Source of the DNA: an uncultured Prevotellaceae bacterium | Lineage (GTDB): Bacteria; Bacteroidota; Bacteroidia; Bacteroidales; Muribaculaceae | DNA length: 64,000 nucleotides | Assembly: GCA_900316835.1 (NCBI GenBank) | Contig: ONEL01000017.1 | Location: 1-64,000 of the forward strand | Direction: 5' to 3' | Shown here: piece by piece, positions 1-64,000 of the stretch | Layout of the letters: each line of letters starts with the position of its first letter | Numbering within the stretch: the stretch's first letter is position 1 | The notes under the pieces: model-generated | Databases searched by the model: none | Told to the model about the DNA's origin: nothing | Seen by the model: only the letters and a program-made list of their open reading frames with translations | Made by a program: the position numbers and the translations under genes

Positions 1-190
1 ACGCACGCCTTGTCCAGCAGCAATGGGCGCTTCGCTTAAAATTGATTAAAAAATTAATTTAAAAATTCTCATATTTTATAGTCATTAATTTTAATTTAAC
101 CTTAAGCTCGAGGGAGTGAGCAGCATAAGTCGTGCCATCGGCACGGTGTGCGAACAGCGAACCTCCCTCAATTTTAAGTGCGAAGCACGC
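1..190. repeat. Dispersed intergenic repeat, family e, copy A
   Basis: Non-coding AT-rich DNA. The motif GGGCGCTTCGCTTAAAATT near position 28 and AATTTTAAGTGCGAAGCACG ending near 190 form imperfect inverted ends. The same ends occur at 20585-20686 and, split by another element, at 47685-47972. The first 60 bases closely match the reverse complement of about 47930-47998, including the flank around GCCTTGTCCAGCAG. A small hairpin GTGCC-ATC-GGCAC lies at 132-144. A reading frame runs through the area but resembles no protein and includes the repeat, so I do not call a gene. Confidence 0.6.
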
Positions 191-282
191 CCCCTTTTTT
201 ATTATCCCCATGCCCCCCTTTTTTTATTTTTTCTTACTGACGTCTGTCTCACCTTAATAAAAAAGGTGCTCGTTGAAATAAT

Positions 283-313
283 TTGGTATATTGTATATTT
301 ATGTTTATATTTG
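283..313 (+). promoter_or_regulatory. Bacteroidota-type promoter for the C10 protease gene
   Basis: TTG at 283-285 and TATATTTG at 306-313 are separated by 20 nt, matching the Bacteroidota sigma-ABfr consensus TTG-N~20-TAnnTTTG. The predicted leader to the ATG at 383 is about 65 nt. Confidence 0.65.
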
Positions 314-382
314 CCACGCTTAAAATGCAGACAAACCAAAGAGAACAATTTACATAAACCAAACTTATCACTATCTTTTTAA

Positions 383-3300
383 ATGACAAGCAAACGATTT
401 ATTGCCCTGCTCGTGCTGTGCATGAGCCTGGGCGTGGCTATGAATGCGGCACCTGTAACACTGGAGCAGGCGCAGCAAGCAGCCACTAGTTTTGTGCTCA
501 AGAAGCAGATGCCCTCCCGCTCGCTGCGAGTAGCGACAACAGCACCCAAGAAATTGAAATCAAGTGACGCGGGCGACGCTTCCGCCGCTTTCTATGTGTT
601 TAACATTGGAGAAAATCAGGGATTTGTCATCGTCTCGGGCGACGACCGCACCAATCCCATCCTGGGCTATAGCGACCAGGGAAGCTTTGACGAAACCAAG
701 ATGCCTGCCAACATGAAGGCATGGCTCGATGAGTATGCGTTGCAGCTCACCCAGCTCGACGAAGTGAAGCCCGCCGACCTCAAGAAGGTCCTCGCTGCTC
801 CCAAAGCCGAGAACGTGGTCGACACCCGCAACTCTATCGCACCACTCATCAGCACTAAGTGGGACCAGGCACGCCCCTACTGGAATAAATGCCCACAAGT
901 AAAAAATGAAGATGGCGAATATGAGGAGTCTTATACTGGCTGTGTGGCAACTGCCATGTCACAAATTATGAATTTCCACAAATGGCCCTCTCAAACATCA
1001 CAGGTGATTCCAAGTTACCAATATGGCTACGGTACAGGCAACATGGGTGAATATATTACTCAAACTACTGAAGAGCTACCCATCACCACCTTTGACTGGG
1101 CACACATGATGGACAGCTACAATGGCAGTGAGGACCAGGTTTATACCGACGCTGTTGCTACACTCATGCTTTATGCCGGGCACGCCGCTCACATGACCTA
1201 CGCTCTTACAGCATCGGGCACCAGTGACCCCTATATCCCAAAAGCTTTCCACAATTATCTTGACTATAATGCCAAGCTCGTGTATCGCAGCGACTATGAC
1301 CTTGACACATGGATTGAGCTAGTTTATCAAGAACTTGCTGCTGGTCGCCCCATGATTTACAATGGCCGCGCTGGCAGTGGCGGTGGACACTCGTTCATCT
1401 GCGACGGCTATGAATATGGTGACTATTACCACATCAACTGGGGTTGGGGTGGCTTGGGAGATGGCTATTTCCAATTAGAGATTCTCAACCCTCATGCCGC
1501 AGGAATTGGCGCATCAACAAGCGCCGAGGGTTACAACATGGACCAAACCGCCGTCATTGGTATAACACCAGGCTACACTGGTCAAGGCGACGATGTAGTG
1601 CATGTACTCACAGTTTATGATATGTACTATTCAAGCACCAACATGATTTTATATCGTGGAGATAACAATTATTTTAAATTCAATAAGACTTATTATCCTG
1701 CTATTGCAGCCGAGGACCATGTTGATGACGGGACCAAATATTATAGAGGCATAGCACTATATGACAGCAATAATAACTTTGTTGAATTAATTGCTGCCAC
1801 TACTTATGCTTCAAGTTATAATTCTGTAACCGACAAATGGCCTGGGGGAAACACATCAACAACCTATAGTTTCGGAAAAAATCTTTCAAATGGCACTTAC
1901 AAAATAGTCCCCGTTTGCAAAGCTGAGGGAACCAACGACTGGGTTCCAATGCTTGAGAGTGACCGTTACTTCATGAGTTTTGTTGTCAATGACACTTATG
2001 CAACTATTACACAACATCCCATTGTTAACCTTACAGCTACCAAATATGAGTTTGTTGGTGACCACAGAGTGGGTTCTGGCGAGCAATGCAATGTTACCAT
2101 TCAAAACAATAGCGATGACCGCTTTGCAGGGAAGCTATATCTCTTTGTTGACAATGAACAGATTGACGAATATGGCGAATATACCACAGTGATTGAGACT
2201 GAAATTTCAGCCCACAGCTCAAAAGTTGTTACATTCAACTTCACTCCTCAAAATGCAGGCACTAAGAATGCTAAGATTTCACTTAAAGACAATAGCTGGA
2301 GTTCTTCGTCAGTAATTCCTGGTACTGGCAGTGTAACAATTGAAGGTGCAACTGAAACTGTTCCCATGAACCTCTCGGTAGTGATTGAGGCAACCAATGC
2401 TGTTGACGGTGTTATCTATGACACTCATGCTAGATTCAAGGTTGATGTAACCAACAATGCCGATGGCGAGTACAACCGCTACCTGCTGGCTCCCCTGTTC
2501 ATCGTTGACGAGAATGGTAAGGGCACAATGATTACCTATCAGCAAACCACCTTACGCATCCCAGCACATGAAACAGTTACATTATACTACGACTTCAACA
2601 ACCTTGCCTATGGCTCTACCTATGCACTTAACATGTATGGTCGCAACGAGAATGAGCAAACAGTCAATCTCGTCGAGAAAGGTGCTTCGATTTACTACCA
2701 AGTTCAACGTGGCCTCGTCACTTGGGATGGCACAAGTCTAGTGGGAACCAGCGGGCCTGCCAATGGCAACATTACTATTCCAAGCAACGCTCTCGCCGCT
2801 CGCCTTGAAGGACTTAATATCACAAGCGTTACTCCAAGCGGAAATCCCAACACTATCTATTTCATTGGCGAAAACGAGTCTATTCCCGCAGGCTTGCAAG
2901 GTCTCAACTTGGTTAAGGGTAACACTGCCACTAGCATCACACTGAAAGATGGTTACGGCTACTTCACCCCACAGAGCTTCACAGCTCAGAACATCAGCTA
3001 CGAGCGCACATTCACCAAGGCTCGCCAGGCTGGCGTTGCCGAGAACTGGAGCACCATCGTGCTGCCCTTCACTCCAGCAACCTGCACAGCAAGCAGCAAC
3101 GACATGTGGGTTGAGCGCTTCGCCCAAGAGGCCGATGGCGAGGTAACCTTCAGCGAGGTTACAGGCATTGAGGCCAACGTGCCTTACATCATCGCCATCA
3201 ACAAGAGCGCTAACCTCACCGGCACCCCCATCACCTGGAGCGCCAGCAACGTGCTTCTCAAGCCCGAACCCATCGCCTACACCAGCGGTAAGCAATACTT

Positions 3301-4411
3301 GATGGCAGGCACATTTGCCGGTCAAGAACTCGAGAACATCTATGCTGTTAATCCTGCCGGCTCACATGCCAAGATGACAAGCAACAGCCAGAGTGTTGCG
3401 CCCTTCCGCGCCTACTTCAAGGAAATTGAGACTCTCGATAGCCATGCCGACATTCCATTGCCCGGTGAGGAGAGCACTCCCGCTGTTGAGAGTGTAACAC
3501 TTGCCCAGCTTGTTGCCGGCGGTAATGTTGGTGAATACACCATTAGCGACAAACTAATCGCTGTTCACTATGCCGTAAACGAAAACGACAACACTATCTT
3601 GTTGTGGTGTAAAGATCAGAATGCTTCTATCGACAAGACTTCTGCTAAAGACGGACAAGAGGACTATCTGTACAATGACAGCAAAGCCCAAAACAAGCGT
3701 GATTGGGACCAGAGCAACTGGGTAGCACTCAAGTTTGTCGCAAACCAGGAGAACATGACATCAATCCCTGGATTTGTTGGATATGAGATTAAAGAATCAA
3801 GCATCACAGGTACTTATAGCGACGCGTTGAACTACACCATCACCATGAATGAAGGCCTCAACGCAAGCGCTAAGGGTGAACAAGTTACTTACACCCCCAA
3901 CGTTTACTGCGTAGCAAACTTCAACCCCGAGAATATTGACAGCGATGGAGCCTTCACTAAAGCCGCTAGTCACAACTACTTCTTCATGAATCCTAAGGTT
4001 CAAGAGGTTTGCACCATCACTTATGCACAATGGAATGGCAGCATGTTCACTGTTCCTTCCAACAGTGGCTTTGATGGCTCGCTTGTTGTTGATTACACCT
4101 ACAACTACAACAAGCACACTGGCGACTTTGGTTTTACTCCCGAACTGGAGACCAATAAGACCTATCAGTTCAAGGCTATTGTTAATCGCAACAACCGCAA
4201 CTATGGCAAGGCTGTTGAGCCTAATGCTAATATCAAGGTTTATGCGGCCGACTTAACATCGTCGAGCATCGCTCCTATTCCTACCGCCATCAGCACCATC
4301 AACGTTGAGCGCAAGGGCGACAACATTTATTACAACTTGATGGGCCAGCCAGTGGCACATCCCACAGCCGGCATTTACATCTTGAATGGAAATAAGGTGA
4401 TTGTTAGATAG
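383..4411 (+). CDS. Secreted C10-family (streptopain-like) cysteine protease, 1342 aa
   Basis: A signal peptide (about residues 1-22) is followed by a Spi/PrtT-like propeptide region (about 24-140) and a C10 peptidase domain. The catalytic Cys187 lies in YTGCVATAMSQIMN and His336 in GGGHSFICDGY, followed by INWGWGG at 351-357, all typical of streptopain and interpain. The remaining roughly 950 residues look like beta-sandwich and repeat domains of unknown role. The C-terminus (YYNLMGQPVAHPTAGIYIL then NGNKVIVR) resembles a type IX secretion/sorting tail. It probably acts outside the cell or on the outer surface in proteolysis. It is far longer than a bare streptopain domain. Single gene with its own promoter and a terminator at 4437. 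Family call is strong; substrate unknown. Confidence 0.9.
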   Translation: MTSKRFIALLVLCMSLGVAMNAAPVTLEQAQQAATSFVLKKQMPSRSLRVATTAPKKLKSSDAGDASAAFYVFNIGENQGFVIVSGDDRTNPILGYSDQGSFDETKMPANMKAWLDEYALQLTQLDEVKPADLKKVLAAPKAENVVDTRNSIAPLISTKWDQARPYWNKCPQVKNEDGEYEESYTGCVATAMSQIMNFHKWPSQTSQVIPSYQYGYGTGNMGEYITQTTEELPITTFDWAHMMDSYNGSEDQVYTDAVATLMLYAGHAAHMTYALTASGTSDPYIPKAFHNYLDYNAKLVYRSDYDLDTWIELVYQELAAGRPMIYNGRAGSGGGHSFICDGYEYGDYYHINWGWGGLGDGYFQLEILNPHAAGIGASTSAEGYNMDQTAVIGITPGYTGQGDDVVHVLTVYDMYYSSTNMILYRGDNNYFKFNKTYYPAIAAEDHVDDGTKYYRGIALYDSNNNFVELIAATTYASSYNSVTDKWPGGNTSTTYSFGKNLSNGTYKIVPVCKAEGTNDWVPMLESDRYFMSFVVNDTYATITQHPIVNLTATKYEFVGDHRVGSGEQCNVTIQNNSDDRFAGKLYLFVDNEQIDEYGEYTTVIETEISAHSSKVVTFNFTPQNAGTKNAKISLKDNSWSSSSVIPGTGSVTIEGATETVPMNLSVVIEATNAVDGVIYDTHARFKVDVTNNADGEYNRYLLAPLFIVDENGKGTMITYQQTTLRIPAHETVTLYYDFNNLAYGSTYALNMYGRNENEQTVNLVEKGASIYYQVQRGLVTWDGTSLVGTSGPANGNITIPSNALAARLEGLNITSVTPSGNPNTIYFIGENESIPAGLQGLNLVKGNTATSITLKDGYGYFTPQSFTAQNISYERTFTKARQAGVAENWSTIVLPFTPATCTASSNDMWVERFAQEADGEVTFSEVTGIEANVPYIIAINKSANLTGTPITWSASNVLLKPEPIAYTSGKQYLMAGTFAGQELENIYAVNPAGSHAKMTSNSQSVAPFRAYFKEIETLDSHADIPLPGEESTPAVESVTLAQLVAGGNVGEYTISDKLIAVHYAVNENDNTILLWCKDQNASIDKTSAKDGQEDYLYNDSKAQNKRDWDQSNWVALKFVANQENMTSIPGFVGYEIKESSITGTYSDALNYTITMNEGLNASAKGEQVTYTPNVYCVANFNPENIDSDGAFTKAASHNYFFMNPKVQEVCTITYAQWNGSMFTVPSNSGFDGSLVVDYTYNYNKHTGDFGFTPELETNKTYQFKAIVNRNNRNYGKAVEPNANIKVYAADLTSSSIAPIPTAISTINVERKGDNIYYNLMGQPVAHPTAGIYILNGNKVIVR

Positions 4412-4436
4412 TTTTCACCCACACTCTATCGCATAC

Positions 4437-4478
4437 TAAAAGCGTGGCTTCAACTTTTCATGAAGCCACGCTTTTTAT
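4437..4478. terminator. Bidirectional terminator between convergent genes
   Basis: A perfect stem AAGCGTGGCTTCA / TGAAGCCACGCTT, with A-rich and T-rich flanks on either side, lies between the C10 protease gene (plus) and the GHL10 gene (minus). Confidence 0.85.
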
Positions 4479-4491
4479 TTCCTCCAAACAT

Positions 4492-6021
4492 TTAGAATGG
4501 CACCGACACTGCTTTGCAGGGAGCACTCTCGTTGTTGCAGCGGTCGAGTGCCGTGACCACATAGGTGTGCCCTTGAGGTTTTACCTTCTTGCGCTGTGGT
4601 GCCTGCTTGGGCAGAGTGAAGGTTGTGGCATTAGTGACGCACATTATGGCACTGGCATCGTCGAGGTTGATAGCAGCACGCTCGGGAAATTGATACACCA
4701 CAAAGCGCACTGCCTGCTGCATGGGATCGGTGCTCGTGACGGCATCCCACTTCAGAATATTTTCACCTCTCTCGCGATCAACGCGCAAGTTTTGCACAGC
4801 CTCAGGTGCCACATCATCGAGCCACGTCACAGCTGGGCAAAGTGCACGAGTGCGCATTTGGTTATTAGAGAGCGAGTCGAGAACTCCCTTATAGTTCTCG
4901 GTCACGCTATAAGCGGGCCACCATGTGACACCATGCACATTGGGCAATGAGCGCATGAGTTCTATCTTGTGGTTGAGCTGTGTGGGATTGAGCGTGTCGG
5001 GAATGTCACGATGATCCATCACGTTGCGCACCGCTTGTCCGTAATACATGTGGCGTCCGTTGGCATGGTCATTCCACCAGTAGCTTAGCACCAGGTCGCT
5101 CGCCGCCTTATGCTCCAGCTCCCAGTAGAGTTGAGGTGTCATGTAGTCGATCCATCCCAGAGCAGTCCACTTGGGACAGTCGGCATAGAGTGCATCGTAG
5201 CACTCCAGTCCGTTGGTCTCGCTACCATTGCTGTCGCTTCGCTTGTTGCGCCAAATGCCGAACGGGCTGATACCCAGCCTTACCCATGGCTTAACGCTGT
5301 GGATTGTAGCGTGCAGCTGCTCAATGAGCATGTCCACGTTGTGACGTCGCCAGTCGCCCTTGTCGCCCCACCCCGCTCCGTAGCGGGCATAGGAAGCAGT
5401 GTCGGGGAACTCCACGCCCTTCACAGGATAAGGATAGAAGTAGTCGTCCATGTGGATGGCATCCACGTCGTAACGCGTGATGATGTCACGCACCACACGG
5501 TTGATAAAGTCGCGACTCTCGGGCAATGCCGGGTCGAAGTAAATTTTACCGTCGGCATAGCGCAGGAACCACTCGGGGTGTTTATAATATATGTGTCCTG
5601 GCGCGGGCTTATCCTTATCACCGCTAGTCACACGATAGGGATTAATCCATGCATGCAGTTCCATGCCACGATTGTGGCACTCATCGATCATGAACTGCAA
5701 GGGGTCCCACAATGGCGTGGGAGCCTTGCCCGCCTCGCCTGTGAGCCATCGCGACCACGGCTCGAGGTTGCTCGAGTAGGCAGCGTCGGCCTGCGGCCTA
5801 ATTTGCCAAATCACGGCATTTACGCCAGCGCGGTCGAGCTTGCTGAGCTGGTCGCGCAGGTAGTCTTGAGTTTCACCAGGAGTCATGCGGGCATACTGTC
5901 CCTGGCCAATGATGTGCATCCAAGCCCCACGAAATTCTCGCTTGGGGGCATCTTGAGCACTACTCACCGCTGTTGCCAGCAGCATGGCGGCAGCAACTAC
6001 GATTGATTTGAGATGTTTCAT
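4492..6021 (-). CDS. Secreted GHL10-type family 10 glycosylhydrolase-like protein, 509 aa
   Basis: A signal peptide (residues 1-22) precedes a TIM-barrel of the GHL10 (formerly DUF187) family. Visible motifs are REFRGAWMH near 29, NAVIWQIRPQADAAY, HAWINPYR, DAIHMDDYFYP and TPQLYWEL. A fibronectin-III-like segment follows at about 405-500 (VQNLRVDRERGENILKWDA). Relatives such as YngK are predicted glycoside hydrolases, possibly acting on peptidoglycan-linked or other glycans. Likely periplasmic or surface-exposed. It is monocistronic and convergent with the C10 protease. The exact substrate cannot be read from the sequence. Confidence 0.85.
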   Translation of the reverse strand: MKHLKSIVVAAAMLLATAVSSAQDAPKREFRGAWMHIIGQGQYARMTPGETQDYLRDQLSKLDRAGVNAVIWQIRPQADAAYSSNLEPWSRWLTGEAGKAPTPLWDPLQFMIDECHNRGMELHAWINPYRVTSGDKDKPAPGHIYYKHPEWFLRYADGKIYFDPALPESRDFINRVVRDIITRYDVDAIHMDDYFYPYPVKGVEFPDTASYARYGAGWGDKGDWRRHNVDMLIEQLHATIHSVKPWVRLGISPFGIWRNKRSDSNGSETNGLECYDALYADCPKWTALGWIDYMTPQLYWELEHKAASDLVLSYWWNDHANGRHMYYGQAVRNVMDHRDIPDTLNPTQLNHKIELMRSLPNVHGVTWWPAYSVTENYKGVLDSLSNNQMRTRALCPAVTWLDDVAPEAVQNLRVDRERGENILKWDAVTSTDPMQQAVRFVVYQFPERAAINLDDASAIMCVTNATTFTLPKQAPQRKKVKPQGHTYVVTALDRCNNESAPCKAVSVPF

Positions 6022-6115
6022 GTATTATTAAAGTTTAATTTATTTGTTAAATGCCGGAAATGCTCGACTTTCAAGAAAAAAAAGAGAAATTACAGAAAGT
6101 GAATCAGGTATTAAA

Positions 6116-7564
6116 TTAAAGTAGAGGCCCGAAGAGGCGTGTGAGCGACTCTAGCGCTTTTTGCCACATGGAGCGGCGACGCCATGCCCTGAGGCTGATG
6201 CGCGTGGACTGCATCATGTCGTCGTGCATGATGCGCGTCATGCGCTGATTAAAGTCCTTGCTATAGAGCAGCAGGTTCCCCTCAAAGTTGTGCTCAAAAC
6301 TGCGGAAATCGAAATTAGTAGAGCCAGTGGTAACAAACTCGTCGTCGATTACCACCACCTTAGCGTGCAACATCCCTGGCTCGTAGAAGTAAATCTTGAT
6401 GCCCGCATCGAGACACTGCTTAACATAAGAATAGCTGGCATATCGCAACAAGAAGCTGTCGGGCTTGCGAGGAATCATCAGCCGCACGTCCACCTTGCTC
6501 AGCGCAGCCACTTGTAACGCCTTGAGCAAGCTATCGCTCGGCAGGAAATAGGGAGTCTGAATATAGATACTCTTGCGAGCATTCTCTATAGCTTTCTGGA
6601 ACACAAAGGCCATGTTACCCCATTGGCTCGTGGGGCCACCTGTTACCAGCTGAACTCCCACAGGGTTAGATATAGAAGCAGGATCGACTACTGGAACACT
6701 CTCCTCAATGAGCTCACGCTTCATGAAATTCCAGTCAATGGCAAACGACACCTGCATTGCCGCCACAACATCACCCTTAACACGCAAGTGAGTGTCGCGC
6801 CAGTGCCCCATCTTGCCCCCCGTGACGTAACGGTCGGCAATGTTCATGCCACCTATATATCCCACCTCACCGTCAATCACCGTTATCTTGCGGTGGTTGC
6901 GCCAGTTGATGCGATTGGCAAACTCAGGGAATGTGATTTTCATGAACGGATATACATCTACTCCCGCCCGCCTGAGTTTCTTGAAATAGGACATATCGAA
7001 GTGGAATGACCCCACATGGTCGTAGAGCACACGCACCTTCACCCCTTCTTGCACCTTTTGCTTGAGGATTGTTGCAATCTCGTTGCCTATGTTATCGTTC
7101 TCGATAATGTAGTACTGGATGTGTATATAATTGCGAGCAAGTAGCAAGTCACGCTTGTAGGCCTCAAACTTGTCGCGGCCATTAGTAAAAATTTGCACCT
7201 CATTGTTGGCAAGGTAAGGCGAGCCTTGAATGCTGTTTACAAGCTTAATCATTTGCTGCCACTTGATGGGAAGCTCATCGTGAGCCGCACTCTGCGACTG
7301 CATGAGGTGCTTAATGTCGTCGCGCTTGATGAGCTTGCGCCGTTTCTTGCGCGAAATCATGCGCACATGCTTGAGACTGCGCCCAAAGAAGATATATAGC
7401 ACAATTCCAGCCACTGGCAATAACACCAGCACAGTAATCCAAGCCAGCGTCTTGACGGGGTTGCGGTTCTCGCTCACCACAACTCCCACGATGGCTACCG
7501 CCGTGATACCATATAAGATGGTGAAAATGAGGCGTGAATAGGGAAATAACTCGGCAAGTATCAT
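6116..7564 (-). CDS. cls: Cardiolipin synthase, 482 aa
   Basis: Two N-terminal membrane segments (about 10-30 and 38-60) and a short basic linker precede two phospholipase D domains. The HKD motifs are NHRKITVID (His224, Lys226, Asp231) followed by GYIGGMN, and MLHAKVVVID (His400, Lys402, Asp407) followed by GSTNFD. This is the bacterial ClsA-type layout, which condenses two phosphatidylglycerols into cardiolipin plus glycerol at the inner membrane. Length is usual for the family. Transcribed alone on the minus strand. Confidence 0.93.
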   Translation of the reverse strand: MILAELFPYSRLIFTILYGITAVAIVGVVVSENRNPVKTLAWITVLVLLPVAGIVLYIFFGRSLKHVRMISRKKRRKLIKRDDIKHLMQSQSAAHDELPIKWQQMIKLVNSIQGSPYLANNEVQIFTNGRDKFEAYKRDLLLARNYIHIQYYIIENDNIGNEIATILKQKVQEGVKVRVLYDHVGSFHFDMSYFKKLRRAGVDVYPFMKITFPEFANRINWRNHRKITVIDGEVGYIGGMNIADRYVTGGKMGHWRDTHLRVKGDVVAAMQVSFAIDWNFMKRELIEESVPVVDPASISNPVGVQLVTGGPTSQWGNMAFVFQKAIENARKSIYIQTPYFLPSDSLLKALQVAALSKVDVRLMIPRKPDSFLLRYASYSYVKQCLDAGIKIYFYEPGMLHAKVVVIDDEFVTTGSTNFDFRSFEHNFEGNLLLYSKDFNQRMTRIMHDDMMQSTRISLRAWRRRSMWQKALESLTRLFGPLL

Positions 7565-7713
7565 TGTGCTATTAATTAGATTGCTAAATTAATATTTTTG
7601 ATTGACAAACGGCAGTTTTATAACATTTTTTAATACTAGCTTCTTGCTACGTAACCATTAGCCTACTACTATTCTTAACCTGTGGCTAAAGTAACCTGAC
7701 GGGAAAATGCTAG

Positions 7714-7750
7714 TAAAAAAAGAGGCTACAGGTAATAAGTCCTGCAGCCT
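7714..7750 (-). terminator. Intrinsic terminator of the tail-only protein gene
   Basis: On the minus strand AGGCTGCAGG pairs with CCTGTAGCCT (one G-U) and is followed by a run of seven T. It sits about 37 nt after the stop codon. Confidence 0.8.
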
Positions 7751-7786
7751 GATTATACGATTAAGAATAAATTTAGTCAACTAACA

Positions 7787-8095
7787 TCACTTTACCACCA
7801 CCTTGCGTGACCACTTACCCACGCACTTGACGATGTAGAATCCCTTAGGGAAATCGATAGTTACTTTAGTGCCAGCATTCACCTTGACCGACTTGATGAG
7901 CTGACCAGTGATGGAATAGATGTTGAATGTGGCATCGCTCTCGCCAGCGGTCATGGCTATTGTAGCCTTGCCACCCACCACGTTAGCCTCATCGCTTGCC
8001 ACCTGCTCGATGCGTGGCTCGGCAAGCGCAACCGCGCCCGGCGCTGTCACGCCAAGCACTAAGGCTAAAGTTAATATGTAGAGGATACGTTTCAT
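7787..8095 (-). CDS. Small secreted protein made almost only of a type IX-like tail, 102 aa
   Basis: I choose the internal ATG at 8095 because a longer reading frame (to 8158) would run through a good promoter at 8105-8135. The protein is then a signal peptide (MKRILYILTLALVLGV...) plus about 78 residues. The second half (FNIYSITGQLIKSVKV ... FPKGFYIVKC ... RKVVVK) resembles the C-terminal sorting domain (Por_Secre_tail) normally found behind a large cargo domain. Almost no cargo is present here. It could be a remnant of a larger gene or a small cell-surface protein. Function unknown. Confidence 0.7.
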   Translation of the reverse strand: MKRILYILTLALVLGVTAPGAVALAEPRIEQVASDEANVVGGKATIAMTAGESDATFNIYSITGQLIKSVKVNAGTKVTIDFPKGFYIVKCVGKWSRKVVVK

Positions 8096-8104
8096 TTCAA
8101 CTTG

Positions 8105-8135
8105 CAAAGTTATATACAAAATATTGAAAAAACAA
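8105..8135 (-). promoter_or_regulatory. Promoter placing the tail-only gene almost leaderless
   Basis: On the minus strand TTG (8135-8133) and TAACTTTG (8112-8105) are 20 nt apart. The start codon at 8095 lies only 9 nt beyond the -7 element, so the transcript leader would be about 5 nt. This decides the start of the gene. Confidence 0.65.
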
Positions 8136-8281
8136 CTTGCCACACAATTTTTAAACAAAATTCACGTTGGGGCAAGCATTCAATAACTTGGACACACAAA
8201 ACCTTAAATGGTTTAACCCAACCCGGCAATTTGGATTCATGTCAGGAATGCCACGCCATGGTAGTGAATGTCACAACTTGA

Positions 8282-8761
8282 TTACATGCGCTTGCACTTG
8301 GCGCTGAAGGTGTCGATGTCGAGACGCACTATCACGGTGCGATAGAACGACTTGCGAGCATACTTTAACCCCACTTCCACATCATGTGGCGAGAGCTTGC
8401 GCAATAGCAGCTCCAGTGCATGCATGCGCTCCTCATCGCTTGTGACGATGGTGGCTTCACCGGCGATGACTACGCTTTCATACTCGGTGGTAAACTTGGC
8501 TGGTTGCAATTTCACATCACCCACGACGCAAAACGACACCTCGCCGTTACGCTCTAGCGCATCAAGCTTTTTGCCCTGTGGCGCACAATGAAAATAGATG
8601 CAAGCGTCTTCCCACACAAAGTTTAGTGGCAATCCATAGGGCTTACCATCCAAATCAATCATCGACAGCACGCCCCACTCGGCCGTAGCCATTATCTCGC
8701 GTGCTCTCTCCTCGCTGAGGAGACGGTCTTGTCGTCTTACTTTAGTATTATCAAATTTCAA
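8282..8761 (-). CDS. PPOX-family flavoprotein, 5-nitroimidazole-resistance (Nim)-like, 159 aa
   Basis: A split-barrel flavin-binding fold of the pyridoxamine 5'-phosphate oxidase superfamily. Visible are the N-terminal helix with RLLSEERAREIMATAEWGVL, GKPYGLPLNFVW, IYFHCAPQGKKLDAL, VSFCVVGD and a C-terminal VIVRLDIDTFSAKCKR. The order and spacing match the Nim-like proteins common in Bacteroidota, which bind FMN or related cofactors. Real Nim proteins can reduce nitroimidazoles, but most chromosomal relatives have no proven substrate. I would not infer drug resistance. Cytoplasmic, apparently monocistronic. Confidence 0.85.
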   Translation of the reverse strand: MKFDNTKVRRQDRLLSEERAREIMATAEWGVLSMIDLDGKPYGLPLNFVWEDACIYFHCAPQGKKLDALERNGEVSFCVVGDVKLQPAKFTTEYESVVIAGEATIVTSDEERMHALELLLRKLSPHDVEVGLKYARKSFYRTVIVRLDIDTFSAKCKRM

Positions 8762-8802
8762 ATCGAGTAAAGATGTTTAATAGGCAGTAATGTTTTTAAA
8801 AG

Positions 8803-9048
8803 TTAGTAACCAATTTTGTCAAAAACGCCTCCTACGAAGCAAATCACGATAAAAGCCACGAGAGTAAATCCCAAGCTAATCATGAGGAAGTTGCTGTTGT
8901 AATCTTCCTCGTCAAAGTCGTCGGCCGTGTTGGTTGCGGCGGCACTGCGACGCCGCACAATGCGGGTGATAACATTAATGATCAGGCCGCACACGAGACC
9001 AATGCCTAATGATAGCAGTGCATAAATCCCTATTGAGCCCATAATCAA
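8803..9048 (-). CDS. Small two-TM membrane protein of unknown function, 81 aa
   Basis: Two hydrophobic segments (about residues 4-27 and 54-75) flank a charged loop with RIVRRRSAA and an acidic patch DDFDEEDYNS. Translation may begin at the first Met or at the third residue (MGSIG). The reading frame has a composition like its neighbours and sits between two same-strand genes, which supports it being real. No family recognised. Confidence 0.6.
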   Translation of the reverse strand: MIMGSIGIYALLSLGIGLVCGLIINVITRIVRRRSAAATNTADDFDEEDYNSNFLMISLGFTLVAFIVICFVGGVFDKIGY

Positions 9049-9122
9049 AAGAATTAAAAAGTTAATAAAAAAAACTATTATATGTTTTGTTTTTTATTTA
9101 TTCAAAGTCGCGACATGCGCTA

Positions 9123-9572
9123 TTACTCCTCGCGTGCTATTTCGCTCTGGCACATCTCGCGGTATTCCTCCCAAGTGGGGTCTTCCTCGGCATGGAAGGT
9201 GAGTGGCAACTGCTCGGGAATGCCACTTAAGGCAGCATTGAGCATGCCCTGGAACGCTTTTAGTGACACCGTGTAGAACACCCAGTTTCGCTCTCCCGCG
9301 CCAGTGTAGATTCCTGTCATCACCGCCACCGGGTCGCGCTTGAGCGAGGCATGCAACGCATCGGTCACCAGCTCCATGGCGCGCGAGGTGTGATATTGTG
9401 GCATTCCGCCACCATCGGGCTCATAGAGCCAAGTCATTTCAATGCGGTAGCGATATCGCCCTGTAGCAATCACATTGTCCAAGCCACGCCTTCCTGTTAC
9501 CAGCACAGTGTTTCCCCCGCTGTCCTGGCTAGGTGCTGTCCACCAGTCGTCACTAATGTTTAGTTTCGCCAT
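9123..9572 (-). CDS. DUF695-family protein, 149 aa
   Basis: The pattern WWTAPSQDSGGNTVLVTGRR, then YRIEMTWLYEPDGGGMP, then AVMTGIYTGAGERNWVFYT matches the DUF695 proteins widespread in Bacteroidota. No signal peptide or membrane segment is seen, so it is cytoplasmic. Biochemical role unknown. It lies upstream of the small membrane protein gene on the same strand (gap about 74 nt), so the two may be cotranscribed. Confidence 0.8.
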   Translation of the reverse strand: MAKLNISDDWWTAPSQDSGGNTVLVTGRRGLDNVIATGRYRYRIEMTWLYEPDGGGMPQYHTSRAMELVTDALHASLKRDPVAVMTGIYTGAGERNWVFYTVSLKAFQGMLNAALSGIPEQLPLTFHAEEDPTWEEYREMCQSEIAREE

Positions 9573-9877
9573 TATAAAAATCTATCTCTTTAAAAATCGC
9601 CACAAGATACTAATAATTCACGTAAAATCAAAGAAAAAAATTAAAAAAACAACTTTTAAGGCAATATTTTCTAAAAAATATCGTTGAGGGCTATTTTTTA
9701 GGTCATCGACAAGCCACAGTATAGTGCTACAAACCAAGCCAAAAGCATTAGTCTAAAAAAATATTTAGCCCGAACTATTGAAATTTAACAGGAAATACAG
9801 TATCTTTGTAAGATTTTAGTACTATAGGGTACTTATTGCATAGAGCAACATATCATAAAACTAAATACATTAAAACT
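9573..9877. other. AT-rich divergent intergenic region
   Basis: Holds the udk promoter near its right end and an inverted repeat CTAAAAAATA (9671-9680) / TATTTTTTAG (9692-9701). No gene is supported here. Confidence 0.5.
9778..9808 (+). promoter_or_regulatory. Promoter of udk-lptB
   Basis: TTG at 9778-9780 and TATCTTTG at 9801-9808, spaced by 20 nt. The leader to ATG 9878 would be about 65 nt. It supports the shorter udk start. Confidence 0.65.
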
Positions 9878-10495
9878 ATGTTTATTATTGGTATCGCAGG
9901 CGGAACAGGGTCAGGGAAGACCACTGTAGTACGCAAAATCATGAAACGCCTTCCCAAGGGTGAAGTTGGCATCATCTCACAAGACTCTTACTACAAGGAC
10001 TCCAGTCATGTGCCGGTAGAAGATCGCCAGAAGATAAACTTCGACGAGCCAGCAGCATTTGACTGGAACTTATTGCTTGAGCACCTCAAGATGCTAAAAG
10101 AAGGCAAAGCCATTGAAATGCCCACCTACAGTTACCTCACTTGCACCCGTCAGAAAGAGACTGTCCACATGGAGCCACACGATGTGGTACTCATAGAGGG
10201 CATCCTCGTGATGAGTGACCCAAGGTTGCGCAAGATGATGGATATCAAGGTATTTGTCGATGCCGATGGCGATGACCGCCTAATCCGCGTTATCTCCCGC
10301 GATTGCATAGAGCGCGGTCGCACCGCTCAAGAGGTGATAGATCGTTACCAGCAAGTGCTCAAGCCCATGCACTTGAAGCACATTGAGCCTTGCAAACGCT
10401 ATGTTGACATCATCGTTCCCGAGGGTGGCCACAACGAGGTTGCCATCAATCTTCTCACCGACTACATCAAGAGCCACCTGAACCTAAAGAAATGA
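9878..10495 (+). CDS. udk: Uridine kinase, 205 aa
   Basis: A P-loop kinase starting MFIIGIAGGTGSGKTT, with the Walker A motif at residues 8-15, then QDSYYKD, NFDEPAAFDW and a lid region with RDCIERGRT. It phosphorylates uridine/cytidine using NTP in pyrimidine salvage. I start at 9878 rather than 9836 because the extra 14 residues do not belong to the family and the P-loop normally begins within 10 residues of the start. The stop overlaps the start of lptB by 4 nt (ATGA), so the two are translationally coupled. Confidence 0.93.
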   Translation: MFIIGIAGGTGSGKTTVVRKIMKRLPKGEVGIISQDSYYKDSSHVPVEDRQKINFDEPAAFDWNLLLEHLKMLKEGKAIEMPTYSYLTCTRQKETVHMEPHDVVLIEGILVMSDPRLRKMMDIKVFVDADGDDRLIRVISRDCIERGRTAQEVIDRYQQVLKPMHLKHIEPCKRYVDIIVPEGGHNEVAINLLTDYIKSHLNLKK

Positions 10496-11391
10496 AACTC
10501 TTTCACAACCGCGACAAGAAACCCGAGCCCGAGGTTAATATAACCATCGCCACTGGCGAAGCCCTAGAGAGCGAGCACAAGATTACCGAAGTCAACGACA
10601 AGGTGATAGACTTGCTCAAGAAAACTGGTGATGCTGGTGAGCTAGTGCTGCAGACCGACAACCTGGTAAAGAAATATCGCCAGCGCACTGTCGCAAACCA
10701 TGTGTCAATCAACGTTCGTCAGGGCGAGATAGTGGGTCTGCTAGGTCCTAATGGTGCCGGCAAAACCACTACCTTCTACATGACCACCGGTCTTGTAACT
10801 CCCAACGAAGGACGAGTGTACATTAATAATGTAGAGATCACCAAGCTCCCCGTGTATCGCCGAGCCCAGCTGGGCATAGGCTACTTGCCACAGGAGGCAT
10901 CGGTGTTTCGCAAGCTCACGGTTGAGAACAACATACGCACGGTGCTTGAAATGACAGGCACCAGCGCCGAGTACCAACGCGATAAGCTAGAAGAGCTCAT
11001 TGCCGAGTTTCACTTGGAGAAAGTGCGCAAGAACCTAGGCGACCGCCTGAGTGGTGGCGAACGCCGCCGCACCGAGATAGCCCGCTGCCTTGCCATCAAC
11101 CCGCGTTTTATCATGCTCGATGAGCCTTTTGCTGGAGTCGACCCCATTGCCGTAGAGGATATACAGAGCATTGTGTATAGCCTCAAGCACAAGAACATAG
11201 GCATCCTTATCACCGACCACAATGCGCCCGAGACCCTTAGCATCACCGACCGCGCCTATTTGCTCTTTGAGGGCAAGATTTTGTTCCAGGGCTCTAGCGA
11301 GGAACTTGCCGAGAATCCTGTGGTTCGCGAGAAATATTTAGGTCGCAATTTTGTATTCCGCCGCAAGAAGTTTAAGGAGACTCTAGACTAG
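10492..11391 (+). CDS. lptB: LPS-export ABC transporter ATPase LptB with N-terminal extension, 299 aa
   Basis: ABC ATPase with Walker A GPNGAGKT (85-92), Q-loop region GYLPQEASVF, signature LSGGE (186-190) and Walker B FIMLDEP (206-212). The sequence around FRKLTVENNI is characteristic of LptB. It powers extraction of lipopolysaccharide from the inner membrane with LptFG. Escherichia coli LptB is about 241 aa; here about 52 charged residues precede the ABC domain, and they contain no recognisable motif. No lptF/G or lptC gene is nearby. Coupled to udk by ATGA overlap. Confidence 0.9.
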   Translation: MKLFHNRDKKPEPEVNITIATGEALESEHKITEVNDKVIDLLKKTGDAGELVLQTDNLVKKYRQRTVANHVSINVRQGEIVGLLGPNGAGKTTTFYMTTGLVTPNEGRVYINNVEITKLPVYRRAQLGIGYLPQEASVFRKLTVENNIRTVLEMTGTSAEYQRDKLEELIAEFHLEKVRKNLGDRLSGGERRRTEIARCLAINPRFIMLDEPFAGVDPIAVEDIQSIVYSLKHKNIGILITDHNAPETLSITDRAYLLFEGKILFQGSSEELAENPVVREKYLGRNFVFRRKKFKETLD

Positions 11392-11460
11392 CGACTCTTG
11401 ACACACCGAGATATTTATTGATACAAAAATACAGATTAACCAATTAAAACACAAACAATT

Positions 11461-12237
11461 ATGAAAAAATTACTTTGCATCATCGCACTGGCGGCAATAG
11501 CACTAACCGCTGGCGCACAAACCTCGCTCAGGCTCAGCTCTTATAGTGGCACCGCCATTGAGCGTTATGCTGGCGAGCTACGCCAACTGACCATGGATCG
11601 CTACCTCTTCACTGGCTGGAACACGATTTCTCTACCTTTTGCCATGACTGAGCAGGAGCTTGACGAGACTTTGGGACAAGGAGTGAAACTAGAACGACTG
11701 GTGGGAGTGGCACAACAGGGTACCGAGATTGTGCTTAATTTCCAGGACTGTAAAGCCGAGGGCATCAAAGCCAACACTCCTTACATCCTCTACTATCCTG
11801 GCGAAACCGGAACAAAAAAATTCAGCGTTAACGCTGTGATAGAGAACAAGGAATCGAAGGTCAGCATGACCACTGGTGGTGGCGTGGAAGTAACCATGAA
11901 CGGAGCCGCTCGCAAGACCGATGGCAAGGGCCTATATGGTATTCTTGCCGTTAACAACGTGGATGCCAACTTCACCGTCATCGACAATGACAAAGCTTTC
12001 TTCTATGCTACACGTTGCTATATCAGCATCCCTGGCGAGCAACACTTCACACTCAAAGCCAATCACATGGGCGCTGGCGAGGTTACCAGCATCAACACAA
12101 TAGCCACTGCCGATGAGATGATAGATGTCTACAACGTGCTGGGCGTGCGTGTGGCTCACAACATCAAGGCGAGCGATGTCAACAACCTTGAGCCTAACAT
12201 CTATGTAGTGAAAGGTCGCAAGATTTTAGTGAAGTAA
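11461..12237 (+). CDS. Secreted protein of unknown function with type IX-like tail, 258 aa
   Basis: A signal peptide (MKKLLCIIALAAIALTAGAQ) is followed by a single domain containing FTGWNTISLPFAMTEQELD, a pattern seen as repeats in large Bacteroidales surface proteins (compare NWSTIVLPFTPATC in the 383-4411 protease). The C-terminus (IDVYNVLGVRVAHNI ... EPNIYVVKGRKILVK) resembles a type IX sorting tail. Probably a surface or secreted protein. It is 69 nt after lptB on the same strand and ends at a clear terminator. Confidence 0.7.
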   Translation: MKKLLCIIALAAIALTAGAQTSLRLSSYSGTAIERYAGELRQLTMDRYLFTGWNTISLPFAMTEQELDETLGQGVKLERLVGVAQQGTEIVLNFQDCKAEGIKANTPYILYYPGETGTKKFSVNAVIENKESKVSMTTGGGVEVTMNGAARKTDGKGLYGILAVNNVDANFTVIDNDKAFFYATRCYISIPGEQHFTLKANHMGAGEVTSINTIATADEMIDVYNVLGVRVAHNIKASDVNNLEPNIYVVKGRKILVK

Positions 12238-12299
12238 GCTTATTTCAAGCACTTGAATAATCGAGACAGTAAGTAATCCACCGCTCGAAAATAACTATT

Positions 12300-12333
12300 A
12301 AGGCAGGCTCTCTCAAGAACCTGCCTTTTTCTT
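12300..12333 (+). terminator. Intrinsic terminator
   Basis: Stem AGGCAGG / CCTGCCT with a loop of about 13 nt, followed by TTTTTCTTT. It closes the gene ending at 12237. Confidence 0.8.
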
Positions 12334-12364
12334 TGCGTTATTCACTTGAGTTTTGAAATCGCTG

Positions 12365-12613
12365 TTAGCCTTTCCACACAAAGGTGTAGCCTTGATATTC
12401 GTCGGGATAGATAATGCGTTCAACCCGGTGCCATTGTGGAGCGCCATAGTCGCTTGAGGCTCCACTCAATTCCACTTGCCGTGCCCCGTGGTTAATGGTC
12501 CAGTATCCTCCGCCCAGGCACACATCTCCAGGTTGTAGCAAGTGACGATGCAAAGGCACCATGCCCAAGCGCAGAATGCCCTCGCCAGTGAGGATAAACT
12601 TGGGGTAATTCAT
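12365..12613 (-). CDS. Small conserved Bacteroidales protein, 82 aa, function unknown
   Basis: Begins MNYPKFILTGEGILRLGMV and carries the glycine/tryptophan-rich segment CLGGGYWTINHGARQVELSG. No signal peptide or membrane segment. It starts 11 nt after the stop of the aspartokinase gene on the same strand, so it is almost surely cotranscribed with it. It is not an ACT domain and is not the missing half of the kinase. I recall similar short proteins in Bacteroides genomes but no named family. Confidence 0.7.
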   Translation of the reverse strand: MNYPKFILTGEGILRLGMVPLHRHLLQPGDVCLGGGYWTINHGARQVELSGASSDYGAPQWHRVERIIYPDEYQGYTFVWKG

Positions 12614-12624
12614 GACAAGGTTTA

Positions 12625-13488
12625 TCAGTTAGTGATAAGAGTTCCCATTGCGGTGTAGTTGAAGGTATTCTTCACCCAAACGGGAATATTCTTTTGCGCC
12701 ATAGGCTTGATAGTGGGAGCATAAATCACCTTAGCTCCAGCATCACACATTTGTTGTGCCTGCTCGTAGGTCATTTGGCGAATTACGGTGGCATTGGGGT
12801 CCTTCTTGGGATCGGCAGTCATAAATCCGTCCACATCGGTCCATATCTCAAGGCATTCGGCATTTAGCGCACTTGCCACAATGGCAGCAGTGTAGTCGCT
12901 ACCGCCACGCCCCAGGTTAGAGATGCGACGGCTCTTGCTATCGCGGGAGATGAAACCACCCATCACCGCCACTTTTCCTTTAAACTTACCCAGTGTTTTT
13001 TCAATATTGGCATTAGTGGCTTCAAGGTCACACTCATGATTGTCGCTACGTATTATTTCGAGCGAATTGAAATGCGTGGCATTGTCGATAATGAGACTGA
13101 TGATTAGCGATGAGAGTCGCTCGCCATAGCTAACGACCTCCTCAATATCGGCCTCGGTGAGTTCCTCACTACGTGAGATGTCGGTGTAGGCATTGCTTAG
13201 TTCGTAGAACAAGGCACGCACACGATTCAGCGCATCGTCAATCTCTTCGCCGGTAACCAGCTGATTCATGATTTCGTTGTGCCGTGCTGTGATGTCTTGC
13301 ACAATGCGATAGGCGGCAATGTCGTTACGCGCCGCCATGTTAGCCGCCTTAATGAGCATGTCGGTGAGTCCGCCCAGTGCCGAAACCACTACCACCACTT
13401 GTTCTTCCTGGCTCTCAACAATGTGCTTGACGTTTCTCAAAGCATCCACTGTTCCAACCGAAGTGCCACCAAATTTAAGTACCTTCAT
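12625..13488 (-). CDS. lysC: Aspartate kinase catalytic domain only (no ACT domains), 287 aa
   Basis: Amino-acid kinase fold with KFGGTSV (residues 5-11), SYGERLSS, NLGRGGSDYTAA and WTDVDGFMTADP, all diagnostic of aspartokinase. The reaction is ATP-dependent phosphorylation of L-aspartate, the first step toward lysine, threonine and methionine. Usual monofunctional enzymes are about 400-450 aa with two C-terminal ACT domains for feedback by lysine or threonine. This one stops right after FNYTAMGTLITN, the end of the catalytic domain. The DNA after the stop leads directly into the next gene with no ACT remnant. It may be unregulated or controlled by a separate partner. Confidence 0.88.
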   Translation of the reverse strand: MKVLKFGGTSVGTVDALRNVKHIVESQEEQVVVVVSALGGLTDMLIKAANMAARNDIAAYRIVQDITARHNEIMNQLVTGEEIDDALNRVRALFYELSNAYTDISRSEELTEADIEEVVSYGERLSSLIISLIIDNATHFNSLEIIRSDNHECDLEATNANIEKTLGKFKGKVAVMGGFISRDSKSRRISNLGRGGSDYTAAIVASALNAECLEIWTDVDGFMTADPKKDPNATVIRQMTYEQAQQMCDAGAKVIYAPTIKPMAQKNIPVWVKNTFNYTAMGTLITN

Positions 13489-13555
13489 GAGTGTAAAGCT
13501 ATTTTTATTTGCCGTGTAAAGTTAGTGCATTTTCTTGACATAAAAGTAAAAAATC

Positions 13556-13586
13556 TTGTACAAATTGCGATTATTGACTAATTTTG
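13556..13586 (+). promoter_or_regulatory. Promoter giving a near-leaderless yqgE
   Basis: TTG at 13556-13558 and TAATTTTG at 13579-13586 with 20-nt spacing. The ATG at 13595 lies 8 nt past the -7 element, so the leader is about 4 nt. The TTG could be misread as a start codon for a longer frame. Confidence 0.7.
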
Positions 13587-13594
13587 CAATTAAG

Positions 13595-14200
13595 ATGGAC
13601 GATTTAAACCTGGACATATTCAACCTGCTCGACACACAGCCCACTCCAGCACGTGGCTCACTACTCGTCGCTAAGCCCACCGTTGAGGACTTCTGCTTCA
13701 AACGTAGCGTTACTCTTATTGTTGATAACGGTCATGAAGAAGGGACCATGGGGCTGATAGTGAACCGCCCTACCCTTATCACGCTGGAGAATGTGATGCC
13801 CGAGGTGGAAGGCGCCGGTAGGGTGCCACTATACTTGGGTGGTCCTGTTGGTACCAACCAGCTGTTTTTCATTCACACACTTGGAGCCGAGGTAATACCT
13901 CAGAGCGAACAGATAGTACCAGGAGTTTTCCTTGGTGGCGACTTTGAGGCCATAAAGATGTATCTTGCCAGCGAAGAGCCCCTTGAGGGCAAGATAAAAT
14001 TCATGATTGGCTACAGTGGCTGGAGTGCGGGTCAGCTCGACGATGAGCTCAAGCGTCATGACTGGGCAGTGCTCAAGAGCCACGCCGCCAGTCTCATCTT
14101 TGATTTTCAGGATCAGGACGTGTGGGACAAGGCAGTTGCCAGCTTTGGTGAGCAATACCGCATGTGGCGCAACTGGCCCGATGATGTGACAATGAATTAG
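13595..14200 (+). CDS. yqgE: YqgE/AlgH family protein, 201 aa
   Basis: Contains PARGSLLVAKPTVEDFCFKRSV, EGTMGLIVNRP, YLGGPVGTNQLFFIHT and MIGYSGWSAGQLDDEL, the conserved blocks of the YqgE/AlgH (DUF179) family. The family has a known fold but no settled biochemical role. I start at the ATG of MDDLNLDIF at 13595; the upstream in-frame TTG is the -33 element of the promoter. It overlaps the convergent acetyltransferase gene by 4 nt. Confidence 0.88.
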   Translation: MDDLNLDIFNLLDTQPTPARGSLLVAKPTVEDFCFKRSVTLIVDNGHEEGTMGLIVNRPTLITLENVMPEVEGAGRVPLYLGGPVGTNQLFFIHTLGAEVIPQSEQIVPGVFLGGDFEAIKMYLASEEPLEGKIKFMIGYSGWSAGQLDDELKRHDWAVLKSHAASLIFDFQDQDVWDKAVASFGEQYRMWRNWPDDVTMN

Positions 14201-14721
14201 AACAAGAGCTGCAGCATTTCCACGTCGTGCACCTCGGTGCCGTGATTAATCCATTTTTTTAGCACCCCACTCGTTGTGAAACCATGATGCTTGAGAAGCT
14301 GGGCGCAAGCTGTGTTGTCGACAGGCACAAGGGCATAGATTTGGAATAGACCCAAGTAGTCACGCGCATAGCCTGTGATTAGCTTCACCGCCTCACCCGC
14401 ATAGCCTTTTCTTTCATGAGCCTTGTCAATCATGATGCCCAGTTCAGCACGATTGTTGAATGGGTCGAAATTATTGAGATCAACTGTTCCAACTGGTTCG
14501 GCGGTAGTAGTGAGTGTTACCATGAGTCGTAGCTGCCGCGAGTTATACAGGTCGCTATCATAGTTTTGCAAGTACTGCCACAGGTAGCTCTTGGGCGACG
14601 GCGACATAATGTTGGCGGTCGTCCATAACCATGAATCATTTTCCCACCTGTAGAGTGTATCAAGGTCGGTAGCTTCAAGGCTGCGCAAGGTAACAATGTC
14701 GTTAGAAATAATTTTTTTCAT
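14197..14721 (-). CDS. GNAT N-acetyltransferase, RimJ/RimL type, 174 aa
   Basis: VTLRSLEATDLDTLYRWEND at the N-terminus, a central RAELGIMIDKAHERKGYAGEA acetyl-CoA-binding block (split across the beta-bulge) and YALVPVDNTACAQLLKHHGF near the end are typical of the RimJ/RimL-like GNAT branch. It would transfer an acetyl group from acetyl-CoA to a protein N-terminus or small amine; the substrate is unknown. I use the ATG at 14721: the longer frame to 14760 would start inside the terminator of fabG. The 3' end overlaps yqgE tail to tail by 4 nt. Confidence 0.82.
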   Translation of the reverse strand: MKKIISNDIVTLRSLEATDLDTLYRWENDSWLWTTANIMSPSPKSYLWQYLQNYDSDLYNSRQLRLMVTLTTTAEPVGTVDLNNFDPFNNRAELGIMIDKAHERKGYAGEAVKLITGYARDYLGLFQIYALVPVDNTACAQLLKHHGFTTSGVLKKWINHGTEVHDVEMLQLLF

Positions 14722-14742
14722 AGCACAAGCATTTATGGAATG

Positions 14743-14777
14743 AAAAAAGAGTGTGCCCATTAGTCATAGACACACTC
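14743..14777 (-). terminator. Intrinsic terminator of fabG
   Basis: On the minus strand GAGTGTG and CACACTC form a stem around a 15-nt loop and are followed by six T. It lies between fabG and the acetyltransferase gene and supports the later start of the latter. Confidence 0.8.
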
Positions 14778-14789
14778 TCCACAATTCAT

Positions 14790-15536
14790 TTACATGTTCA
14801 TGCCACCATCCACTTGGATTACCTGTCCGGTGACATAGCTTGACATGTCGCTGGCAAGGAACGTGGCAACATTGGCTATATCATCGACCGAGCCACCGCG
14901 ACGCAATGGGATTTTCTGTTCCCAGTCTTTGCGCACTTCTTCGGGCAACGCGGCAGTCATCGCAGTTTCGATAAAGCCTGGAGCGATGGCGTTGGCACGG
15001 ATGCCACGGCTACCCATCTCCTGAGCTATACTCTTAGCCAGAGCTATGAGGCCAGCCTTGCTGGCAGCATAGTTGCTCTGCCCTGCATTTCCATGCACAC
15101 CCACCACACTAGCCATGTTGATGATAGAACCAGCACGCTGGCGCATCATCACCGGCACAAGGGCATGGATAAAGTTGAACGCGCTCTTGAGATTAACCGC
15201 TATAACAGCGTCCCACTGCTGCTCAGTCATGCGTAGCATCAGGCCATCCTTAGTTATACCGGCATTATTAACCAGGATATCAATCTTGCCAAACTCCTCC
15301 TTAATTTGCTTCACAACCTCCTCGGTTTGAGCAAAGTCGGCAGCGTTGCTGGCATATCCTTTAGCTTTAACTCCCAGTGCGGCAATTTCCTGCTCGGTTT
15401 GTTTTCCGTTCTCGTCGATAACGAGGTCGGTGAAAGCGATGTCAGCGCCTTCACTAGCAAATTTCAAGGCAATAGCCTTTCCAATTCCACGAGCGGCACC
15501 AGTGATGAGTGCCACCTTACCTTCTAGTAATTTCAT
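14790..15536 (-). CDS. fabG: 3-oxoacyl-[ACP] reductase FabG, 248 aa
   Basis: Short-chain dehydrogenase with TGAARGIG NADPH-binding loop (12-19), NNAG (90-93), and catalytic Ser143, Tyr156 and Lys160 (MASVVG ... YAASKAG). The C-terminal GFIETAMTAALPEEV and GQVIQVDGGMNM match FabG rather than other dehydrogenases. It reduces 3-oxoacyl-ACP to 3-hydroxyacyl-ACP in fatty-acid elongation in the cytoplasm. Full length. Transcribed alone and followed by a terminator. A TACATTTG element at 15658-15651 may be its promoter. Confidence 0.93.
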   Translation of the reverse strand: MKLLEGKVALITGAARGIGKAIALKFASEGADIAFTDLVIDENGKQTEQEIAALGVKAKGYASNAADFAQTEEVVKQIKEEFGKIDILVNNAGITKDGLMLRMTEQQWDAVIAVNLKSAFNFIHALVPVMMRQRAGSIINMASVVGVHGNAGQSNYAASKAGLIALAKSIAQEMGSRGIRANAIAPGFIETAMTAALPEEVRKDWEQKIPLRRGGSVDDIANVATFLASDMSSYVTGQVIQVDGGMNM

Positions 15537-15711
15537 GTTTCTTTGTATATTAATAATTTATTTCAATAATTCAATAATGTGTTTCCAAATGCTATAGACC
15601 AGTCACCTAAGTTTTAGTGTCAACTATAGCAAATTATCGTTTCGTGACTGCAAATGTAATGATAATTCTTGAGATAAGGAAATATGTGCGACTAAAGTGG
15701 AAATGAATTAA

Positions 15712-15744
15712 CAAATTAAGGAGAGCCCTAAGTGCTCTCCTTAA
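15712..15744 (-). terminator. Intrinsic terminator of glyA
   Basis: Stem TTAAGGAGAGC / GCTCTCCTTAA flanked by T-rich DNA on the minus-strand exit side, about 30 nt after the glyA stop. Confidence 0.75.
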
Positions 15745-15772
15745 TCTATTTTATTGATTGAATCAATGATTC

Positions 15773-17053
15773 TTACCAAGCAAACATTGGGAAGTCTTTC
15801 ATCATGTTGTTAACCTTCTCGCGAACCATGGTGATAGTAGCTTCGTCCTCGGGCTTCTGGAGCACGGTGTCGATGAGCTCAACAATCTCGCCCATCATGT
15901 CTTCCTTAGCACCACGAGTGGTGATAGCTGGAGTACCCAAGCGGATACCGCTGGTTTGGAAGGCGCTGCGGTCGTCGAATGGAACCATGTTCTTGTTAAC
16001 GGTGATGTCGGCCGAAACGAGAGCGTTCTCAGCAACCTTACCAGTCAACTCGGGATACTTGCCACGCAGGTCGAGCAGGATGCAGTGGTTGTCGGTACCT
16101 CCACTGGCAATCTTGTAACCCTTGTCGAGCAGAGCTTGTGCCATTGCTTGAGCGTTGGCCTTCACTTGTTGCTGATAAGCCTTGAACTCGGGTTGCAGAG
16201 CCTCGCCAAAGGCAACAGCCTTAGCAGCGATAACGTGCTCGAGAGGACCACCCTGTACACCTGGGAACACTGCCGAGTCGAGCAGTGAAGACATCTTGCG
16301 CACTACACCCTTCTTGGTAGTCTTGCCCCAAGGGTTGTCGAAGTCCTTACCCATCAAGATGATACCGCCACGTGGACCACGCAGGGTCTTGTGGGTTGTA
16401 CTGGTAACGATGTGAGCCCACTTGAGGGGGTTATTGAGCAAGCCGGCAGCAATGAGACCAGCAGGGTGAGCCATGTCAATCATGAGGATAGCCCCAACCT
16501 TGTCGGCAATCTTGCGCATGCGCTCGTAGTCCCACTCACGGCTGTAGGCGCTAGCGCCACCCACGATGAGCTTGGGGTGCTCACGCATAGCCACTTCTTC
16601 CATCATGTCGTAGTCAACGATGTTAGTGTCGGGGGTAACGTTATATTCGCACTGCTGGAACACGAGACCCGAGAAGTTCACTGGGCTTCCGTGTGAAAGG
16701 TGACCACCATGGGCAAGGTTCAGACCCATGAACTTGTCGCCGGGCTTGAGGCATGCCATGAACACTGCCATGTTGGCTTGTGCGCCACTGTGAGGCTGCA
16801 CATTGGCATACTCTGCGCCAAAGAGCTGCTTGATGCGCTCTTGAGCTAGAGTCTCGGCCTCGTCAACCACTTGGCAACCGCCGTAGTAACGATGACCAGG
16901 ATAGCCTTCGGCATACTTGTTGGTCAGGCAGCTACCCATAGCTTGCATAACTTGATCACTAACGAAATTCTCACTGGCAATGAGCTCAATGCCACGTTGT
17001 TGACGCTGGTGTTCACGCTCGATGATGCTGAACAATAAATCGTCTCTCTTCAT
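15773..17053 (-). CDS. glyA: Serine hydroxymethyltransferase, 426 aa
   Basis: A PLP fold-type I enzyme of usual length. The PLP lysine is Lys222 in [23 protein letters not shown] (23-30), [15 protein letters not shown] and HPAGLIAAG are also conserved. It interconverts serine and glycine with tetrahydrofolate, supplying one-carbon units. Cytoplasmic. Has its own promoter at 17118-17147 and a terminator, so it is monocistronic. Confidence 0.97.
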
Positions 17054-17117
17054 GTCTTAAAAAGAAATGTTAATGTTGTTATATAGATTAATTCTTGCTT
17101 ATCTAGTTTTCACACGG

Positions 17118-17147
17118 CAAAGGTAGTAATTTTTGTAATAACAGCAA
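17118..17147 (-). promoter_or_regulatory. Promoter of glyA
   Basis: On the minus strand TTG (17147-17145) and TACCTTTG (17125-17118), spacing 19 nt. The leader is about 60 nt. Confidence 0.6.
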
Positions 17148-17189
17148 AAAAAATTATATTCAACCTTTTTCCAGTTTTGAAGGATATAC

Positions 17190-17231
17190 AAAATTTGGTC
17201 ACAAGCGCTTGAAAATGCTCTTGTGACCAAA
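17190..17231 (-). terminator. Intrinsic terminator of the LRR/dockerin gene
   Basis: A 12-bp perfect stem TTTGGTCACAAG / CTTGTGACCAAA with a 14-nt loop, followed on the minus strand by TTTTG. It starts about 22 nt after the stop. Confidence 0.75.
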
Positions 17232-17252
17232 CTAAAGATAATTAGTAAACTC

Positions 17253-20200
17253 TTAGTCTAATCCCAATATAATGTTATAAACAGCAGTGACGTCGCTACC
17301 GGTTATTTCACCATCATTGTTTTGGTCGCCATTAACAATATTGCTGTAGTCATTGAAGAGAATACCGTTGTAGAGTGCTGTAACGTCCGACCCTGTCACC
17401 TCGCCATCACCGTTCACGTCGCCTGACACCTCGTTATAGAGGGCGGTAACAATCCAGCCTTTAGCTTGAGCATCGGCCACACGGGCAAACTTAGTGCCTG
17501 GCATGTAGCTAATGTTGAGCTGTCGTCCCCAGCTGCGGTTATTGTCGGTTATCTCCACCCCTGCCACGTTCTTGAGCTGGTCGATGATGCTGTTGATTGC
17601 ATCGAGTGGCATGAGATTGCCCTGCAGCGTGAGCCCCTGCAAGCCAGTGTTCTTGCTCAGGTCAAGCTCGGTGAGCAAGTTGCCCTCGGCTGCCAGCCAT
17701 TGCAAATAGGTGTTTTTATTGAGATCAAGAGTGGCAATCCTGTTGCTGTCACACTCCAGCCAGTAGAGGTAGCTATTGGCGCTCAGGTCGAGGGTCTCAA
17801 TCTCGTTGTTGTCAATCTTGAGCCAGCTTAGGTAGGACTGCTTTGCGACGTCAATGCTCTTGAGCTTGTTGTGGCTTAGCTTGAGTTGGCTAATGGAAGG
17901 GCACTTGGTCAAATCGATGCTAGCGATGTCGTTATAGTCGGCAAGAAGCATTGAAAGATTGCTTTGTTTAGTAACATCAAGAGCCGGCAAGTGGTTGTAA
18001 CCCACATTGAGCCAGCGCACAGTGTTCAAAGCGCTAAGGTCAAGGCCCTCAAGCTCATTCTCGTAAAGATAAATACCTGTCGCAGCCTTGTTCTGGCTCA
18101 CATCAATGGTTTGTAACTTATTGTAGGCCAAGTTGATAGTCTCAACCTTGGAGCACTTGGTGAGGTCTACACTTGTGATTGCGTTGCTATAGGCATAGAG
18201 CTCGGTCATTGCGGTAAGACTGGTCAAGTCGAGCTGTTGCAACATGTTGCTGTGGCAGCTAAGATAGTCAAGCCCCGTGAGCCCGCTCAGGTCGAGTTCC
18301 TCAATCATGTTTTCACCACAGTCAATAGAGTTAAGAGTAGCGTGATGAGGTAGCAGGAAGGTGGTAATTTGGTTATTAGCCACATCCACCTTCGAGAGTT
18401 CATTCATTGCCGAGCAATCAACGGTGCCCTTGATTTGGTTCTCATGCACGTCGAGCACACGCATTGCAGCGCATTGAGCCACATTGAGGCTCTCGATTTG
18501 ATTGCGCTCGGCATAGAGACCATTAAGCGCAGGGCAGTTAGACACATCGAGTTGTCTGATGCTGTTGTCGCCCACCATGATGCGATAGAGCTTTGGGACA
18601 TTATTAAACTCTACGCCCGCAATACCCTGAGCAGCAGCTTGGAAAATGAGAATCTCTTCACCATAAATTTTCACCTCATTTCCAATCACGGCATGAGAAT
18701 AATAAGTAGCGCTAGTGCATTCCACAAGATTACCATCGCCCCAGTCAATGTAGAACTTGTAACCAGTGTTTCCACCAACGCCCAAACGAACATTCTTATT
18801 TGGTTGATCAAAGGTTACCACTATGTTAGGTTGTGCACCTGAGGCTTCGCTCTCATAGGCACCGACATCAATCCCATTACCGGCAACGCGCTGGTTACCA
18901 GCGATGTCGGTAGTCTCGGTCACCCCCTCGGTGAGTGACCCTGCATCAACAAACTCCGACCCTTGGGTAAGTTGCCAGTTAGCGGCCATGAGCTCTTGCA
19001 TTTGAGCCTCGGTCTCGGCAATACCCTTAAAGGTGGTGGGCTTAACAAAATTGGTTGCCACAGCATCGGGATTACCAATGGTGTTAAAAGTGAGTTGAGC
19101 AATGCGATCATGATATTGGTAGCCAATGTTGGCAGTGTCGCTCTCAGCACGAAGGACATTATTCTGCACAGTACAATTAACCACTTTACCACCTGTGCAG
19201 TAGATACCACCGCCCCAGAAGGCTTGATTGTTGTAAACCACCGAGCCTAGCACCATGCCATCGGCTGCCAGGATGCCACCGCCACGTCCACCCATCGTGT
19301 CGCCATACTCAAGAGCGTCGGCATAGCAGCCTGAAACCACGTTATAGCTTGCGGTGCCCCAGTTAATAATACCGCCACCAAGCAAGCCACGGCAGCCATA
19401 AATGGTATTGAAGCTAGCAGTGCCATCGTTATAAATAGCACCACCCGAGCCACCATAGCAGTTAAGGAATCGGCACCCGGTTACTGTGCCACCCTGGTTG
19501 TAAACGGCACCCCCGGCATCGTCGGCAACACAATCTTCAAAGGTGCATCCCTCAACACGAATGTTTTGCGCATAGATGCCACCGCCAATTCCGTTGCCAT
19601 AACTCGAATGGCTGTAGTTGCAGGCAAAATAGCAGTTAGTCACCGCAGCCTCGCCCGCGCCATTAAGGTACACGGCTCCTCCATAGGTGTTGCTGTCGCT
19701 AGTAGATTGAGCCTTGAAATAGCCCGAATTCTCAAGCACACGGCAAGCATTGAGAATCACGTTACCCTGTGCATATAGAGCTCCACCACAGGCTTTCACC
19801 TGCCACACATTGGCATTTCCGCCTTTTATAGTGAAGCCGTCAATCACTGTCTTGTTTTGAATCACACCGGCGCAATAGAGCACATGGCTAGCGTTGCCAC
19901 TGGTGCCAATCACCTCATCATTCTCCACACGCCAAGTGAGGCGGAATGTGGAACCCTCGGCAATGGCTCGCTCCCACACGTCGGGGACGTCGTCATCACC
20001 ACTGAGAATGGTGGCATTAATCATTTCATAGGGGTTCTCGCCCACTACACGGTCATCTTTACTAGCCTCATTGCCAGCAAAACCACCGTAGAGCGACACG
20101 CCGTCCTTCATAAAGAAGGCACGCGACGTGGGCTTGTTGGAGCGAATTAGGGAGTCGGGCTTATAAGTGCCGGCTGCTACCCACACCTCATCACCTGCCT

Positions 20201-20366
20201 GCGAGGCATCGATAGCTGCCTGCAGGCTACCTGTAGCATTCTCCCACGAGCTACCATCGCCCGTGGCGCCAGCTTTAACATAGCGCACACTAGCTTGAGC
20301 TGCCAGTGGAAGAATTGACACTGCCGTAATGAGCAGTGTTGCAAAAGAAAGTAGAAGTTTCTTCAT
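17253..20366 (-). CDS. Secreted beta-helix + leucine-rich-repeat protein with C-terminal dockerin-like module, 1037 aa
   Basis: A signal peptide (1-25) precedes a right-handed beta-helix region (about 25-505; VRYVKAGATGDGSSWENA and many GGGIY/GGAVYN turns), an intervening beta-rich segment, then about 17 leucine-rich repeats (about 580-950) of the form LDLSxxxxLxxLxxxxNxIxx. Residues 982-1037 are a two-repeat dockerin type I-like EF-hand module: GDVNGDGEVTGSDVTALYN and GDQNNDGEITGSDVTAVYN, with Asp/Asn at the calcium positions. It likely sits on the cell surface, perhaps bound to glycans or a partner protein. Flanked by its own promoter and terminator. Function inferred only from domains. Confidence 0.85.
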   Translation of the reverse strand: MKKLLLSFATLLITAVSILPLAAQASVRYVKAGATGDGSSWENATGSLQAAIDASQAGDEVWVAAGTYKPDSLIRSNKPTSRAFFMKDGVSLYGGFAGNEASKDDRVVGENPYEMINATILSGDDDVPDVWERAIAEGSTFRLTWRVENDEVIGTSGNASHVLYCAGVIQNKTVIDGFTIKGGNANVWQVKACGGALYAQGNVILNACRVLENSGYFKAQSTSDSNTYGGAVYLNGAGEAAVTNCYFACNYSHSSYGNGIGGGIYAQNIRVEGCTFEDCVADDAGGAVYNQGGTVTGCRFLNCYGGSGGAIYNDGTASFNTIYGCRGLLGGGIINWGTASYNVVSGCYADALEYGDTMGGRGGGILAADGMVLGSVVYNNQAFWGGGIYCTGGKVVNCTVQNNVLRAESDTANIGYQYHDRIAQLTFNTIGNPDAVATNFVKPTTFKGIAETEAQMQELMAANWQLTQGSEFVDAGSLTEGVTETTDIAGNQRVAGNGIDVGAYESEASGAQPNIVVTFDQPNKNVRLGVGGNTGYKFYIDWGDGNLVECTSATYYSHAVIGNEVKIYGEEILIFQAAAQGIAGVEFNNVPKLYRIMVGDNSIRQLDVSNCPALNGLYAERNQIESLNVAQCAAMRVLDVHENQIKGTVDCSAMNELSKVDVANNQITTFLLPHHATLNSIDCGENMIEELDLSGLTGLDYLSCHSNMLQQLDLTSLTAMTELYAYSNAITSVDLTKCSKVETINLAYNKLQTIDVSQNKAATGIYLYENELEGLDLSALNTVRWLNVGYNHLPALDVTKQSNLSMLLADYNDIASIDLTKCPSISQLKLSHNKLKSIDVAKQSYLSWLKIDNNEIETLDLSANSYLYWLECDSNRIATLDLNKNTYLQWLAAEGNLLTELDLSKNTGLQGLTLQGNLMPLDAINSIIDQLKNVAGVEITDNNRSWGRQLNISYMPGTKFARVADAQAKGWIVTALYNEVSGDVNGDGEVTGSDVTALYNGILFNDYSNIVNGDQNNDGEITGSDVTAVYNIILGLD

Positions 20367-20465
20367 GTTATAATAGTTGTTTTATAAATAGTTGTATTAA
20401 CTGCAATAGCTTGTATAAAAAAAACACCATTTGGGGCGATTACCAATAAAATCACTTCACAGTGG

Positions 20466-20496
20466 CAAAGGTATTCATTTTTTCAATAACACGCAA
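20466..20496 (-). promoter_or_regulatory. Promoter of the LRR/dockerin gene
   Basis: On the minus strand TTG (20496-20494) and TACCTTTG (20473-20466) with 20-nt spacing; leader about 95 nt. Confidence 0.65.
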
Positions 20497-20584
20497 CCGT
20501 TGATTTAACTATTTTAGGTTATCTTTTTTTGTGTTTAAAAAAGTTATATTTGAGTGAGAACACACGCCCCCCATTACAGCAGCA

Positions 20585-20720
20585 ACGGGCGCTTCGCTTA
20601 AAATTCATTAAAAAATTTATATAAAAAATTTTCATCTTTCTACATTAGATAATTTTAATTTAATTTTAAGTGCGAAGCACGCCCCATGCTCAGTAGCTAC
20701 GGGCGCTTCGCTTAAAACTC
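20585..20720. repeat. Dispersed intergenic repeat, family e, copy B
   Basis: Bounded by GGGCGCTTCGCTTAAAATT (about 20588) and AATTTTAAGTGCGAAGCACG (to about 20683), with a second GGGCGCTTCGCTTAAAA just beyond at about 20700. The AT-rich core lacks the roughly 75-bp block that interrupts copy A (positions 108-175). Confidence 0.6.
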
Positions 20721-20823
20721 ATTCTCATCTTATTAAATAAATGATTATATCCATAGTTCAAAAATTTATGATTACCTTTGCAGTCACAATAAGAGCAATA
20801 ATAAAGAAACAAGATCAAGAAAA

Positions 20824-21909
20824 ATGGTAAAAGTAAATGATATAGTTCGCTTCTTGAACGATGTGGGAGGAGGCAAAGTGACCCGTGTGGAGGGTAAGAT
20901 GGTATATGTGGAAGACAGTGATGGCTTTGAGCGTCCCGCACTGGCACGCGAGGTTGTGGTGGTCGATACCGCGAAACCTCATCACACCACCTATGAGAAG
21001 CCGTTGCAGATAAAGAGCAAACTCGTGGAGCCCGATGTTCCTGCCCCCAAGCCTGAACCCGAAAAGCCCATGGAGCCAGTTTTCGAGACCGAGGAAGGCG
21101 AGATTCTTAACATTGTTCTTGCCTACGAGCCACGCGAAATCAAGCACTTGAACACCACTACATTCTACTCGATGCTGGTTAACGATAGCAACTATTTCCT
21201 ATATTTTGCCTACATGACACGTGGCGATGAGGACCGAGAGTGGACCACTCGCTATCACGATATTGTGGAGCCTAACACCCAGGTGCCACTCGATGAGTTT
21301 GGTCACAACGACCTCAACTCAATGACTCACGTTGCTGTGCAATACATCGCGTTCAAGCAAGGTAAGGGATTTGCCTTGAAAAATCCAGCTCTTGTGCAAA
21401 TGAAACTAGATGTCACCAAGTTCTACAAGCTTCACTGCTTTCATGAAACCGAATATTTTGACACTCCAGTGCTCTCGCTCGATGTTACACGTAACGACTT
21501 GCCCACAAAACAACTGCGCATCGACAGCAGTGCTCTTGAGAACGCTATGCGCGATAAGCGCAAGGTGGATCGTCCCCGTCGCTCACAACCCAAGCCGGTG
21601 AGCAAGAAAAAGAAGTCGGAGCCCATTGTTGTAGACCTTCACATTCACGAGCTTCTCGACGACTTGCGTGGCTTCTCTAACGCCGACATGCTCAACTACC
21701 AGCTAGGAAAGTTCTGCCAGGTGATGAAGGAGAATGAAGACAAACTTGGCCAGAAGATTGTGTTTATCCACGGCAAGGGCGAGGGAGTATTGCGCAAAGC
21801 TCTTCTCGATGAGCTCAAGCGCAAGTGGCCTGCCTGCACCGTTCAGGATGCCAGCTTCCAGGAATATGGTTTCGGTGCCACCCAAGTGATAATCCACAAG
21901 CATCAATAA
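20824..21909 (+). CDS. DUF2027 protein with C-terminal Smr nuclease-like domain, 361 aa
   Basis: The N-terminus (VKVNDIVRFLNDVGGGKVTR) is the DUF2027 small beta-barrel typical of Bacteroidota. A middle beta-rich domain follows (about 95-235), then a basic linker (KRKVDRPRRS ... KKKKS) and an Smr domain (about 270-361) with VDLHIHELLDD and the signature IVFIHGKGEGVLR. Smr domains in MutS2 and free-standing proteins bind or cleave branched DNA or RNA. This protein lacks any MutS part. Cytoplasmic; precise role unknown. A TACCTTTG element at 20773-20780 and a terminator at 21924-21952 bracket it. Confidence 0.88.
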   Translation: MVKVNDIVRFLNDVGGGKVTRVEGKMVYVEDSDGFERPALAREVVVVDTAKPHHTTYEKPLQIKSKLVEPDVPAPKPEPEKPMEPVFETEEGEILNIVLAYEPREIKHLNTTTFYSMLVNDSNYFLYFAYMTRGDEDREWTTRYHDIVEPNTQVPLDEFGHNDLNSMTHVAVQYIAFKQGKGFALKNPALVQMKLDVTKFYKLHCFHETEYFDTPVLSLDVTRNDLPTKQLRIDSSALENAMRDKRKVDRPRRSQPKPVSKKKKSEPIVVDLHIHELLDDLRGFSNADMLNYQLGKFCQVMKENEDKLGQKIVFIHGKGEGVLRKALLDELKRKWPACTVQDASFQEYGFGATQVIIHKHQ

Positions 21910-21923
21910 GCACTAGCTTGATA

Positions 21924-21952
21924 AAACTACAGAGGTGTCTGTAGTTTTTTTT
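21924..21952 (+). terminator. Intrinsic terminator of the DUF2027-Smr gene
   Basis: Stem AAACTACAGA / TCTGTAGTTT with a 4-nt loop and eight T. Confidence 0.85.
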
Positions 21953-22035
21953 ATAAACTACGGATTATTCTGTGCAATTTTAGCGCAGCCGCACTTAACC
22001 ACTAATTTACACGAATTTACACTAATGTTAATTGG

Positions 22036-22170
22036 ATAAAATGCTCACGCTCGCAAGGCTTTGAGCTGGAGCTCAGCTTTGACTCGCTTAATCGCATTTT
22101 TGAATAAAATGCTCACGCTCGCAAGGCTTTGAGCTGGAGCTCAGCTTTGACTCGCTTAATCGCATTTTTG
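22036..22170. repeat. Two tandem 67-bp repeats (family a)
   Basis: Two identical 67-bp units (22036-22102 and 22104-22170) start ATAAAATGCTCACGCTCGC and end TCGCTTAATCGCATTTTTG. Degenerate copies in the opposite orientation occur at 47291-47428 and 47626-47660, and a two-armed hairpin version at 35637-35703. Non-coding. Confidence 0.85.
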
Positions 22171-22565
22171 TTAGTAATTGTTTGAAAAAAGTTATTCAAA
22201 AAGTCGCGCCTTGTGGCGTCAAAAAGCCGGCTATCGCCGGAATATAATGCGCCGTCGCGCTATAATTTAACGTGAGTTCGACGAAAATAAATAGCTGTAT
22301 ATCAGGCTGCTCCTCTAAGATAGAGGAGCTGTCGCGAAGCGACTGAGGAGTATGATAACTATCAAATGAGGTGACATACTCCCCCCGACCCCCTCTAACT
22401 TAGAGGGCGAGTTGCTAACGCAATGATTTTCAAATGATAAATTCATCGAACTCACGTTAATTTAATTGTTTGTAATTGTTTGCAATTGTTTGAAAAAAAG
22501 TTATCCCAGCAATTGTCTTTAATGAATCCCCTCTAATGCACAAATCTTTTGTCCGTAATTGTCTT
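22171..22565. repeat. Intergenic repeat blocks b and d, split by a MITE-like element
   Basis: Block b (22171-22268) carries hairpins GTCGCGCCTTGTGGCG and GCCGGCTATCGCCGG. Block d (22459-22565) carries TTTGAAAAAAAGTTATCCC and CCCCTCTAATGCACAAATC. Both recur inverted and directly adjacent to each other at 47429-47625. In this copy they are separated by the element at 22269-22458. No gene is supported between 21953 and 22747. Confidence 0.8.
22264..22463. mobile_element. MITE-like 190-bp element with 17-bp terminal inverted repeats and 5-bp target duplication
   Basis: The element spans 22269-22458. Its left end AACGTGAGTTCGACGAA matches the reverse complement of its right end (AACGTGAGTTCGATGAA) at 16 of 17 positions. 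AATTT flanks both sides (22264-22268 and 22459-22463). The same flanking sequence without the element is present, inverted, around 47516-47535 with one AATTT. The inside is non-coding but highly structured: GCTCCTCTA-AGA-TAGAGGAGC, GTCGC-GAA-GCGAC and CCCTCTAACTTAGAGGG hairpins. No transposase gene is in the window. A damaged copy lies at 47714-47930. Confidence 0.75.
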
Positions 22566-22625
22566 AAAGAAAAAACGAAACTGAATACCGGCAACTGAAA
22601 AACTGAAATATTTTCATAACACTAG

Positions 22626-22656
22626 TTGCAAATGACGTGAAAAAAAGGTAAATTTG
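22626..22656 (+). promoter_or_regulatory. Promoter of sdhCAB
   Basis: TTG at 22626-22628 and TAAATTTG at 22649-22656, spacing 20 nt; leader about 90 nt to ATG 22748. Confidence 0.65.
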
Positions 22657-22747
22657 CACAAAATTTCCACCGCACGCCTTGCGCGTGGTGTATAACTATT
22701 TGACATTAAACCAAATAATTCAATTAATAACTAAATTCAAAACTTCT

Positions 22748-23428
22748 ATGTGGTTATTTAAATCTTCGGTAGGACGAAAGGTTGTGATGAGCGTCACAGG
22801 CCTTTTCCTGATCCTATTTCTAACTTTTCATGCGCTGATGAATGCTGTTGCAGTCTATTCGCTCGACGCTTACGAGGCTGTGTGCGAGTTCCTTGGCGCT
22901 AACTGGTATGCTCTGCTAGGCACTGCAGTGCTGGCAGCAGGTTTTGTAATTCACATCATCTACGCTTTTATCTTGTCGCTACAAAATCGTAGTGCACGTG
23001 GCAACGACCGCTATGCGGTTACTGCCCGCCCCAAGAGCGTGGAATGGGCATCGCAAAACATGCTCGTGCTTGGCATAATCGTGCTGTGCTTCCTCGTGTT
23101 GCACCTGTTCCAATTTTGGGCTAAAATGCAACTCCCCGAAATCATGGGCGACTATCCCGCAAGCGGCGCCGAGGCTCTAGAAGCAGCCTTCAGCCAGCCT
23201 TGGGTATGCATCGTTTACTTGATTGGGTTTTGCGCCATCTGGTTCCACATCACTCACGGCTTTTGGAGCGCATTCCAATCGATAGGTGTTAACAACGACA
23301 AGTGGATAGGTCGCCTCAAGTGCATTGGCTGGTGGTGGGCTACCATCGTGATGCTTCTCTTCGCCATTGAAGTAATCGCCCTCACCGGCAAGTGGTGCTG
23401 GGGCTGGGAATGCGTTGGAGCATGCTAA
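22748..23428 (+). CDS. sdhC: Succinate dehydrogenase/fumarate reductase cytochrome b subunit, 226 aa
   Basis: Five hydrophobic segments with conserved histidines (FHALMNAVAVY, IHIIYAFIL, LHLFQFW, WFHITHGFWSAF) fit the single-peptide, di-haem type B subunit found in Bacteroidota and Wolinella. It anchors SdhAB in the inner membrane and exchanges electrons with menaquinone. I start at the ATG of MWLFKSSVGRKVVMS (22748); the longer frame from 22679 adds 23 unrelated residues. First gene of sdhCAB, 41 nt before sdhA. Confidence 0.92.
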   Translation: MWLFKSSVGRKVVMSVTGLFLILFLTFHALMNAVAVYSLDAYEAVCEFLGANWYALLGTAVLAAGFVIHIIYAFILSLQNRSARGNDRYAVTARPKSVEWASQNMLVLGIIVLCFLVLHLFQFWAKMQLPEIMGDYPASGAEALEAAFSQPWVCIVYLIGFCAIWFHITHGFWSAFQSIGVNNDKWIGRLKCIGWWWATIVMLLFAIEVIALTGKWCWGWECVGAC

Positions 23429-23469
23429 GATAATGCTGAGTAATTAATTTTAAACACATTACACAAGAA

Positions 23470-25479
23470 ATGGAAGATAACAAGAATAACAACGTTGCTC
23501 AGCCAGTTATCGACTCAAAGATTCCTGAGGGTCCTGTAGCTGAGAAATGGACTAACTATAAGGCACATCAAAAACTCGTCAACCCGGCCAACAAACGTCG
23601 TCTCGACATCATCGTGGTGGGCACAGGTCTTGCCGGAGCTAGCGCTGCCGCGACCCTTGGTGAGATGGGCTTTAAAGTGCTTAACTTCTGCATTCAAGAT
23701 TCACCCCGTCGCGCTCACTCTATCGCAGCACAGGGTGGTATCAATGCCGCAAAGAACTATCAAAACGATGGTGACTCGGTTTATCGCCTCTTCTACGACA
23801 CCGTGAAAGGTGGTGACTATCGCGCTCGCGAGGCCAACGTTTATCGCCTTGCCGAGGTGTCGAACAATATTATCGACCAGTGCGTGGCTCAGGGTGTTCC
23901 CTTTGCTCGCGAGTACGGTGGCTTGCTCGCCAACCGCTCGTTTGGTGGTGCTCAAGTGAGCCGCACCTTCTACGCTAAGGGTCAAACTGGCCAGCAGCTG
24001 TTGCTGGGTGCTTACTCATCACTCAACCGCCAGATTGAGATGGGCAACGTGAAGAGCTTCAACCGCTATGAAATGCACGACGTGGTTATTATTGACGGCC
24101 GTGCTCGCGGTATCATTGCCAAGAACTTGGTAACCGGCAAGCTCGAGCGCTTTGCTGCTCACGCTGTGGTAATTGCCACTGGTGGTTATGGCAACACCTA
24201 TTTCCTCTCGACCAACGCTATGGCCTGCAACGTGAGCGCCGCAATGGCTTGCTATCGCAAGGGTGCTTACTTTGCCAACCCCGCCTATGTACAAATTCAC
24301 CCCACCTGCATTCCTCGCCACGGCGACAAGCAATCGAAGCTCACACTCATGAGTGAGTCGCTGCGTAACGATGGCCGCATTTGGGTTCCTAAGAAACTGG
24401 AAGACGCTAAGCGATTGCAAGCTGGCGAAATCAAGGGTAGCGACATCCCCGAGCAGGAGCGTGACTACTACCTGGAGCGCCGCTATCCCGCCTTTGGTAA
24501 CCTCGTTCCACGCGACGTGGCAAGCCGCGCCGCCAAGGAGCGTTGCGACAAGGGCTACGGTGTAAACAACACTGGCCAAGCCGTGTTCCTCGACTTTAGC
24601 GAGGCTATCAACCGCCTGGGCATCGACGTGGTACGCCAGCGCTATGGCAACCTCTTCGACATGTATGAGGAAATCACCGATGTCAATCCTGGTGAACTTG
24701 CCAACGAGATTGACGGAGTGAAGTACTACAACCCCATGATGATATATCCCGCTATCCACTACACCATGGGTGGCATCTGGGTAGACTATGAGTTGCAAAC
24801 ATCGGTTAAGGGCCTCTTCGCCATTGGCGAATGCAACTTTAGCGACCACGGCGCTAACCGCCTGGGTGCTTCGGCACTGATGCAGGGACTCGCCGACGGT
24901 TACTTTGTGTTACCTTACACTATCCAGAACTACTTGAGCGACCAAATCACTGTGCCACGCTTCTCAACCGACCTGCCAGAGTTTGAGGAAGCCGAGGAGC
25001 GCGTTCAAGCCAACCTTGACCACCTGATGTCGATACAGGGTCACCGCTCGGTAGACTCTATCCACAAGGAACTGGGTAACATCATGTGGGACTACGTGGG
25101 CATGGGTCGCACCAAGCAAAGCCTTGAGACCGCTCTTGAGAAAATCAAGGCGTTGCGCAAGGTATTTGAGACCGACCTCTTTGTCCCCGGCACTCAAGAC
25201 GGCATGAACATTGAGCTTGACAAGGCATTCCGCCTGCGCGATTTCATCACCATGGGTGAGCTCATCGCCTACGATGCTCTCAACCGCGAGGAGTCGTGTG
25301 GTGGACACTTCCGTGAAGAGCATCAAACCGAGGAAGGCGAAGCTAAGCGCGACGACGAGAACTTCTTCTACGTTTCTTGCTGGAAATACAACGACAACGA
25401 CGAGAAAGCTCCAAGCTTAATCAAGGAGCCACTACACTACGAGGCAATTAAGGTTCAAACACGTAATTACAAAAACTAA
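23470..25479 (+). CDS. sdhA: Succinate dehydrogenase/fumarate reductase flavoprotein subunit, 669 aa
   Basis: FAD-binding GTGLAG (51-56), the covalent-FAD histidine in [11 protein letters not shown] (His83), the substrate region [17 protein letters not shown] and [21 protein letters not shown] are all present. The length of about 670 aa is the Bacteroidota form. The complex interconverts succinate and fumarate; in anaerobic gut Bacteroidales it mainly runs as fumarate reductase in the succinate/propionate pathway. Middle gene of sdhCAB, 6 nt before sdhB. Confidence 0.96.
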
Positions 25480-25485
25480 AGTTAT

Positions 25486-26241
25486 ATGGAAACTAGCATA
25501 AGTGTAAAACTGAAAATTTGGCGTCAGGCTGGACCTAAAGAGCAAGGACAATTTGTAACCTATGAGTTGCAAGACATTCCTACCGATACCTCATTCCTTG
25601 AGACGCTTGATATACTTAACGAACAACTTGTTGAGCGTGGTGAAGAGCCCGTCGCTTTCGACCACGATTGCCGCGAGGGAATTTGCGGTATGTGCTCACT
25701 CTATATTAATGGTCATCCCCATGGCCCAGCTACAGGAGCTACCACCTGCCAGCTCTACATGCGCCGTTTCAAGGATGGCGAGACTATCACCGTTGAGCCC
25801 TGGCGCTCAGCAGCCTTCCCTGTTATTAAGGACTTGATGGTTGACCGCAACGCCTTTGATAAGATTCAACAAGCTGGTGGCTATGTGAGCTTCAACACTG
25901 GTGGTGCTCAAGATGCTAACGCAATTCCCATTAGCAAGGTTGCTGCCGACGAGGCGATGGATAGTGCCAGCTGCATTGGTTGCGGTGCTTGTGTAGCCGC
26001 TTGCAAGAATGGCTCGGCAATGCTCTTCGTTTCGGCCAAGGTGAGCCAGTTTGCTCTCCTGCCACAAGGCAAGGCCGAGGCTAAAAAGCGTGTGAAAGCT
26101 ATGCTCCAGAAGATGGACGAGCTGGGATTTGGCAACTGCACCAACACTGGTGCTTGCGCTGCCGAGTGTCCCAAGAACATCAAGCTGAGCAACATTGCTC
26201 GCCTCAACCGTGAGTACATCTGCGCCAAGTGTGCCGACTAA
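25486..26241 (+). CDS. sdhB: Succinate dehydrogenase/fumarate reductase iron-sulfur subunit, 251 aa
   Basis: An N-terminal plant-type ferredoxin domain with [15 protein letters not shown] ... TTCQLYM for the [2Fe-2S] cluster, then [14 protein letters not shown] and [13 protein letters not shown] for the [4Fe-4S] and [3Fe-4S] clusters. It carries electrons between the flavin of SdhA and the haems of SdhC. Full length. Last gene of the operon, followed by a hairpin at 26284. Confidence 0.96.
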
Positions 26242-26283
26242 CATCCTTCTAGACTAGAAGCACACTTATCCAAAATTTTTATC

Positions 26284-26322
26284 ACGACTGTCACCCCACT
26301 GTGGAGTGGCAGTCGTTGTTTA
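26284..26322 (+). terminator. Intrinsic terminator of sdhCAB
   Basis: A stem ACGACTGTCAC / GTGGCAGTCGT (near-perfect) followed by TGTTTAT. Confidence 0.7.
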
Positions 26323-26430
26323 TAAATCCACCTTTAGCAATATAACCTGACTTCGATAAATCTACAATGCCAGCTTATAGTGTTTTTTTATAAATATTTC
26401 TCCTGCAAAGATTTTTTCATCAAAATGTTA

Positions 26431-26438
26431 TATCTTTG
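26431..26438 (+). promoter_or_regulatory. Putative -7 element of the second C10 protease gene
   Basis: TATCTTTG fits TAnnTTTG and is 19 nt before the ATG at 26457. No TTG lies at the usual 19-20 nt spacing upstream, so the promoter may need an activator. Confidence 0.45.
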
Positions 26439-26456
26439 CAAAAAAAGTGATAAAAC

Positions 26457-27737
26457 ATGAAGCATTTAAGCTTTTGGGCATTAATACTAATAAACGTAGC
26501 GCTTGTCTTCCCGATGGGTGCGATGGCAAGCGATGAAGGCTTGTGCAAAGCCACAGCAATGAAAGCACTAAAAACAAGTGAGGAACTGAAGCGTGTGGCA
26601 AGCTACCCCACCATGGCGGTATATACCAAGGCTAGTGGAGGATTTGCTATAGTTTCAACTACAGGAAGCACTCCCAGGATACTGGCTTATTCGTCCAGTG
26701 GAACATTCAGTGCAACCACAGGCAATCCCGGGTTCAACTGGTGGATGCGAGCCATGGGCAAAGCATCGCTCAAAGAGACCACAAAACCCGACCCATCACG
26801 CTTTGCGCCTGCGGTAGAACCACTCATCACCACCCGCTGGGGGCAGAATGAGCCTTGTCGCTACATGTGCCCGTTTCTTGAATATAATCCCGACTTGAGC
26901 CAATATGGTGTATATATCCCCGACTCCACCCACAACGCCGTGGGGTGTGGTCCCGCGGCTATGGCTCAGCTTATGAACTACTACAAGTTTCCCAAGCATG
27001 GCACTGGTAGCGCCTCGGTGGTGGTGAAATATGACCAAGCCAATGTGACGCTAAGCGTTGACTTTGAACAAGCCACCTACGACTGGGATTCCATGCTCGA
27101 TGACTATAGCGGCGACTACAGCGAAGATAATGGTCGCGCCGTCGCCACACTGTGCTATCACGCCGCCGTGGCAGCAAAGACTAACTGGACTCGCTTGGGC
27201 GGAGGCACCTTTGATGAGAACATCCTTAACGCATTCATCACCCACTTCAACTACTGCGACTCCGCTCGCCTACTAGCCCGCCCTCTCTATGACGAGCCCA
27301 CGTGGATGGAAACCATCTATGGCATGCTCACGGCAGGCCATCCAGTGCTCTATTCGGGCAAAGACATCAACTTTGAGGTTGGCATTCTAGTGGGACACAA
27401 CTTTATCATCGACGGATATGACGAAAATGGACTGGTACACGTCAACTGGGGTTGGCACGGCGACCAAGACGGCTACTTCGACATTGCCACACTCACCGTG
27501 GGTAAACTAACATTTAACGACTGGCAAGGTATGTATGTCAACCTCTACCCAAATCGCGAGAACATTTTGGGCGACGTGAATTGCGACGGATATGTAACCG
27601 GGTCGGACGTTACCGCAATTTATCAATACATACTCTTTAACGACACCACCTTTGCCAGCACTAGCGATGTAAACAATGATGGCCACATCACAGCAAGCGA
27701 CGTGACAGCAATCTATAATATCCTGTTAGGCTTATAA
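26457..27737 (+). CDS. Secreted C10-family cysteine protease with C-terminal dockerin-like module, 426 aa
   Basis: Signal peptide 1-24, a shortened propeptide (about 28-115) and a C10 domain with Cys164 (HNAVGCGPAAMAQLMNYY), His314 (LVGHNFIIDGY) and Asn330 (VHVNWGWHG). Residues 372-426 are a two-repeat dockerin-like module (GDVNCDGYVTGSDVTAIYQ and SDVNNDGHITASDVTAIYN), matching the tail of the LRR protein at 17253-20366. So this is the same protease family as 383-4411 but with a dockerin-like tail instead of a type IX-like tail. Probably surface-bound or secreted. Confidence 0.9.
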   Translation: MKHLSFWALILINVALVFPMGAMASDEGLCKATAMKALKTSEELKRVASYPTMAVYTKASGGFAIVSTTGSTPRILAYSSSGTFSATTGNPGFNWWMRAMGKASLKETTKPDPSRFAPAVEPLITTRWGQNEPCRYMCPFLEYNPDLSQYGVYIPDSTHNAVGCGPAAMAQLMNYYKFPKHGTGSASVVVKYDQANVTLSVDFEQATYDWDSMLDDYSGDYSEDNGRAVATLCYHAAVAAKTNWTRLGGGTFDENILNAFITHFNYCDSARLLARPLYDEPTWMETIYGMLTAGHPVLYSGKDINFEVGILVGHNFIIDGYDENGLVHVNWGWHGDQDGYFDIATLTVGKLTFNDWQGMYVNLYPNRENILGDVNCDGYVTGSDVTAIYQYILFNDTTFASTSDVNNDGHITASDVTAIYNILLGL

Positions 27738-27832
27738 AAGAATGATGTAGTGGAAAGTAGAGCTAAAGCTCCAGTTTCTTATTTCTTGCGGCGCCACCCA
27801 TGTTAGCTGCGCATGACGACTTTGCCACCCCC

Positions 27833-29701
27833 CTATTCCTTCTCACTGAGTTCTAACCATCGCATTTCTTTTTCCTCGAGCAAAGCCTGCAACTCGCTGT
27901 AACGTGCACTTTTAATATCCATGTCGGTTATTACTTCTCCACTGGCAAAGAGGGCATCGAGGCTTTCTTTCTCGGCTGTGAGGTCTTCAATTTCGGCCGT
28001 GAGATTCTCGAGCTCGCGTTTTTCCTTGTAGGTTAGCTTGTTGCTGTTATCACGAGTGTTGTATTGAACCTTTTCCTTGGGCTTGGCAACAGCTCTAGCC
28101 TGCTCGGCGGCAATGCGGTCGTGATGCTCTTTCCATGCACGATACTCGCTGTAGTTGCCCGGGAAATCTTTTACCACACCATTTCCCAGGAACACAAAGG
28201 TGTGGTCAACCGTGCGGTCCATGAAAAAGCGGTCGTGACTGACAATTATCACACATCCGTTAAATTTAGAGAGGTAGTCCTCCAGAATTTCAAGCGTGGA
28301 GATATCAAGGTCGTTGGTAGGCTCGTCAAGGATAAGGAAATTGGGCTTGCTCATGAGCACCATGGCTAGATATAGCCGTCGCTTCTCGCCACCACTAAGC
28401 TTCTCGATTAGTTTCTGCTGGTCGGCGTTAGAGAAGAGGAAGAGATTCAAGAACTGCGCAGCTGTGTAGTGGGTCTTCTCGTCGAAGTAGATATACTCTG
28501 CCACGTCGCGCACAGCGTCAATCACACGTTTACCCTCGTCAAAGTGCATTCCTTCCTGGCTATAGTATCCAAATTTCACCGTAGCGCCCACCTCAAAGTG
28601 TCCACTGTCGCAAGGCACCTCGCCCAGCAACAGCTTGATAAAAGTGGACTTCCCCACCCCATTGTCGCCCACGATTCCAAGTTTCTCATAGCGAGCAAAT
28701 GTGTATTCAAAATCATTGAGGATTACCTTGTCGCCATAACGCTTGCTCACAGCATGGGCAGTAAATATTTTCTTGCCTATATAGGCCGAACTCACATTAA
28801 GTCGCACATCGCCCTTGTCGCGATATCCATGAGCACGCTCCTTGAGGTCGTAGAAGGCATCGATGCGATATTGCGCCTTGTGCTGTCGCGCCTGTGGTTG
28901 GCGACGCATCCACTCAAGCTCGGTGCGAAGCAGGTTACGCGCCTTCTCCACCTGCACATTTTGTGCCTCGATGCGCTCAGCACGCTTCTCAAGATAGTAG
29001 TTGTAGTTGCCGTCGTAGGTAAATATTTCTTGCTGGTCGAGCTCCATGATGCGTGTGCAAATGTTGTCGAGGAAGTAGCGATCGTGAGTTACCATGAGCA
29101 GAGTCATGGTGCTACGCCGCAAGTAATTCTCTAGCCACTCAATCATGTCGATGTCGAGGTGGTTGGTGGGCTCGTCGAGGATAAGAAATTGCGGCTCGTC
29201 AATCAAAATTTTTGCAAGCGCCACTCGTTTCACTTGTCCACCACTCAACTCACCCACTGGCTGATGATAGTTATCAATCTTGAGTTGAGTGAGAATTTGC
29301 TTGAAGCGTTCCTCATAGTCCCAAGCATGACTATTATCCATGGCTTGAATGGCGGCAGTCATAGCCTCGGCATCGCCAGTGGTCATTGCGCTCTCATAGG
29401 CTCTCACCGCCCTTGATGCCGCATCTTCGCCCTCAAGGCACACGTCGAGCACGGTTTTAGCACCCTCAAAGGTGGGAATCTGTGGCAGATATCCAATGCG
29501 CAGATTATTGCGATAGATGATTGAGCCCGAGTCGGGTGTATCAACCCTGGCGAGCAAGTTCAATAGCGTGCTCTTGCCTGTTCCATTTTTAGCGATAAGC
29601 CCCACCTTGTCGCCCTCGTCGAGCCCGAACGAGATGTCGCCAAATAGCAAGTCATACCCAAACGACTTAGTTAAATTCTCAACCTGCAACAGTGCTCCCA
29701 T
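27833..29701 (-). CDS. uup: ABC-F family ATPase, Uup-like, 622 aa
   Basis: Two ABC domains in one chain: Walker A KNGTGKST near 38-45 and DNGVGKST in the second half, each with LSGGQ/LSGGEKRR and FLILDEPTNHLD / FLILDEPTNDLD. An inter-domain linker rich in Arg/Gln/Lys and a C-terminal coiled coil (LTYKEKRELENLTAEIEDL) fit the Uup branch. No membrane domain. ABC-F proteins act on the ribosome or on branched DNA intermediates. Last gene of the minus-strand block, 12 nt after the upstream gene. Confidence 0.9.
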   Translation of the reverse strand: MGALLQVENLTKSFGYDLLFGDISFGLDEGDKVGLIAKNGTGKSTLLNLLARVDTPDSGSIIYRNNLRIGYLPQIPTFEGAKTVLDVCLEGEDAASRAVRAYESAMTTGDAEAMTAAIQAMDNSHAWDYEERFKQILTQLKIDNYHQPVGELSGGQVKRVALAKILIDEPQFLILDEPTNHLDIDMIEWLENYLRRSTMTLLMVTHDRYFLDNICTRIMELDQQEIFTYDGNYNYYLEKRAERIEAQNVQVEKARNLLRTELEWMRRQPQARQHKAQYRIDAFYDLKERAHGYRDKGDVRLNVSSAYIGKKIFTAHAVSKRYGDKVILNDFEYTFARYEKLGIVGDNGVGKSTFIKLLLGEVPCDSGHFEVGATVKFGYYSQEGMHFDEGKRVIDAVRDVAEYIYFDEKTHYTAAQFLNLFLFSNADQQKLIEKLSGGEKRRLYLAMVLMSKPNFLILDEPTNDLDISTLEILEDYLSKFNGCVIIVSHDRFFMDRTVDHTFVFLGNGVVKDFPGNYSEYRAWKEHHDRIAAEQARAVAKPKEKVQYNTRDNSNKLTYKEKRELENLTAEIEDLTAEKESLDALFASGEVITDMDIKSARYSELQALLEEKEMRWLELSEKE

Positions 29702-29713
29702 ACCTAATAGTCC

Positions 29714-30475
29714 TTAATACAATATTTGCAACCAGTTGCTCTGGTAGCGTGTGTTATCAAACTTTTCAGCCAGTTCTAGCGCCTTGCCGTTAGCGTCGCG
29801 CGTCCAGCCCCATGCCCATGTGCCCATGTCGAGATATAATGCCTGTTGTGCCCCAAGGGCAACAAGAGAATTAATAAACTCATCATAATGCATGGGCTCA
29901 CCACCCTGCACTATCGCTAGCGAACCATCGCCCAAAGTGCAGGCAGCTCGATAAATGATGTGCGGACGTCTCTCCCTAATGGCCTGCGGGATGCGTTGCT
30001 CCTGTGACTTTCCGTTTTCCACAATGTAGCATTGCTGGAACAAGTAGCCCTTGCCTTGCACCGCAGCCTCAATCGACTCCTTGAGGCGAGAATTTGGCAA
30101 AATCGACACTTTGTTATTTACGATTAGCATGTGACCTGTGGCGGTGACATCGTCGTAGCCTTCAATGCGCTCGCCAGCCACCACATGATCGCCACACACG
30201 TCCATCGTCTCGGTGTCGAGAGTGAAGGCCGCGGCAACATTGACAGCTATGTCACGATTGGAAATATCAGGAGCCGCCTCAAAGTTGTGCTGCTTGTGAC
30301 TCACAAATCGCACTTGAGCTTGTGGTCCCACTCGCATTACCATGAGGCGATGCCCAGCTGCCACAACATGAGCAATGTCGACAGCGCTGGCAGTGTTTAG
30401 AGCTTGCGCTCCACCACCACAACCCATGAGCGCTGCAGGCATCACGCCCAATAATAGATTTCTAAAAAATTTCAT
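29714..30475 (-). CDS. Lipoprotein resembling phosphodiester glycosidase (DUF2233/NAGPA-like), 253 aa
   Basis: The N-terminus ends in a lipobox (AALMGC, Cys19), so it is probably a lipoprotein. The body has the DUF2233-like pattern: RRPHIIYRAACTLGDGSLA, then YDEFINSLVALGAQQALYLD near the end, where the family usually has a LDGG-type block. NAGPA-type enzymes remove N-acetylglucosamine from phosphodiester-linked sugars. The final block reads LDMGTWAW instead, so catalysis is uncertain. It begins at the very end of the GT2 gene, so it is cotranscribed with it. Confidence 0.65.
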   Translation of the reverse strand: MKFFRNLLLGVMPAALMGCGGGAQALNTASAVDIAHVVAAGHRLMVMRVGPQAQVRFVSHKQHNFEAAPDISNRDIAVNVAAAFTLDTETMDVCGDHVVAGERIEGYDDVTATGHMLIVNNKVSILPNSRLKESIEAAVQGKGYLFQQCYIVENGKSQEQRIPQAIRERRPHIIYRAACTLGDGSLAIVQGGEPMHYDEFINSLVALGAQQALYLDMGTWAWGWTRDANGKALELAEKFDNTRYQSNWLQILY

Positions 30476-31210
30476 TTATTTAAATTTTCGCATGAGATGA
30501 CGTAACGCAAATCGCAAGTGCCTAATGGTGGTGGGCACGGTGCCATAGTAGTGACACATGATGCGGTAACGCTCACGCAAGGAGCGCTTGTGATTCTTAG
30601 TAGTGAGCCCGCCATCGCTGAGGAATGAAATGATGGGAGCGTCGCCCACATAGGCATTATTCTCACTCTTGCGTAGCACTCTAATGCACCAGTCAAAGTC
30701 GGCACTGAAGCGATACCGCATGTCGTAGTGAGGGCACAGTTCTCGCCGCGCGATAAATGCCTGATGACACACCAGCATTCCATCCTTGAAGCTTTTCCAG
30801 TCGAGATGCTGCGGTGCTGTGAGGTGTCGCATACCCACTACCTGACGATTGCTGTCAACCAGCTGAGTTTGCCCATAAATCACATCGGGCGAGTCTTTAG
30901 CGTAGCGTGCGATGAGCGCCAGCGCCTCAGGGCTAGCAAACGCATCACCGGCATTAAGAAAAATGAGATATTGCCCCCTAGCGCGGTCGATGGCTTTGTT
31001 CATAGCGTCATATAACCCCTTGTCAGGTTCACTCCACACTACTGTACCGGTGATGGCAGCATCGTTGACGAGCTGCAACGTGGCATCGGTCGAGGCACCA
31101 TCGATTACCAAATACTCAAAGTCGCGAAACGACTGCTCATTCACACTCTTGAGCGTGGGTGGCAACACCTGCTCCGCATTATAAGTTACAGTTATTATAG
31201 AGAATAGCAT
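30476..31210 (-). CDS. Family 2 glycosyltransferase, 244 aa
   Basis: GT-A fold with FSIITVTYNAEQVL at the start, VIDGASTDAT, EPDKGLYDAMNKAI and FLNAGDAF, which is the DxD-like region in this WcaA/GT2 subfamily. FSADFDWCIRVL follows. It uses a nucleotide-sugar to extend a cell-surface glycan; donor and acceptor are unknown. No membrane segment. The adjoining phosphodiester glycosidase-like lipoprotein suggests glycan remodelling. Confidence 0.9.
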   Translation of the reverse strand: MLFSIITVTYNAEQVLPPTLKSVNEQSFRDFEYLVIDGASTDATLQLVNDAAITGTVVWSEPDKGLYDAMNKAIDRARGQYLIFLNAGDAFASPEALALIARYAKDSPDVIYGQTQLVDSNRQVVGMRHLTAPQHLDWKSFKDGMLVCHQAFIARRELCPHYDMRYRFSADFDWCIRVLRKSENNAYVGDAPIISFLSDGGLTTKNHKRSLRERYRIMCHYYGTVPTTIRHLRFALRHLMRKFK

Positions 31211-31232
31211 TTAGTGATAATTGCGATTTATT

Positions 31233-31610
31233 TTACCAGTTAAAAATGTTTCTCAACACCCACCATGCAATCATCATCACCGCCAGGGTGGCGATGGTGG
31301 CAGGGTGTTTAAGAGTCTTGTCGAGCCACGAGGGGCACCAGCTAGTGTAGTCGTTAATCAAGTAAAGGACTATCACAGGTATTGCCCCAAGCAAGAAGGC
31401 ATTGTAGTGTGCCGCCAGCCGCAAGTCGCCATGCATCAGCGCATGTATCATGCGCTGACTACCACAACCCGGGCATTTAAAGCCTGTTATCGAGAGGATA
31501 ACACATCGTGGCATCCAGCTAGTGTGAGCCGGGTCGACAAAGAAATAGAGCAATGCCGCCACAATGAGCACCACCAGCACCACAATAGTGATAATGCGCT
31601 TCCTGCCCAT
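31233..31610 (-). CDS. DUF2752 membrane protein, 125 aa
   Basis: Three hydrophobic segments with the family signature CPGCGSQRMIHALMHGD between the first two, then YNAFLLGAIPVIV. DUF2752 proteins are small membrane proteins of unknown function, often encoded beside CD225/dispanin proteins in Bacteroidota, as here (13 nt gap). Confidence 0.85.
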   Translation of the reverse strand: MGRKRIITIVVLVVLIVAALLYFFVDPAHTSWMPRCVILSITGFKCPGCGSQRMIHALMHGDLRLAAHYNAFLLGAIPVIVLYLINDYTSWCPSWLDKTLKHPATIATLAVMMIAWWVLRNIFNW

Positions 31611-31623
31611 GTACGTTATTTAA

Positions 31624-32250
31624 TCACATTTGAGACAAATGCGAGGCGCAGGTCAGTGGTGTGAAGACAAGTCCCAAAATGATAGAAATTATTATTGCCC
31701 AAGCACCACGGTCGCTCATCTTTTGCGCGCGTTCATATTCACCATTGCGGTAGTACTTTTTAGTGAGAAAAGCGAATACTATACCCACAATACCCGCTGG
31801 TGTGCAGCAAAACAAGGTGGTGATGATAGCCCAAGCCATGTTGGAGGGAGGGCATTGAGGTATCTCCTCTTGCTCATGTTCCATAGCATGTTGCAAAGCG
31901 GGCGGAGTGGCTTGCAGTTGACTTGACGTGGGTTGATTTTCAATCTCCGGAACAGGGACAGGGTCATCGCCCACCACCAGCTCGGGCTCACCTGCCATTG
32001 CCGCCTCTTGTTGAGCAACATGTTCGGGCATTGACGCCGGCGTCTCTTGCTGCTGTTGTTGAGCGAGTGATTCGGCATTTTTAGCCATCTCTATCATGTC
32101 GGCAAGCTCAGGCACACGGGTAATACTCACCCAGTCGGGCAGTCCGCTATGCCACACATAAGCGGTTTCATCCACACCCATTTGCGCCATTTTTTCAATC
32201 GACATGGGTCCCTCTTGTTTTCCCTTAAAATTAATCCAATATTGTCGCAT
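31624..32250 (-). CDS. GYF_2 domain + CD225/dispanin membrane protein, 208 aa
   Basis: Residues 1-52 form a GYF_2 (DUF4339) domain (YWINFKGKQEGPMSIEKMAQ ... AYVWHSGLPDWVSITRVPEL). A Gln/Glu/Pro-rich linker follows, then a CD225/dispanin hairpin (about 132-200) with PPSNMAWAIITTLFCC and AGIVGIVFAFL. CD225 proteins in animals include the IFITMs; bacterial ones are uncharacterised inner-membrane proteins. The GYF_2 domain probably binds proline-rich peptides in the cytoplasm. Confidence 0.88.
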   Translation of the reverse strand: MRQYWINFKGKQEGPMSIEKMAQMGVDETAYVWHSGLPDWVSITRVPELADMIEMAKNAESLAQQQQQETPASMPEHVAQQEAAMAGEPELVVGDDPVPVPEIENQPTSSQLQATPPALQHAMEHEQEEIPQCPPSNMAWAIITTLFCCTPAGIVGIVFAFLTKKYYRNGEYERAQKMSDRGAWAIIISIILGLVFTPLTCASHLSQM

Positions 32251-32294
32251 ATTAGTGTTTTTATTGATATTTTTAGTTAATGAGTGTGCTCACA

Positions 32295-34394
32295 TCAGTT
32301 ATTTAGCTGATTAAACTTCTTCACAATGTCGCACTTGCTGTAGTAAGGAGCATCAATGCCACTGTGCTCACTCTTGTAGGCATTAAGACGCGTCATGGCA
32401 CGATAGTGTGGCACATCGCGGTCGAGCGAGTAGACATAAGCTTTACTCTTCCAGTCATATTCACTGTTGAGGCAGTAGCCACTTGTCTCGGCTGTGATAA
32501 AGGTGTGCGCAAACATGCACTTGAAAGCCAAGTTCACATCGGCAGTGTTCCTCGCTACAATACCTAGCAGCTGGCGTGACGTATTGACAAAGTCATATTC
32601 ATTACTCTTCTGCACATCGTATATGCCCTGGCTGTAGTGTGCCAGATACCAGCAGTCGCCCTTGTAGCTAGCCTGGTAAAGCAAGCACGCTTTCTTATAG
32701 AGCAAGAGATTTTTCTCTTCGCCAGTAGCTCCAGCAATCTTGCTATCGAGCGCCACCATGTCGCGGCAATACTGTAGCTTGGCGTTGCTCTTAACCTGAG
32801 TTTTCTCCTCGTTGAGGAAGCTCAGGAACTGACGTTTGAGCCATATTTCTTGATTATAGTCCTTGCGTGCCATGTAATAGCTGATACCCTGCTCGGAAAT
32901 AAGACTTAATGGCACCTTCTCCAGATAGTTGATGGCGGCATTAAATTCCCCCTCTCGCAGTAGCTTAGTACCCATGAGGTCGTTGAAGTTGTCTATTTCA
33001 AGCTTATTCCTAGCTATTGCCCAGTTCTCAAAGGCATTGTGGTTGCTAGTGGTAATGTAGTTGTGATAATCGTCGAGTTCACTAGAGCTAAGGCTATCAA
33101 TAGCTTGGCTATACTCTCCCATGCCCCTCACGCGATCTTGCGCCATTCCCAGCACAGCGATAGCTGCATTGCGCATTCCCCATGCATCGAGTTGTGGAAC
33201 CAGCGCATCGTAAGTAACACGTTCAAACACGTCGGCATAGTGAGGGTCGGTAGCATATAGGTTCTTGTCGGTGATTCCTGACACATCGATGAGCCAGCGA
33301 TATTCCCCTAGCATGTAGTTAAAGAACTCATCGGTGGGTTGAGCGCTCTTAATGGAAGCCAGCATGAGGCAGGCACGTGCGTTATCCTTCATGCGCTGAG
33401 TGCCCGCAAGTTGCTGTGCGCTAGTGAGCTGCTTGATAGCATCGTCCTGATTGCCATTCATGTAGTTCACCCATCCACGCGCAGCCTCCCACATCGATGG
33501 CGACTGAGTTTTGCCCTCGTTGAGCACTTGCCCGGCAAAATCGATGAATCCGTCAATCTCGTTTTGGTAGATTCCAGTTGCCTCCACATTTCTCATTATC
33601 TCGGGGTCGCTACCATTGTCGAGTGTTTCCTGAGTGTTGTTTACAAAGTCTTGAACAAGGAAGATGAGAGTGGGCGAATTGGGGTCGGCAGCATATTCTT
33701 CCTTTATGCCCTTAAGGTTGCGTTTCTTGCGCACGCAATACTTAATGCTGGTCATGTCGCCCAGCTCGGCAAATATCTTGCATGCCTCATTCTTCTTGCC
33801 AGTGTTGTAGAGAGCGCCGGCATAGATGTCCTTCATCCAGCTCTTGTAGACACTTTCTTGGAGCTTTGACGCGGTATTCTTCCAGTAAGTTATATTAGCT
33901 TGATGATTGCCGGCAGTCATGTTGCATCGCATCACCAGCAGAGCATACTGGCTGCGATATTTTGAGCCGCGATAGGCTAAGGCTTTAGTTTTCACTTGAG
34001 CGACAGCGGCCTTTTGTTGTGCCAGCTGAGCCTTAGTGGGATAGTTCCAACGGTTAAACTGCGAGCCGTCATTGTTGAGATATTTCACCAGCAGTCGCAA
34101 GTAGTTAAGAGTGTGGGTATCTTTCCTGTCACGTGCGGTCTTGATGATAGCATTAGTGGACTTATCAAACTCCTGTGGCTTTACCGTGCCTAGCATCTCG
34201 CACGCCCACTTAGCGTCGTCGCTACCTGTGTAATCCACCCAATATTTCTCCACCCCGTCAGTGAAGGAGTTTTCCATGAGGTCACGATTAAAAACACTGA
34301 ACATGTAGTAGTTAGGTCTCACCCATCCACCACAAGCCCACGATTGCAATGCCGTAGCCATTACAATCAAGCTAAGGACGAAATATTTTTTCAT
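32295..34394 (-). CDS. Large secreted/periplasmic helical-repeat protein, 699 aa, function unknown
   Basis: A signal peptide (1-20) is followed by CGGWVRPNYYMFSVFNRDLM, then alpha-helical sequence that looks like tetratricopeptide-type repeats (for example AARGWVNYMNGNQDDAIKQL and GEFNAAINYLEKVPL). No enzyme motif found. Its start overlaps the end of the upstream lipoprotein gene by 23 nt, so they are translated together and probably work together. I recall similar neighbouring pairs in other Bacteroidales but no function. Confidence 0.75.
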   Translation of the reverse strand: MKKYFVLSLIVMATALQSWACGGWVRPNYYMFSVFNRDLMENSFTDGVEKYWVDYTGSDDAKWACEMLGTVKPQEFDKSTNAIIKTARDRKDTHTLNYLRLLVKYLNNDGSQFNRWNYPTKAQLAQQKAAVAQVKTKALAYRGSKYRSQYALLVMRCNMTAGNHQANITYWKNTASKLQESVYKSWMKDIYAGALYNTGKKNEACKIFAELGDMTSIKYCVRKKRNLKGIKEEYAADPNSPTLIFLVQDFVNNTQETLDNGSDPEIMRNVEATGIYQNEIDGFIDFAGQVLNEGKTQSPSMWEAARGWVNYMNGNQDDAIKQLTSAQQLAGTQRMKDNARACLMLASIKSAQPTDEFFNYMLGEYRWLIDVSGITDKNLYATDPHYADVFERVTYDALVPQLDAWGMRNAAIAVLGMAQDRVRGMGEYSQAIDSLSSSELDDYHNYITTSNHNAFENWAIARNKLEIDNFNDLMGTKLLREGEFNAAINYLEKVPLSLISEQGISYYMARKDYNQEIWLKRQFLSFLNEEKTQVKSNAKLQYCRDMVALDSKIAGATGEEKNLLLYKKACLLYQASYKGDCWYLAHYSQGIYDVQKSNEYDFVNTSRQLLGIVARNTADVNLAFKCMFAHTFITAETSGYCLNSEYDWKSKAYVYSLDRDVPHYRAMTRLNAYKSEHSGIDAPYYSKCDIVKKFNQLNN

Positions 34395-35403
34395 AATCGC
34401 TAGAGGTATAATTGTTGATACTACTTTTATTTAGACTATAAATTATTACTTGGTTGTTGATGCCTGGTCGCTCATGGCTCAGGGCATCATGAACTTGGAC
34501 TAAAGTTTGGGCATCGGGTTTAACCACCATCACCGTGTCGCCAGCATTTAAATAAGTGTAGGTGCTATTAGAGCTCAAGTAGTTGGGCAGGTCGATGCTA
34601 CTAATCACCAGATACTTGCCTGTAGCCACCTTGCGATAGAGAGTGGTATCGTTAAGGTCCTCGCTGTAGAGAATGTCGCGGAACTTATCGCCAGTGTAGA
34701 GCAACTGCCAGCCAAAGTTGGGATAGGCAGCACACAATGGCAGGCTATATTGTGCCAGGTGCCCCAGATAAGGCTCCACGTCACGCTTGTCGAGAATGGG
34801 ATTGCGCCGCTTGCTGTTCTTGAGCTCGCCAGTGTTATACATCATCAGCACACCATAGTCGACTGGTGGAGCCTGCATCGACAACTGGTGCAGCCTGATG
34901 GTGGCACTCAAGCGCATACCATGCTCGGCAAGTAGCTCGCGTACATGCGCCAGGAATGCGAAATAGTCGTGCTGAGTGCTTGCTGTCCAGTCACAGTCGA
35001 TTTGCAACTCACGCACGTTCTTGATGTCGTGAGTCTCATTCATCTGCAACACACGATCAACAAGCAACTGAGCTATGGAGTCGACGCCATGCTTTACACA
35101 CTCATTAACAATGAAGATGGTGGGAATCACCTCAATGCCCTGTGGCACCGAGTCGTTGAAGGAGATGGTAGCATTGGGTATTAGCTGTTTACTCTCGTCA
35201 AGAACCACATCAAAGTAGCGCACATACATCTTGCCCACCCCATACTCCCTGATGAAGTCAAGCTCGGCAGGCTCGAAATAGAGCGACGTGCGCCAGTAGT
35301 AGACAGCCGGCTTGGGGTCGTCTACTGCTTTGCCCTGTGGTCTACACCCCATTACAAGTAGCAAGACTGTTAATAATGTGATGGTTGCTATGGACCTCTT
35401 CAT
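34372..35403 (-). CDS. TIM-barrel-like lipoprotein of unknown function, 343 aa
   Basis: A lipobox (LLVMGC, Cys20) marks a lipoprotein. The body has an alternating alpha/beta pattern with GKMYVRYFDV, ELQIDCDWT, MRLSATIRLHQL and YGVLMMYNTGEL, resembling a glycoside-hydrolase-like barrel; no catalytic pair can be assigned. First gene of a seven-gene minus-strand block running to 27833, with gaps from -23 to 44 nt. Promoter at 35484-35514. Confidence 0.7.
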   Translation of the reverse strand: MKRSIATITLLTVLLLVMGCRPQGKAVDDPKPAVYYWRTSLYFEPAELDFIREYGVGKMYVRYFDVVLDESKQLIPNATISFNDSVPQGIEVIPTIFIVNECVKHGVDSIAQLLVDRVLQMNETHDIKNVRELQIDCDWTASTQHDYFAFLAHVRELLAEHGMRLSATIRLHQLSMQAPPVDYGVLMMYNTGELKNSKRRNPILDKRDVEPYLGHLAQYSLPLCAAYPNFGWQLLYTGDKFRDILYSEDLNDTTLYRKVATGKYLVISSIDLPNYLSSNSTYTYLNAGDTVMVVKPDAQTLVQVHDALSHERPGINNQVIIYSLNKSSINNYTSSDYEKIFRP

Positions 35404-35483
35404 TTGCTGGTCAACTGATGTAAGTGTATGTTAAACTTGCCTAGTGTTATCTTTTTTTAAAAAATTGCGATGAAGATATAGCG

Positions 35484-35514
35484 CAAAATTAATCATAAAA
35501 ATTCTAAATGGCAA
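35484..35514 (-). promoter_or_regulatory. Promoter of the seven-gene block
   Basis: On the minus strand TTG (35514-35512) and TAATTTTG (35491-35484), spacing 20 nt; leader about 75 nt. Confidence 0.65.
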
Positions 35515-35636
35515 AATGTGCTTATTAAATTTGTTGAAATAAAGATTTAGGTGATTTATAAACCAAGAATTACACAAATTATCCAGTTTTTTGCTGGTAA
35601 AAGAACTGATTAATCTGATTGTTAAATTTATCGTTT

Positions 35637-35703
35637 AAAAAATGCAATTAAGCGAGCCAAAGCTGCTATTGCTAAAACTTTGTCTCGCTTAATCGCATTT
35701 TTG
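35637..35703 (-). terminator. Repeat-derived hairpin, likely aspartate aminotransferase terminator
   Basis: Two arms of 25 nt, each beginning AAAAATGC(A/G)ATTAAGCGAG when read inward, pair at 23 of 25 positions around a 17-nt loop. On the minus strand the hairpin ends in TTTTTT. The arms are the same sequence as family-a repeats at 22036 and 47291. Confidence 0.65.
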
Positions 35704-35731
35704 TCTTTTAGAAAAAACGCAACTTGACGCC

Positions 35732-36925
35732 TTATTTAAGCTGGGCTAGAGCTTTCTTGATGCGGGCTACGGCCTCGATGATATTCTCATCGCTAGTAGC
35801 ATAGCTCATGCGCAGGTAGCCTGGGCAGCAAAACGCGTCGCCAGCCACGCTTGCCACATGGGCGTGCTCAAGCAGGTAAATGGCAAGATCGCCAGCATCG
35901 TTGATGACGGTGTCGCCACAACGCTTACCAAAGAATGCCTCAACCTTGGGGAACACATAGAATGCTCCGTGTGGAACATTGAGTTCAATGCCGGGAATCT
36001 CCTGTAGCAGACCAGTGATAAGGTCGCGACGGCGCTGGAAAGCCACGCGCATGTCTTCCACGCACTGTTGCGAGCCACGATAAGCAGCCTCGGCAGCCTT
36101 TTGGGCGATTGACGACGCACCGCTAGTATACTGCCCTTGCAACTTATTAACAGCTTTAGCCAGCCACAATGGTGCGGCGACATAGCCAATGCGCCATCCG
36201 GTCATGGCATAGGCTTTAGAGACTCCGTTTATTACAGCCACACGGTCCTTCAACTCAGGAAATTGCGCCAGCGACTCGTGATGCCCCACGTAGTTGATGT
36301 GCTCATAGATTTCGTCGGCAATAATCATCACTTGCGGGTGGCGTGCCAGCACAGCCGCCAGCCCTGCCAGCTCTTCCCTGCTGTAGATGCTGCCACTGGG
36401 GTTAGAAGGCGAGCACAGGATGATGAGTTTTGTATTCTCGGTGATAGCGTTATCGAGTTGCTCAGGAGTGATTTTAAAGTCCTGCTCTATGGTAGCCGGC
36501 ACAAGCACGCTCTTGCCACCACACAGGTTCACCATCTGCACATAGCTCACCCACGCCGGGGTGGGGATGATAACCTCATCGCCAGGGTTAACAAGACACA
36601 GCACCGTGTTGCACAGCGACTGCTTGGCGCCATTGCCCACCACAATCTGCTCAGGGGCAAAGTCAAGGTTATTCTCATTCTTGAGCTTGTCGCTAATAGC
36701 CTGACGCAACGACAGGTATCCAGGCACTGGTGAGTAGAACGAGAAGTTGTCGTCAATGGCCTGCTTAGCAGCCTGCTTAATGTGGTCGGGAGTAAAGAAG
36801 TCGGGCTCGCCCACGCTCAAGTTAATAACGTCAACTCCCTGAGCCTTAAGCTCGTTACTCTTTTGCGACATTGCCAGTGTAGCAGATGGCTGCAATGCCT
36901 GCAATCTTTGAGAAATGAAATCCAT
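35732..36925 (-). CDS. aspC: Pyridoxal-phosphate aspartate aminotransferase, 397 aa
   Basis: Class I/II aminotransferase with VINLSVGEPDF, NPSGSIYS, ADEIYEHI and the PLP lysine Lys237 in VSKAYAMTGWRIGY. The C-terminal LRMSYATSDENI binds the substrate carboxylate. This sub-group (1-gamma) transfers the amino group between aspartate and 2-oxoglutarate. Full length. Monocistronic, with a TACCTTTG -7 element at 36989-36982 but no well-placed TTG. Confidence 0.9.
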   Translation of the reverse strand: MDFISQRLQALQPSATLAMSQKSNELKAQGVDVINLSVGEPDFFTPDHIKQAAKQAIDDNFSFYSPVPGYLSLRQAISDKLKNENNLDFAPEQIVVGNGAKQSLCNTVLCLVNPGDEVIIPTPAWVSYVQMVNLCGGKSVLVPATIEQDFKITPEQLDNAITENTKLIILCSPSNPSGSIYSREELAGLAAVLARHPQVMIIADEIYEHINYVGHHESLAQFPELKDRVAVINGVSKAYAMTGWRIGYVAAPLWLAKAVNKLQGQYTSGASSIAQKAAEAAYRGSQQCVEDMRVAFQRRRDLITGLLQEIPGIELNVPHGAFYVFPKVEAFFGKRCGDTVINDAGDLAIYLLEHAHVASVAGDAFCCPGYLRMSYATSDENIIEAVARIKKALAQLK

Positions 36926-37070
36926 AGTTGTTTTAAAGAATTGTTTATAGGTTTTAATGTATCAACATTTTTTTATTGCTACAAAGGTAGTATTTTTTGT
37001 CAAACAATTACTAACAATTACAAACATTTTTTTTACCCGCATCGTGAGAGTGCATAGGGGGGGGATAATA

Positions 37071-37119
37071 AAAAAAATCCTGTGCCACACACTTGATTAA
37101 AGAGGATGGCACAGGATTT
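37071..37119 (-). terminator. Intrinsic terminator of the GYF_2 membrane protein gene
   Basis: A 13-bp stem AAATCCTGTGCCA / TGGCACAGGATTT with a 19-nt loop, followed on the minus strand by eight T. Confidence 0.85.
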
Positions 37120-37148
37120 AAGGTATGTACTGTGAATGTAATGTGGAG

Positions 37149-37997
37149 TTATACCATATAATTCCTGAAAGAATGCATGAACATGAATAGCAACACAAAA
37201 TAAACAAGAGTTGTAAAAGCATAAACTCCCAGCAGTACATAGTCGATGAGGGTAGCTTCCTTGAGCAAGTTCTTGTATTTATCGATTTCTGAGATATTGT
37301 TCATGGGTATAGAGGCAAAAGCGGCAATCACAAGAGCGGCTATGTTACCCAGGTTGTAAGCACTTGAGACGCCAAGTATGAACCCTATCACATTAAGGAC
37401 GAAAACCAGTGCGAAGAACGCCACAGTGATAAATCCAAACTTCTCGTTTTTCAGCATCTTCATTATTGAATATCCACACACTGCAATCAGTGCCAGTGCG
37501 CTCAAGATGGTGAAGATGCCAAGGAAATATCGGTCCATCTTAAAGAAATAGAATGCCCCCACTATTTTCCACAAACTTGCCAGGATATTAAATCCCAGCA
37601 TCACGTAGAGGAGAATCTTAAACACATTTTGGTCGGCTGGCCGCGCAGCGGGAATGGGCCGTGATGCCGGAGGAACCTGAGATGATGCAGGTGGAGCCCA
37701 CTGCGACTGTTGTGGCTGCTGTGGTTGCTGTGTGGGAGGCGGTAAGGGAGTGCCAGGAGCAGGTGGCGCGGGAGTTTGCAAGGCAGGTGGCGCGGGAGCC
37801 TGGGGTATTGCCGGTGGCACTGGCGCCACCTCAGTGGCAAGACTTGAAGCCAGTTCAGGCACATCGGCAGCCTTAGTCCACGCCGGCATTCCCGCACACC
37901 ACACTAGCGAGTGGGGCATCAAGCCGTTGCTCATGAGTTGTTCTACTGTGAAGGGGCCCAACTTCTCGGTACCCTTTGCTAAATAATACTGTGCCAT
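37149..37997 (-). CDS. GYF_2-domain membrane protein with proline-rich linker, 282 aa
   Basis: Residues 3-52 are a GYF_2 (DUF4339) domain (YYLAKGTEKLGPFTVEQLM ... LVWCAGMPAWTKAADVPEL). A long Pro/Ala/Gln-rich linker (about 58-122) follows, then about five membrane segments to the end. The N-terminal domain is of the same type as in the GYF_2-dispanin protein at 31624-32250, but the membrane part differs. The proline-rich linker could itself be a GYF ligand. Own promoter and terminator. Function unknown. Confidence 0.8.
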   Translation of the reverse strand: MAQYYLAKGTEKLGPFTVEQLMSNGLMPHSLVWCAGMPAWTKAADVPELASSLATEVAPVPPAIPQAPAPPALQTPAPPAPGTPLPPPTQQPQQPQQSQWAPPASSQVPPASRPIPAARPADQNVFKILLYVMLGFNILASLWKIVGAFYFFKMDRYFLGIFTILSALALIAVCGYSIMKMLKNEKFGFITVAFFALVFVLNVIGFILGVSSAYNLGNIAALVIAAFASIPMNNISEIDKYKNLLKEATLIDYVLLGVYAFTTLVYFVLLFMFMHSFRNYMV

Positions 37998-38040
37998 AAT
38001 AGTTAGTTTTTTTGTTTATAATTCTATTTATCTTACCCCA

Positions 38041-38071
38041 CAAAGTTATAATAATAAAGCAAAACCGCCAA
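38041..38071 (-). promoter_or_regulatory. Promoter of the GYF_2 membrane protein gene
   Basis: On the minus strand TTG (38071-38069) and TAACTTTG (38048-38041), spacing 20 nt. Confidence 0.65.
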
Positions 38072-38126
38072 ACTTTTGTACTATTTTATCGCTTAAAATC
38101 ACCCTATTGAAAAATAAAGAATATTT

Positions 38127-38160
38127 TTGCTCACTACTAAGAAAAAAATGAATACCTTTG
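38127..38160 (+). promoter_or_regulatory. Promoter of mtgA
   Basis: TTG at 38127-38129 and TACCTTTG at 38153-38160, spacing 23 nt, longer than the 19-20 nt seen elsewhere in the window. Confidence 0.5.
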
Positions 38161-38207
38161 CGCTACAAAAATCAAAAAGATAGAAAACTCCACACAATAT
38201 AAAGAAT

Positions 38208-38915
38208 ATGAGCGATATAAAATATCTATGGGATAGATTGTGGACATGGGTGAAGAACCTGTTGATATTCTTCGTGGTGTCGTCGATTCTTGCAGTAATA
38301 GCATTCAAGTGGGTGCCGGTGTATCGCACCCCGCTCATGTACATTCGCTATTACCAGCAATACATCGATGGCAAGACACCCACCATCAAGCATCAGTGGG
38401 TGGACATGGACCAGATTAGCCACAGCATGCCCCTCGCCGCAATGGGTGGTGAGGACACCCACTTCACTGAGCACAACGGATTTGAAGAAAAGGAAATCCT
38501 GCGAGCACGCCTAGAGGCCCTTGAAGGGGGGCGTGAGCGCGGTGCCAGTACCATTTCGCAGCAAACTGCCAAGAACGTGTTTTTGTGGCCTGGCCACAGC
38601 TGGTTACGCAAGGGGCTGGAAGCTTATTTCACAGTGCTCATTGAGAACATTTGGGGCAAGGAGCGCATCATGGAAGTGTATCTCAACTCCATTGAGATGG
38701 GTGATGGCATCTATGGTATCCAAGCATGCGCTAACGAGAATTTCCACAAGAACGCCAGTGAGCTAACCGCTAAGGAGTGCGCCCTAATAGCCGCCACACT
38801 TCCCAATCCCCTCAAATATGACTCAGCCAACCCTGGTCCATACATGAGAAAGCGCCAGAAACAAATTTCAAGAGAGATGCGCTTTGTGGGCAATCCCGAG
38901 TGGGGCACGAAATAA
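38208..38915 (+). CDS. mtgA: Monofunctional peptidoglycan glycosyltransferase, 235 aa
   Basis: One membrane segment (17-34) and a GT51 domain. Motif 1 is GGEDTHFTEHNGF with the catalytic Glu82 (usual form is SED). GASTISQQTAKN (112-123), the second acidic motif ERIMEVYLNSIEMGDGIYG and KECALIAATLPNP follow. It polymerises lipid II into glycan strands on the periplasmic face of the inner membrane without a transpeptidase domain. Full length. Monocistronic. Confidence 0.94.
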   Translation: MSDIKYLWDRLWTWVKNLLIFFVVSSILAVIAFKWVPVYRTPLMYIRYYQQYIDGKTPTIKHQWVDMDQISHSMPLAAMGGEDTHFTEHNGFEEKEILRARLEALEGGRERGASTISQQTAKNVFLWPGHSWLRKGLEAYFTVLIENIWGKERIMEVYLNSIEMGDGIYGIQACANENFHKNASELTAKECALIAATLPNPLKYDSANPGPYMRKRQKQISREMRFVGNPEWGTK

Positions 38916-39089
38916 AGACACTAAAAGGTGTATTGCGAGTAAGGGTTCCACAGGCATGTCATGCGTGATATTAATCCTTACTATTGATTTAGTTGAAACA
39001 ATCATCTATCTGGTTGAAAATATAATAGAAATAACACTTTTTAGGCTATATTTGTCGTTATTCTAAATAAAAACACCACTATTAGCTGC

Positions 39090-39842
39090 ATGAACACGAT
39101 AATAAATAGCTTCACACCTATTGGTCTTGACGAGATGAGTAGCGTCAAGCTAATGAATCGTGTCGACACTAAGTTTGTTACTACCCTGCCAAGCCTCATG
39201 CAACTGCTTGAGATGGCTCGTAGAGAATACTTCATGCAGGAGATAGATGGAGAGCGCAACAGCCACTACACCACGCTTTACTACGACACCCCAGCACTCG
39301 ACATGTATATCATGCACCACAACGGATGCCTCGCGCGCCAAAAGGTGAGATTGAGACAATATGTCGACTCGGGGCTCATATTCCTGGAGGTAAAGAACAA
39401 GAATAACCACCGCCGCACTCGCAAGAAACGCATCACAGTTGACGAGATGAACATTGAGGGTGCGCACAAGCATGAGTTTCTAGAAAAACTGTGCTGGTGT
39501 GATGTGGACATGCTACAGCCATCTTTGCAAAACTGGTTTAGCCGCATGACGCTTGTCAACAAGGCTAAGACCGAGCGTGTGACCATCGACACCGGATTGA
39601 ACTTCCACAATTTTGTCACAGGGAAAGACACATCGCTCGACCAAGCAGTGATTGTAGAGCTCAAGCGAGATGGTAACGTGAAGTCGCCATTGCTGAACAT
39701 GCTTCGTGACTTGCACATTCACCCTCATGGTTTCAGCAAGTACTGCATGGGTACCGCTTTGAGCAACCCCAGCGTTAAGCAAAACCGGCTTAAAGAGAAA
39801 CTGCGCTATGTCGATAAGCTAATCGCTCAGGACTGTCGCTGA
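39090..39842 (+). CDS. VTC-domain polyphosphate polymerase-like protein, 250 aa
   Basis: The VTC tunnel fold is visible from its basic substrate-contacting strands: LMNRVDTKFVT, YYDTPALDMY, RQKVRLRQYVDSG, FLEVKNKNN and HRRTRKKRITV, then VIVELKRDGN near the end. In yeast Vtc4 this fold makes polyphosphate from ATP; bacterial VTC proteins are predicted to do likewise. It has no SPX or membrane domain. First gene of a three-gene operon with DUF4956 and DUF2490 genes (44 nt to the next). A TATATTTG element lies at 39047-39054. Confidence 0.85.
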   Translation: MNTIINSFTPIGLDEMSSVKLMNRVDTKFVTTLPSLMQLLEMARREYFMQEIDGERNSHYTTLYYDTPALDMYIMHHNGCLARQKVRLRQYVDSGLIFLEVKNKNNHRRTRKKRITVDEMNIEGAHKHEFLEKLCWCDVDMLQPSLQNWFSRMTLVNKAKTERVTIDTGLNFHNFVTGKDTSLDQAVIVELKRDGNVKSPLLNMLRDLHIHPHGFSKYCMGTALSNPSVKQNRLKEKLRYVDKLIAQDCR

Positions 39843-39886
39843 GCTAACCTTCTTTTTTTGATATTAACAACAAAACAATATTTCTT

Positions 39887-40552
39887 ATGAATAACTTGAT
39901 AACTTGGGGACTCTCCCCGCAATACTGCGCGATGCTCATACGCTTTTTCATCTGCATTGTAGTGAGCTGGATTATCATCGACCGGCTTTACTACCGCAAG
40001 AGCAAGCGTCGCGACTTCTATTTCACGTTCATGCTAATTAGTATTGCCATCTTCTTCCTTGTGTTCTTCATGATATTTGTGCTTGAGGACATGAAGGGAA
40101 AAGCTGGAATAGGACTGGGTATAGGCTTGTTTGGCATTTTCAGCATCATGCGCTACCGCACCGACACTATGCCAGTGCGCGAGATGACCTACCTGTTTGT
40201 CATCATTTCTCTAGCTGTGGTCAACGCACTAGCATCAACGATGCCGCTCTTTGAGCTCATTATCACCAATGTGTTAGTGATAGTGGCTATCGTGGTGTGT
40301 GAGTGGCGCCTCAAGACCGAGAATGTGAAGTTAATCCAGTATGATAAAATTGAGCTTATCACTCCCGACAAGCGCGACGAGCTAATCGCCGACCTAAAGA
40401 AGCGTACTGGCCTCGACATCACCAAGGTGGAGGTGGGCGCAATTGACATGCTCCGCGACATGACCGTGTTGCGCGTGCACTATCGCAGCACCGACGCTGG
40501 AAGCAACAGTGTAGACAAAACTATCAAACTCTCAAAACAAGACTTGCAATGA
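39887..40552 (+). CDS. DUF4956 integral membrane protein, 221 aa
   Basis: Four hydrophobic segments in the first 145 residues with the conserved cytoplasmic motif GLGIGLFGIFSIMRYRTD and MPVREMTYLFVII, then a soluble C-terminal alpha/beta domain of about 75 residues (KRDELIADLKKRTGLDI...). DUF4956 genes are commonly next to VTC genes in bacteria, so the pair may couple polymer synthesis to the membrane. The stop overlaps the start of the DUF2490 gene (ATGA). Confidence 0.87.
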   Translation: MNNLITWGLSPQYCAMLIRFFICIVVSWIIIDRLYYRKSKRRDFYFTFMLISIAIFFLVFFMIFVLEDMKGKAGIGLGIGLFGIFSIMRYRTDTMPVREMTYLFVIISLAVVNALASTMPLFELIITNVLVIVAIVVCEWRLKTENVKLIQYDKIELITPDKRDELIADLKKRTGLDITKVEVGAIDMLRDMTVLRVHYRSTDAGSNSVDKTIKLSKQDLQ

Positions 40553-41334
40553 AAAATTTAGCAAAATCAATAATCGTATTTCTTGCACTTGCAACGGCAA
40601 TTCCTAGTCATGCCGAGTGGGAACCAGAAGGAACGCCATTTGATGGCAAGAGTGGTAACGACTTTGGCGTGTGGATGACCGTGGGAGCTGAGAAAAAAAT
40701 CAACAAGAAGTGGAGCCTGGGGCTAGAATTTGAGTACCGCCTCAGGGACAATATTGTGGATGGCAAAGGCTGGGGAGCTCCCAGCCGGTGGAACATTGCC
40801 ATTGGCGCCGAATACAAACCCCTGAACTGGCTCAAAGTTGATGCGGGCTACAAGTTCATGCGCGATTACTCACTAGCTGAGTGGAATAACGAAAAGCAAG
40901 AAGAGACCACGGCATTTTGGGGCTCAAAACACAGGGTTTATGTCTCGGTAACAGGAAGCTACAAAGTGCAAAACGTGAAATTCTCGTTGCGAGAGCGCTG
41001 GCAATACACCTATCGCCCTGAAGTGGCCGATGTCACCTACGACTGGGAACACGACCGCTTTGAGCCCAAGAAGGGTAAAGGCAAGAACGTGTCGCGCACA
41101 AGGCTACAAATTTCCTACGACAAGAAACGCACGTGGTGGGAGCCATATATCTCGGCCGAGATGTATATTGCACATGGACTGGAAAAGATGCGTTACACCG
41201 CCGGATGTGACTTCAAGATTAACAAGCAAAACCACATTGACTTGTACTACCGCTTCGTTGACATTCGCGAAAACGACAATTTCAACAACCGCGACTCACA
41301 CGTGCTGGGAGTGGGCTATCAATTCAAGTTCTAG
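40549..41334 (+). CDS. DUF2490 family putative outer-membrane protein, 261 aa
   Basis: A signal peptide (MKNLAKSIIVFLALATAIPSHA) and then alternating, aromatic-rich beta strands ending in DSHVLGVGYQFKF, whose terminal Phe is typical of outer-membrane beta-barrels. The DUF2490 pattern WSLGLEFEYRLRDN, NWLKVDAGYKFM and RERWQYTYRPE is present. Translationally coupled to the DUF4956 gene by ATGA overlap, so an outer-membrane role in the same process is likely. Followed by a strong bidirectional terminator. Confidence 0.83.
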   Translation: MKNLAKSIIVFLALATAIPSHAEWEPEGTPFDGKSGNDFGVWMTVGAEKKINKKWSLGLEFEYRLRDNIVDGKGWGAPSRWNIAIGAEYKPLNWLKVDAGYKFMRDYSLAEWNNEKQEETTAFWGSKHRVYVSVTGSYKVQNVKFSLRERWQYTYRPEVADVTYDWEHDRFEPKKGKGKNVSRTRLQISYDKKRTWWEPYISAEMYIAHGLEKMRYTAGCDFKINKQNHIDLYYRFVDIRENDNFNNRDSHVLGVGYQFKF

Positions 41335-41353
41335 GAGATAGAGATTTTATAGA

Positions 41354-41399
41354 AAAAACCGGATTTTCTGTATATATGCCAGAAAATCCGGTTTTTTTG
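41354..41399. terminator. Bidirectional terminator
   Basis: Stem AAACCGGATTTTCTG / CAGAAAATCCGGTTT with a 9-nt loop, A-run before and T-run after; it serves the DUF2490 operon and the convergent gene at 41411. Confidence 0.9.
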
Positions 41400-41410
41400 T
41401 GGGTTTGTTT

Positions 41411-42019
41411 TTAGCACTCAAAGACCTTTTCGTTCTTGCGGCGCTGTTCCTTCTTTATTTCTTGTTCCTGCTTGTCGGCGTCCTCCTTCTTTTGGATTTT
41501 TTGTTTTGGCTTCTCGCGCTCGTTAGGTTTCTGGTTATTATCCTCACTGAAACTCTTGATAATATCTTCAACCACCTCGCGATTTCCAAGCAAGTAGTTC
41601 ACAACAACCTCTAGCACAGTCGACGTCTTGTTGCTAACAAAGTAGCTGATTATGCATCGAGTGCCATCAGGCATAGTGCCCTCAAGCGAGTAGCACTTAA
41701 ATCCTTTCACCTTAAATTCAAGGAGCTTGGTGTCATACATGTTGTATCCCATGGCACGGCTCTTTAGGCGCTCGTTAAGATTCTTCTTGTTAGTATTCTC
41801 GTTCTTGATGTATCGTTGCAATGTCATCACCATGTCGTCCCACTCCACGCTAGCTGAGCTGGGATCTTGAAAGAAACTATAAGGCACATAGCCACCTTCG
41901 GGAGCCTCGAAAGCGATGCCAAACTTGTCCCAAGTGTAAATTTTAGCATTTAAAGCTAGGCATAAAGTCATGGCAACGATTGCCACGAGTGCTCGTGTTA
42001 TGTTAAAGTTCATCATCAA
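41411..42019 (-). CDS. Secreted protein with charged C-terminal tail, 202 aa, function unknown
   Basis: A signal peptide (about 1-25; translation may start at the third Met, MNFNITRAL, at 42013) and a compact domain with WDKFGIAFEAPEGGYVPYSF and GFKCYSLEGTMPDGTRCIISYFV. The last 45 residues are almost all Lys/Glu/Gln/Asp, probably a long helix. No family recognised. It overlaps the lysozyme gene by 17 nt and is probably cotranscribed with it. Confidence 0.7.
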   Translation of the reverse strand: MMMNFNITRALVAIVAMTLCLALNAKIYTWDKFGIAFEAPEGGYVPYSFFQDPSSASVEWDDMVMTLQRYIKNENTNKKNLNERLKSRAMGYNMYDTKLLEFKVKGFKCYSLEGTMPDGTRCIISYFVSNKTSTVLEVVVNYLLGNREVVEDIIKSFSEDNNQKPNEREKPKQKIQKKEDADKQEQEIKKEQRRKNEKVFEC

Positions 42020-42845
42020 TAAAGTTTAAATCGTTTAACTCAGGATCTAAAGTATCAAGAGGCGACATTGTCTCGAGCCATTTCTCCCACTGGGCTTTGG
42101 AGCCATTGAACACGTTAAGATCCACATCGCCCCAAATTCCATTCACCCTGCCCCAGTGGCTATATTGCTGCAACTGGTGCGGGATGTGAGCAATAGCATC
42201 GGGTTGCTTAAAAGCGCACAGCCACAGGTTGATGTTGATTTGCCCATCCTTGATATATTTCTTATAGCCGTCGCCGTTGGTATATATCATCACCTTGTGA
42301 CCACGCGAGCGCAGGTTGTCGATCATGTCGTCAAGGTGCTTTTGAGTGCGCTCGTTTTGCACCATTTGGTCGTTGCTCCAGTCTTCCACATCAATAACCG
42401 GTGGAAGGTCGAGTTTTCGCCACCCTATTGTTTCCAAGAAGTTTTTAGCCTGATTGAGACCATCGGTCTTCTTGCGGAAAAAGTGATAAGCTCCCACTTT
42501 AAGTCCCGCCGCTCGCGCGTTGTCATAGTTCTTGGCAAATCGTGAGTCGTGATGATCTTCACCTTCACTAGCCTTGATTATCACAAAGCTGTAGCCTTGA
42601 GCTTTGACCTTCTCAAAGTCGATGTCTCCATTGTGGCTCGAAACGTCAATACCCACAATAGGATACTTGCTACGGTTAATCTCTATTTCACCTCGCATCC
42701 AGTGGAAAATGTCGGTGCGGTTTTTATAGGCCCACCATGCGAGTGCGCTTGCCAACACAGCCATCACCCCCAGTGCGATGAGGATAATCTTGATCACCTT
42801 GCGGCGACGACGCTTTCCATGTGTGGTGACGGCTGCGTTACTCAT
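42003..42845 (-). CDS. Membrane-anchored GH25 lysozyme, 280 aa
   Basis: A basic N-terminus (KRRRRKVIK) and one membrane helix (about 17-40) precede a GH25 domain: GIDVSSHNGDIDFEKVK with Asp67, FVIIKASEG, GAYHFF and the catalytic pair in VIDVEDW (Asp152, Glu154). GH25 enzymes cleave the MurNAc-beta-1,4-GlcNAc bond of peptidoglycan. The signal anchor suggests it stays at the inner membrane facing the periplasm and acts in wall remodelling. Downstream of the TM2 gene (15 nt). Confidence 0.93.
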   Translation of the reverse strand: MSNAAVTTHGKRRRRKVIKIILIALGVMAVLASALAWWAYKNRTDIFHWMRGEIEINRSKYPIVGIDVSSHNGDIDFEKVKAQGYSFVIIKASEGEDHHDSRFAKNYDNARAAGLKVGAYHFFRKKTDGLNQAKNFLETIGWRKLDLPPVIDVEDWSNDQMVQNERTQKHLDDMIDNLRSRGHKVMIYTNGDGYKKYIKDGQININLWLCAFKQPDAIAHIPHQLQQYSHWGRVNGIWGDVDLNVFNGSKAQWEKWLETMSPLDTLDPELNDLNFIDDEL

Positions 42846-42860
42846 AATATTGTTAAATTG

Positions 42861-43364
42861 CTAGAACAACGGGAACGAGTTGGCTGGATCGCAATACTTC
42901 TTCTCAAACTCATCTTGGCTCATAGTCATCATCAGGATGCCCTGAATAAGAACTACAACGGCTATTATTCCAGGTAAAACTCCGCAAGTGAGAACACCTC
43001 CAAATAGTGAGATAAGCAAGATTATGATCCCTGATGTGGTCTTGTCGAGATAGATATAATGCACGCCCAGAGTACCCAGAAAGATTGCCAGCAAACCTGC
43101 CACGCCACGGCTTTTACCCGAGGAACCAGCAGCAAAAATGTCGTTGCTGGGTGGTGGCGTGAAAGCGGGCTGAGGCCCTTGAGCATATCCACCAGGCTGC
43201 CCTTGCCCGTATTGTTGCTGTTGTTGCTGAGCTTGGAACTGAGGTGGCACAGCCGCACTTGCCGCTTCAAACTCATTTCCGCAGAACGGGCATGTTATTT
43301 TTTCCACTTCATACTGTGTAGAGATTTGATTCCTACACTGTGGACATTGATAGTTTACTGCCAT
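42861..43364 (-). CDS. Zinc-ribbon + TM2-domain membrane protein, 167 aa
   Basis: An N-terminal zinc ribbon (CPQCRNQ ... CPFCGNEF, residues 6-30), a Gln/Gly/Pro-rich linker (about 37-75) and a TM2 domain (about 82-150) with SRGVAGLLAIFLGTLGVHYIY, GIIILLISLFGG and LPGIIAVVVLIQGI. TM2 proteins are common in bacteria with no settled role. Upstream of, and likely cotranscribed with, the GH25 lysozyme gene. Confidence 0.88.
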   Translation of the reverse strand: MAVNYQCPQCRNQISTQYEVEKITCPFCGNEFEAASAAVPPQFQAQQQQQQYGQGQPGGYAQGPQPAFTPPPSNDIFAAGSSGKSRGVAGLLAIFLGTLGVHYIYLDKTTSGIIILLISLFGGVLTCGVLPGIIAVVVLIQGILMMTMSQDEFEKKYCDPANSFPLF

Positions 43365-43438
43365 AATCTAGAATTGCTGTTAGAGGTGAATAATGACAAA
43401 TAAATTAAATCTGTGGCTAGCTTTAGCGCGCAATGTGA

Positions 43439-45514
43439 TTAACGGCGACGCTTGGCTTGACGTTTTTGCTGCTCCATCTGCTGTCGCTGAGCCTCCTCGA
43501 GACGTGCCATGAAACCACTTTTCTTCTTGGGTTTCTTGGCATTCTCCGCCATGATGGCGCGCACCTTGTCCTCCTTCACGGTGAGGCGAGTCAGGTAGGT
43601 TTGAACGATGGTGATGAGCAACGAAACAAAGTAGTAGTAGCTCAAACCGGCAGCGTAAGTGTTAAAGAACACAAGGAACATGAGTGGCATGAGGTACATC
43701 ATCCATTTCATGCCAGGCATTTGACTTGACGACTGCGACTGCATGTTGATGTAGGTGTAGCCAATGTTGGTGACAGTCATCAGCAAGCAGAAGATGCTCA
43801 GGTGATCGCCCAGGAGCGGAATGCTGAATGGTAGCGAAATGATGGCATCGGGAGCGCTAAGGTCAGGAGCCCACAGGAACGACTGCCCACGCAAGTCGAT
43901 GCTCGAGGGGAAGAACCAGAACATGGCAATCAGGAATGGCATCTGTAGCAGCATGGGCAAGCATCCGCCCATGGGATTGGCTCCAGCCTGCTTGTAGAGC
44001 TCCATCGTCTTCTGCTGCTTCTTCATGGCATCGCTTGGGTCGGGATATTTCTCGTTGAGCGCAGCAATGTCGGGCTGCAAGATTTTCATCTTCGCTTGCG
44101 ATAGGTAACTCTTGTAGGTGAGTGGCCACAGCACCAGTTTTAGCAAAATGGTGAGCACGAGAATCACTATACCCAAGTTCCAGCCAAACTTGCACAACCA
44201 GTTAAATACCGGCATCACGATACCCGAGTTAATCCAGCGGAATAGAGTCCATCCCAGCGACACCAAACGGGTGAGATGCAAGTCCTCGCTAGGCGAGAAA
44301 CGGTCGTAGCTTGAAAGAATATCGTAACGGTTAGGGCCAATGTAGAAATAGAACGAAGCTGGCGCTGGAGAATCCGATTTATAGTCAATGTGGCTATAGA
44401 TGTTAATATCCTTGAGATAGGTGTCATATTCCTTGGAGTTCTTGCCTTCCTCATAGGCTGTGCTCGACAGTTTAGCGCCACTAAAGGCCTGATTAGCAAT
44501 CAGTGCGGTCGAGAAGAACTGGCTCTTGCCCGAGATCCACTTGATGCGTTCCTGGACATCCTTGTCCTTGCTGCCGCTCTCACTCAGGTTCTCCACATCA
44601 TCGCTACCCTGCACTTTCCAGTAGAGGGCACTATTGCGCTCTTCAAACTGCTTTCCTGCCTCCTGACGCTTAATCTTCTGATTCCAAGTGAAGTCCATGT
44701 CGGTGCGATTGGTGGGAATCACGTTCTGCATGTTATGTTGCAGCACTTCCATGCGCACCATGTAGGTTCCCTTCACCAGCGTGTATCGCAGGCTCCACTT
44801 GGCACCACCCTCAAGGTTCATTGACATTGTTACGCTCGAGTCATTTTGCTGTTCGGGGGTAAAGAAGAAGTCCTTTGTCTCAAAGTGCTGGGTATCGGTA
44901 TTCAAGCCAAAGCTGTAGTCATTGTTCTCAGGATTAATGAGCTCAACCGGAACACTCTTGTTATTCTTGTAGTCTTCTTGAGTGCGATAAGCCTTATAGC
45001 CCTTGAGAGTGGCACGGCTAATGACACCACCCTTAGTGCTTATTTCAATCGCTAGCGAGTCGTTCTCAAGCTTCACAGTCTTGTTCTCGCCGGTGAGATT
45101 AGCGCTGAAGGCTGCTGCCTTAGCATATTTTTCTATCACTTTCTTCACCGCTTGCACCGCTAGGTTTTGAGAGCGAGGATCATCGCTGGTGCTGGCGTTG
45201 AGGCTGGCGATGTTGATGATTTTGTTATCGATTTTTACTGTGCCGGCGGCTTTGCCGTCAGTGCTGGTGATGTTCACCCCTTCTACGGCAATGTCACCAT
45301 TCTTGGCAACTAGAGTGTCGAGCAATGCAAACTCAGCCTGTGTGAGCGTGTCGACACTGGCGTTAGCCACTTGTTGCGACTGCGACTGCGCTTGCTCAGT
45401 TTTAGAGGCTTGTTGCTGCTCAAGTTGCTCGTCTTTGTTGGGCTGCTGAAGCATCATGAACCCAAAGATTACCGCACACATGAGCAACATGCCGATGATC
45501 GTGTTTTTATCCAT
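43439..45514 (-). CDS. yidC: Membrane protein insertase YidC, 691 aa
   Basis: I start at MDKNTIIGMLLMCAVIFGF (45514), the canonical N-terminus; a longer frame adds 12 residues. A first membrane segment, a Gln-rich linker, a large periplasmic beta-domain (about 90-420) and a C-terminal Oxa1/YidC domain with GWTLFRWINSGIVMPVFNW, LTYKSYLSQAKM and GCLPMLLQMPFLIAMFWF are seen. The very basic tail ends in RQAKRRR. It inserts and folds inner-membrane proteins with or without SecYEG. Follows pyrG on the same strand (99 nt gap). Confidence 0.96.
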   Translation of the reverse strand: MDKNTIIGMLLMCAVIFGFMMLQQPNKDEQLEQQQASKTEQAQSQSQQVANASVDTLTQAEFALLDTLVAKNGDIAVEGVNITSTDGKAAGTVKIDNKIINIASLNASTSDDPRSQNLAVQAVKKVIEKYAKAAAFSANLTGENKTVKLENDSLAIEISTKGGVISRATLKGYKAYRTQEDYKNNKSVPVELINPENNDYSFGLNTDTQHFETKDFFFTPEQQNDSSVTMSMNLEGGAKWSLRYTLVKGTYMVRMEVLQHNMQNVIPTNRTDMDFTWNQKIKRQEAGKQFEERNSALYWKVQGSDDVENLSESGSKDKDVQERIKWISGKSQFFSTALIANQAFSGAKLSSTAYEEGKNSKEYDTYLKDINIYSHIDYKSDSPAPASFYFYIGPNRYDILSSYDRFSPSEDLHLTRLVSLGWTLFRWINSGIVMPVFNWLCKFGWNLGIVILVLTILLKLVLWPLTYKSYLSQAKMKILQPDIAALNEKYPDPSDAMKKQQKTMELYKQAGANPMGGCLPMLLQMPFLIAMFWFFPSSIDLRGQSFLWAPDLSAPDAIISLPFSIPLLGDHLSIFCLLMTVTNIGYTYINMQSQSSSQMPGMKWMMYLMPLMFLVFFNTYAAGLSYYYFVSLLITIVQTYLTRLTVKEDKVRAIMAENAKKPKKKSGFMARLEEAQRQQMEQQKRQAKRRR

Positions 45515-45613
45515 ACAAATAGTTGAAAATATTGTTTTTAAGAGTGACATGATGGTGAGTCAAAAAACACTCACACACTACCATCTCACTGGTTATTTAA
45601 TAATCTTTTTTTC

Positions 45614-47257
<1,644 letters not shown>

Positions 47258-47267
47258 TTACAAACTG

Positions 47268-47297
47268 CAAAGATAAACATTTTTTTCTAAACGACAA
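47268..47297 (-). promoter_or_regulatory. Promoter of pyrG, with its -33 box inside a family-a repeat
   Basis: On the minus strand TTG (47297-47295) and TATCTTTG (47275-47268), spacing 19 nt. The TTG belongs to the conserved GACAAAAATGCGATTAAGCG end of a repeat, so the repeat appears to supply part of the promoter. Confidence 0.55.
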
Positions 47298-47660
47298 AAA
47301 TGCGATTAAGCGAGTCAAAGCTGAGCTTGCTCAAAGCCTTGCGAAAGTTTTTTTAAAGACAAAAATGCGATTAAGCGAGACAAAGCATGAGCTTGCTCAA
47401 TGCGTTGCGAGCGTGAGCATTTTATTTAATTACGGACTAATGATTTGTGCATTAGAGGGGATTTATTAAAGACAATTGCTGGGATAACTTTTTTCAAACA
47501 ATTGCAAACAATTACTAACAATTAAATTATAGCGCGACGGCGAATTATATTCCGGCGATAGCCGGCTTTTTGACGCCACAAGGCGCGACTTTTTGAATAA
47601 CTTTTTTCAAACAATTACTAACAAAAATGCGATTAAGCGAGTTAAAGTTTTAGCTGGGGG
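47291..47660. repeat. Repeat mosaic (families a, d, b, a), empty site of the MITE-like element
   Basis: In order: two inverted family-a copies (47291-47345, 47352-47428), block d inverted (47429-47520), block b inverted (about 47521-47625) and a partial a copy (47626-47660). Read on the minus strand, b runs straight into d (CGCGCTATAATTTAATTG) with a single AATTT, whereas at 22.3 kb the 190-bp element lies at that point. No gene is supported between 47225 and 48111. Confidence 0.8.
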
Positions 47661-47684
47661 GATGCGTGCCCTAGCAATAAAAAA

Positions 47685-47975
47685 AGGGCGTGCTTCGCAC
47701 TTGAAATTAAATTAACGTGAGTTCGACGAAAATAAATAGCTGTATGTCAGGCTGCTCCTCTAAGATAGAGGAGCTGTCGCGGAGCGACTGAGGAGTATGA
47801 TAACTATCAAATGAGGTGACATACCCCCCCCGACCCGCTCTTTCAGCATCAATGGGCTACGCCTCGCCAATAGCAAAACAAGTTTTGCTGCTGGTCTCGG
47901 CTTGCTCCATTGGTCTAACTTAGAGATATTAATTTTTTAATCAATTTTAAGCGAAGCGCCCATTACTGCTGGACA
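47685..47975. repeat. Family-e repeat interrupted by a damaged MITE-like copy
   Basis: GGGCGTGCTTCGCACTTGAAA at the left and AATTTTAAGCGAAGCGCCC at about 47943-47961 are the two ends of family e, read inverted relative to copies A and B. The interior is a second copy of the 190-bp element (47714-47930). The sequence past 47961 continues to match bases 1-27 of the window, inverted. Confidence 0.7.
47714..47930 (+). mobile_element. Damaged second copy of the MITE-like element
   Basis: Starts AACGTGAGTTCGACGAA and follows the 22269 copy closely through the GAGGAG and TCGCGGAGCGA hairpins to about 47840. It then carries a block of roughly 75 bp not present in the other copy (TTCAGCATCAATGGGCTACG onward), resumes with CTAACTTAGAG, and lacks the right inverted repeat. 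It lies directly after AAATT, the complement of the AATTT target seen at 22264. Confidence 0.65.
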
Positions 47976-48030
47976 AGGCGGGCATGCCCTGCACGCACCC
48001 CCCATCTTTGCTTGTCAGTTAGTTAAAACC

Positions 48031-48077
48031 AGCAAGAAGGACAATGTGCATGCTGCCCATTGTCCTTCTTATTGCTT
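48031..48077 (-). terminator. Terminator-like hairpin after speA
   Basis: Stem AAGAAGGACAATG / CATTGTCCTTCTT with an 11-nt loop, followed on the minus strand by GCTGGTTTTAAC. The T-tract is short and displaced. Confidence 0.6.
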
Positions 48078-48111
48078 GTGATAGCTATTATATCACCGTG
48101 GTGGAAAGGAT

Positions 48112-50022
48112 TTACTCTTTCTCGAGATAGGTGTAGCCGTAGAGTCCTGAGCGGTAATTGCGCACAAACTCATTTCCCTCGTCGGCAGTGATTTTCTTTG
48201 CTCTAATCGACTCTGCCACCCACGACTCCACATTTCGCACCAGTTCCTTGGGGCTGAACTGCACGTAGTCGAGCACCTCGGCCACCGTCTCGCCGTCAAT
48301 AACCTGATCAATCTCGTAGTGGTCTTTATAGACATCGATGTGCACAGCATTAGTGTCGCCAAAGAGGTTGTGCAAGTCGCCCAGAATTTCTTGATAGGCT
48401 CCCACAAGGAACACTCCCAGATAGTAATGCTCGCCCTCCTTGAGCTGATGCACCGGCAGGTAGTGAGAGAAACCCTGATTGGAAATGAAATTACCTATCT
48501 TGCCATCGCTGTCGCATGTGATATCCTGGATTGTAGCAAGTTTATCGGGGCGCTCAGCCAGCCTACTCAGCGGTACCACAGGGAACACTTGGTCGATGGC
48601 CCATGAGTCGGGCAGCGACTGGAATAGCGAGAAGTTGCAGAAGTACTTCTCGGGCAGCATCTTTGCCACTCCACGCAGTTCCTCGGGAGCATGTTTCATG
48701 TCACTCACCAGCATATTCACCTCTCGAGCCACGCTCCAAAAGAGTTTCTCAACCATGGCACGGGTGCGCAGGTCGAGTAATCCCAGCGAGAAGCGGTCGA
48801 GAGCCTCTTCGCGAATTTGCAACGCGTCGTGCCAGTCCTCGAGTAATCTCGCCATGTTTATTTTGTCGTAGATCTCATAGAGGTCGCGCACCAGCTCGTT
48901 CTCATCCTCACGCAAGTGGTCACGGCTGTCGTCCCACTGTGGCAGGCTCGCCGTCTCGAGCACCTCCACCACGAGAACCGAATGATGGGCTGTGAGGCTG
49001 CGTCCGCTCTCGGTGATGATGTTAGGATGCTTGATGCCATTCTTGTTGCAAGCGTCAACAAGCTGATAAACCGAGTCGTTGACATACTCCTGGATACTGT
49101 AGTTCATACTATTCTCGCTCGCGCTATTGCGCGTGCCGTCATAGTCCACGCCCAGTCCACCGCCTATGTCGATAAAGTCGATATCAAAGCCCAGTTGCGT
49201 GAGTTGCACATAGAACTGGCAAGCTTCGCGCAAAGCATTCTTAATGCGCCTTATCTTGGTCACTTGGCTACCGATGTGGAAATGAATAAGCTTCAAGCAA
49301 TCCATCATCTTGTTAGCCTGAAGGAATTCCATGGCTGTTTGCAGCTCGCTGGTGTTGAGTCCAAACTTGCTGCGATCGCCACCGCTCTCCTCCCACTTGC
49401 CGCTACCGCTACTTGACAGCTTGATGCGGATGCCCACGTTAGGCCTGATGTTGAGACGCTTGGCAACGCTAGTGATGAGCTTGAGCTCATTGAGCTTCTC
49501 CACCACCAGGAAGATGCGTCGACCCATCTTTTGCGCCAGCAGTGCCAGCTCCACATAGTTCTCATCCTTGTAACCATTACAGATGATTAGCGAGTTCTCT
49601 GAAATCTTGCCCATGTTCATTGCCAGTACGGCATGCAACTCGGGTTTAGAACCAGCCTCCAGCCCAATATTGAACTTCCTGCCATGGGTAACAAGCTCTC
49701 GCACCACAGGCTCCATTTGGTTCACCTTGATGGGATAAATGATGAAGTTTTGCGCCTGATAGTCATATTCCTTAGCGGCCTTCTTGAAGCATGAGGAAAT
49801 CTTCTCGATGCGATTGTCGAGAATGTCGGGGAAACGCAATAGCACTGGTGCCGAAATGTTGCGTTGTCGCAATTCTTCCATCACTTCCACCAGGTCAACG
49901 CCAGTGTAGGTTTGCTTGGGAGTCACACGCATGTGCCCCTTTTCATTGATTGAGAAATACTTGAGGCCCCAACCATTGATATTGTAGAGTTCGGCGCTGT
50001 CCTCAACGCGCCACTTGCTCAT
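48112..50022 (-). CDS. speA: Biosynthetic arginine decarboxylase, 636 aa
   Basis: A fold-type III PLP enzyme of the SpeA family. NFIIYPIKVNQ holds the PLP lysine near residue 100, GLEAGSKPEL, HFHIGSQ, IDIGGGLGVDYDG and TESGRSLTAHH follow. The length of 636 aa matches the long biosynthetic form. It decarboxylates L-arginine to agmatine, the first step toward putrescine and spermidine. The N-terminus WRVEDSAELYNINGWG is typical. Monocistronic. A TATTTTTG element at 50132-50125 may be its -7 box. Confidence 0.96.
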   Translation of the reverse strand: MSKWRVEDSAELYNINGWGLKYFSINEKGHMRVTPKQTYTGVDLVEVMEELRQRNISAPVLLRFPDILDNRIEKISSCFKKAAKEYDYQAQNFIIYPIKVNQMEPVVRELVTHGRKFNIGLEAGSKPELHAVLAMNMGKISENSLIICNGYKDENYVELALLAQKMGRRIFLVVEKLNELKLITSVAKRLNIRPNVGIRIKLSSSGSGKWEESGGDRSKFGLNTSELQTAMEFLQANKMMDCLKLIHFHIGSQVTKIRRIKNALREACQFYVQLTQLGFDIDFIDIGGGLGVDYDGTRNSASENSMNYSIQEYVNDSVYQLVDACNKNGIKHPNIITESGRSLTAHHSVLVVEVLETASLPQWDDSRDHLREDENELVRDLYEIYDKINMARLLEDWHDALQIREEALDRFSLGLLDLRTRAMVEKLFWSVAREVNMLVSDMKHAPEELRGVAKMLPEKYFCNFSLFQSLPDSWAIDQVFPVVPLSRLAERPDKLATIQDITCDSDGKIGNFISNQGFSHYLPVHQLKEGEHYYLGVFLVGAYQEILGDLHNLFGDTNAVHIDVYKDHYEIDQVIDGETVAEVLDYVQFSPKELVRNVESWVAESIRAKKITADEGNEFVRNYRSGLYGYTYLEKE

Positions 50023-50326
50023 GCTGCTCGTAGTAGTAAGGTTTTAAAGCGTGAATAATGCTGGTTTTCTCTCACAGGCGAGGGTGCGAAAATGCGATAA
50101 ATGACGCAACCCTCATTTAGGGGGCAAAAATACAATTTTTTTTCAAACAATTACTAACAAATTCAAACAATTTTTATTTTTGCCCCACGCCAAGAGTGCC
50201 CCGTTGGGGCCCCAGCCTGGGATTTTTCTTAAAACCGATTAAGAAAAAAATCCCTGCAATAGCCTTTAATAAGAATGGGGGCTCGCAAGCTTGCACAAGA
50301 TTAAAAAAAATAGTAATTTTGCACTG
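50023..50326. other. Divergent intergenic region, speA / DUF4286
   Basis: Contains CAAACAATTACTAACAA shared with the repeat mosaics and with the region before aspC, a hairpin GCCCCGTTGGGGC at about 50199-50211, and the DUF4286 promoter at 50291-50321. No gene is supported. Confidence 0.5.
50291..50321 (+). promoter_or_regulatory. Promoter giving a near-leaderless DUF4286-ruvC transcript
   Basis: TTG at 50291-50293 and TAATTTTG at 50314-50321, spacing 20 nt. The ATG at 50327 is only 5 nt past the -7 element, so the leader would be about 1-2 nt. A longer reading frame using the TTG as start is therefore rejected. Confidence 0.7.
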
Positions 50327-50656
50327 ATGATAATATGCAATACCACATATCATGTCGACTGCAGTGTGAGCGGAGAGTTCCTCGACTGGCTCAGAGACGT
50401 TTATTTACCCAGGGCGCTTGAGGGCGACATGGTGAGAGCTCCACGGCTGTTACGCATGATGGGACACAACGATGGCGGGGTGTGCTTTGCGCTGCAGCTG
50501 CAAGCCACCAAGCTCAGCGAGTTACAACGCTGGAACCAAGCTGTGGGCAAGCAGTTGCATCAGCAACTCATCGAGCGCTTTGGTACCAAGGTGGCTGGCT
50601 TTACCACATTCATGGAAAATATCGACATTTTGAACAATGGAAAACAAGGAATATGA
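50327..50656 (+). CDS. DUF4286 family protein, 109 aa
   Basis: [22 protein letters not shown], then [31 protein letters not shown] and [18 protein letters not shown] match DUF4286, a small ferredoxin-fold-like family usually located next to ruvC in Bacteroidota. Its role is unknown. It overlaps ruvC by 20 nt. Confidence 0.88.
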
Positions 50657-51203
50657 CAAAATCATAATAGGCATTGACCCAGGCACTAACGTCATGGGCT
50701 ATGGGCTATTAGGAATCAAGGCTGGCAAGCCTTCGCTCATAGCTATGGGAGTGCTGCAACTGAGCAAACTTGATGACCATTACATGCGCCTGCGACGCAT
50801 CTACGACCGCGTGTTAAGCCTTGTGGAAGAATTTCTTCCCGACGAGCTGGCCATCGAAGCTCCTTTCTATGGCAAGAATGTGCAATCGATGCTTAAGCTG
50901 GGACGAGCTCAAGGAGTGGCGATGGCTGCCGCATTGGGTCGCCAGGTGCCCATTGCTGAGTATGAGCCACGCAAGATTAAGATGGCTATAACAGGCAATG
51001 GAGCAGCCAGCAAGGAGCAAGTGGCGATGATGCTACAGCGACAGCTAAGCATTAATCCCGCCGACATGCCCAGCTTGCTCGACGCCACCGACGCTCTTGC
51101 CGCTGCCCTGTGCCACTACTACGAGAGCAAGAAACCCTTTGCCAGCACCGCAAGCAAGTCGTGGAAAGACTTCATCGCTCACCATCCCAACCGCGTGGTT
51201 TAG
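50637..51203 (+). CDS. ruvC: Holliday junction endonuclease RuvC, 188 aa
   Basis: The RNase H-fold catalytic residues are Asp14 ([14 protein letters not shown]), Glu74 ([11 protein letters not shown]), and Asp149/Asp152 ([14 protein letters not shown]). It cuts four-way DNA junctions as a dimer with RuvAB. Full length for Bacteroidota. Translationally overlapping with the DUF4286 gene. Confidence 0.95.
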
Positions 51204-51288
51204 ACACGTCGCACACAAATGTGTATAAAAACATGTAATTGAACAATATTTCGCAACTCATTGTAGTGCTAGTATTGAGCATTTTTAT

Positions 51289-51333
51289 TAATTTTGCAAC
51301 TTGGAAAAAGAATTAACAACATCAAATATATGA
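51289..51333 (+). repeat. Direct repeat, copy 1: promoter-leader-start segment of the antitoxin gene
   Basis: A 45-nt segment TAATTTTGCAACTTGGAAAA...TATATGA. It contains a -7 element (TAATTTTG, 51289-51296), the leader and the antitoxin ATG (51330-51332). It matches 51859-51903 at 44 of 45 positions, 570 bp apart. Confidence 0.9.
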
Positions 51334-51596
51334 CTACTAAACAAATGCAAATGAATACCGAGCTCTTCAGGTTGCTCCAGGAAATTTGCGCCAACGAGGA
51401 CTTGATGAGCAAAGGCATTAAGGCTCTCAAACGCATTTTAGACAAACACAAAGCCGATGAGAGCATCATGAGCGAGGAAGAACTCAACGCTAAAATTGAA
51501 CGTGCCATTAAAGCCTACGAACAAGGTGAATGCCATGCAATGGAAGCACATGAGGACTTAACAGCCTACTTAAAACGTCGAGGTCATGACCTATAG
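51330..51596 (+). CDS. Antitoxin of a YoeB-type toxin-antitoxin pair, 88 aa
   Basis: I start at the ATG at 51330, which occupies the same place in the direct repeat as the start of the lipoprotein gene. The protein has a helical N-terminus (TELFRLLQEICANEDLMSKG), a SEEELNAKIERAIKAYEQGE helix and a C-terminal EDLTAYLKRRGHDL. It is not a standard YefM/Phd but resembles the Bacteroidota antitoxins found beside Txe/YoeB toxins. It would bind and neutralise the toxin and repress its own promoter. The stop overlaps the toxin start by 11 nt. Confidence 0.8.
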   Translation: MTTKQMQMNTELFRLLQEICANEDLMSKGIKALKRILDKHKADESIMSEEELNAKIERAIKAYEQGECHAMEAHEDLTAYLKRRGHDL

Positions 51597-51861
51597 TATA
51601 ATTATCTCACCCGAGGCCGAGAAAGACTTTGTTAAGCTAGCTAAAAGCGAACCCAATGCATATAAAAAAGCTAAAAATTTGCTTGAGGAATTAAAAACAA
51701 ATCCTACCACTGGCACCGGGCATCCCGAGCAGCTCAAAGGTGCGCTAAACAACGTGTGGAGCAGGCGAATAACAAGAAAACACAGGCTTGTGTATAAAAT
51801 CATTGACAATAAGGTTATTGTACTTATCTTATCAGCTTTTGGACATTATAGTGATAAATAA
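51586..51861 (+). CDS. yoeB: Txe/YoeB-family mRNA interferase toxin, 91 aa
   Basis: RelE-superfamily fold with the YoeB pattern HPEQLKGALNNVWSRRITRKH and LVYKI, then ILSAFGHY. The catalytic residues of E. coli YoeB (Glu46, Arg65, His83) correspond to Glu48, Arg67 and His87 here. It cleaves mRNA in the ribosomal A site when freed from the antitoxin. The TAA stop (51859-51861) is also the first three bases of the second repeat copy and of the -7 element for the next gene. Confidence 0.9.
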   Translation: MTYSIIISPEAEKDFVKLAKSEPNAYKKAKNLLEELKTNPTTGTGHPEQLKGALNNVWSRRITRKHRLVYKIIDNKVIVLILSAFGHYSDK

Positions 51862-51903
51862 TTTTGCAACTTGGAAAAAGAATTAACAACATCAATTATA
51901 TGA
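51859..51903 (+). repeat. Direct repeat, copy 2: promoter-leader-start segment of the WG lipoprotein gene
   Basis: Same 45-nt segment as 51289-51333 with one mismatch. It begins with the toxin stop codon, contains TAATTTTG at 51859-51866 with a TTG 17 nt upstream at 51839-51841, and ends with the ATG (51900-51902) of the lipoprotein gene. Confidence 0.9.
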
Positions 51904-53465
51904 AAAAGTATAACATTATCACTCTCATTGTGGTTGCCTTAGTAACACTAACTGGCTGCAACAAGAAAGATAATTCCTATCTTGAAGACACTAAATACCT
52001 GTCGGTAAGGCTACAAGGTAGCGACAAGTGGAGCATTCTCGACATCGAGACTGGAAATGTGATTGCTCGAGATGCTTTCAAAAACACCCCATCGGCGATT
52101 ACCGACGACATGTTCTTTGTCTACAACGATAATGGACGCATCGACTACTATAACGTGGCCGACTGCAAGAAACCCGTGAACAAGGAGCCATACGGCAGCG
52201 CCACTAGCTTCAGTGGCGGACATGCCGTGGTGAGCAAGCCCGGTAAACCTCTAGAGGTCATCGACAAGCAGTGTAACACAGTGGCTGAACTCTCGCCCAG
52301 CGTGCTTAATGCCGCCATGTTCCGTCACGGACGCTCATTAATCCACACCGACCTGGACCGCTATGGCTATATCGACACTCATGGCGATACCGTGATGGCA
52401 CCAAACCTGGGCTTTGCCAAGTCGTTTATGGCCGACGATGTGGCACTCGTGTCATTCAACACCGCAGGCGACACCACAGCCACATTGAGCGTGATAGACC
52501 TTGCAGGAAAGAAGTTGTGCGACATCGACACCAAGGTATACCAAATTCTCACTCCCTACTACCGTATGGGAGTACTTGCCGCCGGCAAGAAAGACTCGGT
52601 GGTCTATCTCGACAAGAACGGAAAGGAGACCACTACCCCACTAGAAATGCCCAAGAAAATCAAGGATGCCAACTACCGCGATGGCCGCTACTGTGGCGAT
52701 GGCAAGTACATGGTGATTAAGGGCGACATGATGGGACTGGTAGATGGCGATAACAATGTGCTCATTCCTTTCAAGCACAAGTACATGAACAACGTTACCA
52801 GCGAGCGCTACATCGTGGGTAATGATAGCGTGATGACTCTCGTTGATGATCATGGCAAGCAAGTGGGAAAAGAAAAATTTGTTGACTACAAGCAACTCGA
52901 CAGCGAGGCTAACGCGGTGAGAGGTTACATCAACCTTGAGGTCACTGCCGCCAACCTGCTCAGCTTTATTGGCGAAGACAATGCTTGTGGCGCCAAGAAA
53001 GGTGCCACCCTCATGGACATGAATCAGCTTGTGGGAGTGCAGCCAGCAGCCTACCTTGGCATGCGCCAAATCGACCGCGCCATGCTTCCCATGGTCTATA
53101 GTTATCACTTTGATAGTGATATCGCCACCACCAGCACCGACAGCTTGAGCTCCATCGAACCCACCGACACCGCCTCGATAGCTCAAGCCATTGACGGAGC
53201 AAAATTCAACTACGATGCCCACGTCACTGGAGTGAGCATTAGCTTCATAGTGCTAGAGTGCCTACCAGGAACCGAGGAGCGCCTATGCCAGCTCATGAGC
53301 AACGCCATGGGCTCTAAAGGATTTAACCTCAACCCCGATGGCTCTTTCACCAGCGATGCTGGCACCAAGGTGGTAATGGGCTATGAGAAAGGCGTGTTTG
53401 AGCTAAATTATTACTTCAATGCCACCGACGCGCAACCACTGCCCCGCGTTAGTCGCAAAGAGTAA
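51900..53465 (+). CDS. WG-repeat-like lipoprotein, 521 aa
   Basis: A lipobox (TLTGC, Cys20) marks a lipoprotein. The body carries WG/KWG-like beta repeats (RYGYIDTHGDTVMAPN, MGLVDGDNNVLIPFKHKYM, FSGGHAVVSKPGK), which usually form a propeller-like fold. A separate C-terminal domain (about 340-521) is less clear. WG proteins are often found on bacterial surfaces; function unknown. It appears to have been the original owner of the promoter segment copied in front of the antitoxin gene. Confidence 0.8.
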   Translation: MKKYNIITLIVVALVTLTGCNKKDNSYLEDTKYLSVRLQGSDKWSILDIETGNVIARDAFKNTPSAITDDMFFVYNDNGRIDYYNVADCKKPVNKEPYGSATSFSGGHAVVSKPGKPLEVIDKQCNTVAELSPSVLNAAMFRHGRSLIHTDLDRYGYIDTHGDTVMAPNLGFAKSFMADDVALVSFNTAGDTTATLSVIDLAGKKLCDIDTKVYQILTPYYRMGVLAAGKKDSVVYLDKNGKETTTPLEMPKKIKDANYRDGRYCGDGKYMVIKGDMMGLVDGDNNVLIPFKHKYMNNVTSERYIVGNDSVMTLVDDHGKQVGKEKFVDYKQLDSEANAVRGYINLEVTAANLLSFIGEDNACGAKKGATLMDMNQLVGVQPAAYLGMRQIDRAMLPMVYSYHFDSDIATTSTDSLSSIEPTDTASIAQAIDGAKFNYDAHVTGVSISFIVLECLPGTEERLCQLMSNAMGSKGFNLNPDGSFTSDAGTKVVMGYEKGVFELNYYFNATDAQPLPRVSRKE

Positions 53466-53553
53466 AAACAATGGCACGCTTTTTGCAAGATATTATCACA
53501 AACTTAAATTTAAAACTTAACATCTATAACTTAAACACTTAACACTTACTACA

Positions 53554-53847
53554 ATGTCTTGCACAAGAGTTCTACTAGCAATCATCTTCCCTCCCCTTGC
53601 CGTTGTCGACAAGGGGTGCGGGTCGTTCTTGATAGTTTTCATCCTCACCTGCTGTGGATGGATTCCTGGAGTGATAGCTGCTCTAGTCATCCTCAACAAC
53701 GATAAGGGACAACACTACAACCATGGCTACAATCAAGGTTATAACCAAGGCTATAACAAAGGCTATAACCAGGGGGCGAGCCAAAATCTCTATGGTAACA
53801 ACCAGCCACATAATGCTAACAGAAATAGTGGCTGGAAAGGATGGTGA
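53554..53847 (+). CDS. YqaE/Pmp3-family membrane protein with Tyr/Asn/Gln repeats, 97 aa
   Basis: The two-helix Pmp3 core is clear: VLLAIIFPPLAVVDKGCGSF followed by ILTCCGWIPGVIAALVIL. A tail of four YNxGYN-type repeats (HGYNQGYNQGYNKGYNQG) and an Asn-rich end follow. Pmp3/YqaE proteins are small stress-linked membrane proteins that affect membrane potential in yeast. The low-complexity tail is unusual. It precedes the Fur gene by 36 nt. Confidence 0.88.
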   Translation: MSCTRVLLAIIFPPLAVVDKGCGSFLIVFILTCCGWIPGVIAALVILNNDKGQHYNHGYNQGYNQGYNKGYNQGASQNLYGNNQPHNANRNSGWKGW

Positions 53848-53883
53848 CAAGCCACCCCTTCTTTAAAACATAGAATAATAGTG

Positions 53884-54330
53884 ATGGATTCTCAGCAACA
53901 TCTCACCCACATTCTCGAGCATCGAGACATTAAGCCCACAGCCATGCGCCTGCTGGTGTTACGCGCTATGCTTGAGAGCGACGAGGCCTTCTCGTTGCTC
54001 AGCCTTGAGCAACGTCTCGACACGGTCGACAAGTCCACCATCTATCGCTGCATCACTCTGTTCCTTACCCACCATCTCATACATGCCATCGACGATGGAA
54101 CAGGAACTATAAAATATGCCGTGTGCGACAGCAGTTGCCACTGTGGTGAGGAAGGCGAGCATCTCGACGACCTGCACGCCCATTTCTACTGTGAGCGTTG
54201 CCACCACACTTATTGCCTGAGTCGCATCCATGTTCCGGTGGTATCGCTTCCTGGCAACTTTCAGGTTCATAGTATCAACTATGTGCTCAAAGGTATTTGC
54301 TCTCACTGCACCAGCAAGGACAACCAATGA
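53884..54330 (+). CDS. Fur-family transcriptional regulator, 148 aa
   Basis: A winged helix (about 15-70; KPTAMRLLVLRAMLESDEAFS, STIYRCITLFLTHHLI) and a metal-binding dimerisation domain with CHCGEEGEH, HAHFYCERCHHTYC and the C-terminal ICSHC pair. The two CxxC pairs form the structural zinc site. It may be closest to Zur or PerR-like Bacteroidota regulators; the metal sensed cannot be decided. I start at the ATG at 53884 rather than the GTG just before. It may regulate the adjacent Pmp3 gene. Confidence 0.88.
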   Translation: MDSQQHLTHILEHRDIKPTAMRLLVLRAMLESDEAFSLLSLEQRLDTVDKSTIYRCITLFLTHHLIHAIDDGTGTIKYAVCDSSCHCGEEGEHLDDLHAHFYCERCHHTYCLSRIHVPVVSLPGNFQVHSINYVLKGICSHCTSKDNQ

Positions 54331-54518
54331 TTGCTCTCACATCTATTAATTGCGACCATTTGTCTATAAAAAATGCTCAAACACCCCCTTTTCCACTCAC
54401 CACATGACAATGTAAATTAAACTTCTCTCACCCAAAATGGTCAAAATAACAGCGAGAAGCACTAAATAGTCTCTCGCGCGAAACCAAAGATATTGCAAAC
54501 AACAAAAAATATACTATT

Positions 54519-55991
54519 ATGAAAAAAGATTTCTCCCATTATTTCGCAAGCGTAGCCTTAGTGATAGCTATGATTGCTTTAGCAATGCCGGCGGCAGCAC
54601 AAGGACGCCGACCAGGTGGTCATGGCAGTGGCAACGCGCCACAGGCAGGTGGACGCTCAAGCGCCACAATGCAATCTCCCCGTAGCAGTAGTTCTTCAAG
54701 CCGACCAAGCGCTACCATGCAATCACCTCGCAGCAGTAGTGTCTCGTCGAGCCGTCCCAGTTCATCTCCACAAAGCTACAATCGTAGCAGTAGCTCAAGT
54801 CGCCCCAGCGCCTCTCCACAAAGCTACAATCGCAGCAACAACCAGGTGAACCGTAGCGTGAGCAATAATAATCGCCCCAGCAGTGGCAATCGTTCATGGG
54901 GTGACATCAACAATGGAAACAATCGCCCTTCGGGGGGTAGTGGAATGACAGCACGTCCTGCCACTAGCAATCGCCCTAATAGCGACTTCAAAGCTACCTA
55001 TAACACCACTAAACCAGTGAGCCAAAACATGGAACGCGGCAAAATTGTAAAACCTGCCGATAACAAGCACGGAGGCAACCATGGTGGCAATGGTGGCGGA
55101 AACTACCGTCCTGGCGACAACAACGGCGGTGGCAACCATGGCGGTAACTACCGTCCTGGCGACAACAACGGCGGCGGAAACAATCGTGGCGGAAACCATG
55201 GTGGAAACTATCGCCCTGGTGACAATCGTGGCGGAAACCATGGCGGAAACTATCGTCCAGGCGACAATCGTGGCGGAAACCATGGCGGAAACTACCGTCC
55301 TGGCGACAATCGTGGCAACCATCGCCCGGGTGGCAACTATGGTCACGGCGGTCCACAACATCGTCCACACCATGGTGGCATCAACCACGGCGGTCCACGT
55401 CCCGACTACAACCGCTATCGCTGGACTAGCAGCTTCCGTCCTCGCGTGCGTCACGACCGCTGGTACGACTACTATCGATACAACCGCTGGAGCTGGCGCG
55501 CTCCCATTGCTCCTCCCGTGCGCATGTGGCGTCCACGCGTCGTGTGGTATTACCGCCCCGTAATTCCTGTAGGCTTCCGCTACTATGCCTCAGCACCCAT
55601 CATCACTGGAGTTCTGGGTTTGGAATTTGGAACCTATCTTGATGCTTCGCTCAACTTCTTGTACTACAATGGCTACAACATTGACGGCTATCAGGACAAT
55701 GTGGTCTACCTGCGCGACGTGCAGATGATGGGCTATAGCTGGCCCGACGTAATGTTGCAGTACGACAATGGCGGTGGTATGTGCTACGCTCAGTTCACCA
55801 CCTCATCGAGCTATCAAGACAATTATCGCTTCGACAACCTTTACCACAGCCTGTGCAACACCTATGGTTCCCCCATCCGTGGTAACAATGGTGAATTCTC
55901 TTGGTACGGAGGCAACGGAACCGGCTACATCAACCTGTACTTCAACTACGACGCTGGTCGTTACTACACAGTGCTCACATTTGGAGCATAA
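54519..55991 (+). CDS. Secreted Arg/Tyr/Trp-rich protein with long low-complexity linker, 490 aa (paralogue 1)
   Basis: A signal peptide ending AMPAAAQGRRP is followed by a Ser-rich region with SRPS and QSYNRSSSS repeats (about 40-140), then a Gly/Asn/His-rich block with three perfect 14-residue repeats GGNHGGNYRPGDNR plus degenerate ones (about 185-285). The last 190 residues form a conserved domain: YRWTSSFRPR, WYDYYRYNRWSWRAPI, GVLGLEFGTYLDASLNFLYY, NVVYLRDVQMMGYSWPDVM and FSWYGGNGTGYINLYF. The same domain ends the protein at 57196-58452. Probably exported; could be a matrix or surface protein. No known family recognised. Confidence 0.8.
   Translation: MKKDFSHYFASVALVIAMIALAMPAAAQGRRPGGHGSGNAPQAGGRSSATMQSPRSSSSSSRPSATMQSPRSSSVSSSRPSSSPQSYNRSSSSSRPSASPQSYNRSNNQVNRSVSNNNRPSSGNRSWGDINNGNNRPSGGSGMTARPATSNRPNSDFKATYNTTKPVSQNMERGKIVKPADNKHGGNHGGNGGGNYRPGDNNGGGNHGGNYRPGDNNGGGNNRGGNHGGNYRPGDNRGGNHGGNYRPGDNRGGNHGGNYRPGDNRGNHRPGGNYGHGGPQHRPHHGGINHGGPRPDYNRYRWTSSFRPRVRHDRWYDYYRYNRWSWRAPIAPPVRMWRPRVVWYYRPVIPVGFRYYASAPIITGVLGLEFGTYLDASLNFLYYNGYNIDGYQDNVVYLRDVQMMGYSWPDVMLQYDNGGGMCYAQFTTSSSYQDNYRFDNLYHSLCNTYGSPIRGNNGEFSWYGGNGTGYINLYFNYDAGRYYTVLTFGA
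55188..55313 (+). repeat. Three tandem 42-nt in-frame repeats
   Basis: Units 55188-55229, 55230-55271 and 55272-55313 each encode GGNHGGNYRPGDNR. They differ only at silent positions, so the array is recent or under selection at the protein level. Confidence 0.9.
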
Positions 55992-56052
55992 CACCGCCAG
56001 CTTCATTCATCACTAGCAAAAATTCCTTTTCTATATTTGCTCTATACACAAG

Positions 56053-56097
56053 TTCAGCGTCGCCACAAGCAATCTTGAAAGCGACGCTGGCTTTTTT
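56053..56097 (+). terminator. Intrinsic terminator of paralogue 1
   Basis: Stem CAGCGTCGC / GCGACGCTG with a 17-nt loop and a T-run. Confidence 0.85.
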
Positions 56098-56255
56098 TGC
56101 GACTTTTAGAACACTAATAACTCCAAATACCACCAGTATCACCCATTTTCCAATTCACAAAAACACTATACCTTTGCAGTCGCTTTTGTGATGAGAAATC
56201 ACGCTTAGCGAGATATAATAAAATATTTAAACCCATTATTAATAATATTTAGAGT

Positions 56256-56891
56256 ATGAGAAAATTATTATTTAGCGCAGTGTTTGCGCTTTGCGTTTTG
56301 TGCGGTTACGCGCAGCAGTATGTGGATGTGGATCGCGAAGTAATTGAAATCCCCTATAACTATATCAACAATAGTAGCATAAGTTTAAAAAACAAACTTG
56401 TAAAAATATTTGGTGTTGAATACACTGTCGACATTCAAAATATAAGGCTCAGCCCTAACTGGTTTGGAGTAGAAATTATTGCCAAGAATTCCCAAGATGG
56501 CACTTGGAGCACCGAAGACTGGAGCATTGAGCAGTCATGCGTAAATGAAGACAAGACCGCCGACATCCATGGCAACACATCGAGCTGCAAAGCTAGCCTA
56601 TTTCAAAACTATGACTTTGAAGTTAACTCAATAGTTCACTTGCTCACCCCCGAAACACACAGCAACATTGAGGTGGAATATATAATTCGCGACAACAATG
56701 GAGCTAAGTTCACGCTGGTGCTTGTGTTCCCTTACAACTCTGGCACTATCACAGCCATCGACAGCGTGCTAGCAACCGAGCAGCAACCCATTGAGTACTA
56801 TGACTTGCAAGGCAACCGCCTGCTCGCCCCCACAAGCGGCATCATCATCGAGAAACAAGGTAGCCGCGTGAGCAAGAAGCTCTATCGTTAA
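56256..56891 (+). CDS. Small secreted protein with type IX-like tail, 211 aa, function unknown
   Basis: Signal peptide (MRKLLFSAVFALCVLCGYAQ), then a beta-rich domain of about 150 residues with no recognised family, then IEYYDLQGNRLLAPTSGI and KQGSRVSKKLYR, which resembles the C-terminal sorting tails of other secreted proteins in this window. Codon use is AT-richer than in the neighbouring paralogues. Lies between the two low-complexity paralogues. Confidence 0.7.
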   Translation: MRKLLFSAVFALCVLCGYAQQYVDVDREVIEIPYNYINNSSISLKNKLVKIFGVEYTVDIQNIRLSPNWFGVEIIAKNSQDGTWSTEDWSIEQSCVNEDKTADIHGNTSSCKASLFQNYDFEVNSIVHLLTPETHSNIEVEYIIRDNNGAKFTLVLVFPYNSGTITAIDSVLATEQQPIEYYDLQGNRLLAPTSGIIIEKQGSRVSKKLYR

Positions 56892-57009
56892 CATCTTGTT
56901 ATACACGATTCGTTCATAAGGTTTGGATTAAATATAGTTAACACACACACATCGCACAATACACCCACATGTGATTTTAGGTCGCATAATGGGTGTATTG
57001 TCTTTTTTG

Positions 57010-57040
57010 TTGCGCAAGTGAAGAAAAATGCTTACCTTTG
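57010..57040 (+). promoter_or_regulatory. Promoter upstream of the small ORF and paralogue 2
   Basis: TTG at 57010-57012 and TACCTTTG at 57033-57040, spacing 20 nt. The leader to ATG 57196 would be about 150 nt and includes the small ORF at 57075. Confidence 0.65.
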
Positions 57041-57074
57041 GTAGATTTTTTTAGGCAGTTGGTCTATAGAAACG

Positions 57075-57167
57075 ATGAAAACGGCAGTAATAGCAGTCAT
57101 CGGGGCAAATGCCAGTGTTAAACCTAAACCATTTATTAAGGTCAAACTAGCAAAGAAAAACATTTAA
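57075..57167 (+). CDS. Possible 30-aa leader peptide
   Basis: ATG to TAA, encoding MKTAVIAVIGANASVKPKPF then IKVKLAKKNI. It is hydrophobic then strongly basic, begins about 30 nt after the predicted transcription start and ends 28 nt before paralogue 2. It could be a regulatory leader peptide, a small membrane peptide or chance. No homologue known to me. Confidence 0.35.
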   Translation: MKTAVIAVIGANASVKPKPFIKVKLAKKNI

Positions 57168-57195
57168 ATTATTCACATTTTAAAATTAGAGCATT

Positions 57196-58452
57196 ATGAA
57201 AAGGACAGTTTACAACACAATGATTGGCTTGATGCTCGCATGCGGGCTCGCCATGACATCGACTGGAGCAATGGCACAAGGCCGTCGTCCAGCATCCAAT
57301 TCAAATGCGGCAGCAGCAGGCAACCGCAGTGTTGCCACTGCCACTCCACGAAATAATAATGCCGCAACAGTAACTAACAATGTAGCTCCCGCAAGCCGCT
57401 CGACTGCCACAACGGCACGTCAATCGGTAAGTAGTAGCCCCCAGGTGAATCGCAATAGCAGCGTGAGCAACAATGCCAGCAACCGCACAGCAACCTCCAC
57501 CAGCACTACTCGTCCCAGTGTAAACAAGGGCTCTACCAGCACCAGCACTGCGCGTCCTAGCACTAGTGGCAACAAATCAAGCTCAGTGCGTCCCTCGGCA
57601 GGCAACCGCTCGGCAAGTGGCAACAGCGTGAGCACCACTATCAACACCAGCACCAGCAACGTTCGCCCTGCCACAAACACTAACAATGGTGGCAGCAACC
57701 TTCGTCCCGGTAGCAACAACAGTGGTAGCAACAACACCGTTCGCCATGGCTCAACTGGTAACAATGGTAGTAATAGAGGACACGTAGCAGTTCCTAGCCG
57801 TCGCCCAAGCGACAACCGCCCCAAGGTGGCTGGCACAGTGATGACAGGCGCTAGTCCCAAGGTTGACTACAATGCTTATCGCTACACCAGCAGCTGGCGT
57901 CCTCGCTACGATGGCGACCGCTTCTTCAACAACTATCGTTACAACAGTTGGAACTGGGCAAGTCCCATTCGTCCCTCGGTTCGCCCTTGGCGTCCCACCA
58001 CCGTTTGGGTATACCGTCCCATCGTGACAGTGAACATTAGCCGCTACTCAAGCTATCCCACCATTGGTGGCGTGCTTGGCCTCGCATGGGGAACTTCATT
58101 CGGCAACGTATTGAACTACCTCTACTACAGTGGCTACTACATCGACGGATACATGGACAACGTAGTATACCTGACCGACGTGAGCTTGCTCAACTACGAC
58201 TGGGACGACGTCATGATCCAGTTTGATGGCAACAACAGGATGGACTATGTAGAGTTTGCTTACTGGGATTCAAGCTATGATACCAGTCGCTACTACAGCC
58301 TCTACAACTACCTGTGCAGCATGTATGGCAGCCCTGTTAGCTACAATAATGCGATGTACTCCTGGTATGGAGGCGACGGCATTGGGTTCGTGAACCTGGG
58401 CTTGCAATACACCCCCGACTACAACTACACCATCCTCGCCTTTGGCGTGTGA
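57196..58452 (+). CDS. Secreted Arg/Tyr/Trp-rich protein with Ser/Thr/Asn linker, 418 aa (paralogue 2)
   Basis: Signal peptide ending GAMAQGRRP, the same cleavage context as in paralogue 1. Then about 190 residues rich in Ser, Thr, Asn and Arg with SxxRPS-type repeats and no Gly/His block. The final 190 residues match the end of paralogue 1: YRYTSSWRPR, FNNYRYNSWNWASPI, GVLGLAWGTSFGNVLNYLYY, NVVYLTDVSLLNYDWDDVM and YSWYGGDGIGFVNLGL. The folded domain is conserved while the linker is not, so the linker may only need composition and length. Own promoter and terminator. Confidence 0.8.
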   Translation: MKRTVYNTMIGLMLACGLAMTSTGAMAQGRRPASNSNAAAAGNRSVATATPRNNNAATVTNNVAPASRSTATTARQSVSSSPQVNRNSSVSNNASNRTATSTSTTRPSVNKGSTSTSTARPSTSGNKSSSVRPSAGNRSASGNSVSTTINTSTSNVRPATNTNNGGSNLRPGSNNSGSNNTVRHGSTGNNGSNRGHVAVPSRRPSDNRPKVAGTVMTGASPKVDYNAYRYTSSWRPRYDGDRFFNNYRYNSWNWASPIRPSVRPWRPTTVWVYRPIVTVNISRYSSYPTIGGVLGLAWGTSFGNVLNYLYYSGYYIDGYMDNVVYLTDVSLLNYDWDDVMIQFDGNNRMDYVEFAYWDSSYDTSRYYSLYNYLCSMYGSPVSYNNAMYSWYGGDGIGFVNLGLQYTPDYNYTILAFGV

Positions 58453-58892
58453 GATAATGGTTAACTGCTAGTAGAAAGGAAAACAAATTAGAATAATCAC
58501 TTCCAAGCGCTATCAAGAGTTAAAGCCTCTTGATAGCGTTTTTCTTTTTTAGCTGAAAATTAGGGTGCGTTTTTTTGTGTATAGGCATAAAAAAAATTAT
58601 GCAGGTGTTTCTCAACAGCCGCATAAAGTAAACCTTAAAAATCTAATCCTATGAAAAAACTTGTTGCAAATATATGCCTCCAGAGCTAATCCTGCAAGTG
58701 TTGAATGAAAAAAAAACTTGTTTTTAACATTTTTTTAGCGACAATGTGCAAATCTATCGTCAGTTTGGGTAGAAACAGAATTTTTTTACAAGAAAATAGA
58801 AGAAAAATAACTAACTTCGTGCCCTGAACATCAATTAATTATAACTCCTACCCGTTTGGGTAGGGATAAAGGAATACATCGCTTAATAACTA
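58453..58892. other. AT-rich intergenic region before rnz
   Basis: Contains the paralogue-2 terminator (58506-58550), a 12-codon ATG frame at 58651 that I do not call a gene, and a small hairpin CCTACCC-GTTT-GGGTAGG at 58847-58864, 28 nt before the rnz start. No other feature seen. Confidence 0.5.
58506..58550 (+). terminator. Intrinsic terminator of paralogue 2
   Basis: Stem CGCTATCAAGAG / CTCTTGATAGCG with a short loop, followed by TTTTTCTTTTTT. Confidence 0.9.
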
Positions 58893-59813
58893 ATGACCGA
58901 ACTAGACTTGAACATACTGGGATGTGGCTCGGCAACATCCACACTGAGGCACCTGCCATCGAGCCAGGTGATTAATGTGCGCGGGCATCTCATGATGATT
59001 GACTGCGGTGAGGGCGCCCAGCTCGAAATGAGACGCATGAGACTCAAGTTCTCGCGGCTTAACCACATTTTCATCAGCCATCTGCATGGGGATCACTGCT
59101 TTGGACTACCCGGACTGCTGTCGACAATGGCTTTGCAAGGAAAAGGTGGCACTGTAACTGTGCACATTTTTAAAGAGGGCGCCGAGCAGTTTGGACGCCT
59201 GCTTGACTACTTTTGCCGTGAGCGCCCCTATGAACTCAAGTTTAATATTATTGATACCCACAAGGCGGTAATCTACGAGGATGACGCCATCACGGTAAGC
59301 ACTATTCCTCTCACTCACCGCTTGCCTTGTGTGGGCTTTTTATTTCGCGAGAAACCCAAGCTACGCCACATAAACCCCGTGGCGTGTCGCAACCACGATG
59401 TCCCCAAGCACTTCATGAACAGCCTGCGCCAGGGTGCCGACTTTGTGACTCCCACCGGCATCGTTATTCCCAATAAAGAACTCACCACCGAGCCCGACCC
59501 TGAAATCTCCTATGCCTACTGTAGCGACACCAAGTATTCCAAGCGGGTGATAAAAGCTGTGGAGGGGGTAGACTGGCTATATCACGAGTCGACCTATGGT
59601 GACGAGAACTTGAAAAATGCCGTCAAGCGATACCACAGCACAGCTCGACAGGCAGCCATGGTGGCACGCGAGGCTGGTGTAAAACGCCTCATCCTGGGGC
59701 ATTACAGCAATCGCTACGACGATGAGAACATCCTCCTGCGGCAGGCACAAGAAGAATTCCCCGCCACCATTCTGGGCAACGAGGGAATGAAGATTGACTT
59801 GAATAAATTGTAG
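58893..59813 (+). CDS. rnz: Ribonuclease Z, 306 aa
   Basis: Metallo-beta-lactamase fold with the zinc motif FISHLHGDHCFGLPG (His63, His65, Asp67, His68), GCGSATSTLRH near the start, and the AYCSDTKYS and HESTY blocks typical of RNase Z. It trims the 3' end of tRNA precursors. Full length for a bacterial RNase Z. No clear consensus promoter; TAACTTCG at 58812-58819 is the nearest. Confidence 0.95.
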   Translation: MTELDLNILGCGSATSTLRHLPSSQVINVRGHLMMIDCGEGAQLEMRRMRLKFSRLNHIFISHLHGDHCFGLPGLLSTMALQGKGGTVTVHIFKEGAEQFGRLLDYFCRERPYELKFNIIDTHKAVIYEDDAITVSTIPLTHRLPCVGFLFREKPKLRHINPVACRNHDVPKHFMNSLRQGADFVTPTGIVIPNKELTTEPDPEISYAYCSDTKYSKRVIKAVEGVDWLYHESTYGDENLKNAVKRYHSTARQAAMVAREAGVKRLILGHYSNRYDDENILLRQAQEEFPATILGNEGMKIDLNKL

Positions 59814-59828
59814 ATAAAGACTAATCAG

Positions 59829-60596
59829 CTACTTGAGCGATGAGCGACATAGCTCACTAATGGTAATTGCCGCGGCTATGCCCACGTTAAGGCTCTCGCT
59901 ATGAGCTCCACGGCGTGGCATGGCTGGAATGTGCAAGCGCTGTGTGACATGAGATGCCACCTTGGCACTAATGCCCTGTCCTTCATTGCCAAACACCACA
60001 AACGCTCCCTTATCGGGCAGCTCGCTCGTGTAAATATTGTCGCCATCGAGGAATGTTCCCAGCACCGGCAAGTCGTTATAATCATCGAGCAACATGTCAA
60101 GGTCGCAATAGTGAACCTTCACGCGGCTAATAGCCCCCATTGTGGCTTGCACAACCTTGTGATTATAAACGTCAACAGTCGACTTGCTGGCAAACACATT
60201 GTTTATACCATACCAGTCGGCAAGGCGCATAATGGTGCCTAGGTTGCCCGGATCCTGAATGTTATCGAGCACGAGGTTAAGACCACCGCGCACTTCGCTA
60301 GGGGTATAACCCACTTGTGGAATTTCATACACCGCCATGACATCGCTTGCGGTAGTAAATTGCGACATCTTTGCCATTTGCCCCTTGTTGGCAAAAACTA
60401 TCTTGTGGTAGTGCTCGGCGGTGCCTTGCTGCTCATACCAGGCACGCGTGGCAATGAGGTAACGGCAGTTGAAGGCATGCCACGTGTCGCGCACACATTT
60501 CCAGCCTTCGGCAACAAATAGCCCCTCCTTGTCGCGATATTTTTTCACTGCCAGAGACGACACCAGCTTTATTATTCCATTATTGATATCTTGCAT
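59829..60596 (-). CDS. TrmH/SpoU-family RNA 2'-O-methyltransferase, 255 aa
   Basis: A SPOUT methyltransferase with the three motifs LVLDNIQDPGNLGTIMRLAD, VFGNEGQGIS and LNVGIAAAITISEL that form the trefoil knot for AdoMet. An N-terminal RNA-binding domain (VKKYRDKEGLFVAEGWK) precedes it. It methylates ribose in rRNA or tRNA; the exact site is unknown. I start at MQDINNGIIKLVSSLAVK (60596) rather than 60641, which matches the family start. Downstream of the PP2C gene on the same strand. Confidence 0.88.
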   Translation of the reverse strand: MQDINNGIIKLVSSLAVKKYRDKEGLFVAEGWKCVRDTWHAFNCRYLIATRAWYEQQGTAEHYHKIVFANKGQMAKMSQFTTASDVMAVYEIPQVGYTPSEVRGGLNLVLDNIQDPGNLGTIMRLADWYGINNVFASKSTVDVYNHKVVQATMGAISRVKVHYCDLDMLLDDYNDLPVLGTFLDGDNIYTSELPDKGAFVVFGNEGQGISAKVASHVTQRLHIPAMPRRGAHSESLNVGIAAAITISELCRSSLK

Positions 60597-60647
60597 TGTA
60601 GCTGCTTGAGTTGTAACAAAATTAAAGTTTCTTGTCTTCAATTATTT

Positions 60648-62273
60648 TCAATAAGGCGCTTGAGTAACGCGACGCTTACCTGGAGGAGGTGGTACCGCCA
60701 CATTGCGATTGCTGCGAGTGGGATCGCTACTTGCGCTACTGCGGGCTGGTGGCACACTCCTTGACGCTGATGATTGAGGTTGTGAGGGTTGTGAGGGCTG
60801 TGCCTGTTGCACTGGCTGTTCTTGAGCCACTTTGGCCTCGGGTTGTGGTGGAACCGGTGGCGTGTAACCCTCGTCGTCGTCATCGTCAAATGCCGCAGGA
60901 TAAGGATCATAACGTTCAGCACGAGGCACTCTCACATTGCTACCACTAGGATAAGACACATCGGGAGTGGGGACTGAAGTTACTCGTGGTGCGGGAGGCA
61001 CTGGCACATCGGTACCAATAGCCATGGAATCGACAGGTTCCTCGGGAAGCACCGAGTCGATGGTCACATCGGGATTAATGAGCGTGTCGGGCTTTTGAGC
61101 ATTCACTACTGGTGTGCTAGGCTTGCGCAGCATGAAACAAGCAGTAATGCCTGCTGCCAGTAACACAGCTGCCAGCACTATCCAAAGGCCTTTTTTCAAG
61201 TTGCTCTTATCGCTTGCCACAGCCGCATGGGCATCCTTGCCCTTGTTTTCATCAACCACACCTTGAGCATTCTCAATGGCTGGTGGTGGGGCTAAGGTTT
61301 CCTCTTTGCGCTCGGTAGCTTCAACAGGTGTAATGGACGGAGGTGCTACTGAGTCATCACTTAGAGCCGGCACAGGAGCCTCATGAACATCTTGCTCCTC
61401 ATCGCCACTGGCATCAACAGCAAGTGGCGATGCCGCAACAATCTCAGTCGCACTTGCTTCCTTCTCGCCAATCGCTGTGGCAGGGCTAGCAAGTGGCTCA
61501 TCTCCTTCTTCTTTTTCAACAGCATCTACTTGAAGCAAGAATGCGCTACGGTTGTCGGCCCCGCCTTGAATTTTCATTTGCAAGTAGGCAAGTTTTTGAG
61601 AATTGGTTTTACTCTCATCGGCAAGTATTGCCATGAGCTGCTTGTCACTAATCTCTCCACACACACCATCGCTGCACACAATGAAATAGTCGCCAGGCTT
61701 AACATCGGCAATAAAGACGATGTCGGCCCTCACGGGGCGACCAGGTATCATGGCGCGAGTAAGAATGTTGCGTTTGGGCGACGCCTCGGCTTCGGCGCGT
61801 GTGAGACGTCCCATCAGGAAGAGATCATTAACTAGCGAATGGTCACGCGAGCGATACATCACTTGCCCCGTTGAGGGACGCAGGTGATAAATGCGGCTGT
61901 CGCCAATGTGCGCCGCTACCACTCCATTGCTCGTGAATGCAAGCATGGTGAGTGTAGTACCCATCGATTTCTCGCTATCAAATCCTGAAGCCACTGCCTC
62001 AAGGGCATGTTGAGCATTTAACACCGCTTCACTCACCTTCTCGCGAGTGAGTTGCTGGCCGGTGGCGAGATACTCATCAACCCATTTTCCCATGGCACTA
62101 GCCACAGCCGCACTAGCAACCTCACCATTGTCAAGGCCACCTAGCCCGTCGCACACTACAAACACTCGGCTACTAGCCGATAGCTGCTCAAGCTGCGGAT
62201 AAATCGCGTCTTCCTGCTTTTGTCGCTTGCCTATCTCATAGATTCCAAGCGGATTATGTAGCCTAATTCTCAT
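60648..62273 (-). CDS. PP2C-type Ser/Thr phosphatase with TM segment and proline-rich region, 541 aa
   Basis: Residues 1-255 form a PP2C domain: QKQEDAIY, VVCDGLGGLDNGEVAS, SMGTTLTML, HIGDSRIYHL and CSDGVCGEISD, with the metal-binding aspartates. A spacer rich in Ala/Glu/Pro (about 255-340) leads to one membrane helix (about 343-364; LWIVLAAVLLAAGITACFM). The last 175 residues are Pro/Ser/Gln-rich with an acidic DDDDDEGY patch and a basic end, probably outside the membrane. PP2Cs reverse Hanks-type kinase phosphorylation; no kinase gene is in the window. Confidence 0.88.
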   Translation of the reverse strand: MRIRLHNPLGIYEIGKRQKQEDAIYPQLEQLSASSRVFVVCDGLGGLDNGEVASAAVASAMGKWVDEYLATGQQLTREKVSEAVLNAQHALEAVASGFDSEKSMGTTLTMLAFTSNGVVAAHIGDSRIYHLRPSTGQVMYRSRDHSLVNDLFLMGRLTRAEAEASPKRNILTRAMIPGRPVRADIVFIADVKPGDYFIVCSDGVCGEISDKQLMAILADESKTNSQKLAYLQMKIQGGADNRSAFLLQVDAVEKEEGDEPLASPATAIGEKEASATEIVAASPLAVDASGDEEQDVHEAPVPALSDDSVAPPSITPVEATERKEETLAPPPAIENAQGVVDENKGKDAHAAVASDKSNLKKGLWIVLAAVLLAAGITACFMLRKPSTPVVNAQKPDTLINPDVTIDSVLPEEPVDSMAIGTDVPVPPAPRVTSVPTPDVSYPSGSNVRVPRAERYDPYPAAFDDDDDEGYTPPVPPQPEAKVAQEQPVQQAQPSQPSQPQSSASRSVPPARSSASSDPTRSNRNVAVPPPPGKRRVTQAPY

Positions 62274-62578
62274 TTATTTCCACATTTTTTACCAGTGTGA
62301 ATATTACTTTATTAATAAAGCTCACATTACAAATGTAACGTAACAAGTTGCCAATTAATTGCATGATATCCAGTTCAAATTTACAAAATTAATAATCCAC
62401 AACAACATTTACAATAATAGTAAAACGTTTTCTTAATAATTGTAGCTATTTTTGCACAACCTACAATATTTTTTTTGCTAAAACAAAATTATTATCTAAC
62501 TTTGCGCTTGTGATATTGCATGAATAAGATAAATCTAAACATACATTGTTTTTTTATTAAAATAACATCTAAAAAATT
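62274..62578. other. Divergent intergenic region, PP2C / fbaA
   Basis: Very AT-rich. Holds TACATTTG on the minus strand at 62337-62330 (possible PP2C -7), TATTTTTG at 62447-62454 and the fbaA promoter. No gene is supported. Confidence 0.5.
62475..62504 (+). promoter_or_regulatory. Promoter of fbaA
   Basis: TTG at 62475-62477 and TAACTTTG at 62497-62504, spacing 19 nt; leader about 70 nt. Confidence 0.6.
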
Positions 62579-63580
62579 ATGGTAAGTTACAAGGAGTTAG
62601 GCCTGGTCAACACCCGTGAGATGTTTGCTAAGGCAATCAATGGAGGTTATGCAATCCCCGCTTTCAATTTCAACAACATGGAGCAATTGCAGGCTATTAT
62701 CAAAGCTAGCGCCGAGACTAAATCGCCTGTTATACTGCAAGTTTCGAAAGGTGCTCGCAACTATGCTAACCAAACACTGCTTCGCTACATGGCACAAGGT
62801 GCTGTGGAGTATGCTAAGGAACTGGGATGGGAACATCCACAAATTTGCCTCCACCTCGACCATGGCGACACCTTTGAGTTGTGCAAGAGCTGTGTAGACT
62901 TTGGCTTCTCAAGTGTGATGATTGATGGTAGCTCACTACCCTATGAAGACAACATCGCTTTGACTAAGAAAGTGGTTGAGTACGCTCACCAGTTTGACGT
63001 AACTGTTGAGGCTGAGCTCGGTGTGCTGGCAGGCGTTGAAGACGACGTGCAAGCCGAGGAATCACACTACACCAAGCCCGAGGAGGTTATCGACTTCGCA
63101 ACACGCACTGGCTGCGATTCACTAGCAATCTCTATTGGTACCAGCCATGGCGCTTACAAGTTCAAGCCCGAGCAGTGCACTCGCGACCCAAAGACAGGCA
63201 AGCTCGTTCCTCCCCCACTGGCATTTGACGTGCTCGACGCCGTGATGGAGAAACTGCCTGGCTTCCCCATCGTGCTTCATGGCTCTTCGTCGGTTCCACA
63301 AGAATATGTCGACACCATCAATGCTCATGGTGGCAAGTTGCCCGACGCTGTGGGCATCCCCGAGGAGCAGTTACGCAAAGCCGCTAAGAGTGCCGTGTGC
63401 AAAATCAACATCGACAGCGATAGCCGCTTAGCATTTACCGCCGCTGTGCGCAAGGTATTTGACGAGAAGCCTGGTGAGTTTGACCCACGCAAGTATTGTG
63501 GTCCCGCTCGCGATGAGATGACCAAGCTCTACAAGCACAAGATTATTGAGGTGCTGGGTAGTAACGGCAAGGCCGAGTAA
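62579..63580 (+). CDS. fbaA: Class II fructose-bisphosphate aldolase, 333 aa
   Basis: A TIM-barrel zinc aldolase with YAIPAFNFNNMEQLQAI, CLHLDHGDTFE (the zinc/catalytic region), EAELGVLAGVEDDV, SIGTSHGAYKF and IVLHGSSSVP. It cleaves fructose 1,6-bisphosphate to dihydroxyacetone phosphate and glyceraldehyde 3-phosphate, or the reverse in gluconeogenesis. Full length. Monocistronic with its own promoter and terminator. Confidence 0.95.
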   Translation: MVSYKELGLVNTREMFAKAINGGYAIPAFNFNNMEQLQAIIKASAETKSPVILQVSKGARNYANQTLLRYMAQGAVEYAKELGWEHPQICLHLDHGDTFELCKSCVDFGFSSVMIDGSSLPYEDNIALTKKVVEYAHQFDVTVEAELGVLAGVEDDVQAEESHYTKPEEVIDFATRTGCDSLAISIGTSHGAYKFKPEQCTRDPKTGKLVPPPLAFDVLDAVMEKLPGFPIVLHGSSSVPQEYVDTINAHGGKLPDAVGIPEEQLRKAAKSAVCKINIDSDSRLAFTAAVRKVFDEKPGEFDPRKYCGPARDEMTKLYKHKIIEVLGSNGKAE

Positions 63581-63615
63581 TACACACTCCCCCTTATAAC
63601 ATTCCCTTTTCCACG

Positions 63616-63652
63616 AGGGCGGTTGCTGATTAAGCAATCGCCCTATTTTTTA
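63616..63652 (+). terminator. Intrinsic terminator of fbaA
   Basis: Stem AGGGCGGTTGCT / AGCAATCGCCCT with a 5-nt loop and six T. Confidence 0.9.
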
Positions 63653-63730
63653 CCATAGAGCTTGCTACCATTTTTCGGGGCAGGTGCAATGGTTTGCGTT
63701 TCACAACAAGAAAAATGAAGCCATATCTCA

Positions 63731-63760
63731 TTGTTATCTAAGAAAATATATTTAATTTTG
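63731..63760 (+). promoter_or_regulatory. Promoter of the partial dockerin-like gene
   Basis: TTG at 63731-63733 and TAATTTTG at 63753-63760, spacing 19 nt; leader about 95 nt to ATG 63858. Confidence 0.6.
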
Positions 63761-63857
63761 TAATTGTAAAAACAGCCATGTGTAAAACCCGTTTTTGCAT
63801 CGTGGCAAAAGAGAATCCATTTTACGGGATTTTATTAATCTTCTTAATCATTTTTTT

Positions 63858-64000
63858 ATGAACAAAAAATTACTTAATTCATTGCTGGCAACAGTTTTTG
63901 CTGTGGTAGGAATTTTCGCTTTTTCCAGCCAGGCGAGTGCAGCAGTCAAGGGAGACGTTAACGGCGACGGTGAGTGCACCGGTAGCGATGTCACAGCGCT
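63858..64000 (+). CDS. Partial secreted protein with N-terminal dockerin-like module (cut by window end)
   Basis: Only the first 47 codons are visible. A signal peptide (MNKKLLNSLLATVFAVVGIF ... SQASA) is followed at once by VKGDVNGDGECTGSDVTAL, the same EF-hand repeat that ends the proteins at 17253-20366 and 26457-27737. Here the module is N-terminal in the mature protein. The rest of the gene lies beyond 64000, so its function cannot be judged. Confidence 0.8.
   Translation, partial: MNKKLLNSLLATVFAVVGIFAFSSQASAAVKGDVNGDGECTGSDVTA

Follow-up and report, generated by a model that had tools for sequence, protein, structure and literature searches.

An IS982-derived MITE in an uncultured Muribaculaceae genome whose hairpin core matches repeats bounding DUF559 nuclease genes

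Introduction

What is the 190-bp segment bounded by inverted repeats at 22269-22458 of the window (the whole stretch of DNA analysed here, 64,000 nt from an uncultured Muribaculaceae bacterium), by what is it moved, and where do its hairpins come from? An earlier note, written from the letters of the window, had read the segment as a MITE-like element present in both a filled and an empty state, moved by a transposase encoded elsewhere with a 5-bp target duplication, and had suggested that its unusually strong hairpins might act in RNA. Its proposed checks, namely a search of the genome and its relatives for the 17-bp ends, an alignment of many copies, and a hunt for a transposase with matching ends, have been carried out on the window's own genome (G000; 2.84 Mb in 38 contigs, labelled C) and across the genus. 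Taken together, the results indicate that the element is very probably an IS982-derived MITE whose core copies, without an ORF, a palindromic repeat known from the borders of DUF559 genes, and hence a nested composite.

The Element and Its Second Site in the Window

Direct reading and a search for the ends place the element (plus strand, 22269..22458) precisely where it had been claimed to lie. The left terminal inverted repeat (17 bp, AACGTGAGTTCGACGAA) occupies 22269..22285 on the plus strand and the right one (17 bp, AACGTGAGTTCGATGAA) 22442..22458 on the minus strand, the two (AACGTGAGTTCGAYGAA) pairing at 16 of 17 positions, and AATTT is read on either side as the left (22264..22268) and right (22459..22463) copies of a target-site duplication. 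With up to three mismatches allowed, the 17-bp end is matched three times in the window, against 0.12 expected. At 190 bp, and with inverted ends of this quality, the element lies within the range of MITEs, which have terminal inverted repeats and stay below about 500 bp; it holds no long frame and hence no transposase gene, and any frame open from end to end occurs in only 3 of the 44 distinct two-ended copies collected from many species of the genus. Another repeat family, AAAATGCGATTAAGCGAG...CTCACGCTCGCAAGG, is present nearby at 22032-22167, as two tandem 68-bp copies that are 99% identical, and again at 47300-47430.

The empty site proposed within the window is real as a pattern, as the flanks of 22264-22463, joined over one AATTT, match the minus strand of 47428..47633 over 207 nt with 5 mismatches and 1 gap (the single AATTT corresponding to the plus-strand AAATT at 47524-47528). 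It is nevertheless not the same locus in another state: at 47.5 kb the repeat that surrounds the element is present as a paralogous copy, which lacks the MITE. The damaged second copy reported at 47714 was also recovered (47714..47925, plus strand), with 97% identity to the window element over 128 nt; it is preceded by AAATT (AATTT on the opposite strand) and keeps its left end intact, while the right end is missing beyond about 47925 and the core contains an extra, hairpin-like palindromic insert. Inserts of this type (about 70-85 bp, CAATGGGCTACGCC...TTGCTCCATTG; window 47842-47914) lie inside hairpin 4 in a number of MITE copies (also loci L009, L012, L015, L017-L019, and L025) and constitute a third level of nesting.

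Copies, Target Duplications, and a Filled/Empty Pair Between Strains

A blast search of the element against its own genome returned 63 matches, and the end sequence alone gave 60, compared with 3 for a reversed control; across the genus the 17-mer end was found in 73 of 101 genomes, with the reversed control almost empty. Nineteen two-ended copies, 119-289 bp in length, were compared in the own genome, all 19 of them intergenic, and alignment of the copies revealed a dispersed family with sharp, shared boundaries. Identical flanking words of 4-6 bp accompany 16 of these 19 copies and are absent from the other three; random re-pairing of left and right flanks (10,000 trials) yielded a mean of 3.5 and a maximum of 11. 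Genus-wide, 31 of the 44 distinct two-ended copies carry duplications of 4-6 bp, nearly all of the form A...T. The fixed length of 5 bp that the earlier note had given the duplication is rejected, with copies showing 4, 5, or 6 bp.

A filled and an empty state of one locus is available from a different comparison. On contig C14 of assembly G087 (near 51147), a copy 98% identical to the window element lies between ATTT and ATTT (...AAGTATCTATTT[190 bp]ATTTACATAATATGG), and at the corresponding place on C31 of the window's genome (near 15094) the sequence ...AAGTATCTATTTACATAATATGG runs uninterrupted through a single ATTT, with flanks that are 998/1000 (99.8%) and 983/1000 (98.3%) identical between the two. 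The region G087:C14:49000-53500 (L233) is near-identical to the window's genome, yet it sits in an assembly that represents a distant congeneric species. As G087 is distant overall (its aroA matches at 46%) and this contig is nearly identical, the contig therefore probably belongs to a strain of the window's species and was binned with G087, or else reflects a recent transfer. Under either origin the insertion is recent, and the pair, unusually clean at the level of strains, demonstrates recent movement of the MITE. That such patterns arose by recombination between dispersed repeats or by assembly error is extremely unlikely: the window locus does consist of nested repeats and the genomes are fragmented assemblies, but the strains differ by an exact 190-bp element and by two copies of ATTT versus one within otherwise near-identical flanks, and target duplications recur at many unrelated sites.

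The Parent Insertion Sequence

The hunt for a transposase with matching ends led to complete insertion sequences in related genomes and to a decayed remnant in the own genome. The complete elements are 1025-1042 bp long, carry perfect or near-perfect ends identical to those of the MITE, are flanked in most cases by A...T duplications of 4-6 bp, and contain a single ORF for a transposase of about 304 aa, as expected of the roughly 1-kb, one-ORF IS982 type. Family assignment was made on the full-length transposases of these relatives, two of which scored 262 and 256 bits against NF033520 (IS982; cut-off 130) and also matched PF13612. Ends of IS982-family elements typically begin 5'-AC and their target duplications are short and variable (3-9 bp); the 4-6 bp duplications of the IS and MITE copies fall within that range, whereas the ends of every complete IS copy read begin with AAC instead, which counts against an IS982 origin. 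The remnant in the own genome (C37:2687-3157) retains both ends and a truncated transposase ORF, for which Pfam and NCBIfam searches gave no match. It was the only trace of the matching group found when an intact IS982 transposase was sought across the own genome, so the acting enzyme must have been lost, left unassembled, or supplied from elsewhere. In a scan of viral contigs for the end sequence, 7 contigs matched, and one classed as viral (IMGVR_UViG_3300028591_008308; L236) has two facing end copies 1039 bp apart, the size of a complete IS982-type element, at the contig edge.

Similarity between MITE and IS continues past the 17-bp repeats, with the first 22 nt or so of the MITE equal to the right IS end, while the last 38 nt or so of the MITE resemble the left IS end. 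Because the matches reach this far, the MITE is, on sequence comparison, an IS982 derivative, oriented opposite to the IS as written here. The idea of a non-autonomous element served by a transposase encoded elsewhere is accordingly well supported by the copies and their duplications, the filled/empty pair, the relatives' IS982 elements with identical ends, and the remnant in the own genome. As a mechanism, an IS982-family insertion sequence would have lost its transposase gene, leaving a MITE with about 22 nt and about 38 nt of the original ends; an IS982 transposase would then act in trans, binding the 17-bp ends and carrying the MITE to AT-rich intergenic sites, where repair of the staggered cut would produce a 4-6 bp duplication with A as its first and T as its last base.

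The Hairpin Core

Between the IS-derived ends lies a palindromic core (22307..22413; element positions 39-145) that is predicted to fold into four plus-strand hairpins. Hairpin 1 (GCTCCTCTA-AGA-TAGAGGAGC; 22309..22329) is supported by folding and by both-side changes in 2 of its 9 pairs, hairpin 2 (GTCGC-GAA-GCGAC; 22331..22343) and hairpin 4 (CCCTCTAACTTAGAGGG; 22391..22407) by folding and covariation, and hairpin 3 (GGAGTATG...CATACTCC; 22347..22382) additionally by comparison of the core arms. The strength of the hairpins, as remarked in the earlier note, is evident: the minimum free energy of the element is -73.3 kcal/mol, compared with a mean of -40.4 for shuffled sequences (z = -8.1; minus strand, z = -8.7). 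Over 25 copies, pairing is preserved in 96.4% of cells, and both sides have changed in 38 cells versus 14 in shuffles, the changes being concentrated in hairpins 1 and 2. The palindromes are thus real and maintained, and covariation is compatible with either a DNA or an RNA basis.

The suggested action in RNA is not supported. Domestication of the core as an RNA element, be it a terminator, an mRNA stabiliser, or a small RNA, and its retention for that role would fit the very stable fold on either strand, the compensatory changes seen for hairpins 1 and 2, and the intergenic position of all 19 own copies, often directly downstream of genes. This is nonetheless unlikely, given that no U-run follows the hairpins, that the core differs in length between copies, many of which have it interrupted or deleted, that covariation is also displayed by palindromic DNA, and that an Rfam scan of the element and its relatives matched nothing within the MITE itself and otherwise gave weak chance hits and a neighbouring 5S rRNA. 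Moreover, the same palindromes occur on DNA, in coding frames and as inverted repeats around DUF559 genes, and for the latter reason a DNA explanation is the simpler one.

DUF559 Genes and the Origin of the Core

The DUF559 domain is a Vsr-like nuclease domain of the PD-(D/E)XK type, and genes encoding it are present in 27 of the genus's 101 genomes. Of the genes read, about half have clear bounding inverted repeats, up to 37-43 bp long and each with a hairpin, and one example, TCCCCCTCTAAGATAGAGGGGGC.GGGGGAGTATGA, equals an arm of the MITE core. Hairpin 3 of the MITE is formed by the inner ends of both core arms; in the long element a DUF559 ORF takes up this place. The bounding repeats differ by species (GAGTATG, GCGTTGA, and GCGTGTG variants), and in all 8 genomes with both readable the variant of the MITE core is that of the DUF559 repeat (0.0024 under random pairing, a figure made more favourable by species relatedness). 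The core hairpin is also commoner in genomes with DUF559 (17/27) than in those without (15/74; Fisher p = 9e-5), as is the presence of ten or more core repeats (9/27 vs 7/74; p = 0.011), associations that shared ancestry and the gene's own flanking repeats inflate; the 7 genomes with at least ten core repeats and no DUF559 gene speak against the link, although several of them are incomplete. The two DUF559 clades carry differing repeat sequences.

The full 107-nt core recurs without IS982 ends at 85-88% identity, in tandem on C7 and singly on C10 and C21 of the own genome. On C7 (C7:1862-4462; L063) the host gene is aroA. Its 866-aa frame holds the EPSP synthase domain in two parts, interrupted by roughly 410 extra codons that keep the frame and comprise an array of the palindromic repeat and a DUF559 domain lying between the two halves; aroA of relatives is mostly an uninterrupted frame of roughly 410-480 codons. 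The interrupted AroA scores barely above the TIGR01356 cut-off (287.5 vs 287.25) and lacks, beside the insertion, the CDDxxAM motif conserved in relatives, and for these reasons may be impaired. On C21 and C10 the repeat is in frame in two further genes (486-aa and 472-aa frames), and is always translated as ...SPSKIEG.GGSM...HTPQSLRASSSILEEQ...; the minus frames of the window element yield peptides very like this one. Insertions of DUF559 in the middle of a recognised domain with the frame kept open number three (aroA, a DegT aminotransferase, and a polysaccharide synthesis protein). Outside aroA, DUF559 domains that are read in frame lie within, or at the beginning of, genes for a polysaccharide synthesis protein, a DegT aminotransferase, a DUF2520 protein, and RibD (L162, L167, L168, and L173, in G090, G001, G086, and G097).

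As judged from these alignments, the core is not IS sequence and is instead an ORF-less copy of the palindromic repeat that bounds DUF559 genes. It is very unlikely that the MITE is a plain internal-deletion derivative whose core grew from the IS, with the likeness to DUF559 repeats a convergence of C/G-rich palindromes. Both MITE ends do match the IS (22 and about 38 nt), and simple palindromes may look alike; however, the likeness spans 33 nt and takes in the non-palindromic GGGGGGAGTATG part, core variants track species in 8 of 8 cases, and the 107-nt core exists apart from IS982 ends, whereas the IS ends read in relatives show nothing resembling it. The interior of the MITE would accordingly represent an ORF-less miniature of the DUF559-bounding repeat, lodged within the IS982-derived ends to form a nested composite of two selfish repeats, with the IS982 MITE presumably the outer and the second repeat the inner member.

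The ends GAGGGTGT...ACACCCTC define a second MITE-like family of about ten copies, with the same core hairpins and a mostly fixed spacing of 109 bp. Sites of this family in the own genome (L188-L197) are C4:21117, C19:191622, C20:127652, C22:26774, C22:303902, C25:13253, C25:99222, C29:15097, C29:48472, C32:66484, and C32:173742. The core may have entered the IS982 MITE through this family and not directly from the DUF559-linked repeat, a route that is consistent with the shared core and with the nesting of GAGGGTGT ends inside IS982-MITE ends at C14:99835 and C24:19134; it is somewhat disfavoured, as the IS982-MITE core resembles the GAGGGTGT family no more closely than it does the aroA/DUF559 repeats.

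From the DUF559 origin of the core, a broader proposal can be put forward tentatively, in the knowledge that it is rather more apt to fail than to hold. DUF559 genes and their 37-43 bp hairpin-bearing inverted repeats would form a class of selfish elements in which the nuclease spreads the repeats, with aroA and other housekeeping genes among the in-frame targets, and ORF-less miniatures would multiply as palindromic repeats and be taken up by two or more unrelated MITE families that transposases drive, the window element among them. Mobilisation of the core repeats by DUF559 would, if true, supply a function for a domain that is still annotated as of unknown function. Among the titles and abstracts covered on DUF559 with palindromic or in-frame repeats, none treats DUF559 as a mobile element.

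Comparison With Known Systems

Taken by itself, the window MITE adds an IS982-derived member to an already known kind, the larger point being the origin of its interior, in that the hairpins are the bounding repeats of DUF559 genes, some of which lie in frame inside host genes. Complete elements of the IS982 family (NF033520) share its 17-bp ends and 4-6 bp A...T duplications and encode a 304-aa transposase, whereas the window element has no ORF; the ends start with AACGTG, compared with the AC typical of the family. The precedent is MITECca01 of Cardinium (Bacteroidota), an IS982-derived MITE of about 240 bp with ISCca4 as its parent, which likewise occurs in many copies, lacks a transposase, and has IS982-type ends in common with the parental IS (PMC9769881). 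The two are likened by description, and a hairpin core from a second repeat is not described for MITECca01 in the parts of that report covered here (PMC9769881). BrickBuilt of Porphyromonas gingivalis is also a Bacteroidales MITE with repeat sequence within its ends, although its interior is a minisatellite, in contrast to the nuclease-linked-repeat hairpins of the window MITE (PMC4596501).

As for the nuclease, DUF559 has been reported to be common among Vsr-like endonucleases (PMC12907096), and EDxHD is a listed family of homing endonucleases (PMC6083498). A small nuclease gene embedded within a host gene is a feature in common with such Vsr-like/EDxHD enzymes; the DUF559 insertions differ in having no intron or intein and in being read through in frame.

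If DUF559 does drive the spread of its repeats, the system would parallel the Rickettsia palindromic elements (RPEs), with a candidate mobility enzyme attached. RPEs are not known to have an associated nuclease gene. They are palindromic repeats of about 150 bp found in frame within unrelated genes (PMC10969869), and, in mode of insertion, which is the sole feature compared, the core repeat behaves likewise, as a palindrome in frame within the 866-aa aroA and the 486-aa and 472-aa frames. Unlike RPEs, the core repeats described here also bound DUF559 genes and sit inside MITEs.

Follow-up and report, generated by a model that had tools for sequence, protein, structure and literature searches.

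Gene pair and export signals

The window, the 64,000-nucleotide stretch of DNA that was analysed, comes from a Muribaculaceae gut bacterium and carries two intact, neighbouring open reading frames in tandem. They are paralogues and, judged from their sequences, each would encode an exported protein whose arm is a long, changeable, cationic Arg-Pro stretch and whose head is compact and conserved. The order of parts is the same in both copies (Table 1). A Sec/signal peptidase I signal with AxA-Q at its end leads into the low-complexity arm, and an Arg-Pro hinge then connects this arm to the head at the C-terminus.

Table 1. Positions of the two genes, their parts and the flanking elements in the window
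Feature	Position	Strand	Basis
Copy 1 gene, 490 aa	54519..55991	+	ORF; profile match 252.6 bits
Copy 1 signal peptide, predicted cut before Q28 (AAA-QGRRP)	54519..54599	+	Sequence reading; Q-rule; signal region without cysteine
Copy 1 cationic Ser/Gly/Asn/His/Arg-Pro arm, GGNYRPGDN-type repeats	54600..55493	+	Sequence; net charge +28, residues 31-316
Copy 1 Arg-Pro/aromatic hinge	55494..55589	+	Column conservation; boundaries are our choice
Copy 1 head (residues 358-490), modelled over 133 aa as helix, about 4 strands, helix, 3-4 strands	55590..55988	+	AlphaFold2 model
Possible -7 element TAccTTTG, 5' of copy 2	57033..57040	+	By eye; kept in L032, absent from L033 and L034
Copy 2 gene, 418 aa	57196..58452	+	ORF; profile match 227.4 bits
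Copy 2 signal peptide, predicted cut before Q28 (AMA-QGRRP)	57196..57276	+	Sequence reading; Q-rule
Copy 2 cationic Ser/Thr/Asn-rich arm	57277..57954	+	Sequence; net charge +22, residues 31-244
Copy 2 Arg-Pro/aromatic hinge	57955..58047	+	Column conservation; boundaries are our choice
Copy 2 head	58048..58449	+	Alignment; model of hinge and head
Intrinsic-terminator-like hairpin 3' of copy 2, 15 pairs	58505..58541	+	Consensus scan

The original prediction held both proteins to be exported, and a signal peptide is indeed predicted in each, with Gln directly after the predicted AxA cleavage site in both copies by reading and a loose AxA-Q pattern in 52 of the 60 family members examined. Gln after the cleavage site is usual in Bacteroidetes signal peptidase I substrates (the Q-rule), according to PMC5837995, and by that rule the Gln of QGRRP is not special, being the usual post-cleavage residue. 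Sequence reading found no lipobox cysteine at the end of either signal peptide; the copy 2 signal has one Cys, but this lies inside the hydrophobic segment, with further hydrophobic residues and the AMA-Q end after it. A Pfam scan of both copies up to E 1 showed no family of T9SS C-terminal sorting domains, and Por_Secre_tail was listed at five places in the same genome, three of them over the cut-off and none in the copy 1 or copy 2 genes.

The TAccTTTG sequence 5' of copy 2 is a possible -7 element by the Bacteroides -7 consensus. The terminator-like match by itself proves little, because the consensus scan found 12 such sites in 6.5 kb, compared with 6.8 expected. A candidate leader peptide 5' of copy 2 (a small frame at about 57075-57167) was rejected, being absent by eye from L032, L033 and L034. 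Codon adaptation, in which the copies hold ranks 10 and 18 among 67 ORFs, gives a modest hint of fair expression.

Arm, hinge and head across the family

The two proteins had been described as paralogues, and they share both QGRRP at residues 28-32 and a common C-terminal head; identity between the copies is 50% in the core, 51% in the 45-residue hinge, 27% in the first 30 residues and 30% in the arm. The arm value (0.304) compares with a null mean of 0.208 when one arm was shuffled and was reached in none of 100 shuffles. The block reported earlier as YSWYGG(N/D)G is present, its true form being (F/Y)SWYGG(N/D)G (FSWYGGNG in copy 1 and YSWYGGDG in copy 2). The middle does change fast, as had been predicted: in 10 of 11 hand-picked orthologue pairs the arms are 34-58% identical, compared with 77-97% for the cores, the exception being the near-identical pair L035/L036, in which the arm, at 92%, keeps up with the core, at 90%. 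The Arg-Pro stretch, which the original prediction rightly counted with the domain, is conserved like the head, with a mean top-residue frequency of 0.56 in the hinge and 0.58 in the head against 0.26 in the 16 columns preceding the hinge, and because its conservation equals that of the head the hinge is not a plain spacer. Conceivably, the hinge resembles proline-rich antimicrobial peptides. The architecture recurs across the family and is therefore not due to chance.

The middle is of low complexity, as first described, with Ser/Gly/Asn/His/Arg-Pro in copy 1 and a Ser/Thr/Asn-rich composition in copy 2. Across the family the arm is 32-312 aa long and net positive in all 60 members examined; the comparison set of other secreted low-complexity proteins comprises four rows, two of them family members, and so gives no background for this charge. 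The 59 arms counted contain 486 RP dipeptides in total, about four times the mean of 120 in 500 shuffles (sd 9.7, highest value 148), and in 57 of these arms the number of RP exceeds expectation. The hinge is positive in 60 of 60 members, and the head is negative in 53, zero in four and positive in three. In the members examined, arm charge and RP grammar are kept rather than sequence, and selection appears to be what keeps them. R-P bonds resist trypsin, and evasion of trypsin by this route was considered and set aside as weak: Pro follows 35% of arm Arg, so most trypsin sites stay open.

A match to the head profile was present in 273 of the 397 Muribaculaceae genomes (about two thirds), 3 of 295 from the order, all three of them Muribaculaceae, and 1 of 296 from the phylum, namely the window's own genome; a match was absent from 62 of 222 good Muribaculaceae genomes, and most matching genomes have one copy. 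This widespread protein family, which has no name so far, was seen in no other bacterial family among the genomes examined and is as such a candidate family-defining envelope trait and marker of Muribaculaceae, one of the dominant families in the mouse gut. When the window was compared with 27 relatives, 28 loci in all, no neighbouring gene was found to be conserved across genera. The commonest neighbours, queA (7/28 loci) and rnz (6/28), are both housekeeping genes and were rejected as a conserved operon partner. Among the matches listed for papers on secreted or signal-peptide proteins of Muribaculaceae, none was on topic by title, and nothing was found in the proteome literature on outer-membrane hypothetical proteins of Muribaculum intestinale and Duncaniella. 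A phage origin was considered in view of BFVD, where four models match the head at E <0.001, the best being A0A8S5T817 (TM 0.77 on the query). It was rejected, a tblastn search of the copy 1 head against 50,697 phage records yielding one chance match at E 4 (two records of one phage); a PHROGs search with both heads gave nothing.

Modelled fold of the head

The original prediction knew of no described family for the domain, and this was borne out in the libraries searched: sequence comparison with Pfam, NCBIfam, PHROGs and the PDB found nothing. Structure prediction agrees with the proposal of a folded end, the AlphaFold2 model of the copy 1 head having a pLDDT of 93.6 and a pTM of 0.87; the 181-residue model of the copy 2 hinge and head has a mean pLDDT of 75.2, with residues 34-48 (late hinge) below 50. 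A Foldseek search of the PDB with the copy 1 head gave no E below 0.001, and the best Z values, of 7 to 8, are of the size usually seen when a model has no clear counterpart. They include YjgB (4ygt; Z 7.0 and 8.0, the latter with rmsd 4.3 over 117 aligned residues), level with other families such as TagH (integrative model 9a4o at Z 8.0 with rmsd 3.4 and 100 aligned; crystal chain 5bnd, Z 6.2) and the YdcD double-wing 8wj5 (Z 8.2, rmsd 3.2, 100 aligned), the names TagH and YdcD being taken from PDB titles, with the antifungal effector 9j9w close behind (Z 7.1).

The BLIP-like superfamily comprises BLIP (PF07467), SmpA_OmlA/BamE (PF04355), PepSY, DUF2874 (that is, PepSY_like, PF11396) and DUF3192. 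BLIP chains occur among the 50 Foldseek matches listed, at E 0.075 to 0.31 and TM 0.34-0.36 on the query; BLIP is absent from the VIA-align matches listed and BVU2987 from the matches listed by any search, an absence that excludes neither. The predicted order of elements is a rough fit to a tandem helix plus four-stranded antiparallel sheet, and the modest fold matches (Z about 8) suggest a BLIP-like arrangement of the modelled head. The superfamily's Pfam models gave nothing up to E 1 on both copies and the 39 heads scanned. Profile-profile comparison by hhalign with PepSY_like (26 proteins), the one family of the superfamily compared in this way, gave a probability of 0.16% (E 0.37, 19 columns). 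An internal duplication of the BLIP type is not claimed, because comparison of the head halves gave 0.13%, below the median of 0.31% for 60 column-shuffled controls (best 28%). DUF4309 (PF14172) had no match on either copy, the 39 heads or the window's own genome, and the B. subtilis control was positive.

Possible functions and known systems

We favour, with a probability of roughly 0.4, a two-part exported envelope protein in which the cationic arm tethers the molecule to the polyanionic envelope and the head binds a partner protein. Export through Sec and cleavage by signal peptidase I would yield a soluble periplasmic protein that starts with (pyro)glutamine; its Arg-Pro arm, long and disordered, would be held electrostatically on envelope polyanions, for example lipid A phosphates or capsule; and the hinge with the acidic, aromatic-rich, BLIP-like head would be the specific part that binds the partner, as is proposed for other BLIP-like domains. 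For this reading we count the AxA-Q ending, arm charge, RP excess, hinge conservation, confident head model and codon adaptation, together with the modest, level fold matches, which include envelope domains, the BLIP rows and the account of BLIP-like proteins in PMC2954215. Against it we count the lack of a cross-genus neighbour, the weak PDB fold matches, the lack of a BLIP-like sequence link or of a sequence repeat between the head halves, the good genomes without a match and the CopD contact (PMC10653890). The family as a whole is probably an envelope binding module, with a periplasmic or surface location.

An unlikely alternative is a matrix or adhesion protein, released or held at the surface, in which the head is a cap or homotypic contact and the sticky arm binds mucin, capsule or DNA. 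Long low-complexity cationic arms of variable length, the conserved aromatics of the head and the fair codon adaptation would suit it, but no surface route was found (neither a Pfam sorting tail nor a lipoprotein cysteine) in a genome that has three Por_Secre_tail matches, and one copy in most matching genomes would be unlike an adhesin repertoire. It is more doubtful that the proteins are secreted or periplasmic inhibitors whose target is a protease or a lysozyme-like or PBP-like enzyme, in the way that BLIP inhibits beta-lactamases: the BLIP-like arrangement of the modelled head and the argument for inhibition by Bacteroides BLIP-like proteins in PMC2954215 are set against a weak BLIP match and the absence of a sequence link.

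Ranking below inhibition, and improbable, is self-assembly, in which the positive arm or hinge docks on an acidic head, of another molecule or its own, forming envelope oligomers or condensates. The opposite charges point that way, as does a hinge conserved like the head despite its low late-hinge pLDDT; against it, such a pLDDT shows nothing of a stably docked hinge when the protein is modelled as a monomer, and three members have a positive head. Slightly less probable is a self-built layer or condensate restricted to Muribaculaceae, in which the conserved Arg-Pro hinge lets the fast-evolving RP arm dock on neighbouring molecules, at the acidic aromatic face that their BLIP-like heads present; were it true, the spacing would be tuned by how long the arm is (32 to over 300 residues), and the two paralogues together would form mixed assemblies. 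The His-rich spacer that the original prediction called possibly metal-binding is very improbable as a metal binder, even if a tie to the Fur-like gene at 53881-54330 upstream of the pair is considered. The copy 1 arm has 5% His and a Fur-like gene also lies upstream in L034, but the copy 2 arm has 1% His, the Fur-like neighbour is not conserved across genera, and metal binding is not the common property because a His content above 5% is seen in 16 of the 60 arms. To return to the two-part protein, the pair offers a clean case of a disordered arm seemingly kept for charge and dipeptide grammar, and because this fast arm adjoins a conserved hinge and head, the roles of the three parts are separable by simple truncations.

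Among known systems, BLIP-like proteins are described in PMC2954215 as periplasmic modules that bind partners, yet CopD, whose extracellular part is BLIP/PepSY-like, does not contact its partner through that part, according to PMC10653890. The pair resembles this superfamily in its predicted export and, in the model, roughly in its small head, where helices and antiparallel strands make up two helix-sheet halves; it differs in that its RP arm is long and cationic and its hinge conserved, that it has no Pfam or PepSY_like link and that its head has no detectable internal sequence repeat. DUF4309/YjgB of Bacillus subtilis gives the longest alignment of the top matches (117 of 148 residues; Foldseek probability 0.94, TM 0.49 on the query), but identity is 8-12% and the pair has no DUF4309 match. 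The C-terminal domain of TagH, a wall teichoic acid transporter subunit, and the YdcD double-wing are level fold matches over 100 residues, with identity of only 10-11%. For mycobacterial MTC28 (Rv0040c; Z 4.5-4.8) and fibronectin-binding Apa (Z 3.9) the fold match is at noise level and no sequence similarity was shown, and the parallel is solely in how they work: both are secreted with a head, and both MTC28, a proline-rich antigen, and Apa carry a Pro-rich arm.

A pair of tandem paralogues

The original prediction of two paralogous exported proteins with a common C-terminal domain was borne out by two intact ORFs (copies 1 and 2), which are the sole two matches in their own genome in both single-sequence and profile searches. 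Both open with a signal peptide that ends in AxA before Q; a long arm of low complexity follows, then an Arg-Pro/aromatic hinge and, C-terminally, the head. Identity between the copies is 50% in the head, 51% in the hinge, 30% in the arm (still above the shuffle null of 0.21) and 27% in the first 30 residues. The conserved block proposed as YSWYGG(N/D)G is present, although its exact form is (F/Y)SWYGG(N/D)G. Searches of Pfam, NCBIfam and PDB sequences gave nothing for the proteins beyond chance-level rows, and PHROGs, searched with the two heads only, gave no family, in keeping with the earlier statement that no family is described for the domain. The finding itself stands, and the libraries searched contain no description of it.

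Features of the window, with search results for the neighbouring genes
Feature	Coordinates	Strand	Observation
Por_Secre_tail match	7811-7969	-	weak: 21.8 bits, under cut-off
YoeB/RelE-like toxin gene	51294-51861	+	YoeB_toxin E 9.8e-19; small antitoxin-sized ORF directly upstream
Pmp3 membrane protein	53554-53847	+	Pfam E 3.9e-12; GYNQGYNQ-type repeat tail
Short Fur-like regulator	53881-54330	+	Cys pairs; 20.4 bits, under Pfam cut-off 23.1
Copy 1	54519-55991	+	intact ORF, 490 aa
Orphan ORF	56256-56891	+	211 aa, secreted-looking
Copy 2	57196-58452	+	intact ORF, 418 aa
PP2C-type phosphatase	60648-62273	-	E 1.6e-13; long low-complexity tail

No neighbouring gene was common across genera among 28 loci, the commonest, queA (7) and rnz (6), recurring mostly inside the window's own genus. 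The order WG-repeat lipoprotein, Pmp3, Fur-like gene, copy 1 and copy 2 is kept in one locus from a relative (L034), where Pmp3 adjoins the Fur-like gene and copy 1. The orphan between the copies has a 68% identical relative in another fetched locus (L032, 4418-5071); neither has a Pfam family, and the C-terminus of the orphan is, by impression, sorting-tail-like. Three Por_Secre_tail matches in the genome exceed the cut-off, so some T9SS-type sorting may exist there. A terminator-like hairpin lies 3' of copy 2, which is therefore probably transcribed apart from its downstream neighbour. Codon adaptation, with 20 genes of the genome's ribosomal-protein region as reference, ranks the copies 10 and 18 among 67 mechanical ORFs of at least 200 aa, a modest hint of good expression.

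Distribution and duplication

Genomes were searched with a profile (A1) built from 39 heads. In the window's family it matches 273 of 397 genomes, including 160 of the 222 good ones, and 25 of 30 genera; it matches 3 of 295 genomes in the order sample, all three inside that family, and 1 of 296 in the phylum sample, the window's own genome. No genome in the family, order and phylum searches had more than 8 to 11 first-look candidates scored, so that absences are bounds. Within the genus, 81 of 84 listed genomes match, 21 of them at two or three places. In the genomes sampled, the head family is restricted to one bacterial family.

In a 60-member tree, support is 100/100 for a clade of the copy 2 sequences from four species and 99/98 for a clade uniting them with the copy 1 sequences from five species; the latter on their own group weakly (89/45). 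Because the copies group separately, the duplication predates those species, provided that the weak copy 1 group holds. Another fetched locus (L013) has an ORF at ~2270-2835 (+) that is truncated by the end of the contig; its start, MTRFNFNN..AMAQSRGERNGRGRV, resembles another signal-bearing Arg-rich protein, and it may represent a second, incomplete copy in the genome concerned.

Arm, hinge and charge

The arms were counted in 60 distinct complete members from the loci fetched, after removal of duplicates, of genes truncated at a locus end and of ORFs lacking an (I/V/L)(L/F/I)G..(F/W)G-type motif, the arm being taken from residue 31 to ~48 residues ahead of that motif. Arm length is 32-312 aa (median 214). 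The supposed fast change of the middle held in 10 of 11 hand-chosen orthologue pairs (arm 34-58% identical, core 77-97%) but not in the near-identical pair L035/L036 (arm 92%, core 90%). A His-rich, metal-binding spacer, also suggested, is not supported as a shared property, His exceeding 5% in 16 of 60 arms. Shared instead is charge: arm and hinge are each net positive in 60/60 members, and the head is negative in 53, zero in four and positive in three.

The 59 arms of at least 40 aa contain 486 RP dipeptides, where 500 shuffles of the family's own arms average 120 (sd 9.7) and reach 148 at most; PR is below expectation (72 vs 120). RP exceeds expectation in 57 of the 59, the safer figure since the total is inflated by tandem repeats within arms and by kinship among the members. 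Over the hinge (consensus RP..PP.R..RP....RP..P...RPY..AP) the top-residue frequency averages 0.56, close to the 0.58 of the head, compared with 0.26 in the 16 columns ahead of it.

Fold and proposed working of the head

The folded C-terminal end that had been anticipated was supported by AlphaFold2 models built with 11 sequences. The copy 1 head (133 residues) reached pLDDT 93.6 and pTM 0.87, in the order helix, about four strands, helix, three or four strands; copy 2 hinge plus head had a mean pLDDT of 75.2, with late hinge residues 34-48 below 50 and the earlier hinge at 67-76 by block. Foldseek against the PDB gave no E below 0.001 for either model, BLIP chains among the matches listed having TM 0.34-0.36, and a second structural comparison placed YdcD double-wing (Z 8.2), a TagH integrative model (8.0) and YjgB/DUF4309 (8.0; 117 aligned) level at the top, with an antifungal effector just behind (7.1). 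Four uncharacterised phage protein models in BFVD, including A0A8S5T817, fit the head better than do the listed PDB entries, with E down to 2.7e-5 and TM up to 0.77; no sequence match to it was found in phage records. We read the predicted arrangement as BLIP-like and do not claim kinship with BLIP-like proteins as proven. A sequence test of the head for their typical internal repeat failed, and profile comparison with 26 proteins of the BLIP-like family PepSY_like, which occurs in 15 of 21 related genomes, gave no link.

We infer that the arm would attach to envelope polyanions and that head and hinge would bind a protein partner. In one published account, BLIP-like proteins are partner-binding domains of the periplasm that probably act as inhibitors (PMC2954215); for CopD, however, the BLIP-like extracellular part is reported to lie outside the contacts with its partners (PMC10653890), which argues against partner binding by the head. 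The former source also gives BVU2987 a negatively charged concave face expected to bind a positive partner (PMC2954215). In the present proteins a positive segment sits in the same chain as the mostly acidic head, which suggests possible self-assembly by docking of that segment on the head, but the copy 2 monomer model, judged by pLDDT, gives no sign of docking. The proteins are best called a new, lineage-restricted architecture built around a BLIP-like type of head.
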